A DNA stretch of 64,000 nucleotides from Sinimarinibacterium arenosum. GTDB taxonomy: Bacteria; Pseudomonadota; Gammaproteobacteria; Nevskiales; Nevskiaceae. The position numbers and the translations under genes were made by a program. This document shows, in pieces, positions 1 to 64,000 of this stretch. The stretch spans positions 422,745-486,744 of the forward strand of contig NZ_SUKF01000001.1 of assembly GCF_005047655.1 (NCBI RefSeq), in the 5' to 3' direction. Below the pieces are notes generated by a model that saw only the letters and a list, made by a program, of their open reading frames with translations, was not told the origin of the DNA and ran no database searches. Within the stretch, counting starts at the first letter, position 1; each line of letters opens with the position of its first letter.

Positions 1-132
1 CGAAAAGGTTCATGGCGTGAATTCTATCCGGGACTGCGCCCGCAGGCCGCGAACGATGCGTGGTCCCATTTTTGCGTGCCGGATACCGCCCGGAGTTTAT
101 TTGCCGGCCGATTCATTGACAGGACGACGCCG

Positions 133-942
133 ATGACCCCCCCGAAACGCGGCACTGCACTGGCTGCGATCGCTGTGCTGTGCACCCTGGTCATGCCAGC
201 GCATGCCGCCGATCTGACCGAGCTGATGGCACAGGTGCCGCCGCCACCTGAGGATGCCGTCAGCGCCATGAATGCGATGCAGGGCGAGCAGATCGTCGAT
301 CCTGCGTACGTCGAGTTTACCCAGAAGATCGCCGACGAACGCGCTGCCATCATCGAACTCAACGGCGGCGAAAAGCCACCGACGATCGAACCGATCGGGA
401 TCGACGCGTCCGTGCCCCCCGCGGTGCAGAACATTGCCAGGGAGTTCAACGCCTACCTGGCGAGCAATAGTGGCAAGGATGATCCGCGCGCAGCGCTCGG
501 CAAGCGCACCCGCTGGGTCAAGAAGGCCATGGGCGATCGCCAGATCGGCATCACCAAGAAGCTGCAACCGTGTCCGGACCCGTGTCAGAACGCGGCGGTG
601 GCAGCGAGCAATCAGAAACTGCTGCTGCAGCGCGAAAAGATCCTGTCGACCGAGCTGGAGATGTGGAACGCGCTGTTCGGTGACTGGAAGAAGAAACATA
701 TGCCGGCGGTCGTCACGGCCCAGCTGCGCTTGGACGCCAATGCCGACGCGGCGCAGACCGAAGCCGGTCGTGCCGTGATTGCGCGCTACCGTGCGGCAAT
801 GCTGAACGAAATTTCGCTGCTGTTCTCGATCACGGACAGCGCCATCCGGCGTGCGGTGGCCATCGAACACGGTCTGGACGGCTCCGAGCCGGACAGCATC
901 AGCGGCGCAACCCGCAAGGCATCGACCACGCCGCCGCAGTAG
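133..942 (+). CDS. Hypothetical exported protein
   Basis: The 269-residue protein has a clear Sec signal peptide: a short basic start, a hydrophobic core, and an AHA-A type cleavage site near residue 25. It is therefore probably periplasmic. The frame is open upstream to the window edge, but ATG 133 has AGGA 8 nt before it and places the signal peptide at the N-terminus, so I chose it. The mature part is charged and mostly helical-looking, with a Cys-x3-Cys pair (PCPDPC) mid-protein. I recognise no family and infer no function. It ends 49 bp before the next gene on the same strand. Confidence 0.7.
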   Translation: MTPPKRGTALAAIAVLCTLVMPAHAADLTELMAQVPPPPEDAVSAMNAMQGEQIVDPAYVEFTQKIADERAAIIELNGGEKPPTIEPIGIDASVPPAVQNIAREFNAYLASNSGKDDPRAALGKRTRWVKKAMGDRQIGITKKLQPCPDPCQNAAVAASNQKLLLQREKILSTELEMWNALFGDWKKKHMPAVVTAQLRLDANADAAQTEAGRAVIARYRAAMLNEISLLFSITDSAIRRAVAIEHGLDGSEPDSISGATRKASTTPPQ

Positions 943-991
943 GGCCCCGAGCGCGCGCGCCGACACATAACGTCGGTGCGCACGCCGTAGA

Positions 992-2632
992 ATGGAGGCA
1001 GCGGTTGGTAGGGGTCGCGCGATTCCATTGCAGTCAAAGTTCAGTCTGTGGGTCCAATGGGGGCCCGCCGTAATGCTGCTGGTTGTGGCCGGCGGCATGG
1101 CTGCGTTCGTCGACGGTGTGGGTCGGGTTGCGCGCCTGCAGGAGCAGCGTGAGCTTGAAATTGTGGCGGTCACCGCCGCGGCATCCATCAATCCGGATCA
1201 GGTCAACCGGCTCGGCGGCAATGCCGGCGATATCGGGGGGGCGGTTCTGCAGGATGTGCGCCGGCGCCTGCAGCGCATTCGCGACGTCAATCCGCAAGTG
1301 CGCTTCGTCTATTTGATGCGCCCCGGTGCAGGACGCTTCATCTTTCTGGCCGATGCCGAAGCCGAGACCTCGCCGGATTACTCACCGCCGGGTCAGGTCT
1401 ACGACGATCAGATCGAGGGTCTGCAGCGGGTGATGGCATCCGCACTTCCGGTGGTCGAAGACCCGTACGAGGATCGTTGGGGCCGCTGGGTCAGCGCGCT
1501 GGCCCCCATTGTCGATCCGCAAACCGGTGCCGTGATTGCGGTGCTGGGGATCGACGTCAGTGCCGAACACTGGCAGCAGGCGCTACGACAGCACTACGGC
1601 TTGGCGCTGGCGATTGCGATGCTGGCGTCTAGTGTGTTCGGTCTGCTGTGGTTTGGTGCCTACCGGCATCAGCGCAATGCCGAGAGATTGGCCGGGCTGA
1701 ACGATGCGCTCGAAGCCGAGCTGGCACACCGCCGCCTGTCGGATCAACGACTCAAACTGGCGGCGGCGGTGCTGACGAACACCGGGGACGGCGTCATGGT
1801 GGCTGACGCTCGCGGAATCATCGAGTCGGTTAATGCGGCGTTTGAACGCATCACGCTGCATTCCGCCCAGCAGGCCGTGGGCCGCAATCTGCGCATGCTG
1901 TATTCAGCGCGAAACAGTCACGGGCTGTTCCGCTCGATTCTGCAGGATCTGCAGCGCAATGGCCGCTGGGACGGCCAGATCTGGAGCAGGCGCCGCAATG
2001 GTGAGCGCTATCCGCAGGAAGTATCGGTTTCCGTGCTGCGCGACGATGACGGCGTGGCGACACACTACGCAGCGATTTTTCGCGACAAGACCGATCAGCA
2101 TCGGCTGGAACAACGCCTGAATGAGCTGGCGCAGATCGATGGCCTGACCGGCATTCCAAACCGACGTCATTTCGATGCGTCGCTCGCTGCAGCGTTCGAG
2201 CGCGCGCGCCAGGACAATGCACCGATTTCGATGCTGATGGCCGATCTGGATTTCTTCAAGCGCTTCAACGATCGTTACGGTCACATTGAAGGCGATGAAT
2301 GTCTCAAGCGCATTGCCCAGCGCATCCGCAGCGTGGTGCGCAACGACTGGGACATGGCCGCACGCTATGGCGGCGAGGAGTTCGCGATGATTCTGCCGGG
2401 TACGGTGCTTGAAGATGCGCTGCGGGTGGCGCAGCGCCTCAACGAGGCGATCCGGGCGATGGCAATCCCCAATATTGACTCCGGCGTCGCTCCGATCGTG
2501 ACCATCAGCATCGGTTGCGCAACCGTGATCCCCAGCGAGACCATGGTTGCGCGTGACCTGATCGCACAGGCGGACGCCGCTCTGTACAGCGCCAAGCGCG
2601 AAGGACGTGATCGCGTCGTCGCCGCGAATTGA
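992..2632 (+). CDS. Membrane-bound PAS-GGDEF diguanylate cyclase
   Basis: This 546-residue sensor would make cyclic di-GMP from GTP. One membrane helix (about 22-41), a periplasmic sensor of about 160 residues and a second helix (about 203-222) anchor it. A cytoplasmic PAS domain (about 255-375) precedes a GGDEF domain (about 385-546). The catalytic motif is GGEEF at 460-464 with the upstream DxDFFKxxND metal/substrate motif intact, so activity is expected. The product-inhibition site that is RxxD in many cyclases reads NDWD here, so feedback inhibition may be lost. No strong ribosome binding site precedes ATG 992, so the exact start is uncertain. It converges with the hydrolase downstream. 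Confidence 0.9.
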   Translation: MEAAVGRGRAIPLQSKFSLWVQWGPAVMLLVVAGGMAAFVDGVGRVARLQEQRELEIVAVTAAASINPDQVNRLGGNAGDIGGAVLQDVRRRLQRIRDVNPQVRFVYLMRPGAGRFIFLADAEAETSPDYSPPGQVYDDQIEGLQRVMASALPVVEDPYEDRWGRWVSALAPIVDPQTGAVIAVLGIDVSAEHWQQALRQHYGLALAIAMLASSVFGLLWFGAYRHQRNAERLAGLNDALEAELAHRRLSDQRLKLAAAVLTNTGDGVMVADARGIIESVNAAFERITLHSAQQAVGRNLRMLYSARNSHGLFRSILQDLQRNGRWDGQIWSRRRNGERYPQEVSVSVLRDDDGVATHYAAIFRDKTDQHRLEQRLNELAQIDGLTGIPNRRHFDASLAAAFERARQDNAPISMLMADLDFFKRFNDRYGHIEGDECLKRIAQRIRSVVRNDWDMAARYGGEEFAMILPGTVLEDALRVAQRLNEAIRAMAIPNIDSGVAPIVTISIGCATVIPSETMVARDLIAQADAALYSAKREGRDRVVAAN

Positions 2633-2649
2633 TCGTGGCGCCGACTGTT

Positions 2650-2670
2650 GCCGGCTCAGACAGAGCCGGC
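2650..2670. terminator. Hairpin between convergent genes
   Basis: Perfect 8-bp inverted repeat (GCCGGCTC / GAGCCGGC) with a 5-nt loop. It lies just after the GGDEF gene and overlaps the last codons of the hydrolase on the other strand. There is no T-run, so it is a plausible bidirectional terminator only. Confidence 0.45.
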
Positions 2671-3450
2671 GGCGATGCGGCGTAGAAACGGCAGCAGTGC
2701 CGCGTTCACGGGTTCGGGGTGCGTGAGATTCGAGGCGTGAGCGGCGCCTTCGATTTCAACCACTTCGCAATCGCGCAGCGCGTTCGCCATGATCCGCATT
2801 CGCGGCAGTGAAATTGCCGTGTCGGCGGTGCCGTGAACGACCATCGCAGGACAGTTGATTTCCGGCAGACGCGGGGTGATGTCGTCCCGGTGCAACAGGC
2901 AGTTTCCGGGTTCACGAATCAGTGCATGCGGCCGCGACTTCCACTTTGCGATCCATCGCGCATTCTCCTGCGGGTCGTCGATGATGATCTTGGCAATGGT
3001 CTGTGCCAGCTCGTCGGTGGGACCAATTGCGGCCCATGCATCGATCATCTGCTGATAGCCGCCGGCCAGGGCCGGATCCTCGGGTGTCGCCTGCGTGTCG
3101 ATCAGCACCAGTCCGAGGACACGCTCGGGCGCGGTCAGCGCAACGCGTAGTGACAGATAGCCGCCCTGCGACATGCCGCCGACGACGGCACGGTCGATGC
3201 CCAGGTGATCGAGCAAGGCCAGACAGTCGCGCGCCGAGTCCCAGTACGTGAAGGCCTGGCCGTCGAACTCGGTCTTGCCGAAGCCGCGTTCATCCCAGGT
3301 AATCACCCGAAATTCGGGCGCCAGCGCCGCGACCTGGGGCGCGAACATCTCCAGATCCATCAGAAAGCCGTGCGCGAGCACAACGGGAAGCCCGGAGCCG
3401 CCGGTATCTTCGTAATAGATCTTTTGGCCGTTGATGTCTGCCTGCGGCAT
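2656..3450 (-). CDS. Alpha/beta hydrolase
   Basis: The 264-residue protein is an alpha/beta-fold hydrolase. It has the oxyanion HGF motif near residue 27, the nucleophile elbow G-M-S-Q-G-G near 98, an acid loop (HGTADTAI) and a C-terminal catalytic His in E-G-A-A-H. The substrate cannot be told; haloperoxidase/esterase-type members look like this. The ATG at 3450 was chosen over a longer frame because GGAGG sits just upstream and the family begins close to this point. It follows the dihydrouridine synthase gene on the same strand after 120 bp. Confidence 0.85.
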   Translation of the reverse strand: MPQADINGQKIYYEDTGGSGLPVVLAHGFLMDLEMFAPQVAALAPEFRVITWDERGFGKTEFDGQAFTYWDSARDCLALLDHLGIDRAVVGGMSQGGYLSLRVALTAPERVLGLVLIDTQATPEDPALAGGYQQMIDAWAAIGPTDELAQTIAKIIIDDPQENARWIAKWKSRPHALIREPGNCLLHRDDITPRLPEINCPAMVVHGTADTAISLPRMRIMANALRDCEVVEIEGAAHASNLTHPEPVNAALLPFLRRIAAGSV

Positions 3451-3570
3451 GGTTGTCCTCCGTTCACACGCACTGTGTAGTGCGCACGATAGCCAATCGC
3501 GTCGCTGCGCGCCTTGCAGCAGAAGCGCTGTGCCGACCATCGAGGGGTTTCAGTTGTGACGGCGTCGCGA

Positions 3571-4623
3571 TCAGGACGCGAGCCGGAGCGTGTCCGCTGG
3601 CGGTGGAGGTGATGAACGGTGCAGCCGTGCAAAGGCAGCAGGGCTGGATCGCTTCCCGGCACCAGTCTCTGCGGGGGCCGACTGCAGTCCCAACAGCGCA
3701 TCGATCGGCGGACACTCGCGCTCGCGACGAATGTCTGCGAACAGGGCTTCTGCCTGTGGATAGCCGCGCGTCAGAGCGTGCAGCCATTGCTTGATGCGTC
3801 CGGGCGCGTAGCGCGGCATGACTTTGGCACGCACCTGGCACCAGTAGTCCTGTACCAGCGGCAGCAACTCGTCCCACTTCAGCGTCTGCGCCGTGCGGTT
3901 CTCTGCTGCCGCGCGAATCTGCAATGCCAGATCCGGGCGTGCAACCAGTCCGCGGCCGAGCATGAAGTGTTCTGCGCCGCTGACCTCGCGGCAGCGGCGC
4001 CAGTCGTCGACGCTCCAGATTTCGCCGTTGGCAATCACGGTGGCGTCGACCGCGTCGCGGATGCGCGCAATCCATTCCCAATGCGCCGGCGGCTGGTAGC
4101 CCTGGACTTTGGTCCGTGCATGTACCACCAGTTCCGATGCGCCACCCGCAACCAATGCGCGAGCGCTGTCGAGCGCACCCTCGGGGCTGTCGCAGCCCAG
4201 ACGCATCTTTGCCGTCACCGGAATCCCGGCAGGAACGGCTGCGCGCACCGCCTGCACGATGCGAAACAGCAATTCGGGTTCGTTCAGCAGTACCGCACCG
4301 CCACGCGAACGGTTGACGGTCTTGGCCGGGCAGCCGAAATTCAGATCGATCACCGGCGCTCCGAGTGTGCAGGCCAGCGCGGCGTTCTCGGCCAGGCATT
4401 GCGGGTCAGAGCCCAGCAGCTGAATGCGCATGGGCGTGCCTGCGCGGGTTTTCGCGCCGTCCTGCAGTTCCGGAGCCAGTGCATAGAACACGCGAGGGGG
4501 TAGCAGGCGATCACTGACGCGGATGAACTCGCTGACGCACCAATCGATGCCGCCGACCTGGGTCAGCACGTCGCGCAGGACGTTATCGACCAGTCCTTCC
4601 ATGGGTGCCAGGGCAATCTGCAT
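3571..4623 (-). CDS. dusC: tRNA-dihydrouridine synthase, DusC-like
   Basis: This 350-residue FMN enzyme reduces uridine to dihydrouridine in tRNA. The N-terminal motif A-P-M-E-G, the catalytic cysteine in N-F-G-C-P-A (Cys98), the K-M-R-L segment and the H-A-R-T segment are those of the Dus family. The overall match is best with DusC, which modifies U16 in E. coli. The C-terminal 40 or so residues form a Ser/Pro/Ala-rich tail that is not typical and may be disordered. The start is the ATG at 4623; a TTG lies directly before it. Subfamily assignment is from memory of the motifs. Confidence 0.85.
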
Positions 4624-4705
4624 CAAGCGGCTCGAATCAAACGGCGCGTAGCGTAGTGGCTGCGCATGCGCTTTTCACCCCGGGGCACTGCCGCATTCAG
4701 GGTAT

Positions 4706-5587
4706 TCAGGCGTGGCCCAGCGCCAGACGCAGCGCGGCCAGGCCCAGCAGGACCAGGACTGGCACGCCGATCGCAACGCCATGACGCCAGGCAATCTTGG
4801 TGGCGACAATCGCACGCAAGCGCTGCTGCCAGGCGCCGCTGAGGCGCCTGTAGTTGCGCATGTAGTCGACGGCGACGCCGATGTTCCACGCCAGCACCAG
4901 TGCAGTGGAGACGCCGACATAAACCATCCAGGTGGCCGACCAGCCGCCGAACAGAATCGACAAGGCCAGCGAAACCGCCGCCGCAGTGGTCATGCCCCAC
5001 AGGCTGACGACCAGCGTAGTCACTGAATTGTCGACGGCGTCGGCCGAGGCTTTGTCGAAGCGCGCAAACAATTCGTCGGCGCGTTCGTCCACCACCTGAT
5101 GCAGCGCGGCCTGGCCCTTGACCACCAGTGTGTCGGTGACTTCCTCGATCACTTCCTGCCGTTTTTCGCTGAGACGCTGCCGCGCGCTCTGCACCCCCTT
5201 CGCGACGAAGGTCAGGATTGCCGACAGCACCGCGATGTCATCGATATAGCCAAGACCTGGAATCAGGTCGGGCACGGCGTCGACCGGACTGATGAAGTAC
5301 AGCAGGGCTGCGGTCAGATAGATCAGCTGCTGCCGGCTCAAAGTGCCGCGCTGCGCCCATAGCTCTGTGGCCTGCTTGGCCAGCTTGCGCAGGCGCGTGT
5401 AGCGCTCGCCGTCATGGCTGCGAATCGAGGCGAGCTTGTCGTCCAGCTCTTCGTCGATGCGCTCGGCTGCAGCCTCGCTTTGTGCTTCGGCCATGAAGCG
5501 CGATTTCAGCAGGGCTTCTGCGCGCTTTTCGAGGTCGGCGTGGGGCGTCTCTTCCTCGATCGGCGAAATGGCATTTTTCTGGTTCAT
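4706..5587 (-). CDS. DUF1232 (YkvA-like) membrane protein
   Basis: The 293-residue protein carries the DUF1232/YkvA signature around residues 88-125 (Y-F-x-S-P-V-D-A-V-P-D-L-I-P-G-L-G-Y-x-D-D). It is preceded by a charged helical region and followed by a long amphipathic helix. The C-terminal half has hydrophobic stretches near 205-260 and 270-290, predicting membrane insertion. The family has no established biochemical role. The start at ATG 5587 was preferred to an in-frame upstream start lacking a ribosome binding site. It is divergent from the SRAP gene with 130 bp between. Confidence 0.75.
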   Translation of the reverse strand: MNQKNAISPIEEETPHADLEKRAEALLKSRFMAEAQSEAAAERIDEELDDKLASIRSHDGERYTRLRKLAKQATELWAQRGTLSRQQLIYLTAALLYFISPVDAVPDLIPGLGYIDDIAVLSAILTFVAKGVQSARQRLSEKRQEVIEEVTDTLVVKGQAALHQVVDERADELFARFDKASADAVDNSVTTLVVSLWGMTTAAAVSLALSILFGGWSATWMVYVGVSTALVLAWNIGVAVDYMRNYRRLSGAWQQRLRAIVATKIAWRHGVAIGVPVLVLLGLAALRLALGHA

Positions 5588-5717
5588 CAATACTCGGCAG
5601 CGTCCGCGTGTGCGGCGATAGAGTTCAAAGCCTACTGCGTGGCGCCGCATCTTGCACGGCCGGGAGTCACTCGGATTTTCGCCACGGTTGCAGGGCGATT
5701 TCGGGCATGATCGGCAG

Positions 5718-6431
5718 ATGTGTGGTCGATACGCAATGGCACCGACGGATGCCCGGGCCTGGGCGTCGGTGGGCGAGCGCCTGGGTCCCGAGGTTGAGCA
5801 GACGCTGCAGAGTCTGGCGTCGCGCTACAACATCGCGCCGAGCACGCAGGTGCCGATCATCTATCGCGATATCGAAGGCGGCGGCCCACGCGTCGCGTTG
5901 GCCCGATGGGGGCTGATTCCGCACTGGTGGCGTCAGTCCACACCTCCGAAATTCAATACGATCAACGCCCGCAGTGAAGACGCTGCAACCAAGCCGATGT
6001 GGCGCGATGCCTGGCGCCGCCAGCGCTGTCTGATTCCGGCCACACACTGGTACGAATGGATGGAGGATGTTCCGGTCAAACGCCCGCATGCCTTGAGCTT
6101 GCCGGACGGCAAGGGCTTTATGTTCGCTGGCCTGTGGTCGCAGTGGCGTGGAGCGTCCGACGCTGAGCCGGTAGTGACCTGCGCGATCCTGACGCGCGAC
6201 GCCAGCGACAGCGTGCGCAAGGTGCATGAGCGTATGCCGGTGATCCTGCACCCCGATGGCTGGACACTATGGATTCAACCGGGGGATTCCGAGCCGCGCT
6301 GGGTCGACGATGTGCTGCACGCGCATGTCGTGACTGAAGCGCGTGCCTGGGAGATCAGTCGCCGTATCAATGCACCGCGCAACGAGGGTCCGGACCTGCT
6401 GTTGCCGTTCGATCCGTTTGACGAGTCGTGA
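5718..6431 (+). CDS. SRAP (YedK/HMCES) abasic-site protein
   Basis: The 237-residue SRAP-domain protein would bind abasic sites in single-stranded DNA and form a protective thiazolidine crosslink through Cys2. The N-terminus M-C-G-R-Y places Cys2 at the end after Met removal, which decides the start at 5718. The other conserved residues are visible: Asn83 in the N-A-R motif, Glu113 in the W-Y-E-W segment, and His170 in V-H-E-R-M-P. All match the known E. coli YedK set (Asn75, Glu105, His160). Length and motif order are normal. Confidence 0.92.
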   Translation: MCGRYAMAPTDARAWASVGERLGPEVEQTLQSLASRYNIAPSTQVPIIYRDIEGGGPRVALARWGLIPHWWRQSTPPKFNTINARSEDAATKPMWRDAWRRQRCLIPATHWYEWMEDVPVKRPHALSLPDGKGFMFAGLWSQWRGASDAEPVVTCAILTRDASDSVRKVHERMPVILHPDGWTLWIQPGDSEPRWVDDVLHAHVVTEARAWEISRRINAPRNEGPDLLLPFDPFDES

Positions 6432-6432
6432 G

Positions 6433-6460
6433 CCCCACGCCATGCATGCATGGCGTGGGG
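6433..6460. terminator. 28-bp perfect palindrome between convergent genes
   Basis: Arms CCCCACGCCATG and CATGGCGTGGGG flank a central CATG, giving a perfect 28-bp palindrome. It sits between the SRAP stop and the convergent yjdM stop. As RNA it folds identically from either strand, so it is probably a bidirectional terminator, although neither side has a T-run. Confidence 0.6.
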
Positions 6461-6479
6461 AAGTCAGACAGTCTTTGCC

Positions 6480-6824
6480 TCAGGCCTTCTTGACGAAACA
6501 GGCCTTGAGCATCAAGCCCATGCCGTCGACCTTGCAGTCGATCTCGTGATCGCCGGAGACCAGGCGAATGTTCCTGACCTTGGTACCGCCCTTGATCGTC
6601 GTCGACGAGCCCTTGAGCTTGAGATCCTTGATCAGGGTCACGTCATCCCCGTCAGCCAGCAGATTGCCGTTTGCGTCCTTGACGATCAATTTGTCGTCTT
6701 CCTCTTCGGCTGCTTCGACTGCCTGCGCCGACCATTCGTACCCGCAGTCCGGGCAGATGAACAGCTCGCCGTCCGGATAGGTGTTTTCCATCTTGCATTT
6801 CGGGCAGGGTGGGATCGTATTCAT
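6480..6824 (-). CDS. yjdM: YjdM (PhnA-like) zinc-ribbon protein
   Basis: The 114-residue protein matches YjdM, formerly called PhnA. An N-terminal zinc ribbon (Cys7, Cys10, Cys24, Cys27) is followed by the conserved domain with D-A-N-G-N-x-L-x-D-G-D-D-V and K-D-L-K-L-K-G-S-S motifs. Despite the old name it is not phosphonoacetate hydrolase, and its role is unclear. The ATG at 6824 has AAGGAAG 7 nt before it, and the zinc ribbon starts at once, so this start is secure. Confidence 0.9.
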
Positions 6825-7135
6825 GCGGCTCTTCCTTTGCAGTCGTAGATCGGCATCGCCCCTTCGGCGATGCAAGCGGGCGCGAGCATGGGGCGCAGGC
6901 GAGGGATGGTCAAGCACCCGGGGGTATATCGATGGCCCGCTGCAATCGGGCCACGATCCGTCACGGCTTTCGCGTAAGCCGGCGGCGATTCACTGCCGGC
7001 TCTCCCGTCCCTCGCGCTGCGAGCGGTCGCACATCCTCCTGACATGTATCAATGCAGTCGCCAATCGATGGAGCATGCTGATAAAGGTCGAAAAGGAGCA
7101 GGCGCCGGTGCGTCGGTGTTCCGCCGGAGTCCGCC
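6825..7135. promoter_or_regulatory. Divergent intergenic region with two hairpins
   Basis: This 311-bp stretch separates yjdM (minus) from the DUF302 gene (plus); I see no gene in it. A perfect 8-bp hairpin at 6853-6873 (GCATCGCC / GGCGATGC, loop CCTTC) would lie in the yjdM mRNA leader about 28 nt before its ATG. A second hairpin (7-bp arms, TGGCCCG / CGGGCCA) is at 6933-6953. I recognise no riboswitch class. Confidence 0.4.
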
Positions 7136-7522
7136 ATGAGCTACTACTTCAACAAGATTCTGCCGATGAGCTTCGAGCATGCGCTTGCTCATGTCACGAT
7201 GGCGCTGAAAGCCGAAGGCTTTGGCGTCATCACCGAGATTGACGTCACCAGTACGTTGAAGCAGAAGATCGGCGTCGACTTTCGAAAATACCGGATCCTC
7301 GGAGCCTGCAATCCGAAGCTGGCCTACGAGGCACTGCAGCTTGAAGACAAGGTCGGTGCGATGTTGCCGTGCAATGTCATCGTGCAGGAGGTTGCCGGCG
7401 GCATGACTGAAGTGGCGGCGATCGATCCGGTGGCTTCGATGCAGTCGATCGACAATCCGCAACTGCACGTCGCTGCTGAAAACGTGCAGGCCAAGCTCAA
7501 GCACGTCATCACCAGCCTGTAG
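7136..7522 (+). CDS. DUF302 family protein
   Basis: The 128-residue protein is a typical single-domain DUF302 member. The recognisable core includes the F-x-x-A-x-x-x-V-x-x-A-L-K-x-E-G-F-G-V start, the K-I-G-V-D-F and Y-x-I-L-G-A-C-N-P stretch, and the L-P-C-N-V-I-V-x-E segment. Its function is unknown; members are small cytoplasmic beta-alpha proteins sometimes linked with redox or metal genes. The ATG at 7136 has GGAG 7 nt upstream. It converges with the small lipoprotein gene 18 bp downstream. Confidence 0.88.
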   Translation: MSYYFNKILPMSFEHALAHVTMALKAEGFGVITEIDVTSTLKQKIGVDFRKYRILGACNPKLAYEALQLEDKVGAMLPCNVIVQEVAGGMTEVAAIDPVASMQSIDNPQLHVAAENVQAKLKHVITSL

Positions 7523-7540
7523 CGGCGGTCCGGTCTGCGA

Positions 7541-7735
7541 TCAATTGCAGGCGCCGTAGGTATCGCCGTGTACCAGATGTTGGGATGCATCCTTGTCCGA
7601 CAGGACCAGCGTCTGCCGCTGCTGGTGGCACATCACCGTGGTCGTTTCCGAACGCATGTCGGGTTCGTACTGAGGTGAAATGCCGCAGGCACACAGGCCC
7701 AGCGCGGCAACACACAGCAGGATCGATGGCTTCAT
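7541..7735 (-). CDS. Small putative lipoprotein
   Basis: The 64-residue product has a lipoprotein-type N-terminus: Lys2, a hydrophobic stretch, and a lipobox L-C-A-C placing the lipidated residue at Cys17. The mature peptide of about 48 residues has two further cysteines (V-M-C-H and G-A-C-N near the end). GGAG lies 9 nt before the ATG. I recognise no family. The short length makes the call moderate, but the signal, lipobox and ribosome binding site agree. Confidence 0.6.
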   Translation of the reverse strand: MKPSILLCVAALGLCACGISPQYEPDMRSETTTVMCHQQRQTLVLSDKDASQHLVHGDTYGACN

Positions 7736-7902
7736 CAGCGATGCTCCGGTGGAGAGCCGGTTTTTGTATGGGGCCAGTCTAGTCCAGCGCGGCAGGTTTG
7801 GATCGTTTGTTCATGGCCGGTGCCAGACCCGCGCGGCGGCAGCGGCTTGCGCCCCTGCCGGGGGCTGCCTAAGCTGCCCGGCGCGCTTCCCGGAGACACG
7901 AG

Positions 7903-8994
7903 ATTCAGACGTTTGAATGCCAGAACTGCGGGCAGTTGCTCTATTTCGAGAACTCGCACTGCGAGCGCTGTGGTCACACGCTAGGATTCCTGGAGCGCAC
8001 CGCGCGCCTGGAGACGCTGGTTCCGGTGGGTGGAAATGTTTGGTCACCGCTGGGTGCGCCGCGTGCAAGCGAGCGCTACCGCTTCTGCGCCAACGCCAAT
8101 GTCCAGGTATGCAACTGGCTGGTTGACGCGGATGGCAACGCGAATCTGTGTCGCGCCTGCTCACTGAATCAGATCATTCCTGACCTCCGGGTATTCGGCA
8201 ATCAGGATCGTTGGCGCAAGCTTGAATCGGCGAAGCATCGGCTCGTCTACAGCTTGTTGAAGCTGAAATTGCCGCTATACAGCAAGGCCGAGGACGCCTG
8301 GCGCGGTCTGGCATTCGAGTTCCTGGGCGATCCAAACCCGCGATTCCGCGAAGGGCCGGCGGTCATGACCGGGCACCTCAACGGCATCGTCACCTTGAAC
8401 ATTGCCGAAGCCGACGATGCCGAACGTGAGCGCCAGCGCGCCACCATGGCGGAGCCCTATCGCACCTTGCTCGGCCACTTCCGCCACGAAGTCGGACACT
8501 ACTACTGGGCGCAGCTGGTTGCCCCTTCGCAATGGGTACAGCCATTCCGCGATCTTTTCGGCGACGAGCGAACCGACTACGAGCAGGCGCTCGACACTTA
8601 CTACGCCGGCGCTGCGGGTCCCTGGCAAACGCAGTACGTCAGTGCCTACGCCAGTTCCCACCCCTGGGAAGACTGGGCCGAGACCTGGGCGCATTACCTG
8701 CATATCGTCGACGTGCTCGAAACGGCTTACGCGTATGGCATCAGCATCCGTCCGCGCGCCGGGCGTTCGGCGGATCTGACGACACGCGCGGATTTTGACG
8801 CCTATCGCATGTCGGACTTCGACGCCCTGGTGCAGGCCTGGCTACCGCTGACCTATGCGATGAACAGTATCAATCGCAGCATGGGTCAGCCCGATCTGTA
8901 TCCGTTCGTGTTGGCGTCGCCGGTGCTGGACAAGCTGCGCTTTGTTCACAACGTGATCCGCCAGTCGCGTTCCAGCAAGGAAGCCGCGGTGTGA
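7903..8994 (+). CDS. Putative zinc-binding metallopeptidase, AUU start
   Basis: The 363-residue protein belongs to the zinc-ribbon plus gluzincin-like family annotated putative zinc-binding metallo-peptidase (DUF2248). The N-terminal ribbon has Cys6, Cys9, Cys20 and Cys23, and the HExxH motif is H195-E-V-G-H199. The only in-frame NTG is a TTG at 7936, which would cut off Cys6 and Cys9. Reading back to the stop at 7870, the best initiator is ATT at 7903, with GGAGA ending 6 nt before it. It gives the M-x-T-F-x-C-x-x-C-G start I expect of the family. The AUU start is inference; a G-to-T sequencing error is possible. Confidence 0.8.
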   Translation: MQTFECQNCGQLLYFENSHCERCGHTLGFLERTARLETLVPVGGNVWSPLGAPRASERYRFCANANVQVCNWLVDADGNANLCRACSLNQIIPDLRVFGNQDRWRKLESAKHRLVYSLLKLKLPLYSKAEDAWRGLAFEFLGDPNPRFREGPAVMTGHLNGIVTLNIAEADDAERERQRATMAEPYRTLLGHFRHEVGHYYWAQLVAPSQWVQPFRDLFGDERTDYEQALDTYYAGAAGPWQTQYVSAYASSHPWEDWAETWAHYLHIVDVLETAYAYGISIRPRAGRSADLTTRADFDAYRMSDFDALVQAWLPLTYAMNSINRSMGQPDLYPFVLASPVLDKLRFVHNVIRQSRSSKEAAV

Positions 8995-9086
8995 TCGGTG
9001 TCGACTGACAGCGCCGCAAGTTCAGTTCGGTGACAATGGCAGATTGTCTTCTCCCCCGAACTGACTCGCGCCGGCGGCGCATCCCG

Positions 9087-9845
9087 ATGAAAAAACTGCT
9101 GGGCTGTGTGCTGACGCCGATCTTTCTCGTCGTGTGGCTGCTGTTGCTGTACCTGTTCCACGGATTGCAGTTCGTCGCGCTCAAGCTCTTCGGTGGTCCG
9201 GCACAGCAACGCGTGGTCGCGGCCTTGTGCGGTCTGCTGGTGTTGTCGCTGTGGTTGCTCGGCACCCGAACGCGCGTGCATTTCTCCGAACGGCTGCCGA
9301 CCGATCGCCCGATCATCTTCGTCGCCAATCACCAGAACAAGCTGGATATCTCCGGCATCAACTGGTTTCTGCGCCGGCACACCCCGCGCTTCGTCTCCAA
9401 GATCGAACTGGCGCGCGGTATCCCCAGCATCTCCTACAACCTGCGCCACAGCGGCGCGGCGCTGATCGATCGCGACGACCCGCGGCAGGCGCTGAAGGAA
9501 ATCGGCCGCCTCGGCAAGCTGATCGAGCAGACACGCAGCTCAGCGGTGATCTTTCCTGAGGGAACACGCTCACTGACGGGTGAGCTGGCACCGTTCCAGA
9601 CCGCTGGCGTCAAGATCCTGCTGAAGAATGCACCGAGCGCGTGGGTGGTGCCGATCTACATCCACGACACCTGGACACTCAACCGCTACGGATCCTTTCC
9701 GATGTCGGTCGGCGAGACCTTGAGCTGGAGTGTGCTACCCGCGATCGATCCGGCCGGAAAGACGTCGGATCAGGTAGCTGCGCTGGCCGAGGCGAGCATT
9801 CGCGCCGAGCGTGAGAAATTCCTGCGTCAGGCACAGGCGGCATAG
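9087..9845 (+). CDS. 1-acyl-sn-glycerol-3-phosphate acyltransferase (PlsC-like)
   Basis: This 252-residue membrane enzyme transfers an acyl chain to a lysophospholipid acceptor such as lysophosphatidic acid. Two N-terminal hydrophobic segments (about 5-25 and 43-59) precede the acyltransferase motifs: N-H-x4-D (His82, Asp87) and F-P-E-G-T-R-S (156-162). The start at ATG 9087 gives a natural M-K-K-L-L membrane N-terminus. Which lysolipid it uses cannot be told. It sits 92 bp after the metallopeptidase gene. Confidence 0.88.
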   Translation: MKKLLGCVLTPIFLVVWLLLLYLFHGLQFVALKLFGGPAQQRVVAALCGLLVLSLWLLGTRTRVHFSERLPTDRPIIFVANHQNKLDISGINWFLRRHTPRFVSKIELARGIPSISYNLRHSGAALIDRDDPRQALKEIGRLGKLIEQTRSSAVIFPEGTRSLTGELAPFQTAGVKILLKNAPSAWVVPIYIHDTWTLNRYGSFPMSVGETLSWSVLPAIDPAGKTSDQVAALAEASIRAEREKFLRQAQAA

Positions 9846-9933
9846 CCGCCGGGCCACGCGCGTGCGCGTCGCGCTACGCTAGCAACAGGCAAACGCTGCG
9901 GACAGCGCAGGCACCGAACAGGAGAATGCCACC

Positions 9934-10413
9934 ATGACTTCATCCGAACATTCACCCGGTACGTCAGACCATACGAAGCTCATGCAGGCCGCGTACGCGC
10001 AGGCGCTGAAGTCGTACCGGGAAGGCGGGCTGCCGATCGGTGCGGTGATGGTCGCCGACGGTCAAATCATCGGTGAGGGGCATAACCGTCGGGTGCAGGA
10101 CGGCGACCCGACCGCGCACGGCGAGATGGACTGCTTTCGTAAGGTTGGACGCCGGCCGCACTACCGCGATGTCACGCTCTACACCACCTTGAGCCCGTGC
10201 ATGATGTGCGCCGGCACCGTGGTGCAGTTCGGCATCCCGCGCGTGGTGGTCGGCGAGGACCGTTCGTTTCCCGGCAACATCGAATTCCTGCGCGAGCACG
10301 GCGTCGACGTGGTGCTGCTCGAAGATGCGCAGTGTCAGCAGCTGATGAGCCGCTTCATCGCCGAACAGCCGGCACTGTGGAACGAGGACATCGCCGGGCG
10401 CGAGCGCGTCTAG
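9934..10413 (+). CDS. Cytosine deaminase, yeast Fcy1-type
   Basis: The 159-residue zinc enzyme has the deaminase motifs H-G-E (His62, Glu64) and P-C-x-x-C (Cys89, Cys92). Length and internal phrases resemble yeast cytosine deaminase Fcy1: E-G-G-x-P-I-G, R-x-Q-x-G, T-T-L-S-P-C-x-M-C, G-I-P-R-x-V-V-G-E and the C-terminal W-x-E-D-I-G-type tail. It therefore probably deaminates cytosine to uracil in pyrimidine salvage. A related base or nucleoside substrate is possible. AGGAG lies 9 nt before the ATG. Confidence 0.85.
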   Translation: MTSSEHSPGTSDHTKLMQAAYAQALKSYREGGLPIGAVMVADGQIIGEGHNRRVQDGDPTAHGEMDCFRKVGRRPHYRDVTLYTTLSPCMMCAGTVVQFGIPRVVVGEDRSFPGNIEFLREHGVDVVLLEDAQCQQLMSRFIAEQPALWNEDIAGRERV

Positions 10414-10437
10414 CGCGCGGCCCGGCTGTACTCAGGG

Positions 10438-11559
10438 TCAGGCCGCAGCGACATCGCGTGGCGGATCGAGCGTCAGCGCACGATCACCGCGCGGCCGACT
10501 CGGCAGCGAGTGACGCAGGATGCGCCAGATCACCTGACCGAACTGTTTCGGCAGCGAGCCGGTGTTGTAGCGCTGGCCGTAGCGTGCGCAGATCTCGCGG
10601 ATTTCCGGCGCCACCTCGGCATAGCGACGTGCCGGAATGTCCGGGAACATGTGGTGCTCGATCTGATGGCTCAGGTTGCCGGTCATGATGTGCAGCAGCG
10701 GTCCGCCACTGAGATTGGATGAGCCGCGCAGCTGGCGCAGATACCAGTGTCCGCGCGATTCATTGCGCAGCACGCTCTTGGGGAAGGTTTCGACGTCGGC
10801 GGTGAAATGGCCGCAGAAGATCACCGTGTAGGTCCACAGACTGCGCAGGATGTTGGCGACGACGTTGCCGGTCAGCACCGGCAGGAAGAACGGACCGGCC
10901 AGCAGCGGAAACACGACGTAGTCCTTGATGATCTGGCGCCGCATCTTGCGACCGACCGGGGCAAACTCCTTGCGCAGCTGCGCGCCGCTCATCTTGCCCT
11001 GCATCCAGCGGCCCAGGCGCAGATCCTGTATGGCCACGCCCCACTCGAACAGCAGCGCGAAGATCACTGCGAACAGCGGCTGCGCCAGATAGATCGGCTT
11101 CCACTTCTGCTCGGGGAAGATGCGCAGCACGCCGTACCCGATGTCGTCGTCCAGACCGCGGATGTTGGTGTAGGTGTGATGCTTGTAGTTGTGCGTCTTG
11201 CGCCAGTTGTCCGCGGTGCCGACGATGTCCCACTCGTAGGTCTTGCCGTTGAGCGTGGGATCGTTCATCCAGTCGTACTGACCGTGAATGACGTTGTGGC
11301 CCAGTTCCATGTTCTCGAGGATCTTGGACAGCCCCAGCAGCAGGGTGCCGAGGATCCACGCTGGCGGGAACAGTCCGAAGAACAGCAGACCGCGACCGGC
11401 GACTTCGGTGTAGCGCACCGCCTTGACGATGCGGCGGATGTAGCGCGCGTCCTCGGCACCGATCTTGGCAACAGTGCGGGCACGCAGCGCGTCGAGCTCG
11501 GCGCCGAAGCGATCCAGCTCTTCGGCGGACAGCGGACGATTGATTGAGGTATCGGTCAT
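10438..11559 (-). CDS. desB: Acyl desaturase (DesB-like)
   Basis: This 373-residue integral membrane diiron desaturase would put a double bond into acyl chains. The three histidine boxes are present: H-N-V-I-H (88-92), H-N-Y-K-H-H (123-128) and H-Q-I-E-H-H (298-303), with hydrophobic segments near 55-78 and 200-225. The gene follows the ferredoxin reductase by 11 bp on the same strand, and a FabR/DesT-like repressor is divergent upstream. That is the arrangement of the Pseudomonas desCB/desT locus, so it is probably an inducible Delta-9 acyl-CoA or acyl-lipid desaturase. The ATG at 11559 was preferred to a TTG overlapping the upstream stop. Confidence 0.88.
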   Translation of the reverse strand: MTDTSINRPLSAEELDRFGAELDALRARTVAKIGAEDARYIRRIVKAVRYTEVAGRGLLFFGLFPPAWILGTLLLGLSKILENMELGHNVIHGQYDWMNDPTLNGKTYEWDIVGTADNWRKTHNYKHHTYTNIRGLDDDIGYGVLRIFPEQKWKPIYLAQPLFAVIFALLFEWGVAIQDLRLGRWMQGKMSGAQLRKEFAPVGRKMRRQIIKDYVVFPLLAGPFFLPVLTGNVVANILRSLWTYTVIFCGHFTADVETFPKSVLRNESRGHWYLRQLRGSSNLSGGPLLHIMTGNLSHQIEHHMFPDIPARRYAEVAPEIREICARYGQRYNTGSLPKQFGQVIWRILRHSLPSRPRGDRALTLDPPRDVAAA

Positions 11560-11570
11560 GGTGTGCGGAA

Positions 11571-12644
11571 TCAAAGATCGAGAGTCAGGTCGCTGCAGGC
11601 GCGGCTGATGCAGATGCGCAGTGCGGCGGTCGGTTCGCTGTGGCGTTCACCGGTATTCAGATCCTGCGTGGTGCCGGCGAACTTGCCGCAGGCGCAGGTG
11701 TTGCAGATGCCCATGCGGCAGCCATGGGCCGGACGGATGCCCTGTGCTTCGAGCGCGCTCAGCAGCGGTTGTCCTGCGGGCAGCTCCAGCGTACGGCCCG
11801 TGGCGCGCAGTTCGACGCGCACGGTGCCATGGATGTCGTCGGTCACGGCCGGCAGCGTGAATGCCTCGGCATGGAACTGTTCAGCGCGCGAGCCGGCGAT
11901 CTGGCGGGCGTCGTCGACAAAGCTGGCTGGCCCGCAGGCGTAGACGCGGGACTGCTCCAGGCCGGGTACCTGCTGTTGCAGCCACTCGGTGGTCAGATGC
12001 GCGCCGTGTTCAGTGCATGCGACATCATCGAGCGATGCCGTTTCGCGCGTCAGCACCAGCTGCAGATGGAAGCGCGGCTCGCGTGCGGCCAGTGCGCGCA
12101 GTTCATCGGCAAAGCAGAGATCGGCTGCGGTGCGCGCCCAGTAGATCAGCGTCAGTTCGGTGGGCATCGACGCTGCGGCCCAGGCGCGGGTCAGGCTCAT
12201 CAGCGGCGTGATGCCGCTACCGGCGGCGAGCAGCAGCCAGCGGCCGTCAGCCGCTTGTGGCCAGGTCATCTCGCCGAATGCCGGGCTCAGCTCCAGCACG
12301 TCGCCAACCTGGGTGTGGTCGCACAGCTGCGTGCTCATCCGTCCGCCGTCGATGCGCTTCACCGTCAGCGCGATGCGCCGATCGGCGCGCGGAATCCCGG
12401 TGGGGCTGTAACTGCGGGTGACGCGGACACCATCGATCTCAGCCGTCACATTGATGTGCTGGCCCGGCTTGAAGCCGGTGAAATGGCGGTTGGGTTGCAA
12501 CACCAGGGTGACGCTGTCGCGCGCTTCCTGCCGGCGTTCGATCACGCGCGCCAGCGGCCGTTCCCACGACCAGGTCGGGTTGAACCGTGAGGCCCAGAAA
12601 TCGAACACATCCGGCGCAATCAACGGTTTCAGCAGGCGGCTCAT
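11571..12644 (-). CDS. desC: Ferredoxin reductase partner of desaturase (DesC-like)
   Basis: The 357-residue flavoprotein combines an FAD/NAD(P)H reductase module with a C-terminal plant-type 2Fe-2S ferredoxin. Visible motifs are R-S-Y-S (flavin binding), G-S-G-I-T-P-L (pyridine nucleotide binding) and the cluster ligands Cys309, Cys314, Cys317 and Cys345. It would pass electrons from NAD(P)H to the desaturase encoded next. I chose ATG 12644 because the family N-terminus (R-x-L-x-x-P-L-x-A-x-x-x-D-F) starts there and a good promoter lies about 50 bp upstream. An in-frame TTG exists at 12686. No clear ribosome binding site is seen. Confidence 0.87.
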   Translation of the reverse strand: MSRLLKPLIAPDVFDFWASRFNPTWSWERPLARVIERRQEARDSVTLVLQPNRHFTGFKPGQHINVTAEIDGVRVTRSYSPTGIPRADRRIALTVKRIDGGRMSTQLCDHTQVGDVLELSPAFGEMTWPQAADGRWLLLAAGSGITPLMSLTRAWAAASMPTELTLIYWARTAADLCFADELRALAAREPRFHLQLVLTRETASLDDVACTEHGAHLTTEWLQQQVPGLEQSRVYACGPASFVDDARQIAGSRAEQFHAEAFTLPAVTDDIHGTVRVELRATGRTLELPAGQPLLSALEAQGIRPAHGCRMGICNTCACGKFAGTTQDLNTGERHSEPTAALRICISRACSDLTLDL

Positions 12645-12693
12645 GGCGCCGGGGGTTGTCGTCACAGCAGTCTCTGACAGTCGCAATGAAGGC

Positions 12694-12733
12694 AGTATAC
12701 GCCCGTCTGCACAAATGTCTATACAACTGTATA
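12694..12733 (-). promoter_or_regulatory. Desaturase operon promoter with TetR-type operator
   Basis: On the minus strand a -35-like TAGACA (12716-12721) and a -10-like TATACT (12694-12699) are 16 bp apart. A perfect inverted repeat TATACA-AC-TGTATA (12720-12733) overlaps the -35 end. It also lies upstream of the divergent regulator gene, whose possible -10 is TATGAT at 12747-12752. The core TACA-N2-TGTA resembles operators of the FabR/DesT branch. Binding by the adjacent repressor is inference. Confidence 0.65.
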
Positions 12734-12794
12734 TTAATTGTGACGGTATGATTGCAACCGATCTTCCCAGCCCGGATGCTTCTTTACTTCTGCC

Positions 12795-13457
12795 GTGAGT
12801 CCTACCCGCACGCGTTCAGCATCCGACACCCGCACCCTGGCTGGGCGCAAGGCGGTGATCACACGCGATGACATCGTCGCTGCCGCACTCAAGCTGGTGG
12901 GCCCGAATCGCAGTGTCTCGACCCTGAGCCTGCGCGAAGTCGCACGCGAAGCCGGCATCGCACCCAACAGCTTCTACCGGCATTTTCATGACATCGACGA
13001 ACTGGCGATCGCGCTGATCGATCTGGCCGGCCGCTCGCTGCGCGAGATCATCGGCGCCGCACGCCAGCGTGCGACCACCGAGCGCAGCGTTGTGCGCAGC
13101 TCGGTCGAAACCTTCATGGAGCAGCTCGGCGCCGACCAGAACCTGCTGCACATCCTGCTGCGTGAGGGTACGGTTGGCTCGGATGCGTTCAAGCAGGCGG
13201 TTGAGCGCGAGCTGCAGTTCTTCGAAGACGAACTACGGGTGGATCTGATCCGGCTGGCAAAGGTGAATCAGACCGGCCTGTACGAACCGGCACTGACCGC
13301 CAAGGCAATCACGCGGCTGGTCTTCGCCATCGGCGCAACTGCGATGGACCTGCCGCGCGAGCAGCACGGCGAGATCAGCCGTCAGCTCGTGCGGATGGTG
13401 CGCATGATCATCGTCGGCACCCAGACCATGGCCAAGGGCGGGGTGCTGGAATCCTGA
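12795..13457 (+). CDS. fabR: TetR-family repressor, FabR/DesT-like
   Basis: The 220-residue regulator has the FabR-type DNA-binding domain, including S-L-R-E-V-A-R-E-A-G-I-A-P followed by S-F-Y-R-H-F near residues 45-64, nearly as in E. coli FabR. The rest matches FabR in length and in segments such as the S-V-x-T-F-M-E and L-L-R-E stretches. FabR and DesT sense acyl-CoA or acyl-ACP unsaturation and repress unsaturated fatty acid synthesis or desaturase genes. The divergent desaturase operon and palindrome support that role. The start is GTG 12795, with no strong ribosome binding site. Confidence 0.87.
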   Translation: MSPTRTRSASDTRTLAGRKAVITRDDIVAAALKLVGPNRSVSTLSLREVAREAGIAPNSFYRHFHDIDELAIALIDLAGRSLREIIGAARQRATTERSVVRSSVETFMEQLGADQNLLHILLREGTVGSDAFKQAVERELQFFEDELRVDLIRLAKVNQTGLYEPALTAKAITRLVFAIGATAMDLPREQHGEISRQLVRMVRMIIVGTQTMAKGGVLES

Positions 13458-13474
13458 GGCGTCGCCGCCTCAGG
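13453..13474. terminator. Hairpin spanning convergent stops
   Basis: An 8-bp perfect stem (CCTGAGGC / GCCTCAGG, 6-nt loop) spans the 12-bp gap between the regulator and the convergent OmpA-family gene, overlapping both gene ends. It is a likely bidirectional terminator without a T-run. Confidence 0.45.
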
Positions 13475-14327
13475 GCTGCTTGACCAGCTCCACGCGCCGG
13501 TTCTTGGCGCGGCCCTCTTCGGTGCGGTTGTCCGCCACCGGTCGTTCCTGGCCATAGCCGGCTGCGCTGAGGCGGCTGGCATCGATCCCCGCAGCGACGA
13601 TCGCGTTCATCACGCTGGTGGCACGCGCCTGCGACAGGGTCTGATTGGCCGCCGCATTGCCGACGTTGTCGGTATGCCCTTCGACGCTGAGCTTGATGGC
13701 CGGGCTGGAACGCAGCATCGTCGCGATCTCCTTCACAGTCGCCAGGCCATCCGCTTTCAGATCGGATTTGCCGGTATCGAAGTTGATGTACAGCGTGATG
13801 AATCCGTTCTTGTTCAGTTCGTCCAGCAGCTCGTTGGCCGTCACCACCTGGGCCATGGCGGCAACCTCGGTGACGATCAGCTGGTAGCTCTGGGTCGGCG
13901 AGCTGTAGATTTCCGGCAGGACCTTGATCCAGAAATCCTTGCCGTTGGTCGTCACCTTCAGCGTGGTTTCGCCGCCATCGGTGTCGGTGGGTCTGCGTTC
14001 GAACAGAACTTCCCCGCCCAGTGACTTGACCGCATTCTGATAATTGCGGATCAGCTGCAGCGGACTGGGTTGCTTTTCGACGCTTTCATAGAAATACCGC
14101 AGAGATGTGGTGTCCCCCTCGATCGTTTCGACCATTGTGGGCTGACCCGCGGCGCCGACGGAAAAATCGACGGCGTTGTAGTTCTTGCTGTACTCGGTGA
14201 TGTAAGCGTCGGGATAGCGCGTCAGCAGCGGATGATCCTTGGCCTTGGCGATGTCCTCGCCGGCTGTCGCAACGGTGACCGACGCTGCCCATGTCAGCAG
14301 GGTGATGAACAGAAGATTCCGAAGCAT
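13470..14327 (-). CDS. OmpA-family peptidoglycan-binding protein
   Basis: The 285-residue exported protein has a signal peptide (about 1-23) and an N-terminal region of unknown fold (about 24-165). The C-terminal OmpA-like domain (about 170-285) shows the peptidoglycan-binding pattern: I-N-F-D-T-G-K-S-D-L, V-E-G-H-T-D-N-V-G, L-S-x-x-R-A, G-Y-G-Q and N-R-R-V-E-L. It would sit in the periplasm or outer membrane bound to the wall. The start at ATG 14327 has AGGAGA 5 nt upstream and yields the signal peptide. Confidence 0.85.
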   Translation of the reverse strand: MLRNLLFITLLTWAASVTVATAGEDIAKAKDHPLLTRYPDAYITEYSKNYNAVDFSVGAAGQPTMVETIEGDTTSLRYFYESVEKQPSPLQLIRNYQNAVKSLGGEVLFERRPTDTDGGETTLKVTTNGKDFWIKVLPEIYSSPTQSYQLIVTEVAAMAQVVTANELLDELNKNGFITLYINFDTGKSDLKADGLATVKEIATMLRSSPAIKLSVEGHTDNVGNAAANQTLSQARATSVMNAIVAAGIDASRLSAAGYGQERPVADNRTEEGRAKNRRVELVKQP

Positions 14328-14530
14328 GTCTTTCTCCTGGATGCGCCAATCGAATGTCAGAAACTGCGCCGGATGCAAAGTATCCGCTGATGGAAGAACT
14401 GTCGTGTGACAGAGTTCAAGGTTCGGCGGGCCTCTCCGGATCGGGTGCAACGCTGTGCTGACTGCGTCGTGTTGCATCGACGGACCGGCTTCGGCTGACT
14501 ACGATGGCGCACCCAACCGGAGGAATATCC

Positions 14531-14944
14531 ATGGACGTGCGGCAAGTCGGAGCCAAGCTGCTGCAGGACTACTTGGATGGCCAAGGCAATCTCGATGTGA
14601 TCGGCAAGGCGCTGATGCAGCTGATCGGCGAAAAGGGCGGCCAACTCGATATCGCATCGTTGGTTGCGCAGCTGTCGAGCAACGGTAATGTGCAGAACCT
14701 GGTCAAATCGTGGCTGGGCGACGGCGCCAATGCCGCGCTTGATCCGGCGCAGATCCTGTCGATCTTCGGCAACGGCAAGGTCGGCGCGTTCGCTGAACAG
14801 ATCGGCATCGGCCCGGATCAAGCCGCCGCCGGATCGGCAGCAACATTGCCGCAGCTGATCAATCAGTTCAGCAGCGGTGGCAGCCTGCTGGAATCGGCCG
14901 GCGGCGTCGCCGGCATGCTCGGCATGGCCAAGAAATTTTTCTGA
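14531..14944 (+). CDS. YidB-like DUF937 protein
   Basis: The 137-residue protein fits the YidB/DUF937 family: a Gly/Ala-rich helical protein with repeated short helices and the conserved Q-L-S-S-N-G-x-x-x-x-V-x-S-W-L-G-x-G-x-N segment. The role is unknown. GGAGGA lies 6 nt before the ATG at 14531, so I preferred it to an in-frame upstream ATG. It is 6 bp from the thioredoxin-like gene and probably co-transcribed with it. Confidence 0.78.
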   Translation: MDVRQVGAKLLQDYLDGQGNLDVIGKALMQLIGEKGGQLDIASLVAQLSSNGNVQNLVKSWLGDGANAALDPAQILSIFGNGKVGAFAEQIGIGPDQAAAGSAATLPQLINQFSSGGSLLESAGGVAGMLGMAKKFF

Positions 14945-14950
14945 AACCTG

Positions 14951-15868
14951 ATGACCCCAACAATGATTCGATTGTGCGCACGCGGATTCGCCGCACTGAT
15001 GCTGGCCCTGGGCGCATCGCAGCTGGCGATGGCCGAGCCGACCCGGGCGCCAGCATGGACGCTGAAGACGCCCACGGGCGAGACGGTGTCGTATCCCGCT
15101 GACGCACACGGCCAACCGACCGTGCTGCTGTTCTGGCCGTCGTGGTGTCCGTTCAGCCGCGCGCTGCAGCCCTATGTACAGGACATCTGGCAGGACTACC
15201 GCGACGCGGGTGTGAACGTCTGGACTATCAACATCAAGGAGCGTGACGGCGACCCGGTGCAGGCGATGAAGGATCGCGGGCTCAGTTTTCCACTGTTGCT
15301 CAATGGCGATCCGCTGATCCGCAGTTACGAGATCACGCGCACGCCGTGGTTCGTCGTCATCGACGGCCAGCAGAACATCGTCTATACGCGACCGCCCAAT
15401 CCGCCGACGCCGATCGACGTTGCCAAGGCTGCGCGCCAGGCCCTGAACAAGCTGCTGGGTGACAAGGCGGTGCCGCTGCCGACCAGCTACCCCAAGCCTT
15501 ACGATCTGCACCTGCGCAAGCCGCGGCCGCCGCGCACCGCGGCCGATGCGGCGCCAGCGGCCGAGTGGCAAGCCTGGGCCGGGCACTATCTCGAACAGGT
15601 GCAGCCGGACGAACGGGTTGAAGGGCAGGTGCCGCGTGGGGCCATCGACACGGGCAAGGCCGCATTGCGCACAGCGCGCGAGGTGTGGACCGAAACCTAC
15701 GGCAAGGATGAGACCTTTGAGCAGGCGCCATTTCTCGCGTTCCGTCGCGACAATCTGTGGGTTGTCTCCGGAACGGCGGTGTCCGGCAAACTCGGGCAGG
15801 GCTATGTCCTCGTGATCACCGCGGATACCGGAACCGTTGTGCGCCTCAGTGACGGCGCCAACGACTGA
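14951..15868 (+). CDS. Exported thioredoxin-fold protein with C-terminal NTF2-like domain
   Basis: The 305-residue protein has a signal peptide (about 1-28) and a TlpA/thioredoxin-like domain (about 32-160). Its active site reads W-C-P-F-S (Cys66, Ser69), so the resolving cysteine is replaced by serine and simple disulfide exchange is unlikely. A proline/alanine-rich linker leads to residues about 233-302, which resemble the NTF2-fold immunity-protein type domain (A-x-x-x-A-x-x-V-W-x-x-x-Y-G, W-V-V-x-G-T, G-Y-V-x-V-I, T-G-x-V-x-R-L-x-x-G). I know no standard function for this combination. Another ATG lies 12 nt downstream. Confidence 0.75.
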   Translation: MTPTMIRLCARGFAALMLALGASQLAMAEPTRAPAWTLKTPTGETVSYPADAHGQPTVLLFWPSWCPFSRALQPYVQDIWQDYRDAGVNVWTINIKERDGDPVQAMKDRGLSFPLLLNGDPLIRSYEITRTPWFVVIDGQQNIVYTRPPNPPTPIDVAKAARQALNKLLGDKAVPLPTSYPKPYDLHLRKPRPPRTAADAAPAAEWQAWAGHYLEQVQPDERVEGQVPRGAIDTGKAALRTAREVWTETYGKDETFEQAPFLAFRRDNLWVVSGTAVSGKLGQGYVLVITADTGTVVRLSDGAND

Positions 15869-16049
15869 CCCGCGCGTCGAGTCCAGGACGGGTGGGCGTG
15901 GCGTTGGCGCATCGTCGCCAGTGGCTGCAATCGAGTCAGTCTCTCGGCAACGGGGCTGCCTTCTGGCTTCGTCATGCGGCTGGACTTGCGCGCATCCCGC
16001 GGGCAGTCTCTGCTGAAAGCACTTTGCGGCGCAGGCGCGCACAAGCCCT

Positions 16050-17321
16050 ATGAGTCCCATCGCGTTGGAAGACACAGTCCATCAGGCCCTGGCAGCCGTC
16101 CAGGGCGCATTCAACGCGCCTGAGACCTATATGCAGCTCGGCGCTGCTGTGGCGGCCGTGCTGTTGGCCTGGATGCTGTCCTCGCGCATCGCCGCACTCG
16201 GCTCGGACGCGAGCTGGCTGCGACGGCTCGTTGCGCGCAGCCACAAGTTGTTGATGCCGGCGATGACAGCACTACTGCTGATGGTTGCTGCGGCTGCGTG
16301 CAAGACCTTGATGGGTGAGCAGTGGTTGCTGCGTGGCGCCGTAGTGCTGGCCATGCTGTGGCTGTTCGAGCTTGGCATTCGCGTGCTGCAGGTTGGCCGC
16401 TTCGCCGCGTGGGCGCTGCATGTCGTCGGGCTGCCGATCCTGATCCTGCATCTGATGGGCTGGCTCAGCCCAATCACTGCCGTGCTCGAATCGATGGCGG
16501 TGGAGGTCGGCAGTCTGCGCTTCACCGCGGGGGGCGTGCTGCGCGTGCTGGTGTTCGGCTCGCTGCTGTTCTGGATCGGCTGGGTGTCCAACCGCGCCGG
16601 CCTGCAGGCGATCCGTCGCCAGGAGCGGCTGGACCTGCGTACGCGCGAAGTCGTCGCCAAGCTGTTCCAGATCGGCGTTTCGGTGCTGGTGTGCCTGCTG
16701 CTGTTGCAGGTTATGGGCATCAACCTGACTGCGCTGGCCGTGTTCGGCGGCGCGCTCGGTGTCGGCCTCGGTTTCGGGCTGCAGTCGATCGCGTCCAACT
16801 TCATCAGCGGCATCATCATCCTGTTCGACCGCTCGTTGTCGGTCGGCGACTACGTCGAGATCGAAGACGGTCAGGCGGGTTACGTGCGCGAGCTGACGCT
16901 GCGCTACACCACGCTGGAAACCTTCGACGGCAAGAACGTGCTGGTGCCCAACGAAACCTTCATCACCAAGGCCTTCACCAACTGGACGCACAAGGATCAT
17001 CAGCAGCGTTACCGCGTGGACTTCTCGGTTGCGTACTCCACGGATATCCGCAAGCTGTGCGAACTGATTCGCGAAACCGTCAAACAGCACCCGCAGGTCA
17101 TCAGCGGCGATCACCTGCCGATCGAGATGCGCCCCGACTGCGAGATCGACAGCTTCGGCGACTCCGGCGTCAACATGTTCGTCGAGTTCTGGATGGAAGG
17201 AGTCGACGATGGCCGCAACCGCGTCGGCGGCGATCTGCTGCTGATGATCTTCGAAGCCCTCAGAGAGAACGGCATCGAGATTCCATTCCCGCAACGCGAG
17301 GTGCGGGTGCTTCGCAGCTAA
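16050..17321 (+). CDS. MscS-family mechanosensitive channel
   Basis: The 423-residue protein is a small-conductance mechanosensitive channel of the MscS family, which opens on osmotic downshock. Several membrane helices occupy residues about 30-215. The Gly/Ala-rich pore helix (G-V-G-L-G-F-G-L-Q-S-I-A-S-N-F near 240) is followed by the beta domain (D-R-S-L-S-V-G-D-Y-V-E-I, P-N-E-x-F-I) and the C-terminal domain. It is longer than E. coli MscS (286) because of extra N-terminal helices. No clear ribosome binding site precedes ATG 16050. Confidence 0.88.
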   Translation: MSPIALEDTVHQALAAVQGAFNAPETYMQLGAAVAAVLLAWMLSSRIAALGSDASWLRRLVARSHKLLMPAMTALLLMVAAAACKTLMGEQWLLRGAVVLAMLWLFELGIRVLQVGRFAAWALHVVGLPILILHLMGWLSPITAVLESMAVEVGSLRFTAGGVLRVLVFGSLLFWIGWVSNRAGLQAIRRQERLDLRTREVVAKLFQIGVSVLVCLLLLQVMGINLTALAVFGGALGVGLGFGLQSIASNFISGIIILFDRSLSVGDYVEIEDGQAGYVRELTLRYTTLETFDGKNVLVPNETFITKAFTNWTHKDHQQRYRVDFSVAYSTDIRKLCELIRETVKQHPQVISGDHLPIEMRPDCEIDSFGDSGVNMFVEFWMEGVDDGRNRVGGDLLLMIFEALRENGIEIPFPQREVRVLRS

Positions 17322-17520
17322 ACGGATAGGCCTGGCGCACGCTGCGCCATATGCCCCTCGTTCTGACAAGCGCTTGCGTAGGAAAATGGTGCAGGCTCTT
17401 GTAGCCCGCGCAGCGCTGCCTACCTCTTTGGACTCAGCTCGAGTACGATCCGGCGCAAGGACAACCGAATCAGATCGCAGTCTCGGCAACGGGACACATA
17501 ACGCGACTCGGGAGGGATGT

Positions 17521-18495
17521 ATGGCAGGAAGACGTCGCAGAAACGACGACGGGCCGGCGCAAGCCGTGCTCGGCGTATTCGTCATGCTCGGGGCTTGGCT
17601 GGCCCTCAAAACCGGTGGTCCGCCACAGGAACTACTGGGACGGCTGGTCGGGTTCTCGGCCGCGGCTCTGGTTCTCGGCTATGTGGCACTTACCGTCATG
17701 ACCCGTCTGTGTGGCAGTCGCGTCCCCGAGCGATTGGAGCCGGTATCCCCGCGAACGGTCGTGAATCGGCGTGAGTTCGTATACGCCGAGCCGGTTTTCC
17801 ACGATGAACGCGTCAATAACGAGACGCCTCAGCCTGCACCGGCAGACGAAATCAGCGCCGACGAACCATCCAATGCATGGTCGCTGGCATTGATCAGGGC
17901 GCTCGAATGGAAGCGCTTTGAAGAACTGTGCGAAGGCTTCTGGAAAGCCAAGGGCTATCCCGCCGAGCTGACCGCACCCGGTGCCGACGGCGGTGTCGAT
18001 GTGATCATCCGCGATCGCAGAGACCCGACCAAGGTCTTTGCCGTCATCCAGTGCAAGTCCTGGTTTGCCAAGCCGGTTGGGGTCGAGGCCGTGCGTGCGC
18101 TCTGGGGCGCCAAGGACCACTTCGGCGCCCAGCTCGCAATCTTCTACGGCTTGTCCGGCTTCACCCCGGATGCCCAGCACTTTGCCGATGAAAAGCATCT
18201 GAGCCTGATCCATGGCGGCAAGCTGCTGGTGCAGATCCTGTCGCTGCCGTTCGAGGCGCAACAGGAACTGCTGAAGCACGTCACCCGCGGTGACTACGTC
18301 ACGCCAACCTGTCCGAACTGCGACATCAAGATGGTGCGCCGAAATGGCAACGGCCGATTCACAGATTTCTTCGGCTGCAGCAACTATCCCCGCTGCAAGC
18401 GGACTTTCAATATTTCGCCCGAGCGAGCCAGTGCGCTTTCTGCAATGGCTGATTTACAGCCCTTCCCAGATCAAGTAAACCTCCAGCAAAGGTGA
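17521..18495 (+). CDS. Membrane-anchored Mrr-type nuclease with zinc ribbon
   Basis: The 324-residue protein has two N-terminal hydrophobic segments (about 13-30 and 42-60). An Mrr-type restriction endonuclease domain follows (about 120-250) with Asp160 and the Q-C-K motif (Gln177, Lys179) typical of Mrr. It ends with a topoisomerase-type zinc ribbon (Cys264, Cys267, Cys286, Cys292). It probably cleaves DNA, perhaps modified or foreign DNA, at the membrane. GGGAGGG precedes ATG 17521. The NERD-helicase gene starts 25 bp downstream, so the pair looks co-transcribed. Confidence 0.82.
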   Translation: MAGRRRRNDDGPAQAVLGVFVMLGAWLALKTGGPPQELLGRLVGFSAAALVLGYVALTVMTRLCGSRVPERLEPVSPRTVVNRREFVYAEPVFHDERVNNETPQPAPADEISADEPSNAWSLALIRALEWKRFEELCEGFWKAKGYPAELTAPGADGGVDVIIRDRRDPTKVFAVIQCKSWFAKPVGVEAVRALWGAKDHFGAQLAIFYGLSGFTPDAQHFADEKHLSLIHGGKLLVQILSLPFEAQQELLKHVTRGDYVTPTCPNCDIKMVRRNGNGRFTDFFGCSNYPRCKRTFNISPERASALSAMADLQPFPDQVNLQQR

Positions 18496-18520
18496 TCTAA
18501 ATCACCATAGGGAGTGGTAC

Positions 18521-20386
18521 ATGGCGGTGTTGCTGCCATCGTTGAGCGCCAGTGCTGGACGCATGACGTCCGGTGAGAGGCGTTTTGCCGAGCGCATTCT
18601 GCAGAAGCTCGAGGACGACTACAGCGTCTGGTACAACGTGCCGGTCGGCCCCAAGCAGCTGCATCCGGATTTCGTCGTCTTTCATCCCAGCCGTGGCTAT
18701 GTCGTGCTGGAGGTCAAGGACTGGAAGCTCGATACGATTCAGAGCCTCACGCTCAGCACCGCGACGTTGCTGACGGATCGCGGCCTCGTGAACGAGGTCA
18801 ACCCCATGACCCAGGCGCGCGTCTATGCGCTGGAAGTGGCGACGGCCCTGGAGCGCGACCCGGCGCTGCGTCGGTCAGCAGGCCAACCGTATGCCGGCAA
18901 GCTGATCATGCCGTATGGCTGGGGCGTGGTGCTGGCAAACATCACCCGCAAGCAGTTTGAATCCACAAACCTGGGAGAGGTGCTGCCGCCGGGAAATGTC
19001 ATCTGCCAGGACGAGATGACCGAGTCGGTGGATGCGGAACGTTTCCAGAAACGGCTGTGGGATATGTTCACGCAGGTCTTCTCCTGCAAGCTCAGCCTGC
19101 CGCAGGTCGAGCGCGTGCGCTGGCATCTGTTCCCCGAGCTGCGCATCTCGTCGGACAGCGGGCAGTTCGGTTTGTTTGACGAACAGGGTGAGAAGCAGTC
19201 CATCGCGATCCCGGACCTGATCAAGGTGATGGACATGCAGCAGGAGCTGCTGGCGCGATCACTCGGCTCCGGGCATCGCGTGATTCACGGTGTTGCAGGC
19301 TCCGGCAAGACGATGATTCTCGGTTATCGCTGTCTGCTGCTGGCCCGCACCCTGAGCAAGCCGATTCTCGTGCTCTGCTACAACGTCACGCTCGCGGCGC
19401 GCTTGCAACAGCTGCTGAGCGAGCGAGGTGTCGCAGCGAATGTGTCCGTGCGCAATTTCCATGACTGGTGCAAGGACATGCTCACCACCTACCAGCTGGA
19501 GAAGCCGAAGTACGATCGTGACTACGGCGCCTACACCGCCGAGCTAGTCGAGAAAACAATTCACGGCGTCGACATCGGCCAGATCCCCCGAGCGCAGTAC
19601 GGCGCCGTGTTGATTGATGAGGGGCATGACTTTGAACCGGAGTGGTTCAAGCTCGTCGTGCAGATGATCGACCCCGACAGTAACGCCATGCTGGTGTTGT
19701 ATGACGATGCGCAGTCCATCTACACCAAGAAGCAGCGCCGCAAATTCAGCTTCGCCAGCGTCGGCATTCAGGCACAGGGCCGCACCACGATTCTCAAGCT
19801 CAACTACCGAAACACGCTGGAAATCCTGTCGGTTGCCAAGGCCTTCGCCGAAGAGCTTTTGAACCCACAGGAATCCGATGAAGACAACGCCCCGATCATC
19901 GCGCCAGAAAGCGCAGGGCGCCGTGGCTCCATCCCGGAGCTGATCCGCTGTGCCAGTCCTTATGAAGAGGCGAGGCTGATCGCCGACCAGATTGAAGATG
20001 AGCGCGCACATGGGCGCTCGCTGTCAGACATCGGCGTGTTGTGTCGCAAACAGCGCCAGATGGATGCGATCAGTCATCAACTCAAGAAGCGCGGAATTCC
20101 CGTGCGCGTTGCCAAGGATCAGGACGACAAGCGCACGCTGTTTGAAGGCGAGCCCTCAGTGAAGGTTGTGACGTTGCATAGCAGCAAAGGCTTGGAATTC
20201 GGCGCGACGTTCATTCCCCGCATTTGTGAAATGCCGGGGAAGAACGAGGATGAATCGGATGAAGCGCGCTTGCTCTATGTGGGCATGACGCGGGCAACGG
20301 AGCGGTTGGTGATGACGCAGGTTGGCGAGTCGGATTTTTCGCTGCGCCTGAAGCAATCTATTGGCCAAGTGAGTTCGTTGGCCTAG
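18521..20386 (+). CDS. NERD nuclease-UvrD-type helicase fusion
   Basis: The 621-residue protein starts with a NERD nuclease-related domain (about 15-125) with intact PD-ExK-like residues: Glu19, Asp50, and Glu64-x-Lys66. An SF1 UvrD/Rep-type helicase follows: Walker A G-V-A-G-S-G-K-T near 257, D-E-G-H-D near 364, L-N-Y-R-N-T, L-H-S-S-K-G-L-E-F, and Y-V-G-M-T-R-A near 585. It should unwind and cut DNA, as nuclease-helicase antiphage proteins do. It is not a Gabija GajB, because no TOPRIM ATPase partner is present. GGGAG lies 7 nt before the ATG. Confidence 0.88.
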   Translation: MAVLLPSLSASAGRMTSGERRFAERILQKLEDDYSVWYNVPVGPKQLHPDFVVFHPSRGYVVLEVKDWKLDTIQSLTLSTATLLTDRGLVNEVNPMTQARVYALEVATALERDPALRRSAGQPYAGKLIMPYGWGVVLANITRKQFESTNLGEVLPPGNVICQDEMTESVDAERFQKRLWDMFTQVFSCKLSLPQVERVRWHLFPELRISSDSGQFGLFDEQGEKQSIAIPDLIKVMDMQQELLARSLGSGHRVIHGVAGSGKTMILGYRCLLLARTLSKPILVLCYNVTLAARLQQLLSERGVAANVSVRNFHDWCKDMLTTYQLEKPKYDRDYGAYTAELVEKTIHGVDIGQIPRAQYGAVLIDEGHDFEPEWFKLVVQMIDPDSNAMLVLYDDAQSIYTKKQRRKFSFASVGIQAQGRTTILKLNYRNTLEILSVAKAFAEELLNPQESDEDNAPIIAPESAGRRGSIPELIRCASPYEEARLIADQIEDERAHGRSLSDIGVLCRKQRQMDAISHQLKKRGIPVRVAKDQDDKRTLFEGEPSVKVVTLHSSKGLEFGATFIPRICEMPGKNEDESDEARLLYVGMTRATERLVMTQVGESDFSLRLKQSIGQVSSLA

Positions 20387-20696
20387 GTATTTTGAGTTCA
20401 GAAGTTGCGTTTTCCAAGCCGGATCGTCTGCATTGTTCCAGGGGCGGTAGGTCTGCTAGGCGAAAAGTGTGTTTTGTGGTGCTTCTATATTGACGTCCTC
20501 TTTCACTCTGATGCAGGTCGAGCAGCGTGGCTGCTCTCGTTGCTCTTCGTCTAGAGAGAGAATTTAATTTTAAGAGTGCCGGCTTGCTGTCGACAGAGCT
20601 CGCGCAATTGACCATTCCACATCAAATATTTGATTCAGGAAGTGTCCGATTAAGAGTTTTATCGATTTAATTTTAGAAGAATGGAAGTATTAGTCG
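20387..20696. other. Low-G+C intergenic region before the ATPase/HNH pair
   Basis: I see no gene in these 310 bp. Base composition changes here from the G+C-rich upstream genes to markedly A+T-richer DNA that continues through the next two genes. A 7-bp hairpin (GAGCAGC / GCTGCTC, 3-nt loop) is at 20520-20536 and could end the NERD-helicase transcript. The last 90 bp is very A+T-rich and should hold the promoter for the ATPase gene. I found no retron-like structure. Confidence 0.4.
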
Positions 20697-22199
20697 ATGG
20701 CAAAACGCATTCGCTTCAAGGTTAGGCAACGTAATGAGAGCCTCTCTGAGACAGACGTTTTTGTTCTCACAACTGATAACTGGGACGACTACACCTACAA
20801 GGTGCAGTTCAATCTTGCGTATATCGATTCCTCTGGAATCGAGAATAAAATCGGTGAGATAAAAATTCTACAGGCCAAGAAGGGGGAGAAAGACATAGAG
20901 CATAGGACCCAACTTCCAGAGGATATATTTCAAGAATTGGGTGACAACTACATCTCTTTGGGCCATGAGTCGGATTACTACCAAACGCTGCACTCGATAT
21001 GTGGTGCGGAAGCACCTAAAGTCTTGGTGGCCCTACGAGACATCGCGTGGCAACCAGCATTGGCTCACCCATTCGAGACCAGTTCGGCGTTTAGAAACGC
21101 CTTGATGCGCTTCAATGTTGCCCATTCGAATAGGCGCTTCGGTGCCACGCTTGTTGTTGGAAAAACGCCAGAAGACTCTCCAAAGTTCAGATATTCCGGA
21201 ACGATACTGGGAGCTGCCGGGCCTACCGAAGCAGAGTTTAGATTTGACCCAAAAGACAAGGTGCCCGGGCGAGTTGTCGCCATAATTGGGCGCAATGCCG
21301 TTGGAAAGACTAGGTACTTGGCGCGACTAGGAGAGGACCTCGCGCAGATTGATCGGCTCTCCGAAGAATCCGTCAAGCAACGAGACAGTCGCTTTCCCGA
21401 CGGACGGCCAATTTTTACAAGGGTTGTTGCCATTTCCTACAGCGCCTTTGACCAGTTTAGAAGGCCAGCAGCTAACCCAAGAAGTAGTTATGTCTATTGC
21501 GGAATTCGCAGTGACAAAGGAACGCTTTCTCAAAGGGTGTTAATCGATGTTTATAAGAACAATCAAGAACGCATTCGCGAGATGGATAGAGACGATGACT
21601 GGACTGAGTACATGCAGCGGATTCTTGGAGACCAAAGCGAATCGTTGACCGCTCTCCTGGATGCCGAGATCTCTCCAAACACGCCGAGCGGAGGACAGCT
21701 GTCGCTCCTGAGCTCGGGACAAGCAATTCTGTCCCACTTTGTGACAGCTCTATTGGCTTGGATACAGCCGAACTCTTTGGTGCTATTCGATGAGCCGGAA
21801 ACTCACCTTCATCCAAATGCTGTCGCCAGCTTATTTATGGTCATGACAGCGATTCTTAAAAAGTACGATTCGTACGCTGTCGTAGCCACGCACTCACCGG
21901 TGGTTATTCAAGAGGTGCCTGCTGAACGGGTGATCGTGTTTACGCGAGAGGGCGACGTGACATCCGCGGAATCCCTGAGCGTAGAAAGTTTCGGAGAAAG
22001 CGTTTCAGAGTTGACTAGGCATGTTTTCGAGACCATAGAGGTCGAGAGTTTGTACCGAGACACGCTTAAGAAGCTCGCCGGCAACGAATCGGCGCAGGAG
22101 ATCATGCGCCGATTCCCGCTCGGCCTAAGCCTAAACGCGCAGGCATATCTTCTGGCTTACCTGCGTGCCTCTGAAGTAAATCGCGAGGCAGACGAATGA
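20697..22199 (+). CDS. AAA/ABC-type ATPase of a Septu-like defence pair
   Basis: The 500-residue ATPase has Walker A G-R-N-A-V-G-K-T (198-205), an ABC-like signature L-S-S-G-Q (338-342), Walker B L-V-L-F-D-E-P-E (361-368) and a switch histidine in A-T-H-S (400). That is the SMC/OLD-like ATPase layout. No TOPRIM domain follows, so it is not an OLD or GajA nuclease. It overlaps the HNH gene by 4 bp (ATGA), the gene order of PtuA-PtuB in Septu. Unlike PtuA, where Walker A is near the N-terminus, about 190 residues of unfamiliar sequence come first. Base composition is lower in G+C than most of the window. Confidence 0.82.
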   Translation: MAKRIRFKVRQRNESLSETDVFVLTTDNWDDYTYKVQFNLAYIDSSGIENKIGEIKILQAKKGEKDIEHRTQLPEDIFQELGDNYISLGHESDYYQTLHSICGAEAPKVLVALRDIAWQPALAHPFETSSAFRNALMRFNVAHSNRRFGATLVVGKTPEDSPKFRYSGTILGAAGPTEAEFRFDPKDKVPGRVVAIIGRNAVGKTRYLARLGEDLAQIDRLSEESVKQRDSRFPDGRPIFTRVVAISYSAFDQFRRPAANPRSSYVYCGIRSDKGTLSQRVLIDVYKNNQERIREMDRDDDWTEYMQRILGDQSESLTALLDAEISPNTPSGGQLSLLSSGQAILSHFVTALLAWIQPNSLVLFDEPETHLHPNAVASLFMVMTAILKKYDSYAVVATHSPVVIQEVPAERVIVFTREGDVTSAESLSVESFGESVSELTRHVFETIEVESLYRDTLKKLAGNESAQEIMRRFPLGLSLNAQAYLLAYLRASEVNREADE

Positions 22200-23044
22200 A
22201 GCGCCTCGTGCCGTTGAGCAATACCCCTTCGTACGTGGAACGGTACCTTCGAATTAGGGATTCTAAGTCAGCAGACGTTCGGGTTGAGCTCGAGTCAATT
22301 CACAGACCGATCGTTCGGCAATACGATTCTTATGCGCTGCAAGCTGCATCGCGGAATCTCGAAGTTGTTCGTCGAAGTCAGAGGTGCGCCACATCCGCGA
22401 ATGCCTTACGCCACTGTTACGACAGTCCGACGAATGCGTTGCGTGCATTGAAAAAAGAGATCAAGGAATTGCAGCCGAGGCGGCAACTGAAGTATTGCCC
22501 AATGTGTGGGGTTACGCTGCCGAAAACCTTCGATCACTACATGCCCGCCGCTAGATTCCCCGAGTACGCGGTGATGGCCTTAAATTTGATCCCGTGCTGT
22601 TCACAGTGCAATTCGATCAAGGACGATGACTGGTTGTCGACATCCGGCGAGCGGCAGTTCCTTCATCTCTACTTCGATTGCATTCCTGAGGAGCAGTACC
22701 TTTTCGTACAGCTCTTGAGTTCTGCCGACATGCGTGGTGTCGGTGCAAGTTTTGAGCTGCGACGCCCGTCAGGATTTCGCCGAAATAAATGGAGCCTGCT
22801 GACCTCTCACTATAAGCGCCTGAAGCTACTTGAACGATTTTCAGAAGAGGGCAACGAAGAGATTGCAGAGGTACTCGCAGGCTGCAAAGCACACTTGCAG
22901 GCAGGGGGGGGAAGTGCATCGCTGCTTCTTCAGAACTTGGCAAACGACCGTGCCACAGTTTACGGAGACAGCCATTGGAGAACGGTTCTGATGCGTGCGC
23001 TATCGACTTACTCGCGACTAGATCAATTGATTCCCTTGATCTAG
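22196..23044 (+). CDS. HNH endonuclease of a Septu-like defence pair
   Basis: The 282-residue protein has a central zinc-supported HNH nuclease fold. C-P-M-C (Cys101, Cys104) is followed by F-D-H-Y-x-P (Asp113, His114), F-P-E-Y-A, N-L-x-x-C-C-x-x-C-N (Cys134, Cys138, Asn139) and Lys142. These catalytic and zinc positions look intact. The flanking helical regions are unfamiliar. Its start codon overlaps the ATPase stop (ATGA), implying translational coupling. By analogy with PtuB, the ATPase would gate this nuclease during phage infection; that role is inference. Confidence 0.82.
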   Translation: MKRLVPLSNTPSYVERYLRIRDSKSADVRVELESIHRPIVRQYDSYALQAASRNLEVVRRSQRCATSANALRHCYDSPTNALRALKKEIKELQPRRQLKYCPMCGVTLPKTFDHYMPAARFPEYAVMALNLIPCCSQCNSIKDDDWLSTSGERQFLHLYFDCIPEEQYLFVQLLSSADMRGVGASFELRRPSGFRRNKWSLLTSHYKRLKLLERFSEEGNEEIAEVLAGCKAHLQAGGGSASLLLQNLANDRATVYGDSHWRTVLMRALSTYSRLDQLIPLI

Positions 23045-23119
23045 CTTGTAAACGGAGTTGCTCGATTGCTGAAACACCTACCGCCTGCTTAGGGGCTTAT
23101 AGCCAGTGTGTGATGTATA

Positions 23120-23192
23120 TCCGCGCTGAGATTGATTTAGTGGAATGTCTTTTTGAAGGCGTCTACCGGTTCCTTAACAATCTCAGCGCGGA
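23120..23192. repeat. 15-bp perfect inverted repeat at the island edge
   Basis: TCCGCGCTGAGATTG (23120-23134) recurs exactly as its reverse complement at 23178-23192, with 43 bp between. The right copy encodes the C-terminal codons of the minus-strand isomerase-like gene; the left copy is non-coding, after the HNH gene. It may be a bidirectional terminator with a long loop, or a partial inverted duplication left when the defence genes arrived. Confidence 0.55.
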
Positions 23193-23678
23193 CACCCCAA
23201 TCAACGCCAGCGCCGCAATCGTGAACGGAATCGTGCTCGCGCCCACCAGATAGCCGATGGTGCCGAGCCAATCGGCTTCGCCGTACTTTGTGATACCGGC
23301 AGATAATCCTCTATTATTTGATAGATTGGCACAGTGGAAAAAGATGGTGTTGCCCCAGCCGGTGTAGACCATGCCCCAGACGATCCAGGCCTGGGCGCGG
23401 CGGGTGGCGTGGATGTGCGGCAGGGCGAGGCCGGCGATCATCATCATCAGTCCGTTCATGACGCCGGCCACATGGGCGACGCGCCAGCCGCGTTCGCTGC
23501 CGGGGATGACGGCGTGCGCGTCGATCGTGATCGGCCAGACGCTGATGGCTTCCAGGATCACGAAGACGAAACCGAAGCCGGACAGCAGGCCGATGATGGC
23601 GATGAGGGCGCCGTGCATCAGCAGGCGCAGGCGGCCGCGGGCCGCGGTGTCCTGCGTGTCAGTGGGGGAATGATCCAT
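23163..23678 (-). CDS. Styrene-oxide-isomerase-like membrane protein
   Basis: The 171-residue protein has four hydrophobic segments and resembles styrene oxide isomerase (StyC) across its length. Shared phrases are G-S-x-x-G-W-x-x-A-H, the following M-N-G-x-M, the N-R-G-L-x-x-G motif and a final I-G-x-x-A-L helix. His69 and Asn75 correspond to the heme-linked His/Asn pair described for that enzyme. It may isomerise an epoxide, but no styrene degradation genes are nearby, so the substrate is unknown. GAGGAG precedes the ATG. An AraC regulator gene lies directly upstream. Confidence 0.65.
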   Translation of the reverse strand: MDHSPTDTQDTAARGRLRLLMHGALIAIIGLLSGFGFVFVILEAISVWPITIDAHAVIPGSERGWRVAHVAGVMNGLMMMIAGLALPHIHATRRAQAWIVWGMVYTGWGNTIFFHCANLSNNRGLSAGITKYGEADWLGTIGYLVGASTIPFTIAALALIGVSALRLLRNR

Positions 23679-23828
23679 TGTTCTCCTCGCTTTTTATGTG
23701 CGCCTCTTCGCCCGAGATGCGGTCCCGCTTCGGAGCAGTCCGCTATTGGCGAGGGCTCAGTTGATCTTATTAACTTAACACCGTCAACTTATTGAGCCGC
23801 AGCCGGCATCGGGCGGTGCGTCAGCGGC

Positions 23829-24863
23829 TTATTTGAAGACTTCGCGTCGGTATTGGCTCGGCGAGACGCCGGTCCACTTGGTGAAGGCGCGGGTGAAGGT
23901 GGTGCGGTCGGAGAAGCCGAGCTTGGTGGCGATGGCGTCGATGTCCAGCGCGCGGTCCATCAGCATGGTCCTGGCGGCGCTGCTGCGGACGGCGGTCTGG
24001 ATGTCGATGAACGAAGTGCCGGCGTCCTTGAGGCTGCGTTGCAGGCTGCGTTCGCCCATCTTCAGGCGGGCGGCGACGTCCCGGATCGACATCGAGGGTT
24101 TCTGGGACAGCAGCACTTCGATGGTGTGGGCAAGGCCGCTGTCAGCGCGCAGTTCCTGCAGGCGGCGTTCGAGTCTCAGCTGAGCCTTGGCGTGCAGGGT
24201 GGCGGAGCGGTGCGGCAGCTCCAGATCCAGATAGCGGATGGGGAAGCGGATGCCGTCATGCTCGGCGCCGAACACCGGATCAGTGTGGTACTGCCTGCGG
24301 TAATCGGCGGCGGCAATCATCGGCTGGTGGCGAAAGAAGACTTCAAAGTCCAGCGCCTGTCCCATCATCTGTTCAATCAGGCGCGTGACGACGGCGATCA
24401 CTACTTCCATGTAGGTGGCGTACCCCTGACGCTCGTCGCGACCATGCAGTTCGAAGCGGATGGTGACGGTCTCGGGATCGATTGCGTAGTCGGCGTGCAG
24501 CTCGGGGTTCAGCAGGATCGGCAGGTTGCCCAGCAGCGGCAGGACCTGTCGCAGCGAGGTGCACGAAGCGAGGTAGGCGTCGATCTCCGGCGCCTGGTCG
24601 AAGGCGAAGTAGTTGCCGAGCACGAAGGGGAAGTGCGCTCGGGTCGAATGCGCGACGGCGGACTCGTGCAGGCGCACGAGCACGTCGATATCCGGATAGG
24701 TGGCGGTGTCGGCGGTGTCGTAACCGCTGGGGTTGACCTCGCGCAGCACCTGATCGAGATTGAACCCGCAGATCACGCTGACGCGTGCGAACAGGGACAG
24801 GACGTGCGGGTTGAGAGTCAGCACCGGGGCAGGGTGTGGCGGAAGGGAGAGAAACTCTGCCAC
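23829..24863 (-). CDS. AraC-family transcriptional regulator
   Basis: The 344-residue regulator has an N-terminal ligand-binding region of the Arabinose_bd type (about 20-200) and a C-terminal AraC helix-turn-helix domain (about 255-344). The domain ends in the recognisable I-A-x-x-L-G-F-S-D-R-T-T-F-T-R-A-F-x-x-W-x-G-x-x-P-S-Q-Y-R pattern. It probably controls a neighbour, either the isomerase-like gene downstream or the hydrolase gene upstream. The reading frame extends further, but that part overlaps the hydrolase gene and is low-complexity. I chose GTG 24863; GTG 24824 is an alternative. Confidence 0.82.
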   Translation of the reverse strand: MAEFLSLPPHPAPVLTLNPHVLSLFARVSVICGFNLDQVLREVNPSGYDTADTATYPDIDVLVRLHESAVAHSTRAHFPFVLGNYFAFDQAPEIDAYLASCTSLRQVLPLLGNLPILLNPELHADYAIDPETVTIRFELHGRDERQGYATYMEVVIAVVTRLIEQMMGQALDFEVFFRHQPMIAAADYRRQYHTDPVFGAEHDGIRFPIRYLDLELPHRSATLHAKAQLRLERRLQELRADSGLAHTIEVLLSQKPSMSIRDVAARLKMGERSLQRSLKDAGTSFIDIQTAVRSSAARTMLMDRALDIDAIATKLGFSDRTTFTRAFTKWTGVSPSQYRREVFK

Positions 24864-24909
24864 ACCCCGCCCGGGGCTGTCCTCGGGGGGAGGATGATGC
24901 GGTGGTGCC

Positions 24910-25785
24910 TCAGGCTGCGAGCAACGTGGAGCGGCTGGCCTGCAGCGGATCGCCGCTGTTTTCGTAGGACTCGTTCCACACGCGGTAGCACGCCGGCTCC
25001 TTGATGTGCGTGGGGTGGAAGCCGGGCTTGAAGTACTGCAGCACGGCCGGTGCCATGCGGGAGAACACACCGCCGACCGGCTTGTACAGCCACCACATGC
25101 CGCTGGCCCAGAGCCTGGCGCGCTGGCCGAAGCTGAAGCCGTCGGACTTCAGCACCTTTCCAAGGAAGTGCAGCGTGAGCACCTGGAAGGTGATGACCGC
25201 GGCGGCCATGATGCCGACGCGGGTGAAGTAGCCGACCTTGGCGGTCTTCTGCATGACGTCGAAGGCCACGGCCTTGTGTTCGAATTCTTCGATGGCGTGC
25301 CAGGCGAACACGGCGCGCATGCGCTCGTCCGCACCTTGCAGGAAGCTGGCGTTGCCGAACACGGCGTCGGCCATGATCGCGGTCAGATGCTCCACCGACG
25401 CGGTGTAGACCAGCGGCCACGACTGCGGCAGGTTGCCCAGCTGCCATTTGAAGAAGCGGTCGCAGAACTGCTCGATGGCGTCGACCGGCACCCCCTGTTC
25501 GCGCAGGCGGTCATTCCACTGGTTGTGGACGATGCCGTGCTGGCCTTCCTGGCGCATGAAGTCGCGCACTTCGGCGAGCTGCTGCGGGTCGGTGATCTGG
25601 TCGCGGTAACGGCGGACGCTGGAGATGAAGAAGCGCTCGCCGATCGGGAAGGTCATCGACAGTGCGTCGACAAAGCGCGTCTTGAACGGATGCCCGTCCA
25701 GCCAATAGCGCGGGATGTCGCCGTCCAGACCGAAGTCCAGATCGGTTCGCGGCACGATGTGCGTCTGAATGGTGTTGCTGTCCAT
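24910..25785 (-). CDS. PF10118-type metal-dependent hydrolase
   Basis: The 291-residue protein fits the family annotated predicted metal-dependent hydrolase (PF10118). It has a ferritin-like arrangement of metal residues: G-E-R (Glu50), E-G-Q-H (Glu80, His83), V-E-H (Glu132, His133) and E-E-F-E-H-K (Glu166, Glu169, His170). Hydrophobic stretches near 185-215 and 225-245 suggest membrane association. The diiron pattern suggests oxidase or oxygenase chemistry rather than hydrolysis. GGAAGA lies before ATG 25785. It is upstream of the AraC gene on the same strand. Confidence 0.78.
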   Translation of the reverse strand: MDSNTIQTHIVPRTDLDFGLDGDIPRYWLDGHPFKTRFVDALSMTFPIGERFFISSVRRYRDQITDPQQLAEVRDFMRQEGQHGIVHNQWNDRLREQGVPVDAIEQFCDRFFKWQLGNLPQSWPLVYTASVEHLTAIMADAVFGNASFLQGADERMRAVFAWHAIEEFEHKAVAFDVMQKTAKVGYFTRVGIMAAAVITFQVLTLHFLGKVLKSDGFSFGQRARLWASGMWWLYKPVGGVFSRMAPAVLQYFKPGFHPTHIKEPACYRVWNESYENSGDPLQASRSTLLAA

Positions 25786-25910
25786 CGTTCGTCTTCCGGC
25801 TGTGAGCACCCGATATTAGGGAGCCCGGCGGACGCGGCGATAGGTTATTCGGCGACAGGATGTGGCATTCGGCGCATGCGATGCGCGGGGTCAATGCGTT
25901 CCGAGCTGAC

Positions 25911-26318
25911 CTAGAAGTGAAGCTCGGTCTCTACGCCCATATAGGGTCGGGCCGAATTTTCGCGCTTCACGAAAGGCCGCAGGATCCACTTCTCCGTGGC
26001 AAAAGCGCCCATGGCGGAGCCGAGCATATGCGACGCAACATCCAGCCGATTGCTATAGGAGTTGCTCTGGCCGAGCTCTATGGTTGCGAACAATAACGAG
26101 CTGGCCCCGAAACCGATCCATGCGCTTCGCTCTTTGGACGCACTTTTCTTGTCCGCCCAAATAGTGATTTCGCCGGCCATGACGGCACCGCCTGCCACAT
26201 GTGACAGCTGGCTCGTGAGGCCGTCATAAGCCGCTGCCTGGCCGCAAAGCAGCAGACCAGCACAGAGAACAGCCACACGCCCCCAGATTCTTATATCGAT
26301 CAATTTTCGCTCACTCAC
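25911..26318 (-). CDS. Hypothetical exported/membrane protein
   Basis: With a GTG start at 26318 the product has 135 residues and a signal-peptide-like N-terminus ending near A-A-A-Y. The remainder has a H-V-A-G-G-A segment, a hydrophobic stretch, and N-R-x-D-V-A-S-H-M-L-G-S-x-x-G. This His/Asp-spaced pattern recalls VanZ- or YfiM-like membrane proteins. The longer frame to 26420 adds a non-signal N-terminus and is less likely. Function is unknown and the start is uncertain. Confidence 0.5.
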   Translation of the reverse strand: MSERKLIDIRIWGRVAVLCAGLLLCGQAAAYDGLTSQLSHVAGGAVMAGEITIWADKKSASKERSAWIGFGASSLLFATIELGQSNSYSNRLDVASHMLGSAMGAFATEKWILRPFVKRENSARPYMGVETELHF

Positions 26319-26438
26319 GTATCCAATCGGGTCAGTTTCCGCGGAACACGCCTGCGGGTTCAACTGATCACAGCGATACGGGATGGTTGTGGGGATGCGG
26401 AACCCCGATGACTCCAGCAATCAAACCGTTGCGGCAAC

Positions 26439-26471
26439 AAAAAAGGCCGCGGCTTCCAAGAAGCCGCGACC
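26439..26471 (-). terminator. Rho-independent terminator of the cold-shock gene
   Basis: On the minus strand an 11-bp hairpin (GGTCGCGGCTT / AAGCCGCGGCC, one G-U pair) is followed by six T residues, 23 nt after the cold-shock gene stop. It is a classic intrinsic terminator. Confidence 0.85.
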
Positions 26472-26493
26472 TTTGATTCAGCCGGAGTGCCGT

Positions 26494-26709
26494 TTAGGCG
26501 AGCGGGCGAATCTTCGTTGCCTGCATGCCCTTCGGGCCACGGGCTTCGACGTATTCAACGCGCTGACCTTCGGCCAGCGACTTGAAGCCGCCGCCTTCGA
26601 TTTCCTTGAAGTGGGCAAAGAGGTCTTCTCCGCCATTGGCCGGCGTAATGAAGCCGAAGCCCTTGGCGTCGTTGAACCACTTAACGGTACCGCTGGAGAC
26701 ATTGCTCAT
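26494..26709 (-). CDS. Cold-shock protein, CspA family
   Basis: The 71-residue cold-shock domain protein is a nucleic-acid-binding beta barrel and RNA chaperone. The RNP1-like motif K-G-F-G-F-I and the second motif D-L-F-A-H-F are present, with the standard G-T-V-K-W-F-N start and full length. A strong AAGGAA ribosome binding site and a long A+T-rich leader upstream are usual for cold-shock mRNAs. Position alone cannot say which Csp paralogue it is or whether it is cold-inducible. Confidence 0.95.
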
Positions 26710-27075
26710 GGATGCATTCCTTAAAATTTAAAAACGGGCATACCGCCCGCAGAGGTGCAAACGGTCAAGGAACGCATCGGGGAATTCGTGCCGCAAAAAC
26801 ATACAACGGCCCTAACCAGCTGAGTACACTGCTTGATACTTGCCGGGCCACCATACGCGCTTTTGTTCGCCGTGTCGAAGTTATTTTTGGGAATTCGAGT
26901 ATTCGATCCTGAAAAACCCAGGCGCTGCCTGGGGCAGAGTCTCAATTTGCAGCACTTGCCTGCAGGACCTTGGTGGCCCACCCCGCTGTGCTTTTGCCGC
27001 ATTTTTCCGATCGCGAAGTCCACCGATGCGCCGTCCAGCACTACTTTTTCACGGGCTAGATGGCGCGCCGGAAGA
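26710..27075. other. Leader/promoter region of the cold-shock gene
   Basis: This 366-bp gap holds no convincing gene. It contains the leader and presumably the promoter of the cold-shock gene, and the terminator of the upstream DUF6090-like operon at 26912-26933. Composition is moderately A+T-rich compared with the flanks. Confidence 0.4.
26912..26933 (-). terminator. Rho-independent terminator of the DUF6090-like operon
   Basis: On the minus strand CCCAGGC / GCCTGGG (7 bp, 3-nt loop) is followed by TTTTTC, 142 bp beyond the end of the second DUF6090-like gene. Confidence 0.7.
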
Positions 27076-27849
27076 TCATGGCGCGCTCTCGGTTTCGCCA
27101 AGTTCTACCTTGACGATTTGCCGCAGCGACACCGCCAAGGCGACTGAGTGCGTCCCGAACATTGATGCAACTTCCATCGTCGAAGCCCAGTAACGCAATT
27201 CGTTCATCAGTGATTTGTCCTGACTGATGGCTTCGACAATGCTGCGCGCGTCTGCCTCGCTGATCGGTGAGTCGCAATCGAGCAAGCGTTGTATCTCTGA
27301 ATCGGCCGCGTAGCAGTGATTCCAGATATGGGATTGCACTGAGAGCGGAATGAGTCCGCGAACGTGCATGCGATACGCGGGTCGCTCCGTAATGATCGGG
27401 TTGGCCGCAGACCGGTAATATTTCGCGAGGCTGTCACGCAATTTTGTGTTGGCGATCAGGCCGAGTTCGCCGGCGCTTTTCAGTTCTTCGTAGGTTGAAT
27501 TCGCGGGGTAGAACTCGGCAACTTGGCTTGCCTGGAAATATGCGACCAGCAATCGCCATTGGGAAAGGCCGTCTGCATCGCCGCTTTCGGCATAAGCCGC
27601 CGCTTTCGCGCCGTAGTCGTAGACTTCTCCCCAGAACTGAAGGCGATCGCGATAAGTGGCGATGTCAGTGTCGAGATCGGTCGCGATCCTTTCAAGGAAA
27701 GCTTGCGCTCGGGCCCGATCTACGCGTGCCTCGTTCCAGTTCGAGACCTGAATACCGATGAAGACGCCCACGACAACGATGACGAAGTCGAGGATTACCG
27801 CGGTCCAATTCTGCGCTTTCACATGTTCGATGACGCGCGAGAGGATCAT
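27076..27849 (-). CDS. DUF6090-like membrane protein (second of pair)
   Basis: The 257-residue protein starts with M-I-L-S-R-V-I-E-H-V-K followed by a hydrophobic helix D-F-V-I-V-V-V-G-V-F-I-G-I-Q and a W-N-E, the signature of DUF6090-type proteins. The rest is a soluble, mostly helical domain of unknown role. Its start overlaps the stop of the upstream paralogue by 4 bp (ATGA), so the two are translationally coupled. The shared anchor suggests that the proteins associate in the membrane; that is inference. Confidence 0.7.
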   Translation of the reverse strand: MILSRVIEHVKAQNWTAVILDFVIVVVGVFIGIQVSNWNEARVDRARAQAFLERIATDLDTDIATYRDRLQFWGEVYDYGAKAAAYAESGDADGLSQWRLLVAYFQASQVAEFYPANSTYEELKSAGELGLIANTKLRDSLAKYYRSAANPIITERPAYRMHVRGLIPLSVQSHIWNHCYAADSEIQRLLDCDSPISEADARSIVEAISQDKSLMNELRYWASTMEVASMFGTHSVALAVSLRQIVKVELGETESAP

Positions 27850-28607
27850 GGTATCGGAGCCTTTTCAGGCGAATGATGAATGCCGATTTCTGCGTCCAGC
27901 ACATCGTGCAATGCCGATAGCTGTCGGCTGACCGGCAGTACTGCGCGCTCGGTGTAGACGCTGTACATATATGCGTTCTCGCTGACTTCGTTTCGGAAAA
28001 CGCGGTCTGCACGCATGGCGCGTGTATCGCATTCGGGGTTGAGCCACAGCGAGTCGACCCCAAGACGGGACGGGCCGAGATGATGCGTGATCAGGCGCGG
28101 GAAGGCTCGTCCGAGATCGTGGCCGGAGCGACTGATCGCCGTGGTGAGATCGCGCGCCCGTGCTGCATCTTGCATGTAATTCAATATGGCTGTGCGGACC
28201 GGCGTCGAGGTGAGCTGATCGAGCCGGCCCGTCGACAGTAGCTCGATCACCGTCGGGAGTTCTGCGGGCGGCACCGTCGTATGGGCGGATCCGACGATGG
28301 CGTCACAGTGCTCCAGCGACAACACCTGATCTGTATCACTGCTGTTGAGATGGTCAACGGCATTGATCAGTGCGCGGGAGAATTTCGTTCGAGTTCGATC
28401 ATAGATTGAACGCGTTTCGATCAGCTTCTCAACTTCACTATGCAGACGGTCGAGATACTCATGCTCATTTTTCTGCCGCCCCCGCTCAACGGCCCAGTCC
28501 TGCGCCTGAAGGCCGATAAAGACGCCGACGACGACGATGACGAAATCAATGACGATCGCCGTCCAGTGCTGATTCTTCACATGCTCAACAATGCGACGCA
28601 GGATCAT
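27846..28607 (-). CDS. DUF6090-like membrane protein (first of pair)
   Basis: The 253-residue paralogue of the next gene has the same first 35 residues in pattern (E-H-V-K-x-Q-x-W-T-A, then D-F-V-I-V-V-V-G-V-F-I-G-x-Q). Its downstream domain has diverged almost beyond recognition. One membrane helix (about 20-36) would anchor a cytoplasmic or periplasmic helical domain. Function is unknown. GGAGA lies 10 nt before the ATG. The pair probably arose by tandem duplication, with selection on the anchor and divergence of the remainder. Confidence 0.7.
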   Translation of the reverse strand: MILRRIVEHVKNQHWTAIVIDFVIVVVGVFIGLQAQDWAVERGRQKNEHEYLDRLHSEVEKLIETRSIYDRTRTKFSRALINAVDHLNSSDTDQVLSLEHCDAIVGSAHTTVPPAELPTVIELLSTGRLDQLTSTPVRTAILNYMQDAARARDLTTAISRSGHDLGRAFPRLITHHLGPSRLGVDSLWLNPECDTRAMRADRVFRNEVSENAYMYSVYTERAVLPVSRQLSALHDVLDAEIGIHHSPEKAPIP

Positions 28608-28827
28608 TGGGACGTTGTCTCCGCGGGCGTGTGATGCGTGCGAAGCGATTGCGTAACGAGCCGGAGGCCGCGCCTGTTGTGGGTCTGATAGGCAAGGTTC
28701 GATTCGTTGAGGTTGTTCATGAATCGACGACGCAGATGCATCGCCGGGACATTGCCTGGGTGTGGCTGCGGCGAGGCGCTCCGATCTAGGCTGCCTTCGT
28801 TGGTTACTCCGGACTCAGGTAGAAATG

Positions 28828-28861
28828 ATTTGGCCCGGATTCGCAAGAATCCGGGCCAAAT
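28828..28861. terminator. Strong 15-bp hairpin downstream of nrdB
   Basis: ATTTGGCCCGGATTC pairs perfectly with GAATCCGGGCCAAAT across a 4-nt loop (GCAA on the plus strand, TTGC on the minus). It lies 35 bp after the nrdB stop in the 289-bp gap before the DUF6090-like operon. The T-run is short. I see no other gene in the gap. Confidence 0.7.
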
Positions 28862-28896
28862 AGGGTTACCAAGGATTGCCATCTGCGTTTCGGCAA

Positions 28897-30069
28897 TCAA
28901 TCCCAGCTGAGTGCGCCGCCGGTCTGGTACTCGGTGACGCGGGTCTCGAAGAAGTTCTTTTCCTTCTTCAGGTCCATGACTTCGCTCATCCACGGGAACG
29001 GGTTTTCCGCGCCAGGGTAGATCGGCTGCAGGCCGATCTGGGCGCAGCGGCGGTTGCAGATGAACTTGAGGTAGTCGTTGAACTGGCTGGCGTTGAGGCC
29101 GAGGACGCCGCGCGGCATGGTGTCATGCGCGTAGCGGATTTCCATTTCCGTGGCTTCCATCAGCATGTGCTTGATTTCTTCCTGGAACTCGGCGGTCCAC
29201 AAATGCGGGTTCTCGAACTTGATCTGGTTGATCACGTCGATGCCGAAGTTCATGTGCATGGATTCGTCACGCATGATGTACTGGATCTGCTCGGAGGCGC
29301 CCATCATCTTGTTGCGGCGGCCGAAGCTGAGCAGCTGCACGAAGCCGACGTAGAAGAAGATGCCTTCGAACACGACGTAGAAGGCGATCAGGTCGCGCAG
29401 CAGGCGGCGGTCGGCTTCCGGCGTGCCGGTGTGGAAATCCGGGTCGGAGAGCGACTGCGTGAACTGCAGACTCCACGCGGCCTTCTCGTGGATCGACGGG
29501 ACTTCGCGGTACATGTTGAAGACTTCGGCTTCGTCGAGGCCAAGGCTTTCGATGATGTACTGGTAGGCGTGCGTGTGCAGCGCTTCCTCGAAGGCCTGGC
29601 GCAGCAGGTACTGGCGGCACTCGGGGTTGGTCAGGTGGCGGTAAACCGCGAGCACCAGATTGTTGGCGACGAGGCTGTCCGCGGTGCTGAAGAAGCCGAG
29701 GCTGCGCTTGATGATGGTGCGCTCGTCATCGGTCAGGCCATTGGGGTCCTGCCACATGGCGATGTCGGCGGACATGCCGATTTCCTGCGGCATCCAGTGG
29801 TTGTTGCAGGCGTCGAGATACTTGTCCCAGGCCCAGCGGTACTTGAACGGGACGAGCTGGTTGAGGTCGGCGCGGCAGTTGATGATCTTCTTGTCGTCGA
29901 CCTGGATGCGGCGTGCGCCCATCTGCAGGTCTTCGAGGCCGGTCGCGCCGGCGACTTCACCGTGCGCGCTCTGCTGGACTACCGCCGGATGCGGCTTGCG
30001 CAGCTCGGGCTCGGCTGCGGCGAGGTGAGCCTGGGTGGTGGTGCTTGGTGCGTCGTCCCATTCCAGCAT
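28897..30069 (-). CDS. nrdB: Class Ia ribonucleotide reductase beta subunit
   Basis: The 390-residue NrdB holds the diiron centre and tyrosyl radical used by NrdA to make deoxyribonucleotides. Visible ligands are Asp131, Glu162 and His165, with later Glu (E-G-I-F-F) and Glu/His (R-D-E-S-M-H). The radical tyrosine is Tyr169, spaced as Tyr122 is from its ligands in E. coli. The C-terminus carries the usual flexible tail. GGAG lies 7 nt before ATG 30069. nrdA is upstream but separated by 559 bp, a terminator and a separate NrdR-box pair, so nrdB probably has its own promoter. Confidence 0.95.
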
Positions 30070-30332
30070 GTGTCTACTCCGTTCTTGTCTCCGGCCTGTG
30101 CCGGACGGTTTCGTGTCTGTGTCGCGTTTGCGCACGCGTCGTTTTCAGAATTTGGTGCCAATCGCAGATGAGGCTCCGTCAGCAGCTCGCGCAGTCTCTG
30201 AAGAACTGTCGCTGAGTGATTGCTGGCGCGATCTTTTTTCGGCTGGCTTCCCCCTGACGCGTGGCGCTGTATTCACTGCGACAGCGCTGCGCTCAAGATT
30301 GCGCCTGCTCTGGGGTGGAGTCAAGGGGGTTC

Positions 30333-30380
30333 ACACTACCTGTAGTAGATTTGGTGCGGTTGGATGACTACATGTAGTAA
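30333..30380 (-). promoter_or_regulatory. Tandem NrdR boxes upstream of nrdB
   Basis: Two palindromic 16-bp sites, ACACTACCTGTAGTAG (30333-30348) and TGACTACATGTAGTAA (30365-30380), have centres 32 bp apart, three helical turns. Both match about 10-11 of 16 positions of the NrdR-box consensus, and the second contains a perfect 12-bp palindrome. NrdR represses ribonucleotide reductase genes through such paired boxes. Confidence 0.8.
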
Positions 30381-30392
30381 AAGCGGCCGCAC

Positions 30393-30552
30393 TTATGCCC
30401 CGCTTACGCACAGGCGTTGCGCAGCTGCGCACCCAGCCTGTGCACAGACTTGTCCCCAACCCTGCGCGCAAGCTTTCCCAAGGCTGTCCCCAGCCTTGCG
30501 CACACACTTATGCGATGGGGTGCCCACAGGCTTGCCCACAGTTTTGTGCACA
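30393..30552 (+). repeat. Array of DnaA-box-like nonamers at about 12-bp spacing
   Basis: A run of degenerate nonamers of form (T/C)T(A/G)(T/C)(G/C)C(A/C)CA, all in one orientation, starts at 30393, 30404, 30417, 30438, 30450, 30462, 30473, 30484, 30496, 30508, 30520, 30532 and 30544. Examples are TTACGCACA, TTGTCCCCA, TTGCGCACA, TTGCCCACA and TTGTGCACA. The DnaA box is TTATCCACA. Spacing is mostly 11-13 bp. The array lies between the nrdA terminator and the nrdB NrdR boxes. Confidence 0.6.
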
Positions 30553-30569
30553 GCCGCGGTTCCAGAAGA

Positions 30570-30602
30570 AAAAATGCGGACGCCCGTTGCCGAGCGTCCG
30601 CA
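30570..30602 (-). terminator. Rho-independent terminator of nrdA
   Basis: On the minus strand TGCGGACGC / GCGTCCGCA (9-bp stem) is followed by a T-rich run, 26 nt after the nrdA stop. It separates nrdA from nrdB transcription. Confidence 0.8.
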
Positions 30603-30628
30603 GTCCCCTTGAGACACCCCTCATTAAC

Positions 30629-33556
30629 TTACTGGCAGGCCTCGCATTCGGGATCGAGGATCGAGCAGACCTTGGCACTGCCGACATCCGTCGCGGCCAC
30701 TGCCGGCGTGGCCTTGGCGGCCGGCGCTGTGCTGACGCCACTGCTGCTGGACTGGCCGACCTTGTTCAGGCGGGTGTCGCTGATCGTCGATTTCTCGGCG
30801 TGCGTCGCGCCCATGGTGCGCAGGTAGTAGGTGGTCTTCAGGCCGGACGTCCAGGCGTGCTTGTACAGCTCGTCCAGCTTCTTGCCGTTGGGCTGACTCA
30901 TGTACAGATTCAGCGACTGCGCCTGATCGATCCACTTCTGGCGGCGGCTGCCGGCGTCGACCAGACGCTTGGCGTCGATCTCGAAGGCGCACTTGTAGAT
31001 CGCCTTGATCTCGGCCGGGATGCGGTCGATGCTCTGCACGCTGCCGTCGAAGTACTTGAGGTCATGCGCCATGACCTCGTCCCACAGACCGAGCTGCTTG
31101 AGGTCGTTGACCAGATACTCGTTGACGACGGTGAACTCGCCGGACAGGTTCGATTTGACGTACAGGTTCTGGTACGTCGGCTCGATCGACTGCGACACGC
31201 CGGTGATGTTGGCGATGGTCGCGGTCGGGGCGATCGCCATGGTGTTGCTGTTGCGCACACCCACGGTCTTCACGCGCTCACGCAGGGCGTCCCAGTCGAA
31301 GCGGCCGGACACTGAAGTGTCCTGCTGCAGGTACTGCGGGCCGCGCTGCTTGGCGAGGATCTGGATCGAGTCGATCGGCAGAATGCCCTGGCTCCACAGC
31401 GAGCCTTCGAAACTGGAGTACTTGCCGCGCTCGGCGGCAAGGTCGCTGGACGCCTTGATTGCGTAGTAGCTGATCGCTTCCATCGACTCGTCGGCGAACT
31501 TGATCGCCTCGTCGGACTCATACGCCAGACGCTTCTTGTACAGCGCGTCGTTGAAGCCCATCAGGCCCATGCCGACCGGACGATGGCGCAGGTTGGAGTT
31601 ACGCGCAGTCGCTACCGAGTAGTAGTTGTACTCGATGACGTTGTCGAGCATGCGCATCGCGGTATTGACGGTCTTCTCGAGCTTGACCAGATCCAGCGCG
31701 CCGCTTGCATCGAGGTGTGCGGGCAGGTTGATCGAGCCGAGGTTGCACACGGCGATTTCCTGACCGGCCTTGGTGTTCAGCGTGATCTCGGTGCACAGGT
31801 TGGAGCTGTGCACGACGCCGACGTGCTGCTGCGGCGAACGCAGATTGCACGGATCCTTGAACGTGACCCAAGGATGGCCGGTCTCGAACAGCATGCTGAG
31901 CATCTTGCGCCACAGCGTCAGTGCCTGGATGCGCTTGAAGTTCTTGAGGCGGCCTTCGTCGGCCAGCTTCTCGTACTCGACGTAGCGTTTCTCGAACGCT
32001 TCACCCATCAGGTCATGCAGATCCGGCGTTTCGTCCGGCGAGAACAAGGTCCACGGACCTTCTTCCATCACGCGCTTCATGAACAGGTCCGGCACCCAGT
32101 TGGCCGTGTTCATGTCATGCGTGCGGCGGCGGTCGTCGCCGGTGTTCTTGCGCAGTTCGAGGAATTCCTCGATGTCGCGGTGCCAGGTTTCCAGGTAGGC
32201 GCACAGCGCGCCCTTGCGCTTGCCACCCTGGTTGACCGCGACGCAGGTGTCGTTGGCCACCTTCAGGAACGGCACGACGCCGTTGGATTTGCCGTTGGTG
32301 CCCTTGATCCAGCCACCCATGCCGCGTACCGGTGTCCAGTCGTTGCCGAGGCCGCCGGCAAACTTGGACAGCATCGCGTTGTCGTGGATCGCGCCGAAGA
32401 TGCCGTGCAGCTCATCCGGCACCTGGGTCAGGTAGCAGCTCGAAAGTTGTGGTCTGAGGGTGCCGGAGTTGAACAGCGTCGGCGTGCTGCTCATGAAGTC
32501 GAAGCTGGACAGCAGCTGGTAGAACTCGATCGCGCGCGCTTCGCGGTCGATCTCGTTCATCGCCAGACCCATTGCCACGCGCATGAAGAACGCCTGTGGC
32601 AGCTCGAAGCGGGTCTTGTTGCTGTGGATGAAGTAGCGGTCGTACAGCGTCTGCATGCCGAGGTAGTCGAACTTGCCGTCACGCTCGGCGATCAGCGCCT
32701 TGCCCAACGCTTCGAGGTCGTACAGCGCGAGCTTGGGGTCGATCAGTTCCAGCGACACCGCCTTGTGGATGTACTCGCGGAAGTAGTCCGGGTAGACCGC
32801 CTTCATTTCCTCGAAGGTCGGGCGCGTTTCGGACATGCCGAGGAACTTCAGCGCTTCGTGGCGCAGCGCGTCGAGCAGCAGGCGCGCCGACACGTAGGTG
32901 TAATTCGGTTCTTTTTCGATGCGGGCGCGTGCAGTCAGGGTCAGTGCCTGTGAAACCTCGGCTTCGGGCATGCCGTCGTAGAGGTCGCGCAGCGTGGCGG
33001 TGACGATTTCATCGACGCTGACGCCGCCCAGACCGTCGCAGGCCTCGGTGACGAGACGGCGCATGCGCGCTTCGTCCAGTGCCACCACGGTGCCGTCATC
33101 GCGGGTGATCGAAAGCGTTGGCTTGGCGCTGGCGGGCTGCGCGGCCGCTTCGGCCTCGCGCTTGCGCGTCTGTTCAGCGCGGTACAGCACGTAAGCGCGG
33201 GCGACCTTGTGTTCGCCGTTGCGCATCAGCGCCAGTTCCACCTGATCCTGGATGTCTTCGATGTGTACGGTGCCGCCGCCGGACATGTGGCGGGTCAGCG
33301 CCTGCACCACCTGCTGGGTCAGCTCTTCGATCTTGCTGCGGACCGAAGCCGAAGCTGCCGAAGCGCCGCCTTCAACCGCCAGATACGCCTTGGTCATGGC
33401 GATCTGGATCTTGCTCGCATCGAAGCTGGTGACCTTGCCGTTGCGGCGGATCACCTTGATCGCGCCCGGCGCGGTAGCGGCCACGTCGACCGTTGAGGTT
33501 GGGGTCTCCGGCGGTCGACGGGCTTCGGTCGGTGCGGCTGTGGAATGGGTTTGCAT
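30629..33556 (-). CDS. nrdA: Class Ia ribonucleotide reductase alpha subunit
   Basis: The 975-residue catalytic subunit reduces ribonucleoside diphosphates. Two ATP-cone regions are visible at the N-terminus: a canonical one at about 31-125 (K-V-I-R-R-N-G-K) and a more divergent one at about 150-235. Two cones are also known in Pseudomonas NrdA. The active-site cysteine regions (S-S-C-Y-L, C-N-L-G-S-I-N-L) and the C-terminal shuttle cysteines (C-x7-C-x-x-C) are intact. ATG 33556 has GGGGGGAG upstream. Two NrdR-like boxes lie 88-135 bp before it. Confidence 0.95.
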   Translation of the reverse strand: MQTHSTAAPTEARRPPETPTSTVDVAATAPGAIKVIRRNGKVTSFDASKIQIAMTKAYLAVEGGASAASASVRSKIEELTQQVVQALTRHMSGGGTVHIEDIQDQVELALMRNGEHKVARAYVLYRAEQTRKREAEAAAQPASAKPTLSITRDDGTVVALDEARMRRLVTEACDGLGGVSVDEIVTATLRDLYDGMPEAEVSQALTLTARARIEKEPNYTYVSARLLLDALRHEALKFLGMSETRPTFEEMKAVYPDYFREYIHKAVSLELIDPKLALYDLEALGKALIAERDGKFDYLGMQTLYDRYFIHSNKTRFELPQAFFMRVAMGLAMNEIDREARAIEFYQLLSSFDFMSSTPTLFNSGTLRPQLSSCYLTQVPDELHGIFGAIHDNAMLSKFAGGLGNDWTPVRGMGGWIKGTNGKSNGVVPFLKVANDTCVAVNQGGKRKGALCAYLETWHRDIEEFLELRKNTGDDRRRTHDMNTANWVPDLFMKRVMEEGPWTLFSPDETPDLHDLMGEAFEKRYVEYEKLADEGRLKNFKRIQALTLWRKMLSMLFETGHPWVTFKDPCNLRSPQQHVGVVHSSNLCTEITLNTKAGQEIAVCNLGSINLPAHLDASGALDLVKLEKTVNTAMRMLDNVIEYNYYSVATARNSNLRHRPVGMGLMGFNDALYKKRLAYESDEAIKFADESMEAISYYAIKASSDLAAERGKYSSFEGSLWSQGILPIDSIQILAKQRGPQYLQQDTSVSGRFDWDALRERVKTVGVRNSNTMAIAPTATIANITGVSQSIEPTYQNLYVKSNLSGEFTVVNEYLVNDLKQLGLWDEVMAHDLKYFDGSVQSIDRIPAEIKAIYKCAFEIDAKRLVDAGSRRQKWIDQAQSLNLYMSQPNGKKLDELYKHAWTSGLKTTYYLRTMGATHAEKSTISDTRLNKVGQSSSSGVSTAPAAKATPAVAATDVGSAKVCSILDPECEACQ

Positions 33557-33643
33557 AGATGTGATCTCCCCCCGGAAAGTGCGTGGAAACGGAGCAAATG
33601 GCGAAGCCACGGACACCTGTAGCGGTGACTCGTGGCAGTGTGG

Positions 33644-33691
33644 CAACCATATCTTGTGGTTCCAAGGCCAGTCAACCCCAAGCGCTTGTGT
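33644..33691 (-). promoter_or_regulatory. Tandem NrdR boxes upstream of nrdA
   Basis: Box-like sites at 33644-33659 (CAACCATATCTTGTGG) and 33676-33691 (CCCCAAGCGCTTGTGT) have centres exactly 32 bp apart, the same spacing as the nrdB pair. Each matches about 10-11 of 16 consensus positions, best in the CTTGTG half. Confidence 0.65.
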
Positions 33692-33879
33692 CCAAAGCGG
33701 TGCAATTCCCCTTGGAAATCTTGTGCATAACTATGCGTGCAGTGCGCCTCTGCCAATGATTCCAGTGACTTGCACGCGGTCACCGGCAAACGCCGCATGC
33801 TGGTGGGGTTTTGCACTGAAAAGCCTGTATCGCTGCGGGTTTCAGGGATGACCCGAACCAGGGCGCAGTTGCAGGAATG

Positions 33880-34006
33880 TTATTTTTAAGACATAAGAAA
33901 AAACATATATAAATAAAAAATCACAATGCTGACTTGCTGTCTGATAATGCGTGCTGTTTTTACACTTAAAAGAATTTAATGCAACTTATTATCACATTCA
34001 CATGCC
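33880..34006. other. Strongly A+T-rich block upstream of the Gcr-family gene
   Basis: Within the 641-bp gap between nrdA (minus) and the Gcr-family gene (plus), these about 127 bp are dominated by A and T, with runs such as AAAAAACATATATAAATAAA. The rest of the gap is G+C-rich. I see no gene. It may hold a promoter UP element, a nucleoid-protein binding site, or remnant foreign DNA. Confidence 0.5.
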
Positions 34007-34197
34007 AAGCCGGCGGTCCTGGTCAAGACTTGCGGTGCACCGCGGCTCATGACACAAAGGCAACCCGCTGTGTTTGTCCCTCCCAGCACATCTTCCTGAC
34101 GAATGACCTTTGATCCGAATGGCCGTCTCTCGCGGCTGCAGCATCGTGCATGCCCTGTCCATCAACAGAGCGCGTGGACGTCTGTCGGGGGGCGCGT

Positions 34198-36282
34198 ATG
34201 AATCTGCGCGCATGGTGGTCAAAAACGGTGACCCAGGCGGGTCGCGACCGCAAGCGCCTGGATGCGGCACTGGAACGACTGCAGGCAGCGGAGAATGGCC
34301 AGCGTATTCCGGCCCTGGTGGCGCTGGTCGGATGGGTGCGGCCACGGCGTGCTACCGATGCCGAGGTCGCCGCTGCGCGGCTGCAGTTGTTGACCGAGGT
34401 TTTGCGCGAAAATGCTGCGCCGCGCGCCACCCTGCGCGATGCGCTGCTGTGGCTGACTGCAGAAAAGCAGCCGCTGCGCCTGCTCAGCGACTCCGGAATT
34501 CTGGCTAACGAGGATTTTGTTGGCGGTTTCTGGCGCCGCCTGTCGTTGAGCGTGCTGCCGGCGGAGCTCGACCCGGCGCAGCTGCGCGATGTGGTGCGGA
34601 TGTTGTTTACGCGCAGCGACGACTATCTCTGGGCGGAGGCCATCGCCGAGGCTGACTGGGTCGCATTGCTTGATGCGCTGGATTTCGGAGCGGTGCAGGT
34701 GGCCGGTCAGGACCGGCGCATGCCGTTCCAGATCCTCGAGGCGTTGCAGGTGATTTCATATCGCATCGCGTCGATGGGTCTGGAGCCGGAGCTGGTGCGC
34801 AACCACCCGTCCATCGAGCGCTACGAATCGCCGTTCCTGACGCAGAACGTCGAATTGCGCCAGTTCATCGATGAGCGCCGGGCTGCGATCAATGACAAGC
34901 GCGCACCGGAACTCGACGACAAGCACTTGCTGGTGCTGCTGGGCCAGTGCGATGAGGTCGTGGGCAAGGTACGCAAGCAGGCGGCCAAGAGCGGCGCCAG
35001 TGTCAGCCTGACCGTGCTGCTGGCGCGACTGTCGCAGAACATTGCACGGCTGAAGCTGCTTTTGCAGTTGCTGGAAGACCGGCCAGTACACGAGCTCAAC
35101 GAGCTGCGTGTGCGTTTCTTCAAGCAGGTGGTGCGAGCGGAGAATCGCCGCAACAGCATTCGCGAGCTGTGGAGTCAGACGGTCGATCTGTTGGCGACGC
35201 GTATCGTTTCGAACGCCAGCAAGGCTGGTGAGCAGTACATCACCAGCGGTCGCAGCGACTACTTTCACCTGTTCCGTTCGGCAATGGGCGCGGGCCTGGT
35301 GGTGGTGGCAGCTTCGCTGGCCAAGCTGTGGCTGTACGACCCGCAGCGCGCGCCGTTTGGTGAGGCGATTGTCTACAGCGCCAACTATGCGCTGGCATTC
35401 GTACTGATGTATGTGTTCCATTTTTCGCTGGCGACCAAGCAGCCGGCGATGACTGCCAACAGCATCGCGCAGGCGATCGAGACGGCCGGAGCGGCCAAGC
35501 GCCTGGATGTGCTCAGCGACATCGTCATGCGGACTTTCCGGAGCCAGTTCGTCGCGGTGCTCGGAAATCTGATCGTGGTGGTGCCGCTGGCGGTCTACAT
35601 CGCGCAGGTGATCTGGCTGCGTACCGGTGTGCATTACCTGAGTCCCGAGAAGGCGACGCACCTGCTGGAAGACGTCAATCCGCTGAGTCCGCATGTCTGG
35701 ATCTGGGCGGCGCTGACCGGAGTCTGTCTGTTTGCGACGGGATTGATCTCTGGCTACTACGACAACAAGGCGGTGTACGACCGGATTCCGGCGCGTGTGG
35801 CGCAGCTGCGCTGGCTGCGCAAGGCGTTTGGCCAGAAGGTTGCTGAACGTGTCGCGACCTATGTCGAGAACAATTTAGGCGGCTTGATGGGCAGTCTGTT
35901 TTTCGGCCTGATGCTGGGTTCGGTGGGGGCGCTGGGCCGCGTATTCGGTCTGCCGATTGATACGCTGCATGTGACCTTCACTTCGGCCAACAGCGCCTAT
36001 GCGATCGCTGCGCTGGGGGATGCCATGAGCTGGCGCAGCATCGCGACCAGTATTGGTGGCGTGACGGTGATTGGCTTTCTGAATCTTCTGGTCAGTTTCG
36101 GTCTCGCGCTGTTCGTGGCAATGCGATCGCAGCGTGTGTCATTGAGGAACACCAGTGGCTTGTGGATGGCTGTGCTGCGCCGCTTCTTCAGTCGTCCCCA
36201 GGATTTCTTCTGGCCACCGCGCACACCGCCTGTGGTTTCGGAACCGGAAAAGGCGGACAAGAAGAAAAACGGCGCGGGCTGA
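34198..36282 (+). CDS. Gcr-family membrane protein (so-called site-specific recombinase)
   Basis: The 694-residue protein matches the family annotated site-specific recombinase Gcr (PF10136). A long soluble helical N-terminal half (about 1-370) is followed by several membrane helices (about 375-400, 415-430, 480-505, 535-560, 590-650). The conserved segments G-x-G-L-V-V, N-Y-A-L-A-F-x-L-M-Y-x-x-H-F-x-L-A-T-K-Q-P-A-M-T-A and G-N-x-G-G-x-x-G-x-x-x-F-G are present. The recombinase name is doubtful for an integral membrane protein with no recombinase motif. ATG 34198 has a GGGGGG tract upstream. Confidence 0.8.
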   Translation: MNLRAWWSKTVTQAGRDRKRLDAALERLQAAENGQRIPALVALVGWVRPRRATDAEVAAARLQLLTEVLRENAAPRATLRDALLWLTAEKQPLRLLSDSGILANEDFVGGFWRRLSLSVLPAELDPAQLRDVVRMLFTRSDDYLWAEAIAEADWVALLDALDFGAVQVAGQDRRMPFQILEALQVISYRIASMGLEPELVRNHPSIERYESPFLTQNVELRQFIDERRAAINDKRAPELDDKHLLVLLGQCDEVVGKVRKQAAKSGASVSLTVLLARLSQNIARLKLLLQLLEDRPVHELNELRVRFFKQVVRAENRRNSIRELWSQTVDLLATRIVSNASKAGEQYITSGRSDYFHLFRSAMGAGLVVVAASLAKLWLYDPQRAPFGEAIVYSANYALAFVLMYVFHFSLATKQPAMTANSIAQAIETAGAAKRLDVLSDIVMRTFRSQFVAVLGNLIVVVPLAVYIAQVIWLRTGVHYLSPEKATHLLEDVNPLSPHVWIWAALTGVCLFATGLISGYYDNKAVYDRIPARVAQLRWLRKAFGQKVAERVATYVENNLGGLMGSLFFGLMLGSVGALGRVFGLPIDTLHVTFTSANSAYAIAALGDAMSWRSIATSIGGVTVIGFLNLLVSFGLALFVAMRSQRVSLRNTSGLWMAVLRRFFSRPQDFFWPPRTPPVVSEPEKADKKKNGAG

Positions 36283-36327
36283 ACGCGTGGTGGCGTGTCG
36301 CTCCAGCTTGGGCTGTGCTGGGCTCGT

Positions 36328-36344
36328 CTCCCAACCCATGGGAG
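36328..36344. terminator. Weak hairpin between convergent genes
   Basis: A 6-bp stem (CTCCCA / TGGGAG, 5-nt loop) lies in the 62-bp gap between the Gcr-family gene and the convergent GGDEF gene. There is no T-run. Confidence 0.3.
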
Positions 36345-37565
36345 CTACTGCATTGCCGAATTGATGGCGTCCGGGCTCGGCGTTTGAGTTGTCTGCTGGG
36401 CAACGCCTTGTACGCAGGTTCGGTTGCGGCCTTCTGACTTCGCGCGATAGAGCGCGGTATCGGCGGCACCCACCAAGGCGTTGAGTGCAAGGTCGGCGCC
36501 AGCTTCCTGCGCGGCGCATCCGAAGCTCATGGTCAGATAGCCGTTCGCAGCGTCGGGATTGGGAATGAGCAGACGTTCGATGTGCTGGCGCGCCGCTTCG
36601 GCGCGCGCAACGGCGGCGTCACTGTCGCAGTCATACAGCACCAGCAGAAATTCTTCGCCTCCCCAGCGCGCAGCGATATCGGTCCCGCGTCGCGCCGCGG
36701 CTTGGTGCAAGACCTCGCTGACGTCGCGCAAGGCTTCGTCTCCGGCCAAGTGTCCGCGACGATCGTTGAGCCGCTTGAAAAAGTCGATGTCGCAGAGGAT
36801 GACCGAGACAGCGCAGTGTTCGTGCGCGGCTTTTTGCATCAGCACTTCGGCGCGCTGGATCAGCGCATGCCGGTTATACAGCCCGGTGAGCTCGTCATGG
36901 TTGGCCAGATGATCGAGCAGGCGCCCTTGCAACCAGCTGCGCCGCATCACCTGCTCGCTCAGAAAGCTGCCGAGACTGCAGGTCAGCAGTGCGAAGATCA
37001 CGAAACTGATGTCCTGGATGCTGGATATCGATCCGGATCCGTTCATGATTTCGATCAGGATCAGTGCTGCCGTGGTGGTCAGTGCGACCGGAAAGGTGGT
37101 CCGAAATGACATGCCGCTGAGCAGCTGGATGTTGATCAGCTGCAGCACCAGCAACTCGGTCGGCGGGGGCAGGCCCAGCGTTAGGCAGCGGCCGGCAGCC
37201 GCCACCATGGCCAGATTGACGACCAGCATGATGAACGGCAGCAGGCGCATCAGGCTGTGGTGCCAGTGCGGAACGTAGCTGCCCGCCGCGCCGATCAAGG
37301 TCAGGGAGCCGCCGATTCCCGCGACCAGAATCGCAAAGACCGGATCTGTCAGGCGTTGCACGGTCAATCCGTCGATCAGCAGGTACACCGCAAGAATCAG
37401 CAGCGCCAGAGTAAAGGTGCCGCGGGTCAGGCGGGTCGAGCGTTCAGCAGCATCGCGGCGAAAACGCAGCTCCAGACGCCGCGAAAATCGCTGCGACCAG
37501 ATTGGACGCGCCAGCAGCGATTGCAGCTCCGACGTCAATCGGGACTCTGAGGAAGCGGGCGTCAT
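36345..37565 (-). CDS. Six-helix membrane diguanylate cyclase
   Basis: The 406-residue protein has about six membrane helices (50-210) and a C-terminal GGDEF domain (about 215-385). The active motif is G-G-E-E-F at 302-306, with D-I-D-F-F-K-x-x-N-D upstream. An intact inhibitory RxxD site (R-G-T-D, 293-296) sits five residues before it. It should make cyclic di-GMP with product feedback. Its ATG overlaps the stop of the DUF1338 gene (ATGA), so the two are translationally coupled. The last 20 residues are a polar tail. Confidence 0.9.
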   Translation of the reverse strand: MTPASSESRLTSELQSLLARPIWSQRFSRRLELRFRRDAAERSTRLTRGTFTLALLILAVYLLIDGLTVQRLTDPVFAILVAGIGGSLTLIGAAGSYVPHWHHSLMRLLPFIMLVVNLAMVAAAGRCLTLGLPPPTELLVLQLINIQLLSGMSFRTTFPVALTTTAALILIEIMNGSGSISSIQDISFVIFALLTCSLGSFLSEQVMRRSWLQGRLLDHLANHDELTGLYNRHALIQRAEVLMQKAAHEHCAVSVILCDIDFFKRLNDRRGHLAGDEALRDVSEVLHQAAARRGTDIAARWGGEEFLLVLYDCDSDAAVARAEAARQHIERLLIPNPDAANGYLTMSFGCAAQEAGADLALNALVGAADTALYRAKSEGRNRTCVQGVAQQTTQTPSPDAINSAMQ

Positions 37566-38518
37566 TGGTGGGCCGTAGCGATCCTGGTCGAAGCGGCATC
37601 GAAAATATTCACGGCGTTGGCGGCGAGGAAGTTGCGAAAGATCAACGGCTGTCCGTCCTGCTGCCACAGCCGGTGACCGTCTGCATCGACCGCTTGTCCG
37701 CGTTCGATGATCTCCACGAACTGCTTTTCGGTGGGGGCGCTGCCTGTGCTCCCGTCCGCTTCGCGGACGGGAGTCTCCATCGTGGAGGCCATCGTTGCGG
37801 TTTGGCGCAGCTGTGTTCCGGGAGCGCCCTGTATCTGGGGCAACAAGCGAAAGCCACGGTCCAGCATCGCTGTGGCCATCGCCTCAATGCCGCCGAAGCC
37901 GGCAGCGCGGACGTCGATGGTCACGTGATTGAAGTCCGGGCCGAGCGCCAGCGCACTCGCGGCTTCACCGGAGACGGCGGCGACCGCTTCCAAAGTGCTT
38001 CGCAGCATCGGCGGGCCATTTCGGTTCATCAGCCGGTGCACGAAGTGTTCGATGAAGGCGTCGGCATCTGGCGCATTGAGGGTGCCGTCGGTTTCAAAGC
38101 GCTCGATACGCTCGATGAATGCGCCGTGATCCACATGCTGAGCCTGCTCGGCGCAATCGTTGCGGATTTGTGCCGCGACATCGTCCGGGAAGGCGGCGAG
38201 GTCGACCTGCGAGACGAAAATCTTGAACTGACTCGCATCCTCGCCGATCACCTGAAGGTCGAACGAGACCAGCTTTTTCGCCGGAAACGCATATTCGCGC
38301 TCGCGCTGTAGTCCGAGGACTTGAGCGGCGCGTAGTACCAGCGCGCGGACCTGCGGATCGGCGGTGCGGATGGCGCCATGATCATTGCGGAATGTGCCGC
38401 CTTGATCGACCACAAGCTGATGCAGCGCGACGAAGTCGGGCACGTTGGCTGCAAACCGTGCCGTCGCCGCCTCGACGAAGCGATGGCGCAAATTCATGGG
38501 GGAAAATTTTGTCGCCAT
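37562..38518 (-). CDS. DUF1338 (HglS-like) 2-oxoacid dioxygenase
   Basis: The 318-residue protein carries the DUF1338 pattern shared with HglS, the Fe(II) 2-oxoadipate dioxygenase/decarboxylase that makes 2-hydroxyglutarate in lysine catabolism. The likely metal ligands are His47 (D-H-G-A-I-R), His198 (F-N-H-V-T) and Glu269 (F-V-E-I-I-E-R). It is shorter than E. coli YdcJ (about 450). It is unusual to find it between an FHA protein (10-bp gap) and a cyclase (4-bp overlap). The true substrate is not shown by sequence. Confidence 0.72.
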   Translation of the reverse strand: MATKFSPMNLRHRFVEAATARFAANVPDFVALHQLVVDQGGTFRNDHGAIRTADPQVRALVLRAAQVLGLQREREYAFPAKKLVSFDLQVIGEDASQFKIFVSQVDLAAFPDDVAAQIRNDCAEQAQHVDHGAFIERIERFETDGTLNAPDADAFIEHFVHRLMNRNGPPMLRSTLEAVAAVSGEAASALALGPDFNHVTIDVRAAGFGGIEAMATAMLDRGFRLLPQIQGAPGTQLRQTATMASTMETPVREADGSTGSAPTEKQFVEIIERGQAVDADGHRLWQQDGQPLIFRNFLAANAVNIFDAASTRIATAHQ

Positions 38519-38528
38519 GTGTGCGCCC

Positions 38529-39455
38529 TCAACCCAAGCGATGGGTGTCGCCGTCGTGCTTCGATTCGTCAGCCATGCCCAGTCGCGACGAGTGGCAGCT
38601 GAATCGAACGACTTCACCCGTTTGCTGATCCAGCGGAGCGCCTGGGCTGAGTGCGCCATCGCCGGTCAGGACGACGCGATCCCTTGAGAGGCGCACCTCT
38701 TCCCCTGAGGAGGTGAGTACGTAGGTGCCGTTGCGGCTGTCATCCACGTACTGGAATTTCCCGTGCACGTATTCGATACGGCCATGGGTCCGTGATGCGG
38801 TCTCGGATGTCAGCTGGACCGCGCAGTGCTTGTCGCGCCCCAGAAGGATTGGGCAATCGGCAATGCGGAACACCTGTGGGCGGCCATGTACGCGCAAGGT
38901 GATGGCAGTGAATACACCACCTGGGTCCATCAAGGGGGACGCCATCTGGGTTTCGACAGCGTCCACGGAGGGCTGGTGCAGCATCACCAGATCCGGACCC
39001 AGACGCTGGGCGTCGGCACTCAGGGTGCCTGCAGGGAGCGCATCGACAAATGCCTGCAGTGCAACCACGGTATGCGCAGGTGCGCGAGAGATGTTTCCGG
39101 TGAGGCGGTGAGTCCAGATGCTGTGTGCCCGTCCGTTGACGATGTTCATCGGGCCGTAGCCGAGCACCACGCGCGCGGACAGTGAATGACGTTCGGGGTC
39201 TTTGCCGCGGATGTGCGAAGCCAGCACCTGAATGGCGTGCGCCATTTTCAGAGCGCTTTCCGCGTGCGGAAAGAACAGCAACATGCGGCGGGCCGTGAAT
39301 TCCAGCGGAAGCACCGACAGCGCGCGGGCGTGTTCGCTCAATTCCTGCACTTCGCCCGGGTTGAGCGCTGCGTCGGTCACGAAAGCGCGCCGCAAATCGG
39401 TGAACTCCGCCAGCAGCAACGCGCCGGTACGAATGTCATCTTGCGGAATCGTCAT
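38529..39455 (-). CDS. FHA-domain protein with degenerate cyclase-like N-terminus
   Basis: The 308-residue protein ends in a forkhead-associated domain (about 190-285) with intact phosphothreonine-binding positions: Gly206-Arg207, Ser221-x-x-His224 and Asn242-Gly243-Thr244. The N-terminal 170 residues look like a class III nucleotide cyclase homology domain without the catalytic residues; that reading is tentative. A Ser/Thr kinase gene is divergent 168 bp away and is the obvious candidate source of the phosphothreonine ligand. It is the first gene of an operon with the DUF1338 and GGDEF genes. Confidence 0.75.
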   Translation of the reverse strand: MTIPQDDIRTGALLLAEFTDLRRAFVTDAALNPGEVQELSEHARALSVLPLEFTARRMLLFFPHAESALKMAHAIQVLASHIRGKDPERHSLSARVVLGYGPMNIVNGRAHSIWTHRLTGNISRAPAHTVVALQAFVDALPAGTLSADAQRLGPDLVMLHQPSVDAVETQMASPLMDPGGVFTAITLRVHGRPQVFRIADCPILLGRDKHCAVQLTSETASRTHGRIEYVHGKFQYVDDSRNGTYVLTSSGEEVRLSRDRVVLTGDGALSPGAPLDQQTGEVVRFSCHSSRLGMADESKHDGDTHRLG

Positions 39456-39623
39456 GACGCTATGGACTGCTCAAGCAGAATGGCGGACAGGGGTAAGGAT
39501 ACTCGTGTGTCGTTCTTGCGTCGTGACGGGCCCACCGCTCGGCGGCCCGCGGTGCACAGTCTGGGCATCTTTATACAATGGCCGGGTTCCCGCGTGTCAA
39601 ACGCTACCGCCTCGGATCGAGAC

Positions 39624-40856
39624 GTGACCTATCAGAAGCATTGCCCCGGTTGCTTCGTCAACAAGAGTGGACTCGCGGTCTGCCCGCAGTGCGGTTATGA
39701 CGAATCCGCGCCACGAACGCCGCTGTATCTGCCCCATGGGGTGGTCATTGGCGGGCAATATCGGGTCGGCAAGGTGCTGGGTCAGCCTGGCGGTTTCGGT
39801 ATTACCTATATCGCCTGGGACGTGCATCTCCAGCAGCGCGTTGCGATCAAGGAATACCTGCCGCGCTCGCTGGCAAAACGCGCCGATCAGGGTGAGGGTG
39901 TGGTGCTGCTGGCGGCCGAGCACGAAGCAGCGTTCAAGGATGGACTGGAGCAGTTCCTGAACGAGGCGCGGGTCATCGCTCGGTTCGACCACCCGAACAT
40001 CGTGAGGGTGCGCAATTTCTTTCGCGCCAACGATACCGCCTATCTGGTGATGGACTACTACGAGGGCGTCAGCCTCGGCGACTATCTCGCCAGCCTCGAT
40101 GGCGGACGGGTGCCGCCGGATGTGGCTGCGCAACTGCTGGCGCCGGTGCTCGATGGTCTGCAGTTTGTGCATGACCGCGGCATCGTTCACCGCGACGTCA
40201 AGCCGCACAACATCTACCTGGCACAGGGCGGGCGCACGATCCTGCTGGATTTCGGCGCCGCCCGGGCGGCGGCCGACGGCGAAGGCCCGGGCGCCGTGCT
40301 GTTGTCCGAGGGCTATGCGCCGCTGGAGCAGTACCAGCGCGGGTCGCCGCTGGGGCCATGGACCGACTTGTACAGTGTGGCGGCGACCCTGTACCGCATG
40401 GTCATCGGCGCACCGCCGCCGGCTGCGCTGGATCGTGTCGGGCAGGATTCGATCGCCAAGCCGCTGGGATTCGACGCCGGATTCGAGCGTGTTCTGCGCA
40501 AGGGGCTGGCGCTGGCCGTGGCGGATCGCTATCGCAGTGCCTACGACATGCGTGCGGACCTGTTTGCGGCGCTTGACCTGCTGGACGAGCATTCGCCGCG
40601 CCTGGGCGCGACCGGGATCTTTGCTGTTTCGTCGGAGCCAGTGACCCGCCCGATCAATGAGCCAGATACTGCGCCAGCGCCCGACACTGCGCCGCCGACG
40701 GGCCCAGCGATGACCAAGGCAGCAGCGTCGGAAAACCCGCGTGTGCTCGGTCCGGCGACGCCCGCCGGATTGACTGCAGCGTGGATCATTGCCGGCGCCA
40801 TCGTATTCGGCGCGGCGTTGATCGCGGCCGTGCTGTGGCTGCGGCTCGCGCCCTGA
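39624..40856 (+). CDS. Zinc-ribbon Ser/Thr protein kinase with C-terminal membrane helix
   Basis: The 410-residue kinase has an N-terminal zinc ribbon (Cys7, Cys10, Cys20, Cys23) and a Hanks-type kinase domain (about 46-315). It has a Gly-loop (G-Q-P-G-G-F-G), Lys76 in V-A-I-K-E-Y, the catalytic Asp191 in H-R-D-V-K-P-H-N and D-F-G (209-211). Its E-Y-x-P and S-E-G-Y-A-P-x-E-Q-Y phrases are typical of this bacterial subgroup. A proline/alanine linker precedes a membrane helix (about 382-404). I chose GTG 39624 because it starts just before the zinc ribbon; the longer frame overlaps the FHA gene. Confidence 0.85.
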   Translation: MTYQKHCPGCFVNKSGLAVCPQCGYDESAPRTPLYLPHGVVIGGQYRVGKVLGQPGGFGITYIAWDVHLQQRVAIKEYLPRSLAKRADQGEGVVLLAAEHEAAFKDGLEQFLNEARVIARFDHPNIVRVRNFFRANDTAYLVMDYYEGVSLGDYLASLDGGRVPPDVAAQLLAPVLDGLQFVHDRGIVHRDVKPHNIYLAQGGRTILLDFGAARAAADGEGPGAVLLSEGYAPLEQYQRGSPLGPWTDLYSVAATLYRMVIGAPPPAALDRVGQDSIAKPLGFDAGFERVLRKGLALAVADRYRSAYDMRADLFAALDLLDEHSPRLGATGIFAVSSEPVTRPINEPDTAPAPDTAPPTGPAMTKAAASENPRVLGPATPAGLTAAWIIAGAIVFGAALIAAVLWLRLAP

Positions 40857-40886
40857 GCGGTGCGAACGGGGATCGTATCGGTGTCG

Positions 40887-42065
40887 TTACTGAGCGCGCA
40901 GGGCTTCAACGATCGGCAGGCGCGCAGCGCGCAGCGCCGGGAACAGACCGCCCAGGAAACCGATCACCAGCGCCCAGAGAATGCCGAGTCCGATCAGCGC
41001 TGGATCCACATTCAAGCGAAACACGATCTGACTGAAGTTCTGTCCCAGCGTATTGACGACATTGCCGTTGAACGCGACCCAGGCCAGTGCGGCGCCGAGG
41101 GTGCCGCCCAACGCCGCCAGCAACAGCGCTTCGACCAGCACCGAAATCACCACCGGTCCGGACGAGAAGCCGATTGCCCGTAACGTGGCGATCTCGACGG
41201 AGCGTGACGATACCGCCGAATACATCGTGTTCAGCGCACCGAACATGGCGCCGATCGCCATGATGCCGCCGACGAAGTAGGCCAGGAAATTCAGCACTTT
41301 GGTCAGCTGCTTCGACTGCTCCGCGTAGTACTCCGGCTCGCGTTTGACGTCGACGGTCAAGGTCGGATTGGTGGTCAGCGCATCCTTGTAAGCGTCGAAG
41401 GCCGAGGCCGAATCCAGCATCACCGTGACCGACTGAAATCCGTTGCGACGATACGCGGACAGCACTGTTTCGCTGTCTGCCATCAGTTCCGATTCGTGGG
41501 TGTCGGCGTTGCTTTCGAACACGCCGACCACGGTCCAGTCGCTGTCCCGGAATGCAATCGTGCTGCCCACCGACAGACCGCGGAACTGACGTTGGGCCGA
41601 TCGGCCGACAATCAGCTCACGGACTGCCGGTTCGAACATGCGGCCTTCCACGATACGTGCTTCCGGACGCAGCTTGAAGGCGTTGCGGCCAACGCCCCGT
41701 AGCGTCACGTTGGCGTCGGAGCCGTCGGCGACCGTGGGCAGATTGACGATGACCACCGCTTCGGCGGAGCCGATCGGCTTGTCGTCGGCGTCGCGAAGCA
41801 CGCCGGCCGCGTCGAGGATGGTCTGGGCGTTTTCACGCGTCAGCGCGCTCGACAGTTCGGCGTTGGATCCACCGCGCAAGACGATGGCGCGATCCGGCCG
41901 CCCGGTTCCGGCAACGGTCTTCTGGAAGCCCAGCCCCATTGCCAGCACTGAAACCAGGACAGCGACGACGCCGGCGATGCCGATGACGATGACCGATGAG
42001 GTGCCGAAGCGTGACGGCAGTCCGCGCAGGCTCATTGCGGTGACAGCGAAGATTTGTTGGAACAT
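40887..42065 (-). CDS. ABC exporter permease, FtsX/MacB type
   Basis: The 392-residue permease has the FtsX layout: one N-terminal helix (about 22-45), a large periplasmic MacB-like domain, then three C-terminal helices (about 265-290, 318-345, 360-380). The last gene of an exporter operon, it follows a second permease, an ATPase and a membrane-fusion adaptor on the same strand. GGAG lies 8 nt before the ATG. A lipid or amphiphile export role is plausible for this class but is not shown here. Confidence 0.88.
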   Translation of the reverse strand: MFQQIFAVTAMSLRGLPSRFGTSSVIVIGIAGVVAVLVSVLAMGLGFQKTVAGTGRPDRAIVLRGGSNAELSSALTRENAQTILDAAGVLRDADDKPIGSAEAVVIVNLPTVADGSDANVTLRGVGRNAFKLRPEARIVEGRMFEPAVRELIVGRSAQRQFRGLSVGSTIAFRDSDWTVVGVFESNADTHESELMADSETVLSAYRRNGFQSVTVMLDSASAFDAYKDALTTNPTLTVDVKREPEYYAEQSKQLTKVLNFLAYFVGGIMAIGAMFGALNTMYSAVSSRSVEIATLRAIGFSSGPVVISVLVEALLLAALGGTLGAALAWVAFNGNVVNTLGQNFSQIVFRLNVDPALIGLGILWALVIGFLGGLFPALRAARLPIVEALRAQ

Positions 42066-42077
42066 GGGCGGGTCTCC

Positions 42078-43226
42078 TCAGCGTCCGGCCAGCGCGTCGA
42101 CGATCTGCAGGCGCTGTGCGCGCAGACCCGGCGGCAAGCCGACGATTGCGGCCAGCAGCGCGGCCGCGGCGAGGCCGGTGATGATCACTGAGGTCGGCAA
42201 AGTGGCGACGCCGATGAACGGCTTCAGCGCCGGGAAGGCCAGCCACGCCAAGCCGAGTCCGATGACTGCCGCGAGCACGCACAGCAGCAGCGACTCGGCC
42301 AGCACCAGCGTCAGCACGCCACGGTCGGTGTAGCCGAGCGTCTTCAGAATCGCCAGCTCGGGAATGCGCTCGCGGACCGACTGCATCATCGTGTTGCCGG
42401 TCAGGAACAGCAGCGTGAAGAACACGGCGCCGATGATGGCGTTGACGATGAAGTTGATGTCGCCAAACTGTTTCAGGAACGACTGCGAGAATTCCTTCTC
42501 GCTCTGCGTCTTGGTTTCATTTGATGAGTTGGCGAACAGCGCATCAATGTTCTTGGCCACTTCGGCGGCCTGCGTTGGGTCCTTTACCCGCACCAGATAC
42601 CAGCCGACGGTCCCCTTGCCGTACAGACGCGCCTCGTCAAAGTAGTCGTGATTGAAGAACATCCCCATGGTCTGGCTACGGTCGCTGGGGAAGTCGTAGG
42701 TGCCGACGATGTCGAAGGTCCAGTCCAGATCGTTGATCGTGCCGTGCGGCCAGATCGTCGAATGCAGGGGGATCTTGTCGCCGACTTTCCAGCCGAACTT
42801 CTGCATTGCTTCGAGACCGACCAGTGCGCCGGTGCGCGTGCGCTTCATCGCCTCGACCTGATCCGGTGCTGCGGTGACTTCGGGTACAACCTGCAGATAG
42901 CGGTCAATGTCGACCGGAGCGGCAAAAATGAAATTCTTCTGTTCCTGGTAGTAGGCACCGAACCAGGTGGCGTAGGCGACGCCCTTGACCCCGGGGACGG
43001 ATTCGATCTGCGTCATGAAGGCCGACGGCAGCTGTTCCGTCAGTGCAATCCGGTTGATCACCACCAAACGATCCACGTTCGCCATTTCGACGCCGCGACT
43101 GAAGGCGGCATTGACGCCCTGCAGCAGGCCGAACAGCAGGAATGCGATGACGATCGAGAGCAAGGTCAGAATGGTGCGCGTGCGTTTGCGCCACAACGAA
43201 GCCCAGATCAACGGGAAGTGCTTCAT
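42078..43226 (-). CDS. ABC exporter permease, FtsX/MacB type
   Basis: The 382-residue second permease of the operon has the same topology: an N-terminal helix (about 15-38), a periplasmic domain, and three C-terminal helices. It is 12 bp upstream of the other permease and 10 bp downstream of the ATPase. The two permeases probably form a heterodimer. The start at ATG 43226 has GAGGTC 6 nt upstream and gives the family-like N-terminus M-K-x-F-P-L-I-W. Confidence 0.88.
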   Translation of the reverse strand: MKHFPLIWASLWRKRTRTILTLLSIVIAFLLFGLLQGVNAAFSRGVEMANVDRLVVINRIALTEQLPSAFMTQIESVPGVKGVAYATWFGAYYQEQKNFIFAAPVDIDRYLQVVPEVTAAPDQVEAMKRTRTGALVGLEAMQKFGWKVGDKIPLHSTIWPHGTINDLDWTFDIVGTYDFPSDRSQTMGMFFNHDYFDEARLYGKGTVGWYLVRVKDPTQAAEVAKNIDALFANSSNETKTQSEKEFSQSFLKQFGDINFIVNAIIGAVFFTLLFLTGNTMMQSVRERIPELAILKTLGYTDRGVLTLVLAESLLLCVLAAVIGLGLAWLAFPALKPFIGVATLPTSVIITGLAAAALLAAIVGLPPGLRAQRLQIVDALAGR

Positions 43227-43236
43227 CGCTGCGACC

Positions 43237-43929
43237 TCAGGCCGACGTCGGTTCGTCGACCAGCGCACCCTTGTCGAGATGCCGCTGATGCGTGGCGTAC
43301 TCGGCGGCCTTGGGGTCGTGTGTAACCATGACGATGGTCTTGCCATGGTCGCGATTCAAGGTCTGCAGCAGGCGCAACACTTCGTCTGCGGTCTTGCGGT
43401 CCAGATCGCCGGTGGGTTCGTCGCAGATCAACAGGGTCGGGTCGGCGACGATCGCGCGGGCGATGGCGACACGCTGCTGCTGTCCGCCCGACAGCTCGCC
43501 CGGTTTGTGGCGCGCGCGGTCGTCGAGACCGACGACCTGCAGGGCGATGGCCACGCGCTTGTGCCGCTCCGCTTTGGACAGTCGCGTCAGCAGCAGCGGC
43601 AATTCGACGTTGCGCTCGGCTGACAGCATCGGCAGCAGGTTGTAGAACTGGAATACAAATCCGACGTTGGCCGCGCGCCACTTGGCCAGGGCGCCGCGAC
43701 CCAGTTGGTCGATGCGCTGGCCGGACACGCTGATGCTGCCGGCGCTGGGCTGGTCGAGACCACCGATCAGGTTCAGCAAGGTGGTCTTGCCGGAACCGCT
43801 GGGACCCATCAAGGCGACAAAGTCGCCGCGGTCGATGTCCAGATCCAGGCTTTGCAGCACCTCCACGCTCTGCTTACCGCGCACGTACGCCTTGCTGACG
43901 CCGCGCAGACTGACGATTGCTTCGCTCAT
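43237..43929 (-). CDS. ABC exporter ATPase, LolD/MacB type
   Basis: The 230-residue ATPase has Walker A G-P-S-G-S-G-K-T (42-49), signature L-S-G-G-Q (146-150), Walker B L-L-I-C-D-E (166-171) and the D-L-D and switch-His (T-H-D) motifs. It belongs to the LolD/MacB/FtsE branch that powers periplasmic mechanotransmission rather than substrate passage through the membrane. GGGGGAG precedes the ATG. It lies between the adaptor and two permeases in one operon. Confidence 0.93.
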
Positions 43930-43980
43930 GCTCTCCCCCTTGGAGGTTGTCAGGCAGCGATTGATCGCGTGCCGATGCCG

Positions 43981-45195
43981 CTATTGCTTGATCGTGACCC
44001 TTGCGCCGTCGCTGAGCCGGCTGAGGTCGCCAGTGGCGATGCGCTCGCCACTGCGCAAGCCGGATTCGACGATGACGCCGTCTGCGTGCGTTCCAGCAAT
44101 TCGGACCGCGCGGCGTTCGACCTGTTCGCCGTTGACCACAAAAACCACTCCATCGAGTACTGCATCGGCGGGCACCAGCACGCCCTTCGGTGTGCTGCCT
44201 TCGCCGGCAGGGCTGGGCTCGTTCATGAACGACACGCGGATGCCCATTTCCGGCAGGATCCGGGGGTCGCGCACGTCAAAACCGATGCGAACCTTGACCG
44301 TTGCCTTGCTGCGATCCGCAGTCGGAATCACCGCGATCACGTGCGATGGGATCTGCCAGTCCGGATAAGCGTTGAGCCGCGCAGTCACCGGTTGGCCAGC
44401 TTGCACCCGGTTGATGAAGTTTTCGTTGACGTCGACTTCGACTTCCAGGGAATCCATGTCGACCAGTGTGCCGATGCCGGTCCGGGTGCCGGCGCCACCG
44501 GCGGAAAGGGGTGAAATCATTTCGCCCGGCTGTGCGTTCTTGATCGTGATGACGCCGGTAAACGGCGCGCGAACCACCGTGTCGTCGAGCTGGCGCTGCT
44601 GTACCTCAAGGCTGCGGTCAGCCACGGTGACGTTGGCCTGGGTCGATTGCAGGCGAGCAGCCAGGCCGTCGACATTGGCTTGTGCCGTGTCCAGAGCTTG
44701 CTCCGAAACCAGCTTGCGCGCCGACAGCTCACGGGTGCGCTGCAGCTGACGCTGCGCCTCCCCGAGCTGGACTCGAACCTCGGTCAGCTGAGCTTTGGCG
44801 GCGTCGAGCTGGGACTGCGCAAGCGCCAGCTGCGCGCGCGCGTTGCTGTCATCGATACGCGCCAGTACTTCGCCTTCGGTCACGGCCTGGCCTTCTTCGA
44901 CGCGAACCTCGATCACCTTGCCGGTGACTTTGGACGATACCGTTGCCTGGCGTCGCGCAATCACGTAGCCGGAGGCGTCGAGCACCGAGGCCTGGCCGGC
45001 GCCGCTGCCGAGAGTCCGTGCGGTGGCAATGCCAATCGGGATGGCAGCCGGGGCAGCGAGCAGCAGCATCGCGCTGATCCCGGCCACGGCCAGCAGCAGA
45101 ACTGCGGCTAGCACCCAAGGCCAGCGGCGCGGGGTCTGAGTCTGCGGTTCCCGATCAATACGCAGCTGTCCAAGCAGATTGGAAGTGTCGTTCAT
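43981..45195 (-). CDS. Membrane-fusion (HlyD/MacA-type) adaptor
   Basis: The 404-residue adaptor has one N-terminal membrane helix (about 36-58), a lipoyl/biotinyl-like domain split around a coiled-coil hairpin (about 120-205, rich in Gln, Ala and Leu), and a beta-barrel and membrane-proximal domain. First in the operon, it would link the ABC permeases to an outer-membrane channel, which is not encoded here. The ATG at 45195 gives a normal cytoplasmic N-terminus; no strong ribosome binding site is visible. Confidence 0.88.
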   Translation of the reverse strand: MNDTSNLLGQLRIDREPQTQTPRRWPWVLAAVLLLAVAGISAMLLLAAPAAIPIGIATARTLGSGAGQASVLDASGYVIARRQATVSSKVTGKVIEVRVEEGQAVTEGEVLARIDDSNARAQLALAQSQLDAAKAQLTEVRVQLGEAQRQLQRTRELSARKLVSEQALDTAQANVDGLAARLQSTQANVTVADRSLEVQQRQLDDTVVRAPFTGVITIKNAQPGEMISPLSAGGAGTRTGIGTLVDMDSLEVEVDVNENFINRVQAGQPVTARLNAYPDWQIPSHVIAVIPTADRSKATVKVRIGFDVRDPRILPEMGIRVSFMNEPSPAGEGSTPKGVLVPADAVLDGVVFVVNGEQVERRAVRIAGTHADGVIVESGLRSGERIATGDLSRLSDGARVTIKQ

Positions 45196-45340
45196 GCGTG
45201 GGTCGTAGACGGAGGTGCCTCGGACGGGCACATCTCAGTCTGCCGTTTTTTGTCGACATCTGCCAGCGCGGCTCGGCCGCATTATGATGCCGGCGGGCGG
45301 ACCCAAAACGCCCGGAAATCAATAAATCGAAAGGAGCGTC

Positions 45341-46021
45341 ATGAGCTCATCTGCAGAGGGAGCGCAGCGTAGCTGTGTGATCGTCGGGGCTGGCCCCGGC
45401 ATTGGCAACGCGGTTGCCAGCGCGTTTGCCGCTGACGGCTACGATGTCGCCATGCTGGCGCGTACGCCGGAGCGTCTGCTGCCATTGTGCGCAGCCATCA
45501 GCAAGAAGAGCGGGCGCAAAGTACGCGCTTTTGCTGCCGATGCCGGGGATGAAGCGTCGTTGCGTGCCGGCCTGGATGCTGCGCGGGCCGAGCTCGGCGA
45601 TCCTGAAGTGCTGGTGTACAACGTTGCGACCTTCGAGATCGGACGGCCGATGTCGGTGCCGATTGAGCGAGTCACCGCAAACTTCCGCACCAATGTCGTG
45701 GGTGCGCTGATCGCTGCGCGAGCGGTTGCACCGGCGATGATCACGAACAAACGCGGCACGATTCTGTTCACTGGCGGCGGCTTCGCCTATGAGCCGGCGG
45801 CCGACTACGCCTCCCTGTCGATGGACAAGGCGGCGCTACGCTCGCTGACATATACGCTGGCGCAGGATCTGGGGTCCCACGGCATTCATGTGGCGACCGT
45901 GACCGTGCACGGCTTCGTGCAGCATGGCACCAAGTTCGATCCGCAGCGCATTGCGCAGGCCTTTCTTGATCTTCATCACCAGCCCAAAGGCCACTTCGAC
46001 ATCGAGACCGTGTACAAATAG
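45341..46021 (+). CDS. Short-chain dehydrogenase/reductase
   Basis: The 226-residue protein is an SDR with the nucleotide-binding G-A-G-P-G-I-G motif at the N-terminus and an N-V-A-T-F segment. The usual catalytic Tyr-x-x-x-Lys reads Y-A-S-L-S-M-D-K-A-A here, without canonical YxxxK spacing, so catalysis is uncertain. It is somewhat shorter than typical SDRs (about 250). AAAGGAG lies 6 nt before the ATG. The substrate is unknown. It lies between the exporter operon (divergent) and glpD (same strand, 81 bp). Confidence 0.8.
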   Translation: MSSSAEGAQRSCVIVGAGPGIGNAVASAFAADGYDVAMLARTPERLLPLCAAISKKSGRKVRAFAADAGDEASLRAGLDAARAELGDPEVLVYNVATFEIGRPMSVPIERVTANFRTNVVGALIAARAVAPAMITNKRGTILFTGGGFAYEPAADYASLSMDKAALRSLTYTLAQDLGSHGIHVATVTVHGFVQHGTKFDPQRIAQAFLDLHHQPKGHFDIETVYK

Positions 46022-46102
46022 CAGGCGCGACGGAAGGTCCGGATTCCGGAAGATTGGCCTTCGCGACTGGAAACTGGGGTCCGGAACCCGGACACTTCCC
46101 GT

Positions 46103-47662
46103 ATGAAAGCTTTTCCCTTCAAACGCGATATCGCGGCGCTGCGCGACGGCAGCTTTGACGTACTGATCATCGGCGGCGGCATTTATGGCGCCTGGACCGC
46201 GTACGACGCGGCCAGCCGCGGCTTGTCGGTCGCCTTGGTGGAAAAGACCGATTGGGGTGCCGGAACCTCGTCGGCATCCAGCAAGCTGATCCACGGCGGC
46301 TTGCGCTACCTGGAGAACTACGAGTTCGGTCTGGTGCGCCATTCACTGAAGGAGCGGCGTACGCTGTTTCGCATCGCGCCACACCTGGTCCGTCCGCTGA
46401 ATTTCGTGCTGCCGATGTGGAAAAGCGCACGGGTCGGTCCGCTGATGATTTCGGCGGGATTGACGCTGTATGACGTGTTGGCGATCGGCAATCAGCCGGT
46501 GCCTCCGCATCGCCGGTTTCGTCAGCGCGAGTTGTTGACGCGTTATCCGTTCCTCGATGCCAAGGACCTGGTGAGCGGATTCCGCTATGGCGACTGCCAG
46601 GAAGATGATGCCCGCATGACGCTGACCGTCGCCGCAGCGGCGCAGGCGCACGGTGCGGTCTGCGTCAATCGGGTGGGTGCTGAGCGCATGCTCGAACAGG
46701 ACGGTCGTGTCTGCGGTGCCGTGCTGAACGATGTCGCGAGCAATAGCAGTTTCGAGGTGCGTGCACGGGTTGTGGTCAACTGCACCGGTCCGTGGGCGTC
46801 GACGTTGATCGGCGCGGCAGCGCCCAAGGTCAAGCTGATCAAGGGCTCTCATCTGGTCCTGCCGGCGATCGAGGGTTGCAAGGAAGCGTTTTTGCTGACC
46901 GCGGACGACGGCCGCGTCTTCTTCGTGATTCCCTGGTACGGACACACGCTGGTCGGCACCACCGAGGAAGAGGTCAAGCAGGCGTCGGATGCACAGCCCA
47001 GCACGGAGGAGATTCGTTATCTGCTCGACAATGTGCGTCGCTCGCTGCCCGGGCTTGGCTGGACCGAAGCCGATGTGATTGGCAGCTTCGCGGGCGTGCG
47101 CATGCTGCAGAATGCGCAAAATTCATCGCTGTCCGCGTTGTCGCGTGAATTCGAAGTGGTGCAGCCACGGCCTGGATTGCTGATGCATGTGGGCGGCAAG
47201 TACACAACGGCACGCAGTGACAGTATCGAGATCGTCGACGCGGTTTATCACGAGCTTGGCATGAAACCGCCTGCTTCAGTCACGCATCTGCACGCGCTGC
47301 CGGGTGCGCCTGACGTCCTGTTCGAAAGCTGGCAGCCGCAGGCCATTGCTTCGCTGGTCGCGGCCGGTGTCGACGCCGAGGCGGCGCGCTGGATCAGTCT
47401 GCGGCATGGCACTGGCATCGATACCTTGCTGCGGTTGATCGCCGAGCGTCCCGAGCTGGCCCAGCGGATTCATCCAGCGGCGACGTTTGTCGCCGCTGAA
47501 GCTGTGCATGCAGTCCGCAACGAGATGGCCGGCACGATTGACGATGTCGCACGCCGACGCATGCCGCTATCGCTGCTGGTGGCGGATCAGCAGTGGCTGC
47601 CGAAATTGCGCGAACTGCTCCAGGGGGAACTCGAGGTGAACGACGCCGCAGTGCGGCAATAG
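46103..47662 (+). CDS. glpD: FAD-dependent glycerol-3-phosphate dehydrogenase
   Basis: The 519-residue flavoenzyme oxidises glycerol-3-phosphate to dihydroxyacetone phosphate at the membrane and feeds electrons to quinone. The FAD Rossmann motif G-G-G-I-Y-G-A (near 19-25), the G-A-G-T-S-S-x-S-S-K-L-I-H-G-G-L-R-Y-L segment, the C-T-G-P-W motif and the C-terminal domain match GlpD in order and length. No glycerol kinase or facilitator gene is adjacent, so glycerol uptake genes lie elsewhere. No strong ribosome binding site precedes the ATG. Confidence 0.93.
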   Translation: MKAFPFKRDIAALRDGSFDVLIIGGGIYGAWTAYDAASRGLSVALVEKTDWGAGTSSASSKLIHGGLRYLENYEFGLVRHSLKERRTLFRIAPHLVRPLNFVLPMWKSARVGPLMISAGLTLYDVLAIGNQPVPPHRRFRQRELLTRYPFLDAKDLVSGFRYGDCQEDDARMTLTVAAAAQAHGAVCVNRVGAERMLEQDGRVCGAVLNDVASNSSFEVRARVVVNCTGPWASTLIGAAAPKVKLIKGSHLVLPAIEGCKEAFLLTADDGRVFFVIPWYGHTLVGTTEEEVKQASDAQPSTEEIRYLLDNVRRSLPGLGWTEADVIGSFAGVRMLQNAQNSSLSALSREFEVVQPRPGLLMHVGGKYTTARSDSIEIVDAVYHELGMKPPASVTHLHALPGAPDVLFESWQPQAIASLVAAGVDAEAARWISLRHGTGIDTLLRLIAERPELAQRIHPAATFVAAEAVHAVRNEMAGTIDDVARRRMPLSLLVADQQWLPKLRELLQGELEVNDAAVRQ

Positions 47663-47676
47663 CGGTACCGCACTGC
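47648..47676 (+). terminator. Hairpin overlapping the glpD stop
   Basis: GCAGTGCGG pairs perfectly with CCGCACTGC (9 bp, 11-nt loop containing the stop codon). A second small hairpin (CGGTAC / GTACCG) follows at 47691-47706. There is no T-run. It probably ends or processes the glpD transcript. Confidence 0.45.
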
Positions 47677-47845
47677 AGCATTCCGATGAACGGTACACAA
47701 GTACCGACATTTCGTTGCCTTGTGGCGTTGGCCCTGCCTCTGCAACGCGCAATACTCCTACGCATTCGATAACAAGCGACCGGCTCTGCGGAGATCGGTG
47801 ATTAACGGACGCGAGTCCTGAATCGGTGCGACAAGGAGATCCGAC

Positions 47846-50098
47846 ATGAGGGTACTCAGGCTAACGCCGTTGCTGGTGGCGTTCGCGCTCTCGGCGTGCG
47901 ACAAGGCAGATAACGGCGACGGTGGTCTTGCGGCAAGCCCGGACGCCGCGTATTCCCTGTTCGATCCGGTCGCTGCCAGCGCAGTGATTCCATTCCCGAA
48001 CGACGGTTTGTTCGGCGGCACCACGGACGGCACCTTGAACATTCCCAACGGGAGTTCGGCGTCGTTTGTCGACGATGCCAATCGTCTCGATGGATTCTCG
48101 ACCGTTGCCTCTGCGTTCACCGATTTCATCGGGGGTATCGATACCGATACCGCCAATGCGCCAGGTGCGGTCATCGTGATCAACACCAAGACGTTCGCGC
48201 CACTGGTCCCCGGGGTCGACTATCGGGTGGTGTCTTCGAGTGCCGTTGACCCGGCAACCGGGATCCCGCTGAACCTGCTGCGGACACGTCTTTTGATCGA
48301 GCCGCTGAAACCGCTGGCACCGGCAACGACGTATCTGGTGGCGGTCACACGCGCCGTGCGTTCGCTGGATGGCGTGCCGACTGAGCCGGCCGATCTGTTT
48401 CGGGTTCTGTTGTCGGCGCAGTCGGTCGACGAGCAGTTTGCGGCACGCAGTGAACCAGCCTTGACCTTGCTGAGTTCGACGCAGCGCGCAACGCTGGAAG
48501 GTGTGCGCCAGCTGTACCAGGCGCGAATCCTGCCGGGCCTGAACGCCGCGGGCATCAGCAATGAGGCGCTGGTCATTGCCTGGCCGTTCACGACGCAGTC
48601 GGTGGGCAAGACCTTGGAGCGTCTGCAGGCACAGGCGAGTGCGCAGCCGATGCAGCTGATCGCGACCGGCCTGACTACGCAGGACGTGATCCCGCAACTG
48701 CCGCCGGTGGCGGACCTTTACGTCGGCAGCCTCAAGCTGCCGTATTACCTTGCGGATGCGAGCGCAACCGCAGAAGACGGTGATTTTCTCGTCAACGGCG
48801 CGCCGGACAATCCACTCAACTCCTTCTGGCATGCCGATCCGAATGTGGTCGCCGATGGTGACGCGCCGGTCGGTGTGCCGTGTGTGGCGCTGTCTCAAAC
48901 CGGTGGCATCAGCCAGAGCACGACCGGCTGCTTCCCGCAGCCGTTAGCGCGCGCGACGCAGACGGTGCCGGTGCTGGTGACGCTGCCCAACGCCAACAGC
49001 GGGCATACGATGCCTGAGGGAGGCTGGCCGGTCGTCATCTTCCAGCACGGCATTACCGGCAACCGTTCACAGATGCTGCCGCTGGCACCTGCGCTGGCGG
49101 CAGCCGGCTTCGCGGTTGTCGCAATCGATCTGCCGCTGCATGGGGTGGGGTTGAACGACCCGCTGCGGGTGCCGGGGACGGTGGAACGCACCTTCGACCT
49201 GGATCTGGTGAGCAACAGCACCGGGGCGCCGCCCGCCGACGGCGTGGTCGATGCATCCGGCACGCATTTCATCAATTTGAGCAGTCTGCTGACCAGCCGC
49301 GACAATCTGCGGCAGGCGGTGGCCGATCTGTTCACGCTCAATGCGTCGCTGTCGACGGCATTGATCCTGGCGCCGACGGAGTCGGGCTATGTCCCGACCG
49401 GAGCAGCGCTGGACGGAGATACGGTGCGTCTCGTGGGGCACTCGCTCGGCGGCATCGTGGGCGGAACCCTGCTCGGCGTGAACGACACCATCGGCGCCGC
49501 GACTCTGGCGATGCCAGGGGGCGGTATCGCCAAGCTGCTGGATGGCTCGGCGAGCTTCGGTCCCCGTATTGCGGCGGGCCTGGCTGCAGCCAGCGGTGGC
49601 AGCATCGTCGAAGGCAACGACAACTTTGAAACCTTCCTGCGTTTCGCACAGACCGCAGTCGATGATGCTGATCCGATCAATTACGCCAGTGCTGCGGCGA
49701 GTTTGCACCCGCTCCACATGATCGAAGTCCGGGGTGACGCCGTGGTGCCGAATTGTTCACTGACCGACAGCACGCAGTGCCGCGGTGCAGACAGGATCAC
49801 CGTGTCCGGCTACCTCTCGGGAACCGATCCGCTGGCGCGCATCATGGGTCTGGGCTATCTGCCCGGACCGGCGGCAACCGACGGGCTGGATGTGCCGGCA
49901 GCGGCGCAGACGATCACCGGTGCGGCAGCACGGAACAACATCGTTCGTTTCAATCAGGGGGATCATGGCTCGATTCTCAGTCCAGCGGCGTCATTGGATG
50001 CGACCTGCGAAATGCAGGGGCAAACCGCGACGTTCCTGGCCACCAATGGCGCGGTGCTGAAGATCGGCAATCCGTGCCCGGCCCAGGCGGCTTACTGA
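47846..50098 (+). CDS. VolA-like surface lipoprotein lipase
   Basis: The 750-residue lipoprotein has a lipobox L-S-A-C (Cys18). It matches the bacterial virulence-factor lipase/VolA family, with an N-terminal beta-rich domain (about 35-270) and an alpha/beta hydrolase domain. The nucleophile elbow is G-H-S-L-G-G near residue 533 and an oxyanion segment is F-Q-H-G-I-T-G-N. VolA releases fatty acid from lysophosphatidylcholine at the cell surface. The +2 residue is Asp, which in E. coli retains lipoproteins in the inner membrane. AAGGAG precedes the ATG, and a DUF1302 barrel gene follows after 12 bp. Confidence 0.82.
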   Translation: MRVLRLTPLLVAFALSACDKADNGDGGLAASPDAAYSLFDPVAASAVIPFPNDGLFGGTTDGTLNIPNGSSASFVDDANRLDGFSTVASAFTDFIGGIDTDTANAPGAVIVINTKTFAPLVPGVDYRVVSSSAVDPATGIPLNLLRTRLLIEPLKPLAPATTYLVAVTRAVRSLDGVPTEPADLFRVLLSAQSVDEQFAARSEPALTLLSSTQRATLEGVRQLYQARILPGLNAAGISNEALVIAWPFTTQSVGKTLERLQAQASAQPMQLIATGLTTQDVIPQLPPVADLYVGSLKLPYYLADASATAEDGDFLVNGAPDNPLNSFWHADPNVVADGDAPVGVPCVALSQTGGISQSTTGCFPQPLARATQTVPVLVTLPNANSGHTMPEGGWPVVIFQHGITGNRSQMLPLAPALAAAGFAVVAIDLPLHGVGLNDPLRVPGTVERTFDLDLVSNSTGAPPADGVVDASGTHFINLSSLLTSRDNLRQAVADLFTLNASLSTALILAPTESGYVPTGAALDGDTVRLVGHSLGGIVGGTLLGVNDTIGAATLAMPGGGIAKLLDGSASFGPRIAAGLAAASGGSIVEGNDNFETFLRFAQTAVDDADPINYASAAASLHPLHMIEVRGDAVVPNCSLTDSTQCRGADRITVSGYLSGTDPLARIMGLGYLPGPAATDGLDVPAAAQTITGAAARNNIVRFNQGDHGSILSPAASLDATCEMQGQTATFLATNGAVLKIGNPCPAQAAY

Positions 50099-50110
50099 GG
50101 AGACCGGACC

Positions 50111-51925
50111 ATGATAAAGAAAACTCTGATAGCGATTGCTGCAGCTTCGTTCGCGGCGTCTTCCGCTACCGCAGGTGCCAGTGACCTCGACTTCCGACTG
50201 GACAATCGCTTCACGCTCGGCGCTGCATGGCGCGTCGAATCGCGTGATCCGGATCTGGTGGGCATCGGTAACGGTGGGCGTGCCAATTCAACTAACGGTG
50301 ACGACGGCAATCTCGCTTTCGACGCCGGTGACGTTGTTTCCTCGGCGGCCAAGCTGACGTCCGATCTGACCCTGACCAAGGGCGACTTCGGGCTGTTCAT
50401 GCGTGGCAACTATGTGTTCAACCAGACCCTGAACGACTTCGAGCCGTTCAACGCGGACAACTATTACGTCCCCGGTGCAATCGATCCCGGCGTGGGTCTG
50501 ACGCCAACCGGCCGTCCTTCTGAAGTACCGATCTCGGTCTATCGTGAGCGCACCCATCGGGTTCGCGATGTGGTCGGCAATGATGCCGATCTGCTGGATG
50601 CCTATGTGTTTGGCAGCCTGCCGGTTGGCCGGCGCGATCTGTCGTTCAAGCTGGGGCGTCAGGTGGTGAACTGGGGCGAATCGACGTTCGTCCTCAACGG
50701 CATCAACAGCATGATCGTGCTCGATGCCAATCAGGCGCGGGTCCCGGGTGCAGAGCTCGATGAGATTTTCATCCCGTCGGCGATGGCGTGGTTTTCGATG
50801 ACGCTGATGGAAGGCCTTTCGGCCGAGGCGTTCTATCAATTCGATTGGCAGCATTCCGAGATTGACGCTGCGGGCACGTATCTGTCGACCAATGACTTCG
50901 CCACGATCGGCGGACAGCGCGCCAATATCACCTTCGGCTTGCCTCCCGAGAATTATCCGAACACGACGATTCCGCGTGCTCCAAACCGCGAGCCCGGCAG
51001 CGACGGCCAGTACGGCGTCAAGCTGAGCACACTGGTTTCCGCGCTGAATGACATGGACCTTTCGCTTTATGCGATGAATTATCACAGCCGCTTGCCGGTG
51101 GTCAGTGGTACGTCCAAGAACAGCTATGCGGCTCCGTCAACGACAGGGACTTATTTCCTCGAATATCCCGAGGACATCCAGCTCTACGGCCTGTCCTTCA
51201 ATACCGTCGTCGGCGACTGGTCGGTGCAGGGCGAGTACAGCTACAAGGTGGATCAGCCGCTGCAGATCGATGACGTCGAGGTTCTGCTGGCGGGCGTCGG
51301 CTTGCCGAGTCAGGTCACACCGAGTCCGGCCCTGCCGCTCGGGTCGGCACTGGGCAACAAGTACATCCGCGGCTGGCGCCGTCATGACGTCAGCCAGGTG
51401 GATGTGGGGCTGACGCGCCTGATGGGACCACTGCAATGGACCGGGTGGGATCAGCTGATCCTGGTGGCCGAAGCCGCCGCGGTCTATGTGCACGATCTGC
51501 CTTCGGAAGGCACGCTGCGCTACGACGGTCCCGGCACGTACAACCCCGGCGATCCCGCTGTTGCGGCGCTGGTGTCGGCGTCGACCCTGCCAGCGCTGGG
51601 TTACGCGGTGCCGGTGCAGAACGGCGGCTATGCCACGGCATTTTCGTGGGGATACAAGATCGCCGCGCGGGCCAGCTACAACAACGTGTTCGGGTTCCTG
51701 CGGCTGGAGCCGACCCTCAAGTTCGATCACGACGTCGCTGGGGTTACGCCGTCACCGATCGTCAACTTTGTTGAAAACCGCAAGCAGGTCTCGGCACGTA
51801 TGGTCGTGCACTACCTGCAGTCGTGGACCGCCGAGACCGGATACTCGATGTATTTCGGCGGCGGTGCAGGCAACCTGCTGGCCGACCGGGACTTTGTTGA
51901 TGTGGTGCTGAAGTACAACTTCTGA
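50111..51925 (+). CDS. DUF1302 outer-membrane beta-barrel
   Basis: The 604-residue protein has a signal peptide ending near A-T-A-G and belongs to DUF1302, predicted outer-membrane barrels. Conserved segments include L-x-F-K-L-G-R-Q-V-V-N-W-G-E-S, the repeated amphipathic strands and a C-terminal aromatic residue (K-Y-N-F) expected for BAM recognition. It follows the VolA-like gene by 12 bp with AGGAGA upstream, so they are one operon. By analogy with volA-fadL of Vibrio cholerae it could import released fatty acids; that is inference. A paralogue is at the right window edge. Confidence 0.85.
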   Translation: MIKKTLIAIAAASFAASSATAGASDLDFRLDNRFTLGAAWRVESRDPDLVGIGNGGRANSTNGDDGNLAFDAGDVVSSAAKLTSDLTLTKGDFGLFMRGNYVFNQTLNDFEPFNADNYYVPGAIDPGVGLTPTGRPSEVPISVYRERTHRVRDVVGNDADLLDAYVFGSLPVGRRDLSFKLGRQVVNWGESTFVLNGINSMIVLDANQARVPGAELDEIFIPSAMAWFSMTLMEGLSAEAFYQFDWQHSEIDAAGTYLSTNDFATIGGQRANITFGLPPENYPNTTIPRAPNREPGSDGQYGVKLSTLVSALNDMDLSLYAMNYHSRLPVVSGTSKNSYAAPSTTGTYFLEYPEDIQLYGLSFNTVVGDWSVQGEYSYKVDQPLQIDDVEVLLAGVGLPSQVTPSPALPLGSALGNKYIRGWRRHDVSQVDVGLTRLMGPLQWTGWDQLILVAEAAAVYVHDLPSEGTLRYDGPGTYNPGDPAVAALVSASTLPALGYAVPVQNGGYATAFSWGYKIAARASYNNVFGFLRLEPTLKFDHDVAGVTPSPIVNFVENRKQVSARMVVHYLQSWTAETGYSMYFGGGAGNLLADRDFVDVVLKYNF

Positions 51926-51940
51926 TCGACCGATGCTTCC

Positions 51941-51964
51941 GGAGCCGGCCCACGCGCCGGCTCC
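51941..51964. terminator. Bidirectional hairpin terminator
   Basis: GGAGCCGGC pairs with GCCGGCTCC (9 bp, 6-nt loop) in the 48-bp gap between the DUF1302 gene and the convergent SanA-like gene. There is no T-run. Confidence 0.55.
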
Positions 51965-51973
51965 GCAGCAGGT

Positions 51974-52651
51974 TCAGGTGGATTCGGCTTCCGGCGTCAG
52001 CTGGATCGGTTCCGGCTCCCCCAGAAACTTGGGTTCGGTTTTCAGCAGGAACACATCCAGCACTGCTTTGGCGCGCGCAAAGACTTCTCGCAGCGGATGA
52101 CGCGCGCCGACCTGACCGTCGGACGTTGCCGGTGCCACGTACGCCACCACGCTCATGCCCAGCTTGCGGCCGACGAACAGGGCGCGATAGCTGTGGTACT
52201 TCTGCGTGATCACGGTGAAGCGTGACAGGCCGAAGATCGCCTGTGCCCTGACGATTGAGTCCAGCGTACGGAAACCGGCGAAATCCATCGTGATGGCGGA
52301 CTCCGGGATGCCGGATTTGACCAGCGCCTGATACATCGCGCGGGGCTCGTTGTAGGTCGAATCCGGATTTGCGCCACTGACGATCAGGTGACGCACCTTT
52401 CCAGCGTTGTAAAGCTCCGCGGCTGCACTGATGCGGCCGCGGAACTCGGGACTCGGTTTGCCGCTTTCCAGGTACTTGCTGGTGCCCAGGACCACGCCGA
52501 CATCGTTGAACGGCAACAACGCCCAGTTACGGAATACATAGGCATCGGTGCTGTTGATGACCCAGCGATTGCACAGCAGGACGAACAGCGCGAATGCGCT
52601 GAACCCGTACAGTGCCCAGCGCCGGAGGCGGCGTCGAGTCGAAGGCTTCAT
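51974..52651 (-). CDS. SanA/YdcF-like DUF218 protein
   Basis: The 225-residue protein has one N-terminal membrane helix (about 15-33) and a DUF218 domain with V-V-L-G-T-S, a G-R-I-x-A-A-A-E-L-Y-x-x-G-K segment, V-S-G-A-N and a Q-K-Y-H-S-Y-R-A-L-F motif. It is closest to SanA, linked in E. coli to envelope barrier function and vancomycin resistance at high temperature. Its start overlaps the stop of the MAPEG gene by one base, so the two are co-translated. Confidence 0.82.
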   Translation of the reverse strand: MKPSTRRRLRRWALYGFSAFALFVLLCNRWVINSTDAYVFRNWALLPFNDVGVVLGTSKYLESGKPSPEFRGRISAAAELYNAGKVRHLIVSGANPDSTYNEPRAMYQALVKSGIPESAITMDFAGFRTLDSIVRAQAIFGLSRFTVITQKYHSYRALFVGRKLGMSVVAYVAPATSDGQVGARHPLREVFARAKAVLDVFLLKTEPKFLGEPEPIQLTPEAEST

Positions 52652-53052
52652 CAGGCGGCGAGTCTCCACAGCATGTAAGCGAACAGTCCAACTTGAATGC
52701 CATACAGGCTTGCGCGCACCAGGACCAGCATCGGCTGCGTGCCGATCAGATGCACGCTGCTCTGGGCGATGCGTGCGTAGAGTACCCAGCAGGCGACCGC
52801 ATCGACTACGGCACTTTTACCCAGAGCCTGAGCGGCCAGCACGATGACGGCAAACACCGGCAGGTTTTCCAGGCAGTTCAGATGCGCATGTTCCGCGCGT
52901 TTGACGAATGACGGACTCTCGATTGCTGCGCCACGTGTCCAGCTGTTTGCCGGTTTGCCGCGCAGGACTTCGATGACACGCCAGTTGAGGACGATAAATA
53001 CGATGGCAAGCGTCCAGGCGGTAAACCCGATCAGTGCAGTAATTGCAGACAT
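52651..53052 (-). CDS. MAPEG-family membrane protein
   Basis: The 133-residue protein has four predicted helices and the MAPEG hallmark R-A-x-H-A-H-x-N-x-x-E-N-L-P (about 53-66). MAPEG proteins include microsomal glutathione transferases; bacterial members are mostly of unknown substrate. GGGGGAG precedes the ATG. It is first in a two-gene unit with the SanA-like gene. Confidence 0.82.
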   Translation of the reverse strand: MSAITALIGFTAWTLAIVFIVLNWRVIEVLRGKPANSWTRGAAIESPSFVKRAEHAHLNCLENLPVFAVIVLAAQALGKSAVVDAVACWVLYARIAQSSVHLIGTQPMLVLVRASLYGIQVGLFAYMLWRLAA

Positions 53053-53145
53053 TGTGTTAACTCCCCCGATGGATGACGAACATTAGCGAAGGCGCATTCT
53101 AGAGCACAGCGCCAAGCCGGTGCGCCTAACTCCGGACCCTAACTT

Positions 53146-54918
53146 TTACTGCGGCATGCGAAAGATCAGATCGACATTCCGATCCTGCGGCGTGCCTTCG
53201 CGGACGCCGCCCTGGGCGCATAGCGCTCCGAGATTGGCTTCGGTGATGCCGGCTGCAACCGCGGCGGGGTCGGTCAGGTACAGCGCACAGCGGTCGTCAG
53301 CGGCGGCCAGAGTCTTGCTTCGTTCAAAGCGGTGCTGCAGGACTGATGCCCGCACCGTGCCGGTGCCGTCGCGATTGTCGAAGACTTCAAGCAGGCGCTG
53401 CTCCTGCGGGTGGTCGATCAGCGACGCGGTTTCAATCTGCCAGAAGCCGCTGCAGGCGCCAGGCAATTTGCAGGTCACGGCTGTCTCGACAACGCCGTTG
53501 CTGCCGATTTCATTGTGAACGGAGAAAGCACGGATCCGGTGCTGATGGGTGTGTCCGGCGATCCAGGCGATCAGGTGCGGCCATGACGCCAGCTCGGCGT
53601 CGAGCTCGGCTGCGGTGACGTCGATCGGGACCAGTGGCGCGAAACTGCCGAAGTCTGCGAAGGTCAGGTCCGGATGATGCGAGAAGACAATGGCCAGTTG
53701 TCCGCGCCCGGCGGACTGCGCCAGTTCAGTCTGCAGCCACTCGAACTGCACACGATCGATCGTGCCGTCGGACAGCGCGAATGGATTGCGCAGCAGATCA
53801 ATCGGAATCCGCGGATCCAGGCCATCAATGATGGTGTTCAGCACGATCAGGCGCACGCGGCCGCTACCGGCATCCAGCGCGTAGTAGCCATCGTTGCGGG
53901 GATCGTCGTCGATGCGGCGCGTGATGTCGACATAGTTGAAGCCGTGGCCGACCGGGCCTGGCGCGGGCTGTACCTGAAAGAATTCATCGATGAATTCATG
54001 CGCGTCGAACATGTAGTGGCGGCCGGTGATCTGGGACACTTCGTTGAGTCCCAGCGTCAACGCGATGGTGCCGCGCAGATAGCCGTCGTGATTGCCGAAG
54101 GCGACGTACCACGGCATCTGCAGCGCGACATTGCTGCAACCGGGGCCGGCGTCGCAGCGCAGTGATTCGGGCATGCCGGGCGCGCGAGTGGCCGTTTCCC
54201 TGGACGGATCGACACTGCCGTCGGCGGCACGTCCGCTCAGTGCCGCCTGTTCAGTGGCGAACAACTGTTGTGCGCTGCGGGTCAAAATCAACTGATACGA
54301 CGGATCGTTGGGATCGGGGTCGGGTGTCTGCGTGTCGGCCAGACCGCGCCCGGTGAAACGGGTGCATTGCAGCGCGATCTGGGCATCGCTGGCGCCGTCG
54401 CCGAGCGCGGCGATGCAGGCGCTTTCGAACGCGCTGAGCTGGTCGTGGCGGCCGTCGAGGTTGTCGATGAAGCGGCGGGTTTCGGCGACTGTGGTCAGAT
54501 CGGCGCTGTCGCCGGTCACGATCATGAATTCGGCCGGGTAGCGCGAGTTGCAGTCGTTGACCTGCGTGATCATGTCGTTGAGCGCTTCGTCCGAATACTC
54601 CTCCTGCAGACGCTGCGCCGCTTCGAAGGTCGGTGCCAGCGGATCCAGGATCGACGCGCCGTTGATGGCTTCGCCGTCGTCATCGAGGATGTGATCGTCA
54701 GTAAACTGGACGAAACGCAACATCATCTGCGCGTCTGCGCCCAGTGAGCCCTGCGCAAGCTCGGTGCGGGTCACATAGGCCTCGCTGGCGATGCTGTCGC
54801 ACTTGGCCGAAGCTGACGGTGCTGTCGCGGTGGACGGGGGCGAGCTGCTATTGCACCCAGTCAGGAGGCACACGCACACCACCATCGCGCCGCTGTGGCG
54901 CAGGCTGAATCCGCTCAT
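53146..54918 (-). CDS. Calcineurin-like phosphoesterase lipoprotein
   Basis: The 590-residue lipoprotein has a lipobox L-T-G-C (Cys22) and a calcineurin-type metallophosphoesterase domain with the motifs in order: D-D-H (D-x-H type), V-T-G-D-S-A-D, G-N-H-D-G, S-H-H-P and A-G-H-T-H-Q-H. The domain is interrupted by long insertions, as in the large exported phosphoesterases of TIGR03768 type. It would hydrolyse a phosphoester in the periplasm or at the surface; the substrate is unknown. GAGGAG precedes the ATG. Confidence 0.82.
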   Translation of the reverse strand: MSGFSLRHSGAMVVCVCLLTGCNSSSPPSTATAPSASAKCDSIASEAYVTRTELAQGSLGADAQMMLRFVQFTDDHILDDDGEAINGASILDPLAPTFEAAQRLQEEYSDEALNDMITQVNDCNSRYPAEFMIVTGDSADLTTVAETRRFIDNLDGRHDQLSAFESACIAALGDGASDAQIALQCTRFTGRGLADTQTPDPDPNDPSYQLILTRSAQQLFATEQAALSGRAADGSVDPSRETATRAPGMPESLRCDAGPGCSNVALQMPWYVAFGNHDGYLRGTIALTLGLNEVSQITGRHYMFDAHEFIDEFFQVQPAPGPVGHGFNYVDITRRIDDDPRNDGYYALDAGSGRVRLIVLNTIIDGLDPRIPIDLLRNPFALSDGTIDRVQFEWLQTELAQSAGRGQLAIVFSHHPDLTFADFGSFAPLVPIDVTAAELDAELASWPHLIAWIAGHTHQHRIRAFSVHNEIGSNGVVETAVTCKLPGACSGFWQIETASLIDHPQEQRLLEVFDNRDGTGTVRASVLQHRFERSKTLAAADDRCALYLTDPAAVAAGITEANLGALCAQGGVREGTPQDRNVDLIFRMPQ

Positions 54919-54941
54919 CCCCGTTCTCCTCGTTGTTGTCG

Positions 54942-56120
54942 TTATCGTGTCAACCGACGCATTGCCTGCTCCAGGCCTGACAGCGTCATCGGGAACATGC
55001 GTTCCTTGCCCAACAGCTCCTGCGTCACCTGTATCGACGGCGTGTATTCCCAGTGCGATTCAGATTCAGGGTTGAGCCAGACCAGATGGGGGAAAACATC
55101 CGCCAGTCGCTTGAACCAGACCGCGCCGGCTTCTTCGTTCCAGTGTTCGACGCTGCCGCCCGATTGCAGAATCTCATAGGGACTCATCGTTGCATCGCCA
55201 ACGAAGATGACCTTGTAGTCGGGTGTGTATTTGTGCAGGACGTCGAACAGCGGAATCTTCTCAGCGTGGCGGCGGGCGTTGTCCTTCCACACGGTTTCGT
55301 AGACGAAGTTATGGAAGTAGAAATACTCCAGGTGCTTGAACTCGGTCTTGCACGCGGAGAACAGCTCTTCGCAGACCCGGACGTGCGGGTCCATCGAGCC
55401 GCCGACGTCCAGGAACAGCAATACCTTCACCGCGTTGTGCCGCTCCGGCACCATCTTGATATCCAGATAGCCGGCATTGCGCGCTGTGGAGCTGATGGTG
55501 TCGTCCAGGTCCAGCACCTCCGGAGCACCTTCACGTGCGAAGCGTCGCAGGCGCCGCAGCGCCACCTTGATGTTGCGTGTGCCGAGCTCGATGGTGTCAT
55601 CGAGGTTGCGGAATTCGCGCTTCTCCCAGACCTTGACCGCTGACCGGTTTCCGCCCTGTCCGCCGATGCGCACACCTTCAGGATTAAAGCCGCCGTTGCC
55701 GAAGGGGGAGGTGCCGCCGGTGCCGATCCACTTGTTGCCGCCCTGGTGCCGTTCCTTCTGTTCTTCGAGGCGCTGTTTGAGTGTTTCCATCAGCTTGTCG
55801 AGGCCACCCAGCGCTTCGATCTTCTTTTTCTCTTCTTCAGTGAAATGGCGGTCGGTCATTTTCTTCAGCCAGTCCGCCGGAATGTCCGAGAACAGCTCTC
55901 CGGTGACCGCTTCAACGCCCTTGAAGTACGCGGCAAAAGCACGGTCAAAACGATCGAACTGCGACTCGTCCTTGACCAGGGTTGCACGCGACAGGTGGTA
56001 AAAGTCGTCGAGCGAGAAAACCGCGACATGACGCGACAGCGCCTCCAGCAGCATCAGGAATTCGCTGAGGCTGGGCTTGAGGCCGGCGGCACGCAGGGTG
56101 AAAAAGAAGGTGAACAGCAC
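54942..56120 (-). CDS. CoxE-like VWA-domain protein
   Basis: The 392-residue protein belongs to the CoxE-like von Willebrand A group. The N-terminus F-F-F-T-L-R-A-A-G-L-K-P-S, a Gly-rich linker (about 155-175) and the metal-site D-V-G-G-S motif with later T and D residues are visible. Members usually work with a MoxR-type AAA chaperone to insert cofactors or activate enzymes, but no MoxR gene is in this window. I chose GTG 56120 because it gives the family N-terminus and the upstream frame is unrelated. It is divergent from the glycosylase gene. Confidence 0.78.
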   Translation of the reverse strand: MLFTFFFTLRAAGLKPSLSEFLMLLEALSRHVAVFSLDDFYHLSRATLVKDESQFDRFDRAFAAYFKGVEAVTGELFSDIPADWLKKMTDRHFTEEEKKKIEALGGLDKLMETLKQRLEEQKERHQGGNKWIGTGGTSPFGNGGFNPEGVRIGGQGGNRSAVKVWEKREFRNLDDTIELGTRNIKVALRRLRRFAREGAPEVLDLDDTISSTARNAGYLDIKMVPERHNAVKVLLFLDVGGSMDPHVRVCEELFSACKTEFKHLEYFYFHNFVYETVWKDNARRHAEKIPLFDVLHKYTPDYKVIFVGDATMSPYEILQSGGSVEHWNEEAGAVWFKRLADVFPHLVWLNPESESHWEYTPSIQVTQELLGKERMFPMTLSGLEQAMRRLTR

Positions 56121-56195
56121 CGTGATGAGTCCGGTCGGGTTTGTGGCATTGTAGCGCCGCCCGCCAACGGGTCTTGCACTGGACGATTCTGGGCC

Positions 56196-56834
56196 ATGCC
56201 GACCATCCATCAGCAGCTGCGCAGTGCCGAAGCCCATCTGGGCGCGGCGGATCCGGTGATGGGTGGTTTGATCGAACGCTATGGCCCCTGCGGGCTGGCG
56301 ACGCGCAAGCGCGACCCGTTTCACGTCCTGTGTGCCTCGATCATCAGCCAGCAGCTGTCGAGCCGCGCTGCGGATACGATTCAGGCACGGATCATGAGCA
56401 CGGTGGGCGCGTCCCGGCAGTTGCAGCCGCAGCTGTTGCTGGCGGCCGAGCCGGAGGCACTGCGGGCGGCAGGGCTCTCATGGTCCAAGGTCAAGTGGAT
56501 TCGTCATCTCGCTGAAGCGACCGACAGCGGCACGCTGGATTTCCGCGTGCTGAAGCGGATGGACGACGAAAGTGCCATCCGGACGCTGGACGCATTACCC
56601 GGCATCGGCCGCTGGACCGCGGAAATGTTCCTGATGTTCGCGATGCATCGTCTCGACCTGTTCGCGATGGACGACGTTGGCCTGCGGCGTGGTGTCAATC
56701 AGCTCTATGGCAAGGGCAGGGCACTTTCGGACCGGCGTACCTTGCAGATTACGCAGAAATGGGCGCCCTATCGCACGGTTGCCAGCTGGTATCTATGGCG
56801 CGTGGCCGATCCGGAGACGCAGACCTGGAACTGA
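56196..56834 (+). CDS. AlkA-like DNA-3-methyladenine glycosylase
   Basis: The 212-residue HhH-GPD glycosylase would excise alkylated bases. The helix-hairpin-helix L-P-G-I-G-R-W-T-A (134-142) and the catalytic aspartate (Asp160 in A-M-D-D-V-G-L) are present, as is the S-Q-Q-L-S segment near residue 51. It lacks the N-terminal domain of E. coli AlkA (282 residues), like the short yeast Mag1-type and AlkA-minimal enzymes. It converges with the LpxH-like gene with a 6-bp gap. Confidence 0.88.
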   Translation: MPTIHQQLRSAEAHLGAADPVMGGLIERYGPCGLATRKRDPFHVLCASIISQQLSSRAADTIQARIMSTVGASRQLQPQLLLAAEPEALRAAGLSWSKVKWIRHLAEATDSGTLDFRVLKRMDDESAIRTLDALPGIGRWTAEMFLMFAMHRLDLFAMDDVGLRRGVNQLYGKGRALSDRRTLQITQKWAPYRTVASWYLWRVADPETQTWN

Positions 56835-56840
56835 CCGCGT

Positions 56841-57719
56841 TCAGGCGGCCGATGGCGTCCGCACTTTGGTCAGTGGCGTGACCTTGCTGCTGCGATCCTG
56901 ATTCAGGTGATCGAGTTCAACCCAGCGCACGACCTCGATGCGCCCGTTCATGTCTTCGACCAGCGCGGTACAGGATTCGACCCAGTCGCCACAGTTGTAA
57001 TAGGTGACGCCATGCATCGGTCGCGCCTCGGCATGATGGATATGGCCGCAGACCACGCCATCGAGTTCGCGCCGGCGGCACTCACGTGCCAATGAATCTT
57101 CGAACGTTGAAACGATGTTGACCGCGGTCTTGACGTGCTGCTTGGCGAAAGCCGACAGCGACCAGTAGCCCATCCCGAGTTTTGCGCGGGTGCGGTTGAA
57201 CCACAGGTTGAAGTGCATGGTGCCTTCGTACAAGGCGTCGCCGGCGATCGCGATCCACTTATGATATCGGGTGATCACGTCAAAGAAGTCGCCATGCACG
57301 ACCAGCAGCTGCCGACCGTCGGCGGTTTCGTGCACGTCCTCGTTGACCAGACGGATGTTGCCAATCTCGAGCTTGTAGTCGACGAACTTGCGCAGGAATT
57401 CGTCATGGTTGCCGGTGACGTAGATCACCTGCGTTTCACGCTTGGCCTTGGTCAGGATCTTGCGCACGACGTTGGTGTGCTCCTGCGGCCAATACCAGCC
57501 GGAACGCAGTTTCCATCCATCGATGATGTCGCCGACCAGGTACAGCTTGTCGCAGGTGTGGTTCTTCAGGAAATCGACCAGATGCGCCGCCTGACAGCCG
57601 GCAGTGCCCAGATGCACATCGGAGATCCAGATCGTGCGGTAGTGGGTCTTGCCCTGCTCACGCCGTGCGGCTCCGGTGGTTCGGCGGGGCTTGCTCTTGC
57701 TGTGTTGAGCTTTTGTCAT
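56841..57719 (-). CDS. LpxH-like UDP-2,3-diacylglucosamine diphosphatase
   Basis: The 292-residue metallophosphoesterase has all five motifs: S-D-V-H-L-G, G-D-I-I-D, G-N-H-D-E, H-G-D and G-H-I-H-H. It also has a basic N-terminal extension of about 25 residues. It matches the LpxH-related family that cleaves UDP-2,3-diacylglucosamine to lipid X in lipid A synthesis. A second LpxH paralogue elsewhere is possible, since this extended form often occurs beside the main enzyme. No clear ribosome binding site is visible. Confidence 0.8.
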   Translation of the reverse strand: MTKAQHSKSKPRRTTGAARREQGKTHYRTIWISDVHLGTAGCQAAHLVDFLKNHTCDKLYLVGDIIDGWKLRSGWYWPQEHTNVVRKILTKAKRETQVIYVTGNHDEFLRKFVDYKLEIGNIRLVNEDVHETADGRQLLVVHGDFFDVITRYHKWIAIAGDALYEGTMHFNLWFNRTRAKLGMGYWSLSAFAKQHVKTAVNIVSTFEDSLARECRRRELDGVVCGHIHHAEARPMHGVTYYNCGDWVESCTALVEDMNGRIEVVRWVELDHLNQDRSSKVTPLTKVRTPSAA

Positions 57720-57811
57720 CGCGACTCAGACTGCCCATCAGGCGTGATCCGGATGTGACAAAAACGTGAACATTGCATGACAGTCCATTTCACTCCGCGG
57801 GTGGGCTTGAC

Positions 57812-57854
57812 AATGAACGCCGTTCATTTAAAGTTGTAATGAGCGGTGTTCAAT
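57812..57854 (+). promoter_or_regulatory. Tandem TetR-type operators in the psp operon promoter
   Basis: A perfect 17-bp palindrome AATGAACGCCGTTCATT (57812-57828) lies directly after a -35-like TTGACA (57807-57812). A second copy, matching 14 of 17 positions in the reverse-complement form AATGAACGGCGTTCATT, lies at 57838-57854. The same sequence family occurs upstream of the tetR gene at 59710-59726. Occupancy would block the promoter. Confidence 0.75.
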
Positions 57855-57869
57855 TGATGGAGGAAAACA

Positions 57870-58550
57870 ATGAATTTGATGACACGCATCCGTACGATGA
57901 TCAACGCACAGGCACATCAGGCCCTCGACCAGGCGGAGAATCCTCAGGCAATGGCGCAGCAGCTGCTGCGAGAACTGACCGAAGACCTGCAGCGTGCGCA
58001 GTCGAGTCTGGTTACGGCATTGGCCGCGCAGCGGCGACTGGAAAGGGAGCGCAGCCAATGTGACGCGGATGCGGATGCCTGGGAGCGCAAGGCAGCCGTG
58101 CTGCTCAAAGCGGAGGATGAACCCAACGCAAGGGTGGCTTTGGAGCGCGCGGTGTTGGCGCGAGCACGGGGCGCGGCGCAGGACACCTCCATTGAAAGCG
58201 CGCGTTGCTCGGTACAGCGCGTCAGGCATCAGGTGGACCAGCTGCGCCGCGAGCTGGAACAGACACGGCTGCGAGCGGCGCAGATCAGTGCGAGCCAGAC
58301 TGCCGCCGAAGCCTCAGGGATCGCATGCCATCTGGGTGATCACTACAGCCGCAGCCAGGCGCGCGGTCGTGAAATGGAGCGCCTGATGCAGCGCGCCGGC
58401 GGACTGGAAGCCACGATGGAGGCGGCGTCGGAGTTGATGGATGCCGATCAGCAGCTGGATCGGGCGGCAACCGCGGCGAATCTGAAGGCGGACGTTGACT
58501 CTGCGCTGGAGGTATTGAAGCGGAGATTGCAGGGTGAGGAGTCGGCTTGA
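57870..58550 (+). CDS. pspA: PspA/IM30-family phage-shock protein
   Basis: The 226-residue protein is an almost wholly coiled-coil PspA/IM30 homologue with the usual N-terminal amphipathic helix. It would bind stressed inner membrane and maintain the proton barrier. A strong GGAGG ribosome binding site precedes ATG 57870. It starts an operon with a small membrane ORF and a YiaAB-like gene. No PspF or sigma-54 promoter is visible; instead two TetR-type operators lie in the promoter, so control seems different from E. coli. Confidence 0.9.
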   Translation: MNLMTRIRTMINAQAHQALDQAENPQAMAQQLLRELTEDLQRAQSSLVTALAAQRRLERERSQCDADADAWERKAAVLLKAEDEPNARVALERAVLARARGAAQDTSIESARCSVQRVRHQVDQLRRELEQTRLRAAQISASQTAAEASGIACHLGDHYSRSQARGREMERLMQRAGGLEATMEAASELMDADQQLDRAATAANLKADVDSALEVLKRRLQGEESA

Positions 58551-58567
58551 ATGCTTGCGGCAATTAA

Positions 58568-58750
58568 ATGAACATCGATCAATACTTTCCCCCTCGTCGA
58601 CACCGGCCCCGCGGCTACGGCGGGGTGCGACTGCTGCTGTCCACGCTGCTGCTGGTGAGCGTGTGTGTTGTCGTTGCTGAACCGGAGGCGGTGCTGCGCG
58701 GCGGACGCGCGTTGCTGGATCTGGGCGTTGCATTGGTGTTGAAATCCTGA
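58568..58750 (+). CDS. Small membrane ORF in the psp operon
   Basis: The 60-residue product has a basic N-terminus and one hydrophobic helix (about 21-38). It fits tightly between pspA (17 bp) and the YiaAB-like gene (15 bp), where E. coli has small Psp proteins. I recognise no sequence family, and no good ribosome binding site is visible, so it may be a spacer. If real it would be a small inner-membrane partner of PspA. Confidence 0.42.
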   Translation: MNIDQYFPPRRHRPRGYGGVRLLLSTLLLVSVCVVVAEPEAVLRGGRALLDLGVALVLKS

Positions 58751-58765
58751 CATGGAGAAATAACC

Positions 58766-59053
58766 ATGGATTCCGTTTACGAGAGCACCCGACTGGACTC
58801 GCCGTCGTGGGTCTTTTTTGTGAAAACTTCATTCGCCTGCGCGCTCGGCGGCATGCTGTTCGGTTTGCTGATGATGGGGCAGGTGCCGATCTGGATCCGC
58901 GCGTACCTGGCTTTGGGCACGCTGTTTCTGACCGGAGCGACATTCACACTGGCCAAGACGCTGCGTGATCAGTTCGAGGCCAGCAAGCTGATCAACAAGC
59001 TGGCGCAGGCGCGGACCGAGAAGCTGCTGAAGGATTACGGCGTCGAAACCTGA
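58766..59053 (+). CDS. YiaA/YiaB-like two-helix membrane protein
   Basis: The 95-residue protein has two membrane helices (about 20-38 and 45-65) and a charged C-terminal tail (A-R-T-E-K-L-L-K-D-Y). It matches the small YiaA/YiaB-type membrane proteins often found next to pspA, with the segment F-T-L-A-K-T-L-R-D after the second helix. GGAG lies 8 nt before the ATG. Function is unknown, probably membrane-stress related. Confidence 0.78.
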   Translation: MDSVYESTRLDSPSWVFFVKTSFACALGGMLFGLLMMGQVPIWIRAYLALGTLFLTGATFTLAKTLRDQFEASKLINKLAQARTEKLLKDYGVET

Positions 59054-59072
59054 GGCGCAGCCTGTTCGTCTC

Positions 59073-59675
59073 TCAGCGCTGCTGAAGGCCGGCGACATAG
59101 GTGCCGATCAGGTCGTCGCAGTAGCCGCGAAACTCGGCGTCGCCGGCCCATTTGAATTTGCCACTGATGGCCAGGCTTGCGATGCCGTGCACGCCACTCC
59201 ACAGCGTCGTTGCGGCGCGACGCAATTGCTGCGGAGATGCCGCCGACATTAGCGGTGCGACGCAGGATTCGACCAGCTCGAACATGCGGCGGATGCGTGT
59301 TTCGCTGCTGGTGCGCGGTTCCATCTCCGGCGGCAGGCGATGTTCAAACAGCATGCGGAAACGGGCAGGGTGGGTCTGCGCAAATTCGATATAGGCCGCG
59401 CCGAGCTGCTGCAGCCGCGGCAGCGGTTCGGATTGCCATTCGATAGCGTCGCGCAGGTGACCGTAGATCGCGTCGGTCGTGCGCTCGTTAATCGTCGCCA
59501 GCAGATCGTCCTGGTTCTGGAAAATCAGGTACAGACTGCCAACGGTATAACCAATGGCGTCAGCCACCTTGCGCATTGACAGGCCCGCAAAACCCTCGCG
59601 CACCAGGATCAGTTCGGCGGCAGCGATCGCCATCTCGCGCTGCTGCTCACGTGAATGCTGGTTGCGGCGTCCCAT
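59073..59675 (-). CDS. TetR-family regulator of the psp operon
   Basis: The 200-residue TetR regulator has an N-terminal helix-turn-helix (G-x-S-M-R-K-V-A-D-A-I-G-Y-T-V-G-S-L-Y) and a helical ligand domain. It converges with the psp operon, and an operator copy matching 14 of 17 bases lies 35-51 bp before its start (59710-59726). Two more copies lie in the pspA promoter. It therefore probably represses itself and the psp operon; the ligand is unknown. AGGAG lies 8 nt before the ATG. Confidence 0.87.
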   Translation of the reverse strand: MGRRNQHSREQQREMAIAAAELILVREGFAGLSMRKVADAIGYTVGSLYLIFQNQDDLLATINERTTDAIYGHLRDAIEWQSEPLPRLQQLGAAYIEFAQTHPARFRMLFEHRLPPEMEPRTSSETRIRRMFELVESCVAPLMSAASPQQLRRAATTLWSGVHGIASLAISGKFKWAGDAEFRGYCDDLIGTYVAGLQQR

Positions 59676-59709
59676 GCAGAAGTCTCCTGTGTCGCCATTC
59701 TAGAGAAAC

Positions 59710-59726
59710 TCTGAACGGCGTCCATT
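59710..59726 (-). promoter_or_regulatory. TetR-type operator upstream of tetR
   Basis: TCTGAACGGCGTCCATT matches the pspA-promoter operator (AATGAACGGCGTTCATT) at 14 of 17 positions. It sits 35 bp before the TetR start codon, consistent with autoregulation. Confidence 0.65.
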
Positions 59727-59771
59727 TGCGAAGACACTGCGATGGGCAGGTTGGCTCCAAGACCGGCAGAC

Positions 59772-59799
59772 AAAAAAACACCCCGCCGGAGCGGGGTGT
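59772..59799 (-). terminator. Rho-independent terminator
   Basis: On the minus strand ACACCCCGC pairs with GCGGGGTGT (9 bp, 4-nt loop) and is followed by a run of T residues. It ends the lipoprotein/OmpA unit 22 bp after the lipoprotein stop. Confidence 0.88.
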
Positions 59800-59821
59800 C
59801 GGGTACAGGCTATGACGCGGT

Positions 59822-60718
59822 TCAGGCCGGATTCGCGACCAGCGTACCGTCCGTGCAGAACTCGTGCGCCTTCATCGCGGTGCCGACGTCGGCACTGATC
59901 AGCAAGGTCGACAGCGAGACGCTGGCAAAGCGGTACGGCTTCAGCGTCTTGACGCCGACGTAGGCGTAGGTGTCACCGACGAGGTTCCCCAAGAGGTCTC
60001 CGAGCAGGCCGATCTGGACCTGATCGAACGTCACTGCTTCCTGCGCAACTGGTGCTGCAACGGTGCCGGTGTAGGTGGTCACCTTGATCGACTTCAGCAG
60101 GTCCAGATTCAGGGTGCCTGCCGGGAAGGACAGCGCGAACACGGCGTACTTGCCGGCCGGCTGCTGCTGCGGCAGGAACACGAACTGGTCCAGAGAGTCG
60201 ATCGAGTTCAGCAGCAGGCTGGCGGTCAGCGTGAAGCTGGAGCCGGTGACCAGGTAGCTGTCGATCGTCAGGTCCTTGTCGGCGACGCTGTTGGTCAGCT
60301 GCGTGACCGAGTCAGCACCCAGCATGTTGAGCAGATCCGACAACGGGCCGCCGAGGAGGCCGTTAGCCGCAATCACGGTCGTTGCGCCAAAACGCGACTG
60401 TGCTGTCTCGGTGCAAATGAAGCTGTGCCCTGAGTCCCCACCGGCGACCGGTGTACCTGGATCGTTAATGGTGCCGTCGGCCGAAACGTCACTGCCTTCG
60501 GTGACGCTGCCGCCAGGAACGGTGCCGCCGTTGGCGCCGCCGTCGTTCGGGAAGCCGCCTTCATTTTCCGGGGTGTTGACTACGGCACCCGTGCCGTCGC
60601 CATTGGGACCGCCGTTGGCGCTGCCATCGCTGTCGGCGCGGCAGGCCGCGAGGCTGATGGCGCCGGCGACTGCAACGCTGGCAACCAAGCTGCTCTTGAG
60701 AATGTCTTTGAGTTTCAT
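59822..60718 (-). CDS. Hypothetical lipoprotein with Gly/Asn-rich linker
   Basis: The 298-residue lipoprotein has a signal and lipobox S-L-A-A-C (Cys near 26), a low-complexity linker rich in Gly, Asn, Asp and Thr (about 30-95), and a C-terminal domain of about 200 residues with short hydrophobic strands. I recognise no family. AGGA lies 8-9 nt before ATG 60718, so I preferred it to another ATG 9 nt upstream. It follows the OprF-like gene by 37 bp on the same strand, and a strong terminator follows it. Confidence 0.68.
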   Translation of the reverse strand: MKLKDILKSSLVASVAVAGAISLAACRADSDGSANGGPNGDGTGAVVNTPENEGGFPNDGGANGGTVPGGSVTEGSDVSADGTINDPGTPVAGGDSGHSFICTETAQSRFGATTVIAANGLLGGPLSDLLNMLGADSVTQLTNSVADKDLTIDSYLVTGSSFTLTASLLLNSIDSLDQFVFLPQQQPAGKYAVFALSFPAGTLNLDLLKSIKVTTYTGTVAAPVAQEAVTFDQVQIGLLGDLLGNLVGDTYAYVGVKTLKPYRFASVSLSTLLISADVGTAMKAHEFCTDGTLVANPA

Positions 60719-60755
60719 ACCTTTCATTCCTATCTATTCAAGTCTACGGATCGGC

Positions 60756-61835
60756 TTAGTTCTGAACCCGCAGTTCGACGCGACGATTGAGTTCGCGGCC
60801 TTCTTCGGTGTCGTTGGTGTCACGCGGCTCGGATTCCCCGTAGCCCTTGACGGTCATCTGGCTCTCCGGCACGCCATGTTCGACAAAGTAGGCGCGAACC
60901 GATTCGGCGCGACCTTCGGACAGCTTCTGGTTGTATTCGTCGGAACCGATGCTGTCGGTGTGGCCGGCGACTTCAACCTGCATGTCCGGATACTTCTTCA
61001 GGATCTCGACCGCCCAGTCCAGAATGGTCTGCGCGTCCGGACGCAGGCGCGTCTTGTTGAACTCGAAAGTCACGCCCTTGAGTTCGATGATCTGCGGCAG
61101 GGTGCAGCCGTTGCCGTCGACACGATCACCCGCCGGGGTATCCGGGCACTGGTCCTTCTCGTCCACCACGCCGTCACCGTCGGTGTCGGTCAGTCCGGTG
61201 GACACTTCAACCACCTTCACCTGCTCTTCCAGCTCCGGAATTTCAACCGTGCGCTCGAGGAACAGCGGGATTTCGATACCGGCGCTGACGCGGACATCTT
61301 CGTACTCGTCCTGGAACCAGTCGTACAGGTAACGGGCTTCCATGCGCAGGCGGATCTTGCCGGCATCGGTGATCGGAGCGCTGACGAAGCCCAGGCCGGC
61401 GTTGGCCAGACCGGACCAATCGTCGTTGGCGTCCGGCAGCTGGTCGTTGTAGGCCAAGCCGCCACCGATCAGGAAGAACGGCGTGAAGGTCTTGCGGTCG
61501 CCGAACGAGTAGACCAGGTTCAGGTCCAGGTAGCTGCGGTAGAAGTCGGTCGCCACGGCGGAGCCGGTTTCGAAGATTTCATGGGCGCCACCCAGTTCGT
61601 AGCCCCAACCGGTGCCGTCTTCGCCCATAGAACCGTACAGGACGTGCACACCGACGCCATGGTCGATGTAGTCCTGGCGTGGCTTGTCAGCCAGGCCGTC
61701 GATATCGGTAAACGTGTACATGCCCAGCACGCTCAAGTAGCTGGGGGCGTAGACCTCGGTCGAGGTTGCGGCGTGCGCGATCGGCGCGGCCAGCAGAACA
61801 CCGGTTACAGCGGCGAATTTTTTCAAATGATGCAT
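60756..61835 (-). CDS. OprF-like OmpA-family outer-membrane protein
   Basis: The 359-residue protein has a signal peptide (A-H-A-A cleavage near 23), an N-terminal barrel (about 25-200), and a linker with a calcium-binding thrombospondin type-3 repeat (D-T-D-G-D-G-V-V-D). A C-terminal OmpA peptidoglycan domain follows (F-E-F-N-K-T, V-A-G-H-T-D-S-I-G, N-R-R-V-E-L). It is a major-porin-like protein linking the outer membrane to the wall. A GGGG tract lies before ATG 61835. The lipoprotein gene follows in the same unit. Confidence 0.88.
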   Translation of the reverse strand: MHHLKKFAAVTGVLLAAPIAHAATSTEVYAPSYLSVLGMYTFTDIDGLADKPRQDYIDHGVGVHVLYGSMGEDGTGWGYELGGAHEIFETGSAVATDFYRSYLDLNLVYSFGDRKTFTPFFLIGGGLAYNDQLPDANDDWSGLANAGLGFVSAPITDAGKIRLRMEARYLYDWFQDEYEDVRVSAGIEIPLFLERTVEIPELEEQVKVVEVSTGLTDTDGDGVVDEKDQCPDTPAGDRVDGNGCTLPQIIELKGVTFEFNKTRLRPDAQTILDWAVEILKKYPDMQVEVAGHTDSIGSDEYNQKLSEGRAESVRAYFVEHGVPESQMTVKGYGESEPRDTNDTEEGRELNRRVELRVQN

Positions 61836-62118
61836 TGCAATCCCCAAGTCAGCTGTTGTTGTTGCCCAAAGAGTGAGCGATGGGCGCGCCTTTCAAGCCA
61901 TCAACGAAATGTTAAGGCTTCAAACCAATCGCCATTGTGATCCTACACCCGCCAGAATCGACTAGCCGACAAACGGTGCCTGATTTTTGACGAACGGTCG
62001 TTCAAATGGGTACTTTCCCTATTGATTGTAAGCCTTGACTTACACTAAGCAAGTGTTGGATGCAGGTTGACGCGCGAAGCGGCGCGGGTCAGGCGCCGTT
62101 TCGCGACGTTTTTTGACC
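61836..62118. promoter_or_regulatory. Promoter region of the OprF-like gene
   Basis: No gene is seen in this 283-bp gap. A GAACG-GT-CGTTC palindrome lies at 61992-62003 within TTGA/TCAA context, in the probable promoter region of the OprF-like gene; it looks like a TetR-type site but differs from the psp operator. A 13-bp hairpin with a following T-run lies at 62073-62114. Confidence 0.4.
62073..62114 (+). terminator. Hairpin with T-run on the plus strand
   Basis: CGCGAAGCGGCGC pairs with GCGCCGTTTCGCG (13 bp, one G-U, 7-nt loop) and is followed on the plus strand by a T-run ending at 62114. It lies just beyond the DUF1302 gene, whose transcript meets the same hairpin from the other side. 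Which gene it serves is unclear. Confidence 0.5.
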
Positions 62119-64000
62119 TCAGAACTGGTACTTCACGAAAGCCTGTGCGAAATCGCGATCGCTATACAGATTGTTTTCGCCGCCGCCAACGAACCAGCCG
62201 TATCCGAGCGTGAGCGACAGCGCACTGCGGTAGCGGGTTTCGATGTTGAGCAGAGCCTGTTTACGGCCTTCCACGAAGTTTTCGCCAGGGCCGGGTGCGG
62301 TGCCGCTGACATCCTGGGCCCAAACGATGAAGGGCTGCATGCTGATCGGTCCCCAGATGCCTTCGTACTTGACGATCGCAATCAGGCGATAGCCCCACGA
62401 CAGCTTGTCGACAAAGGCGTCGAGATCAGCTTGATGCGGGTTAAAGCGAAGGCCGTCGCCGCCCACCGAGCAGGATGGATTGGTCGAGCAGGCCTGCTGC
62501 GAGCCATCGGCGCCCGAGCCGTCCGCGCCGGCACTGGCGTGATAGAAGACGCCCGGCGACTCGATCTGCAGCTGGTCCAGCGCGGGCAGGCCGGGCACCC
62601 AGGTTGCACCGAATTCACCAACGAGCTGGATCTGGTCGGCGCCGAAAGGCTGGTCGGTTGCCCCGAGGACGCGCGTGAAGCCGAAGTTGAACTGGTAGGT
62701 GTCGAACTCTTCGTAGCCGCGGATGTATCCGGGATTCTTGGAGTTCAGCGGCTGGCTGAGGTCGGTCGGCGCATTCTCGCCGACGGTGCCGCCACGATAC
62801 GGCACGATGAAGCTTGGGAACGAACGCGCGGAGCCCGGCACGTGGCCGACGAGCAGGTTGATCGTGTCCGTGTACGGGTTGTTGCCGTTGGCGTCGACGA
62901 AATCGCTGCTGCCGTAGATCGTGCGGTCGCCGTTCTCATCGAAGCCGGAGCCCGCCGTGGTGCCGAAGCAACCAATGCTGGCGTCGTGGCAGCGGCTCAG
63001 CGTCGGGCCCAGTGCCGCGAAGGCCAGATCAGTGATCGCCACCTGCAGCGGTGCATTCGGGCGATAGGCGACCTCGCCCTGAATCGAATATTCACCCAGC
63101 GTCGTGTTGAAGCTGGCGCCGAACATGTGCAGATTTTCCGGATACTCGAACACCAGCATCGGGCCGTCGAGCTGCACTGCGTTGGAGTACGGCTCGTCCG
63201 GATTGCCGCCAAGCAGGCTTAGCAATCCGACGAGGTCGGTGCCGAGGTCGGCCAGGATTCCCGGACGCTGCAGGCCAAGCACCAGCGCGTCCTGCAACAA
63301 TTGCCCGCTGGCTGCGGTGTTGGCGAGGACCGGCAGGTTGGGGCAGGCGCGCAGATATTCGCTGGTGTTGCGTGCATCCAGTCCCAGTGAATTGCCCTCG
63401 CGGCGTGCGCATGACGCTTGCGCCGAGAAGAAGCTGATATACGGCAGCTTCGAGTGGTAGTTCATGTAGTACAGGCCGAACTCGGTGCCGTTGTTCAGCT
63501 CTTCGGCGTAGTACTTGAATGCCAGGCCGTACTGTCCTTGATCACTCGGTTCCCAGTCCTTCAAGCGCGTCAGCGTGCCGGAGGTTGGGGTGATCAGCGT
63601 CAGCGGATTGTCCAGATAGCCAATCTGGTCGCGCGGCAGCTCGGCGACGAAAGCGCGATCGGGGTCGTCAGGCGAGGCGCCGAAGCTGAGGTTGACACTG
63701 TTGCCGAGGTTGTTCGTGCCCAGATCCGCAAAGCCGAAGTAGGTGCCGGGTGTCGGCGCCTCGAGCGGCGCCCATTCGTACTGATAGTAGGCTTCAATCG
63801 TTGCGCCGTAGAACGGCTCGGAGCTCAGGAAAACCATGCCGACCGGCGTGAAGATTTCCTCGACCTGGAAGCCGACGCGGTAAAGATTATTCGCGTTGAC
63901 CGGGTTGGCCTGGTTGACCGAATTGACTGCCAGCAGCGTGGATTCACCCCAGTTCACTGTCTGACGGCCGATCTTGAAGCTCAGTTCGCGTTCACCGAGG
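62119..64000 (-). CDS. DUF1302 outer-membrane barrel, 5-prime end outside window
   Basis: At least 627 codons are present; the frame stays open to the window edge and the conserved L-S-F-K-I-G-R-Q-T-V-N-W-G-E-S segment is only a few residues in, so the N-terminus with signal peptide is missing. It is a paralogue of the DUF1302 barrel at 50-52 kb and is longer in its loops. The C-terminus K-Y-Q-F fits an outer-membrane barrel. No VolA-like gene is adjacent on this side within the window. Confidence 0.85.
   Translation of the reverse strand, partial: LGERELSFKIGRQTVNWGESTLLAVNSVNQANPVNANNLYRVGFQVEEIFTPVGMVFLSSEPFYGATIEAYYQYEWAPLEAPTPGTYFGFADLGTNNLGNSVNLSFGASPDDPDRAFVAELPRDQIGYLDNPLTLITPTSGTLTRLKDWEPSDQGQYGLAFKYYAEELNNGTEFGLYYMNYHSKLPYISFFSAQASCARREGNSLGLDARNTSEYLRACPNLPVLANTAASGQLLQDALVLGLQRPGILADLGTDLVGLLSLLGGNPDEPYSNAVQLDGPMLVFEYPENLHMFGASFNTTLGEYSIQGEVAYRPNAPLQVAITDLAFAALGPTLSRCHDASIGCFGTTAGSGFDENGDRTIYGSSDFVDANGNNPYTDTINLLVGHVPGSARSFPSFIVPYRGGTVGENAPTDLSQPLNSKNPGYIRGYEEFDTYQFNFGFTRVLGATDQPFGADQIQLVGEFGATWVPGLPALDQLQIESPGVFYHASAGADGSGADGSQQACSTNPSCSVGGDGLRFNPHQADLDAFVDKLSWGYRLIAIVKYEGIWGPISMQPFIVWAQDVSGTAPGPGENFVEGRKQALLNIETRYRSALSLTLGYGWFVGGGENNLYSDRDFAQAFVKYQF

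Follow-up and report, generated by a model that had tools for sequence, protein, structure and literature searches.

The window analysed here is a 64,000-nucleotide stretch of Sinimarinibacterium arenosum DNA, in which two overlapping plus-strand genes encode an ATPase and an HNH nuclease. The first ORF (20697-22199, 500 aa) encodes a predicted ABC/OLD-like ATPase of the PDC-M01A type, related to Ea59 of phage lambda, and the second (22196-23044, 282 aa) encodes a predicted HNH nuclease of the PDC-M01B type, related to lambda Ea31; the two share the nucleotides ATGA (22196-22199). A non-coding gap of 310 bp (20387-20696) lies 5' of the pair. The first-pass annotation, made from the sequence alone, had placed the start of the locus at 20387, which is instead the end of the previous gene. 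Promoter-like sites in the gap occur at chance frequency, and no Rfam match was found within 16000-24500. The G+C content is 0.505 in the ATPase gene, 0.524 in the HNH gene and 0.445 in the gap, compared with 0.617 in the window, which bears out the compositional drop described in that annotation.

Sequence and a 72-row alignment place the ATPase motifs as follows, all on the plus strand: Walker A (GRNAVGKT) at residues 198-205 (21288-21311), the ABC signature (LSSGQ) at residues 338-342 (21708-21722), Walker B (LVLFDEPE) at residues 361-368 (21777-21800), and the H-loop (ATHS) at residues 397-400 (21885-21896). Residues G198, K204, S339, G341, D365, E366, and H399 are identical in 72/72 aligned rows, the window included. 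The Pfam families AAA_21 and AAA_15 exceed their cut-offs on this protein. OLD family nucleases differ from it by a Toprim domain, which Pfam did not find in the window ATPase. The core of the HNH protein (22496-22609, plus strand) is flanked by helical regions on both sides and holds intact zinc cysteines (C101, C104, C135, and C138), the D113-H114 pair and N130, where H114 and N130 are the predicted catalytic residues; the four cysteines, H114 and N130 are likewise identical in all 72 aligned rows, the window again included. Such identity of the active-site residues of both proteins means that their presence is not due to chance. The overlap and the motifs named in the first-pass annotation are confirmed, with Walker A at the residues given there. 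The 72-row alignments omit plasmid and phage loci (L013-L020), near-duplicates (L024, L028, L035, L038, L041, L045, L059, and L064), broken or short ATPase frames (L060, L112), viral loci without an ATPase match (L034, L036, and L050), and weak or other matches (L065-L073, L114-L153).

Membership of PDC-M01 and relation to Septu

Both proteins match models of the PADLOC candidate system PDC-M01. According to PADLOC-DB, the PDC-M01A model PDLC04244 matches the ATPase at E 2.1e-132 over residues 13-487 of 500, and the PDC-M01B model PDLC04266 matches the HNH protein at E 6.9e-65 over residues 12-271 of 282. The HNH protein is matched by 33 PADLOC families, of which the top 25 are all PDC-M01B, and PDC-M01B models are matched by 72/72 aligned HNH rows. 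The window pair also conforms to the PDC-M01 models and relatives in gene order (A then B, adjacent) and in lengths, and nothing tested set it apart from PDC-M01. Judged by these profile matches, the pair belongs to a catalogued candidate and is not a new system. The PDC set reportedly stems from a guilt-by-embedding preprint. PDC systems have been described as unpublished candidates of Payne et al., and PDC-M01 has been called in Floricoccus and in the B. cereus group (PMC11811056, PMC11758030; these and the other papers named below are cited from extracts). The listings and extracts of open-licence PubMed Central literature yielded no functional test for any member of PDC-M01.

PDC-M01 resembles Septu (PtuAB) in that both consist of an OLD/ABC-like ATPase followed by an HNH nuclease, with a profile match between the HNH cores. 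In a Foldseek search with the ATPase model, PtuA chains ranked first (9kjz_B, 1.4e-9; TM-scores no higher than about 0.4), and hhalign gave 99.5% for the ATPase against PtuA over part of its length, from the ABC signature onward. The value for the HNH protein against PtuB was 97.1%, over residues 81-213 only, with the HNH flanks unaligned; Foldseek of the HNH model against the PDB returned no significant fold match, PtuB included (best E 1.7). Walker A lies at residue 198 in the window ATPase. Of 12 PtuA frames compared, 10 showed the Walker A pattern, at residues 28-49, and a profile of the N-terminal domain matched 0/12 PtuA. NCBIfam PtuA scored 25 bits on the window ATPase against a cut-off of 500, and NCBIfam PtuB scored 12 bits (E 0.13) on the window HNH against a cut-off of 150. 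In a tree of the ATPase core (39 PDC-M01 rows, 12 PtuA and 19 others, N-terminal domain excluded), 38/39 PDC-M01 rows formed one clade (100/99) apart from PtuA, with L149 outside. Because the scores stay far below the NCBIfam PtuA and PtuB cut-offs and the ATPase clade is separate, we assign the pair, on sequence grounds, to PDC-M01 as a Septu-like family rather than to Septu itself.

It is unlikely that the pair is plain Septu, namely PtuAB with an added ATPase domain and the same working as PtuAB. The first rank of PtuA among solved structures would suit this explanation, as would the 41 PDC-M01/Septu double calls in B. cereus genomes (PMC11811056) and the PADLOC model PDLC00282, labelled PtuA1|PtuA, which matches the window ATPase at 7e-73 (residues 20-494 of 500). 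However, PDLC00282 also matches lambda Ea59 at 5.4e-184, so it is probably a PDC-M01-type model under a PtuA label, which may account for some of the double calls. The separate clade, the position of Walker A, the N-terminal profile, the NCBIfam scores and the confined PtuB alignment all argue against plain Septu as well.

The first-pass annotation had described a PtuA-PtuB layout and proposed either a divergent Septu subtype or a new ATPase-HNH system. The likeness to Septu stands, with PtuA structures ranked first, and two other nuclease-type genes lie directly 5' of the pair. The pair is probably not plain Septu; nor is it new, as both proteins closely match a system already catalogued, although PDC-M01 is a candidate system. 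The comparison of HMMs and structures with PtuA/PtuB gave a Septu-like ATPase and a partial HNH match, both within PDC-M01. The N-terminal domain and the HNH flanks are indeed unlike PtuA/PtuB, but the domain that had seemed extra is typical of the PDC-M01 family.

Two other known systems were compared. Retron type I-A (Eco7/Ec78), which has PtuA/PtuB-like effectors together with a reverse transcriptase and an msr-msd RNA, was ruled out: a Pfam scan of 12 window genes showed no reverse transcriptase, and the Rfam search near the pair was likewise empty. The WonAB/PD-T4-4 class combines an OLD-ABC ATPase with a restriction-type nuclease, and WonAB, carried by prophages, is reported to defend with two genes, one for an OLD-like ABC ATPase and one for a nuclease (PMC12137116); its nuclease is predicted to be PD-(D/E)xK, whereas that of the window pair is HNH.

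Recurrence of the pair and the N-terminal domain

Bacterial and archaeal genomes were scanned with the ATPase alone, which yielded at least 80 loci, so that the counts are those of a sample. In the 40 best of these at least 80 loci (L074-L113), the ATPase match starts at residue 29 or before, and the HNH gene lies directly downstream in 40/40, with a spacing of -113 to +5 nt; in one of them, L112, the ATPase frame is a fragment of just 204 aa. Among the other 40 of the 80 matches listed, a window-type HNH is present in four (L114, L115, L116, and L149) and not in 36, and it thus adjoins the ATPase in 44 of the 80 listed. All 36 listed loci without it match the ATPase from residue 190 onward only, and four of them (L118, L124, L129, and L138) have some other HNH-pattern ORF downstream. 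The distance matrices of the ATPase and HNH proteins correlate with r 0.87 over 72 pairs, against a maximum of 0.15 in 1000 permutations. Both proteins were matched in 43/53 viral loci (near-duplicates and two weak ones counted), and a viral scan with a single HNH query gave no confirmed match. PDC-M01-type pairs occur in genomes of several phyla, and the two genes move as a unit among bacteria and phages, with no third gene that accompanies them throughout.

The N-terminal domain of the ATPase (residues 1-158; 20697-21170, plus strand) is, as far as sequence goes, family-specific. In the AlphaFold2 model (whole-ATPase mean pLDDT 90.4) it consists of a beta-rich part and then helices, with a pLDDT of at least 88 in 15 of its 16 ten-residue blocks and of 84 in the last. 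Its near-invariant residues are W29 (69 of 72 rows), D31 (71), K56 (70), S87 (70), Y95 (71), D115 (68), and R138 (72); the 72/72 fill of the domain reflects alignment columns and is not a homology test. A domain profile was made with 49 rows, and E under 1e-3 was taken as a match. It matches 38/40 of the best of at least 80 genome loci, many of which are inside the profile and match partly by construction, and misses L112 (the fragment) and L113 (E 0.071). In the other 40 of the 80 listed, L115 matches and L116 reaches E 0.0011. Weak or fragmentary cases are L113 and L116, and L112 and L114, respectively. The profile is found in 39/44 listed loci with a window-type HNH and in 0/36 listed loci without it, and lambda Ea59 matches it at 6.8e-52.

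One Bacteroidota locus, L149, has a window-type HNH and lacks the N-terminal domain (E 3.6), with Walker A at residue 70. By these profile matches, the domain marks the PDC-M01 family with L149 as the one clear exception, owing to which a strict link between the domain and the window-type HNH does not hold. The L149 ATPase lies outside the PDC-M01 clade, yet its HNH is related to that of the window, a possible partner swap or intermediate. In Bacteroidota L076-L078 and others, such as L080, the longest frame is 633-647 aa, with a further N-terminal stretch. Pfam gave no match to the N-terminal domain for the window row, and a known domain as its identity was discarded because the searches of PDB profiles (best E 0.019), Pfam, and viral folds yielded no usable match. 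Since no relative of the domain was identified, its role as a candidate sensor or docking domain is a guess.

Origin and neighbourhood of the window pair

The window ATPase is sister to a viral contig (L021; 52% identity, 100/100). Within PDC-M01, the window pair shares a sub-branch with Bacteroidota and two viral contigs (L021, L023); for the ATPase this is a five-row clade (100/99) of the window, these contigs and two Bacteroidota sequences. The HNH gene is present in 1/11 genus genomes and in 7/194 relatives (own genome and weak matches counted), and a housekeeping role was ruled out on these counts. The drop in G+C, the viral and Bacteroidota clade and the presence in 1/11 genus genomes point to acquisition, so the window pair was probably acquired, in line with the transfer suggested earlier from its composition. 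In a genome of the same genus (G004), homology to the window ends at 20387 and 23163, on two separate contigs, both of which seem, judged by eye, to end in an insertion element. No direct-repeat scar was found at the edges of the locus. An inverted repeat at 23120-23192, whose 15-nt arms pair perfectly and are 43 nt apart, borders the low-G+C stretch on its downstream side.

Upstream of the pair are a gene for an Mrr_cat nuclease with a topoisomerase-type zinc ribbon (17521-18495; this start was chosen, and the longest frame begins at 17374) and, directly 5' of the pair, a gene for a NERD-UvrD helicase (18521-20386), which matches PADLOC C3a187 at 5.8e-186. These two are possibly a separate defence locus. 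Among the genes 3' of the pair, one encodes an AraC-type regulator and another a predicted metal-dependent hydrolase. Further on, two adjacent overlapping ORFs on the minus strand (27076-27849 and 27846-28607) have similar N-termini (EHVKxQxWTAxxxDFVIVVVGVFIG) and are apparently paralogues; the former has a weak Pfam DUF6090 match.

The neighbours of the relatives were also scanned, with 113 of 144 ORFs in the near set (within 4 kb) and 91 of 116 in the far set (beyond 6 kb). Near neighbours match pAgo/SIR2, type I restriction, HamA, LmuB, DruM, bacterial HORMA, and TIR, and they are diverse, with no family in more than 3/113 ORFs. The far set of 91 ORFs has defence matches too (86 families vs 194), so the near defence neighbours amount to no measured enrichment.

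Phage lambda ea59-ea31 and the proposed function

The window ATPase shares 27.5% identity with lambda Ea59 over 93% of the ATPase. In lambda, ea59 is followed by ea31 (HNH) in the same order as in the window pair, with a 4-nt overlap, and the two are located in the b region, adjoining int and its binding sites. With the PADLOC models, Ea59 matches PDC-M01A at 3.9e-201 and Ea31 matches PDC-M01B at 5.8e-113, which makes Ea59-Ea31, by profile, a clear PDC-M01 pair, closer to the models PDLC04235 and PDLC04256 than the window pair is. PADLOC itself presumably calls the lambda pair, and its makers may know of it. Previous studies scored ea59 and ea31 as nonessential by CRISPRi mapping, and several groups have deleted them (PMC10695390, PMC13119297, PMC7580223, PMC9764419), and the b2 region carrying them has been replaced (PMC12171280). 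Such dispensability agrees with a role in defence without proving one. The extracts of these five papers and of PMC3224144 and PMC12455587 contain no link of ea59 or ea31 to Septu or defence.

The location beside int and its binding sites, the presence in viral contigs and the label of ea59 as ATP-dependent endonuclease (PMC10695390) would agree with a function in phage or mobile-element maintenance (recombination, repair or DNA processing) and not in immunity. However, both genes were scored nonessential in lambda (PMC10695390), and the pair occurs in several phyla beside the assorted defence genes described above, so we consider maintenance rather improbable.

Several database records resemble lambda itself. 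The plasmid records NZ_CP104294 (L018), NZ_CP068597, and NZ_CP082339, from Stenotrophomonas, Paenibacillus, and Salmonella hosts, are 48,499-48,502 bp long, which is lambda's length. Each carries an ea59-like gene, and all three appear to be lambda DNA that was deposited as plasmids, perhaps a sequencing control. Locus L002 in G075 may also be lambda DNA. In the 48,361-bp record MW057783 (Campylobacter phage CJLB-4), ea59 is matched close to the lambda position with the same identity, and this record may be lambda.

For the window pair, the family, the conserved operon, the active sites invariant in the sample, the co-variation, the variable locus and the foreign composition are established. 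By analogy, its likely function would be a Septu-like two-gene defence with the ATPase controlling the nuclease. We think it fairly probable that this PDC-M01 member is an accessory, Septu-related anti-phage module, whose ATPase restrains the HNH protein and then releases it on infection. In such a module, the ATPase would dimerise on ATP as PtuA does and hold the HNH protein in an inactive state; an infection product would be sensed or docked by the N-terminal domain (residues 1-158); ATP turnover would free or reposition the nuclease; and the HNH would then cut DNA or tRNA of the phage or the host, by which the infection would stop. In Septu EcB88, the Walker and HNH residues are both reported to be required, and tRNA-Tyr is cut during infection (PMC13096335). 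The PtuAB of retron-Eco7 is reported to deplete tRNA-Tyr, and another Septu to act on DNA (PMC11555353).

The pair might also be an addiction (toxin-antitoxin) module that holds its element, with defence incidental, as it is mobile and consists of two genes for a nuclease and a likely controlling partner, and retron-Eco7 PtuAB is toxic on expression (PMC11555353). That toxicity, however, needs PtuA and PtuB together, with the retron as antitoxin (PMC11555353), and no antitoxin-like part was seen at the window locus, which leaves an addiction module very improbable. One larger island system of Mrr nuclease, NERD-UvrD helicase, ATPase and HNH, which are adjacent on the same strand at 17.5-23.0 kb, was rejected as extremely unlikely: a helicase-like match occurs in 1/92 related loci and a match to the Mrr gene in 0/92 (some flanks short), PADLOC lists the helicase under a separate family (C3a187), and this helicase looks like a neighbour and not a part of the pair because it is kept in G004 (87%) and G007 (62%), where the HNH was not found.

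The window pair itself is one more copy of the catalogued candidate PDC-M01, and the added value lies in the link to lambda ea59-ea31 and in the N-terminal domain as a mark of the family. Lambda ea59-ea31 gives PDC-M01 a laboratory representative, and with its membership, deletion phages that already exist allow a direct test of what these two poorly understood genes do. The lambda prophage has a known anti-phage system, rex. We tentatively regard it as a real possibility that PDC-M01 is a distinct immune family and no subtype of Septu, with its own N-terminal trigger domain and an enlarged HNH, spread over several phyla and hidden in lambda as ea59-ea31; if so, ea59-ea31 would add to rex another anti-phage system of the lambda prophage that has gone unrecognised.
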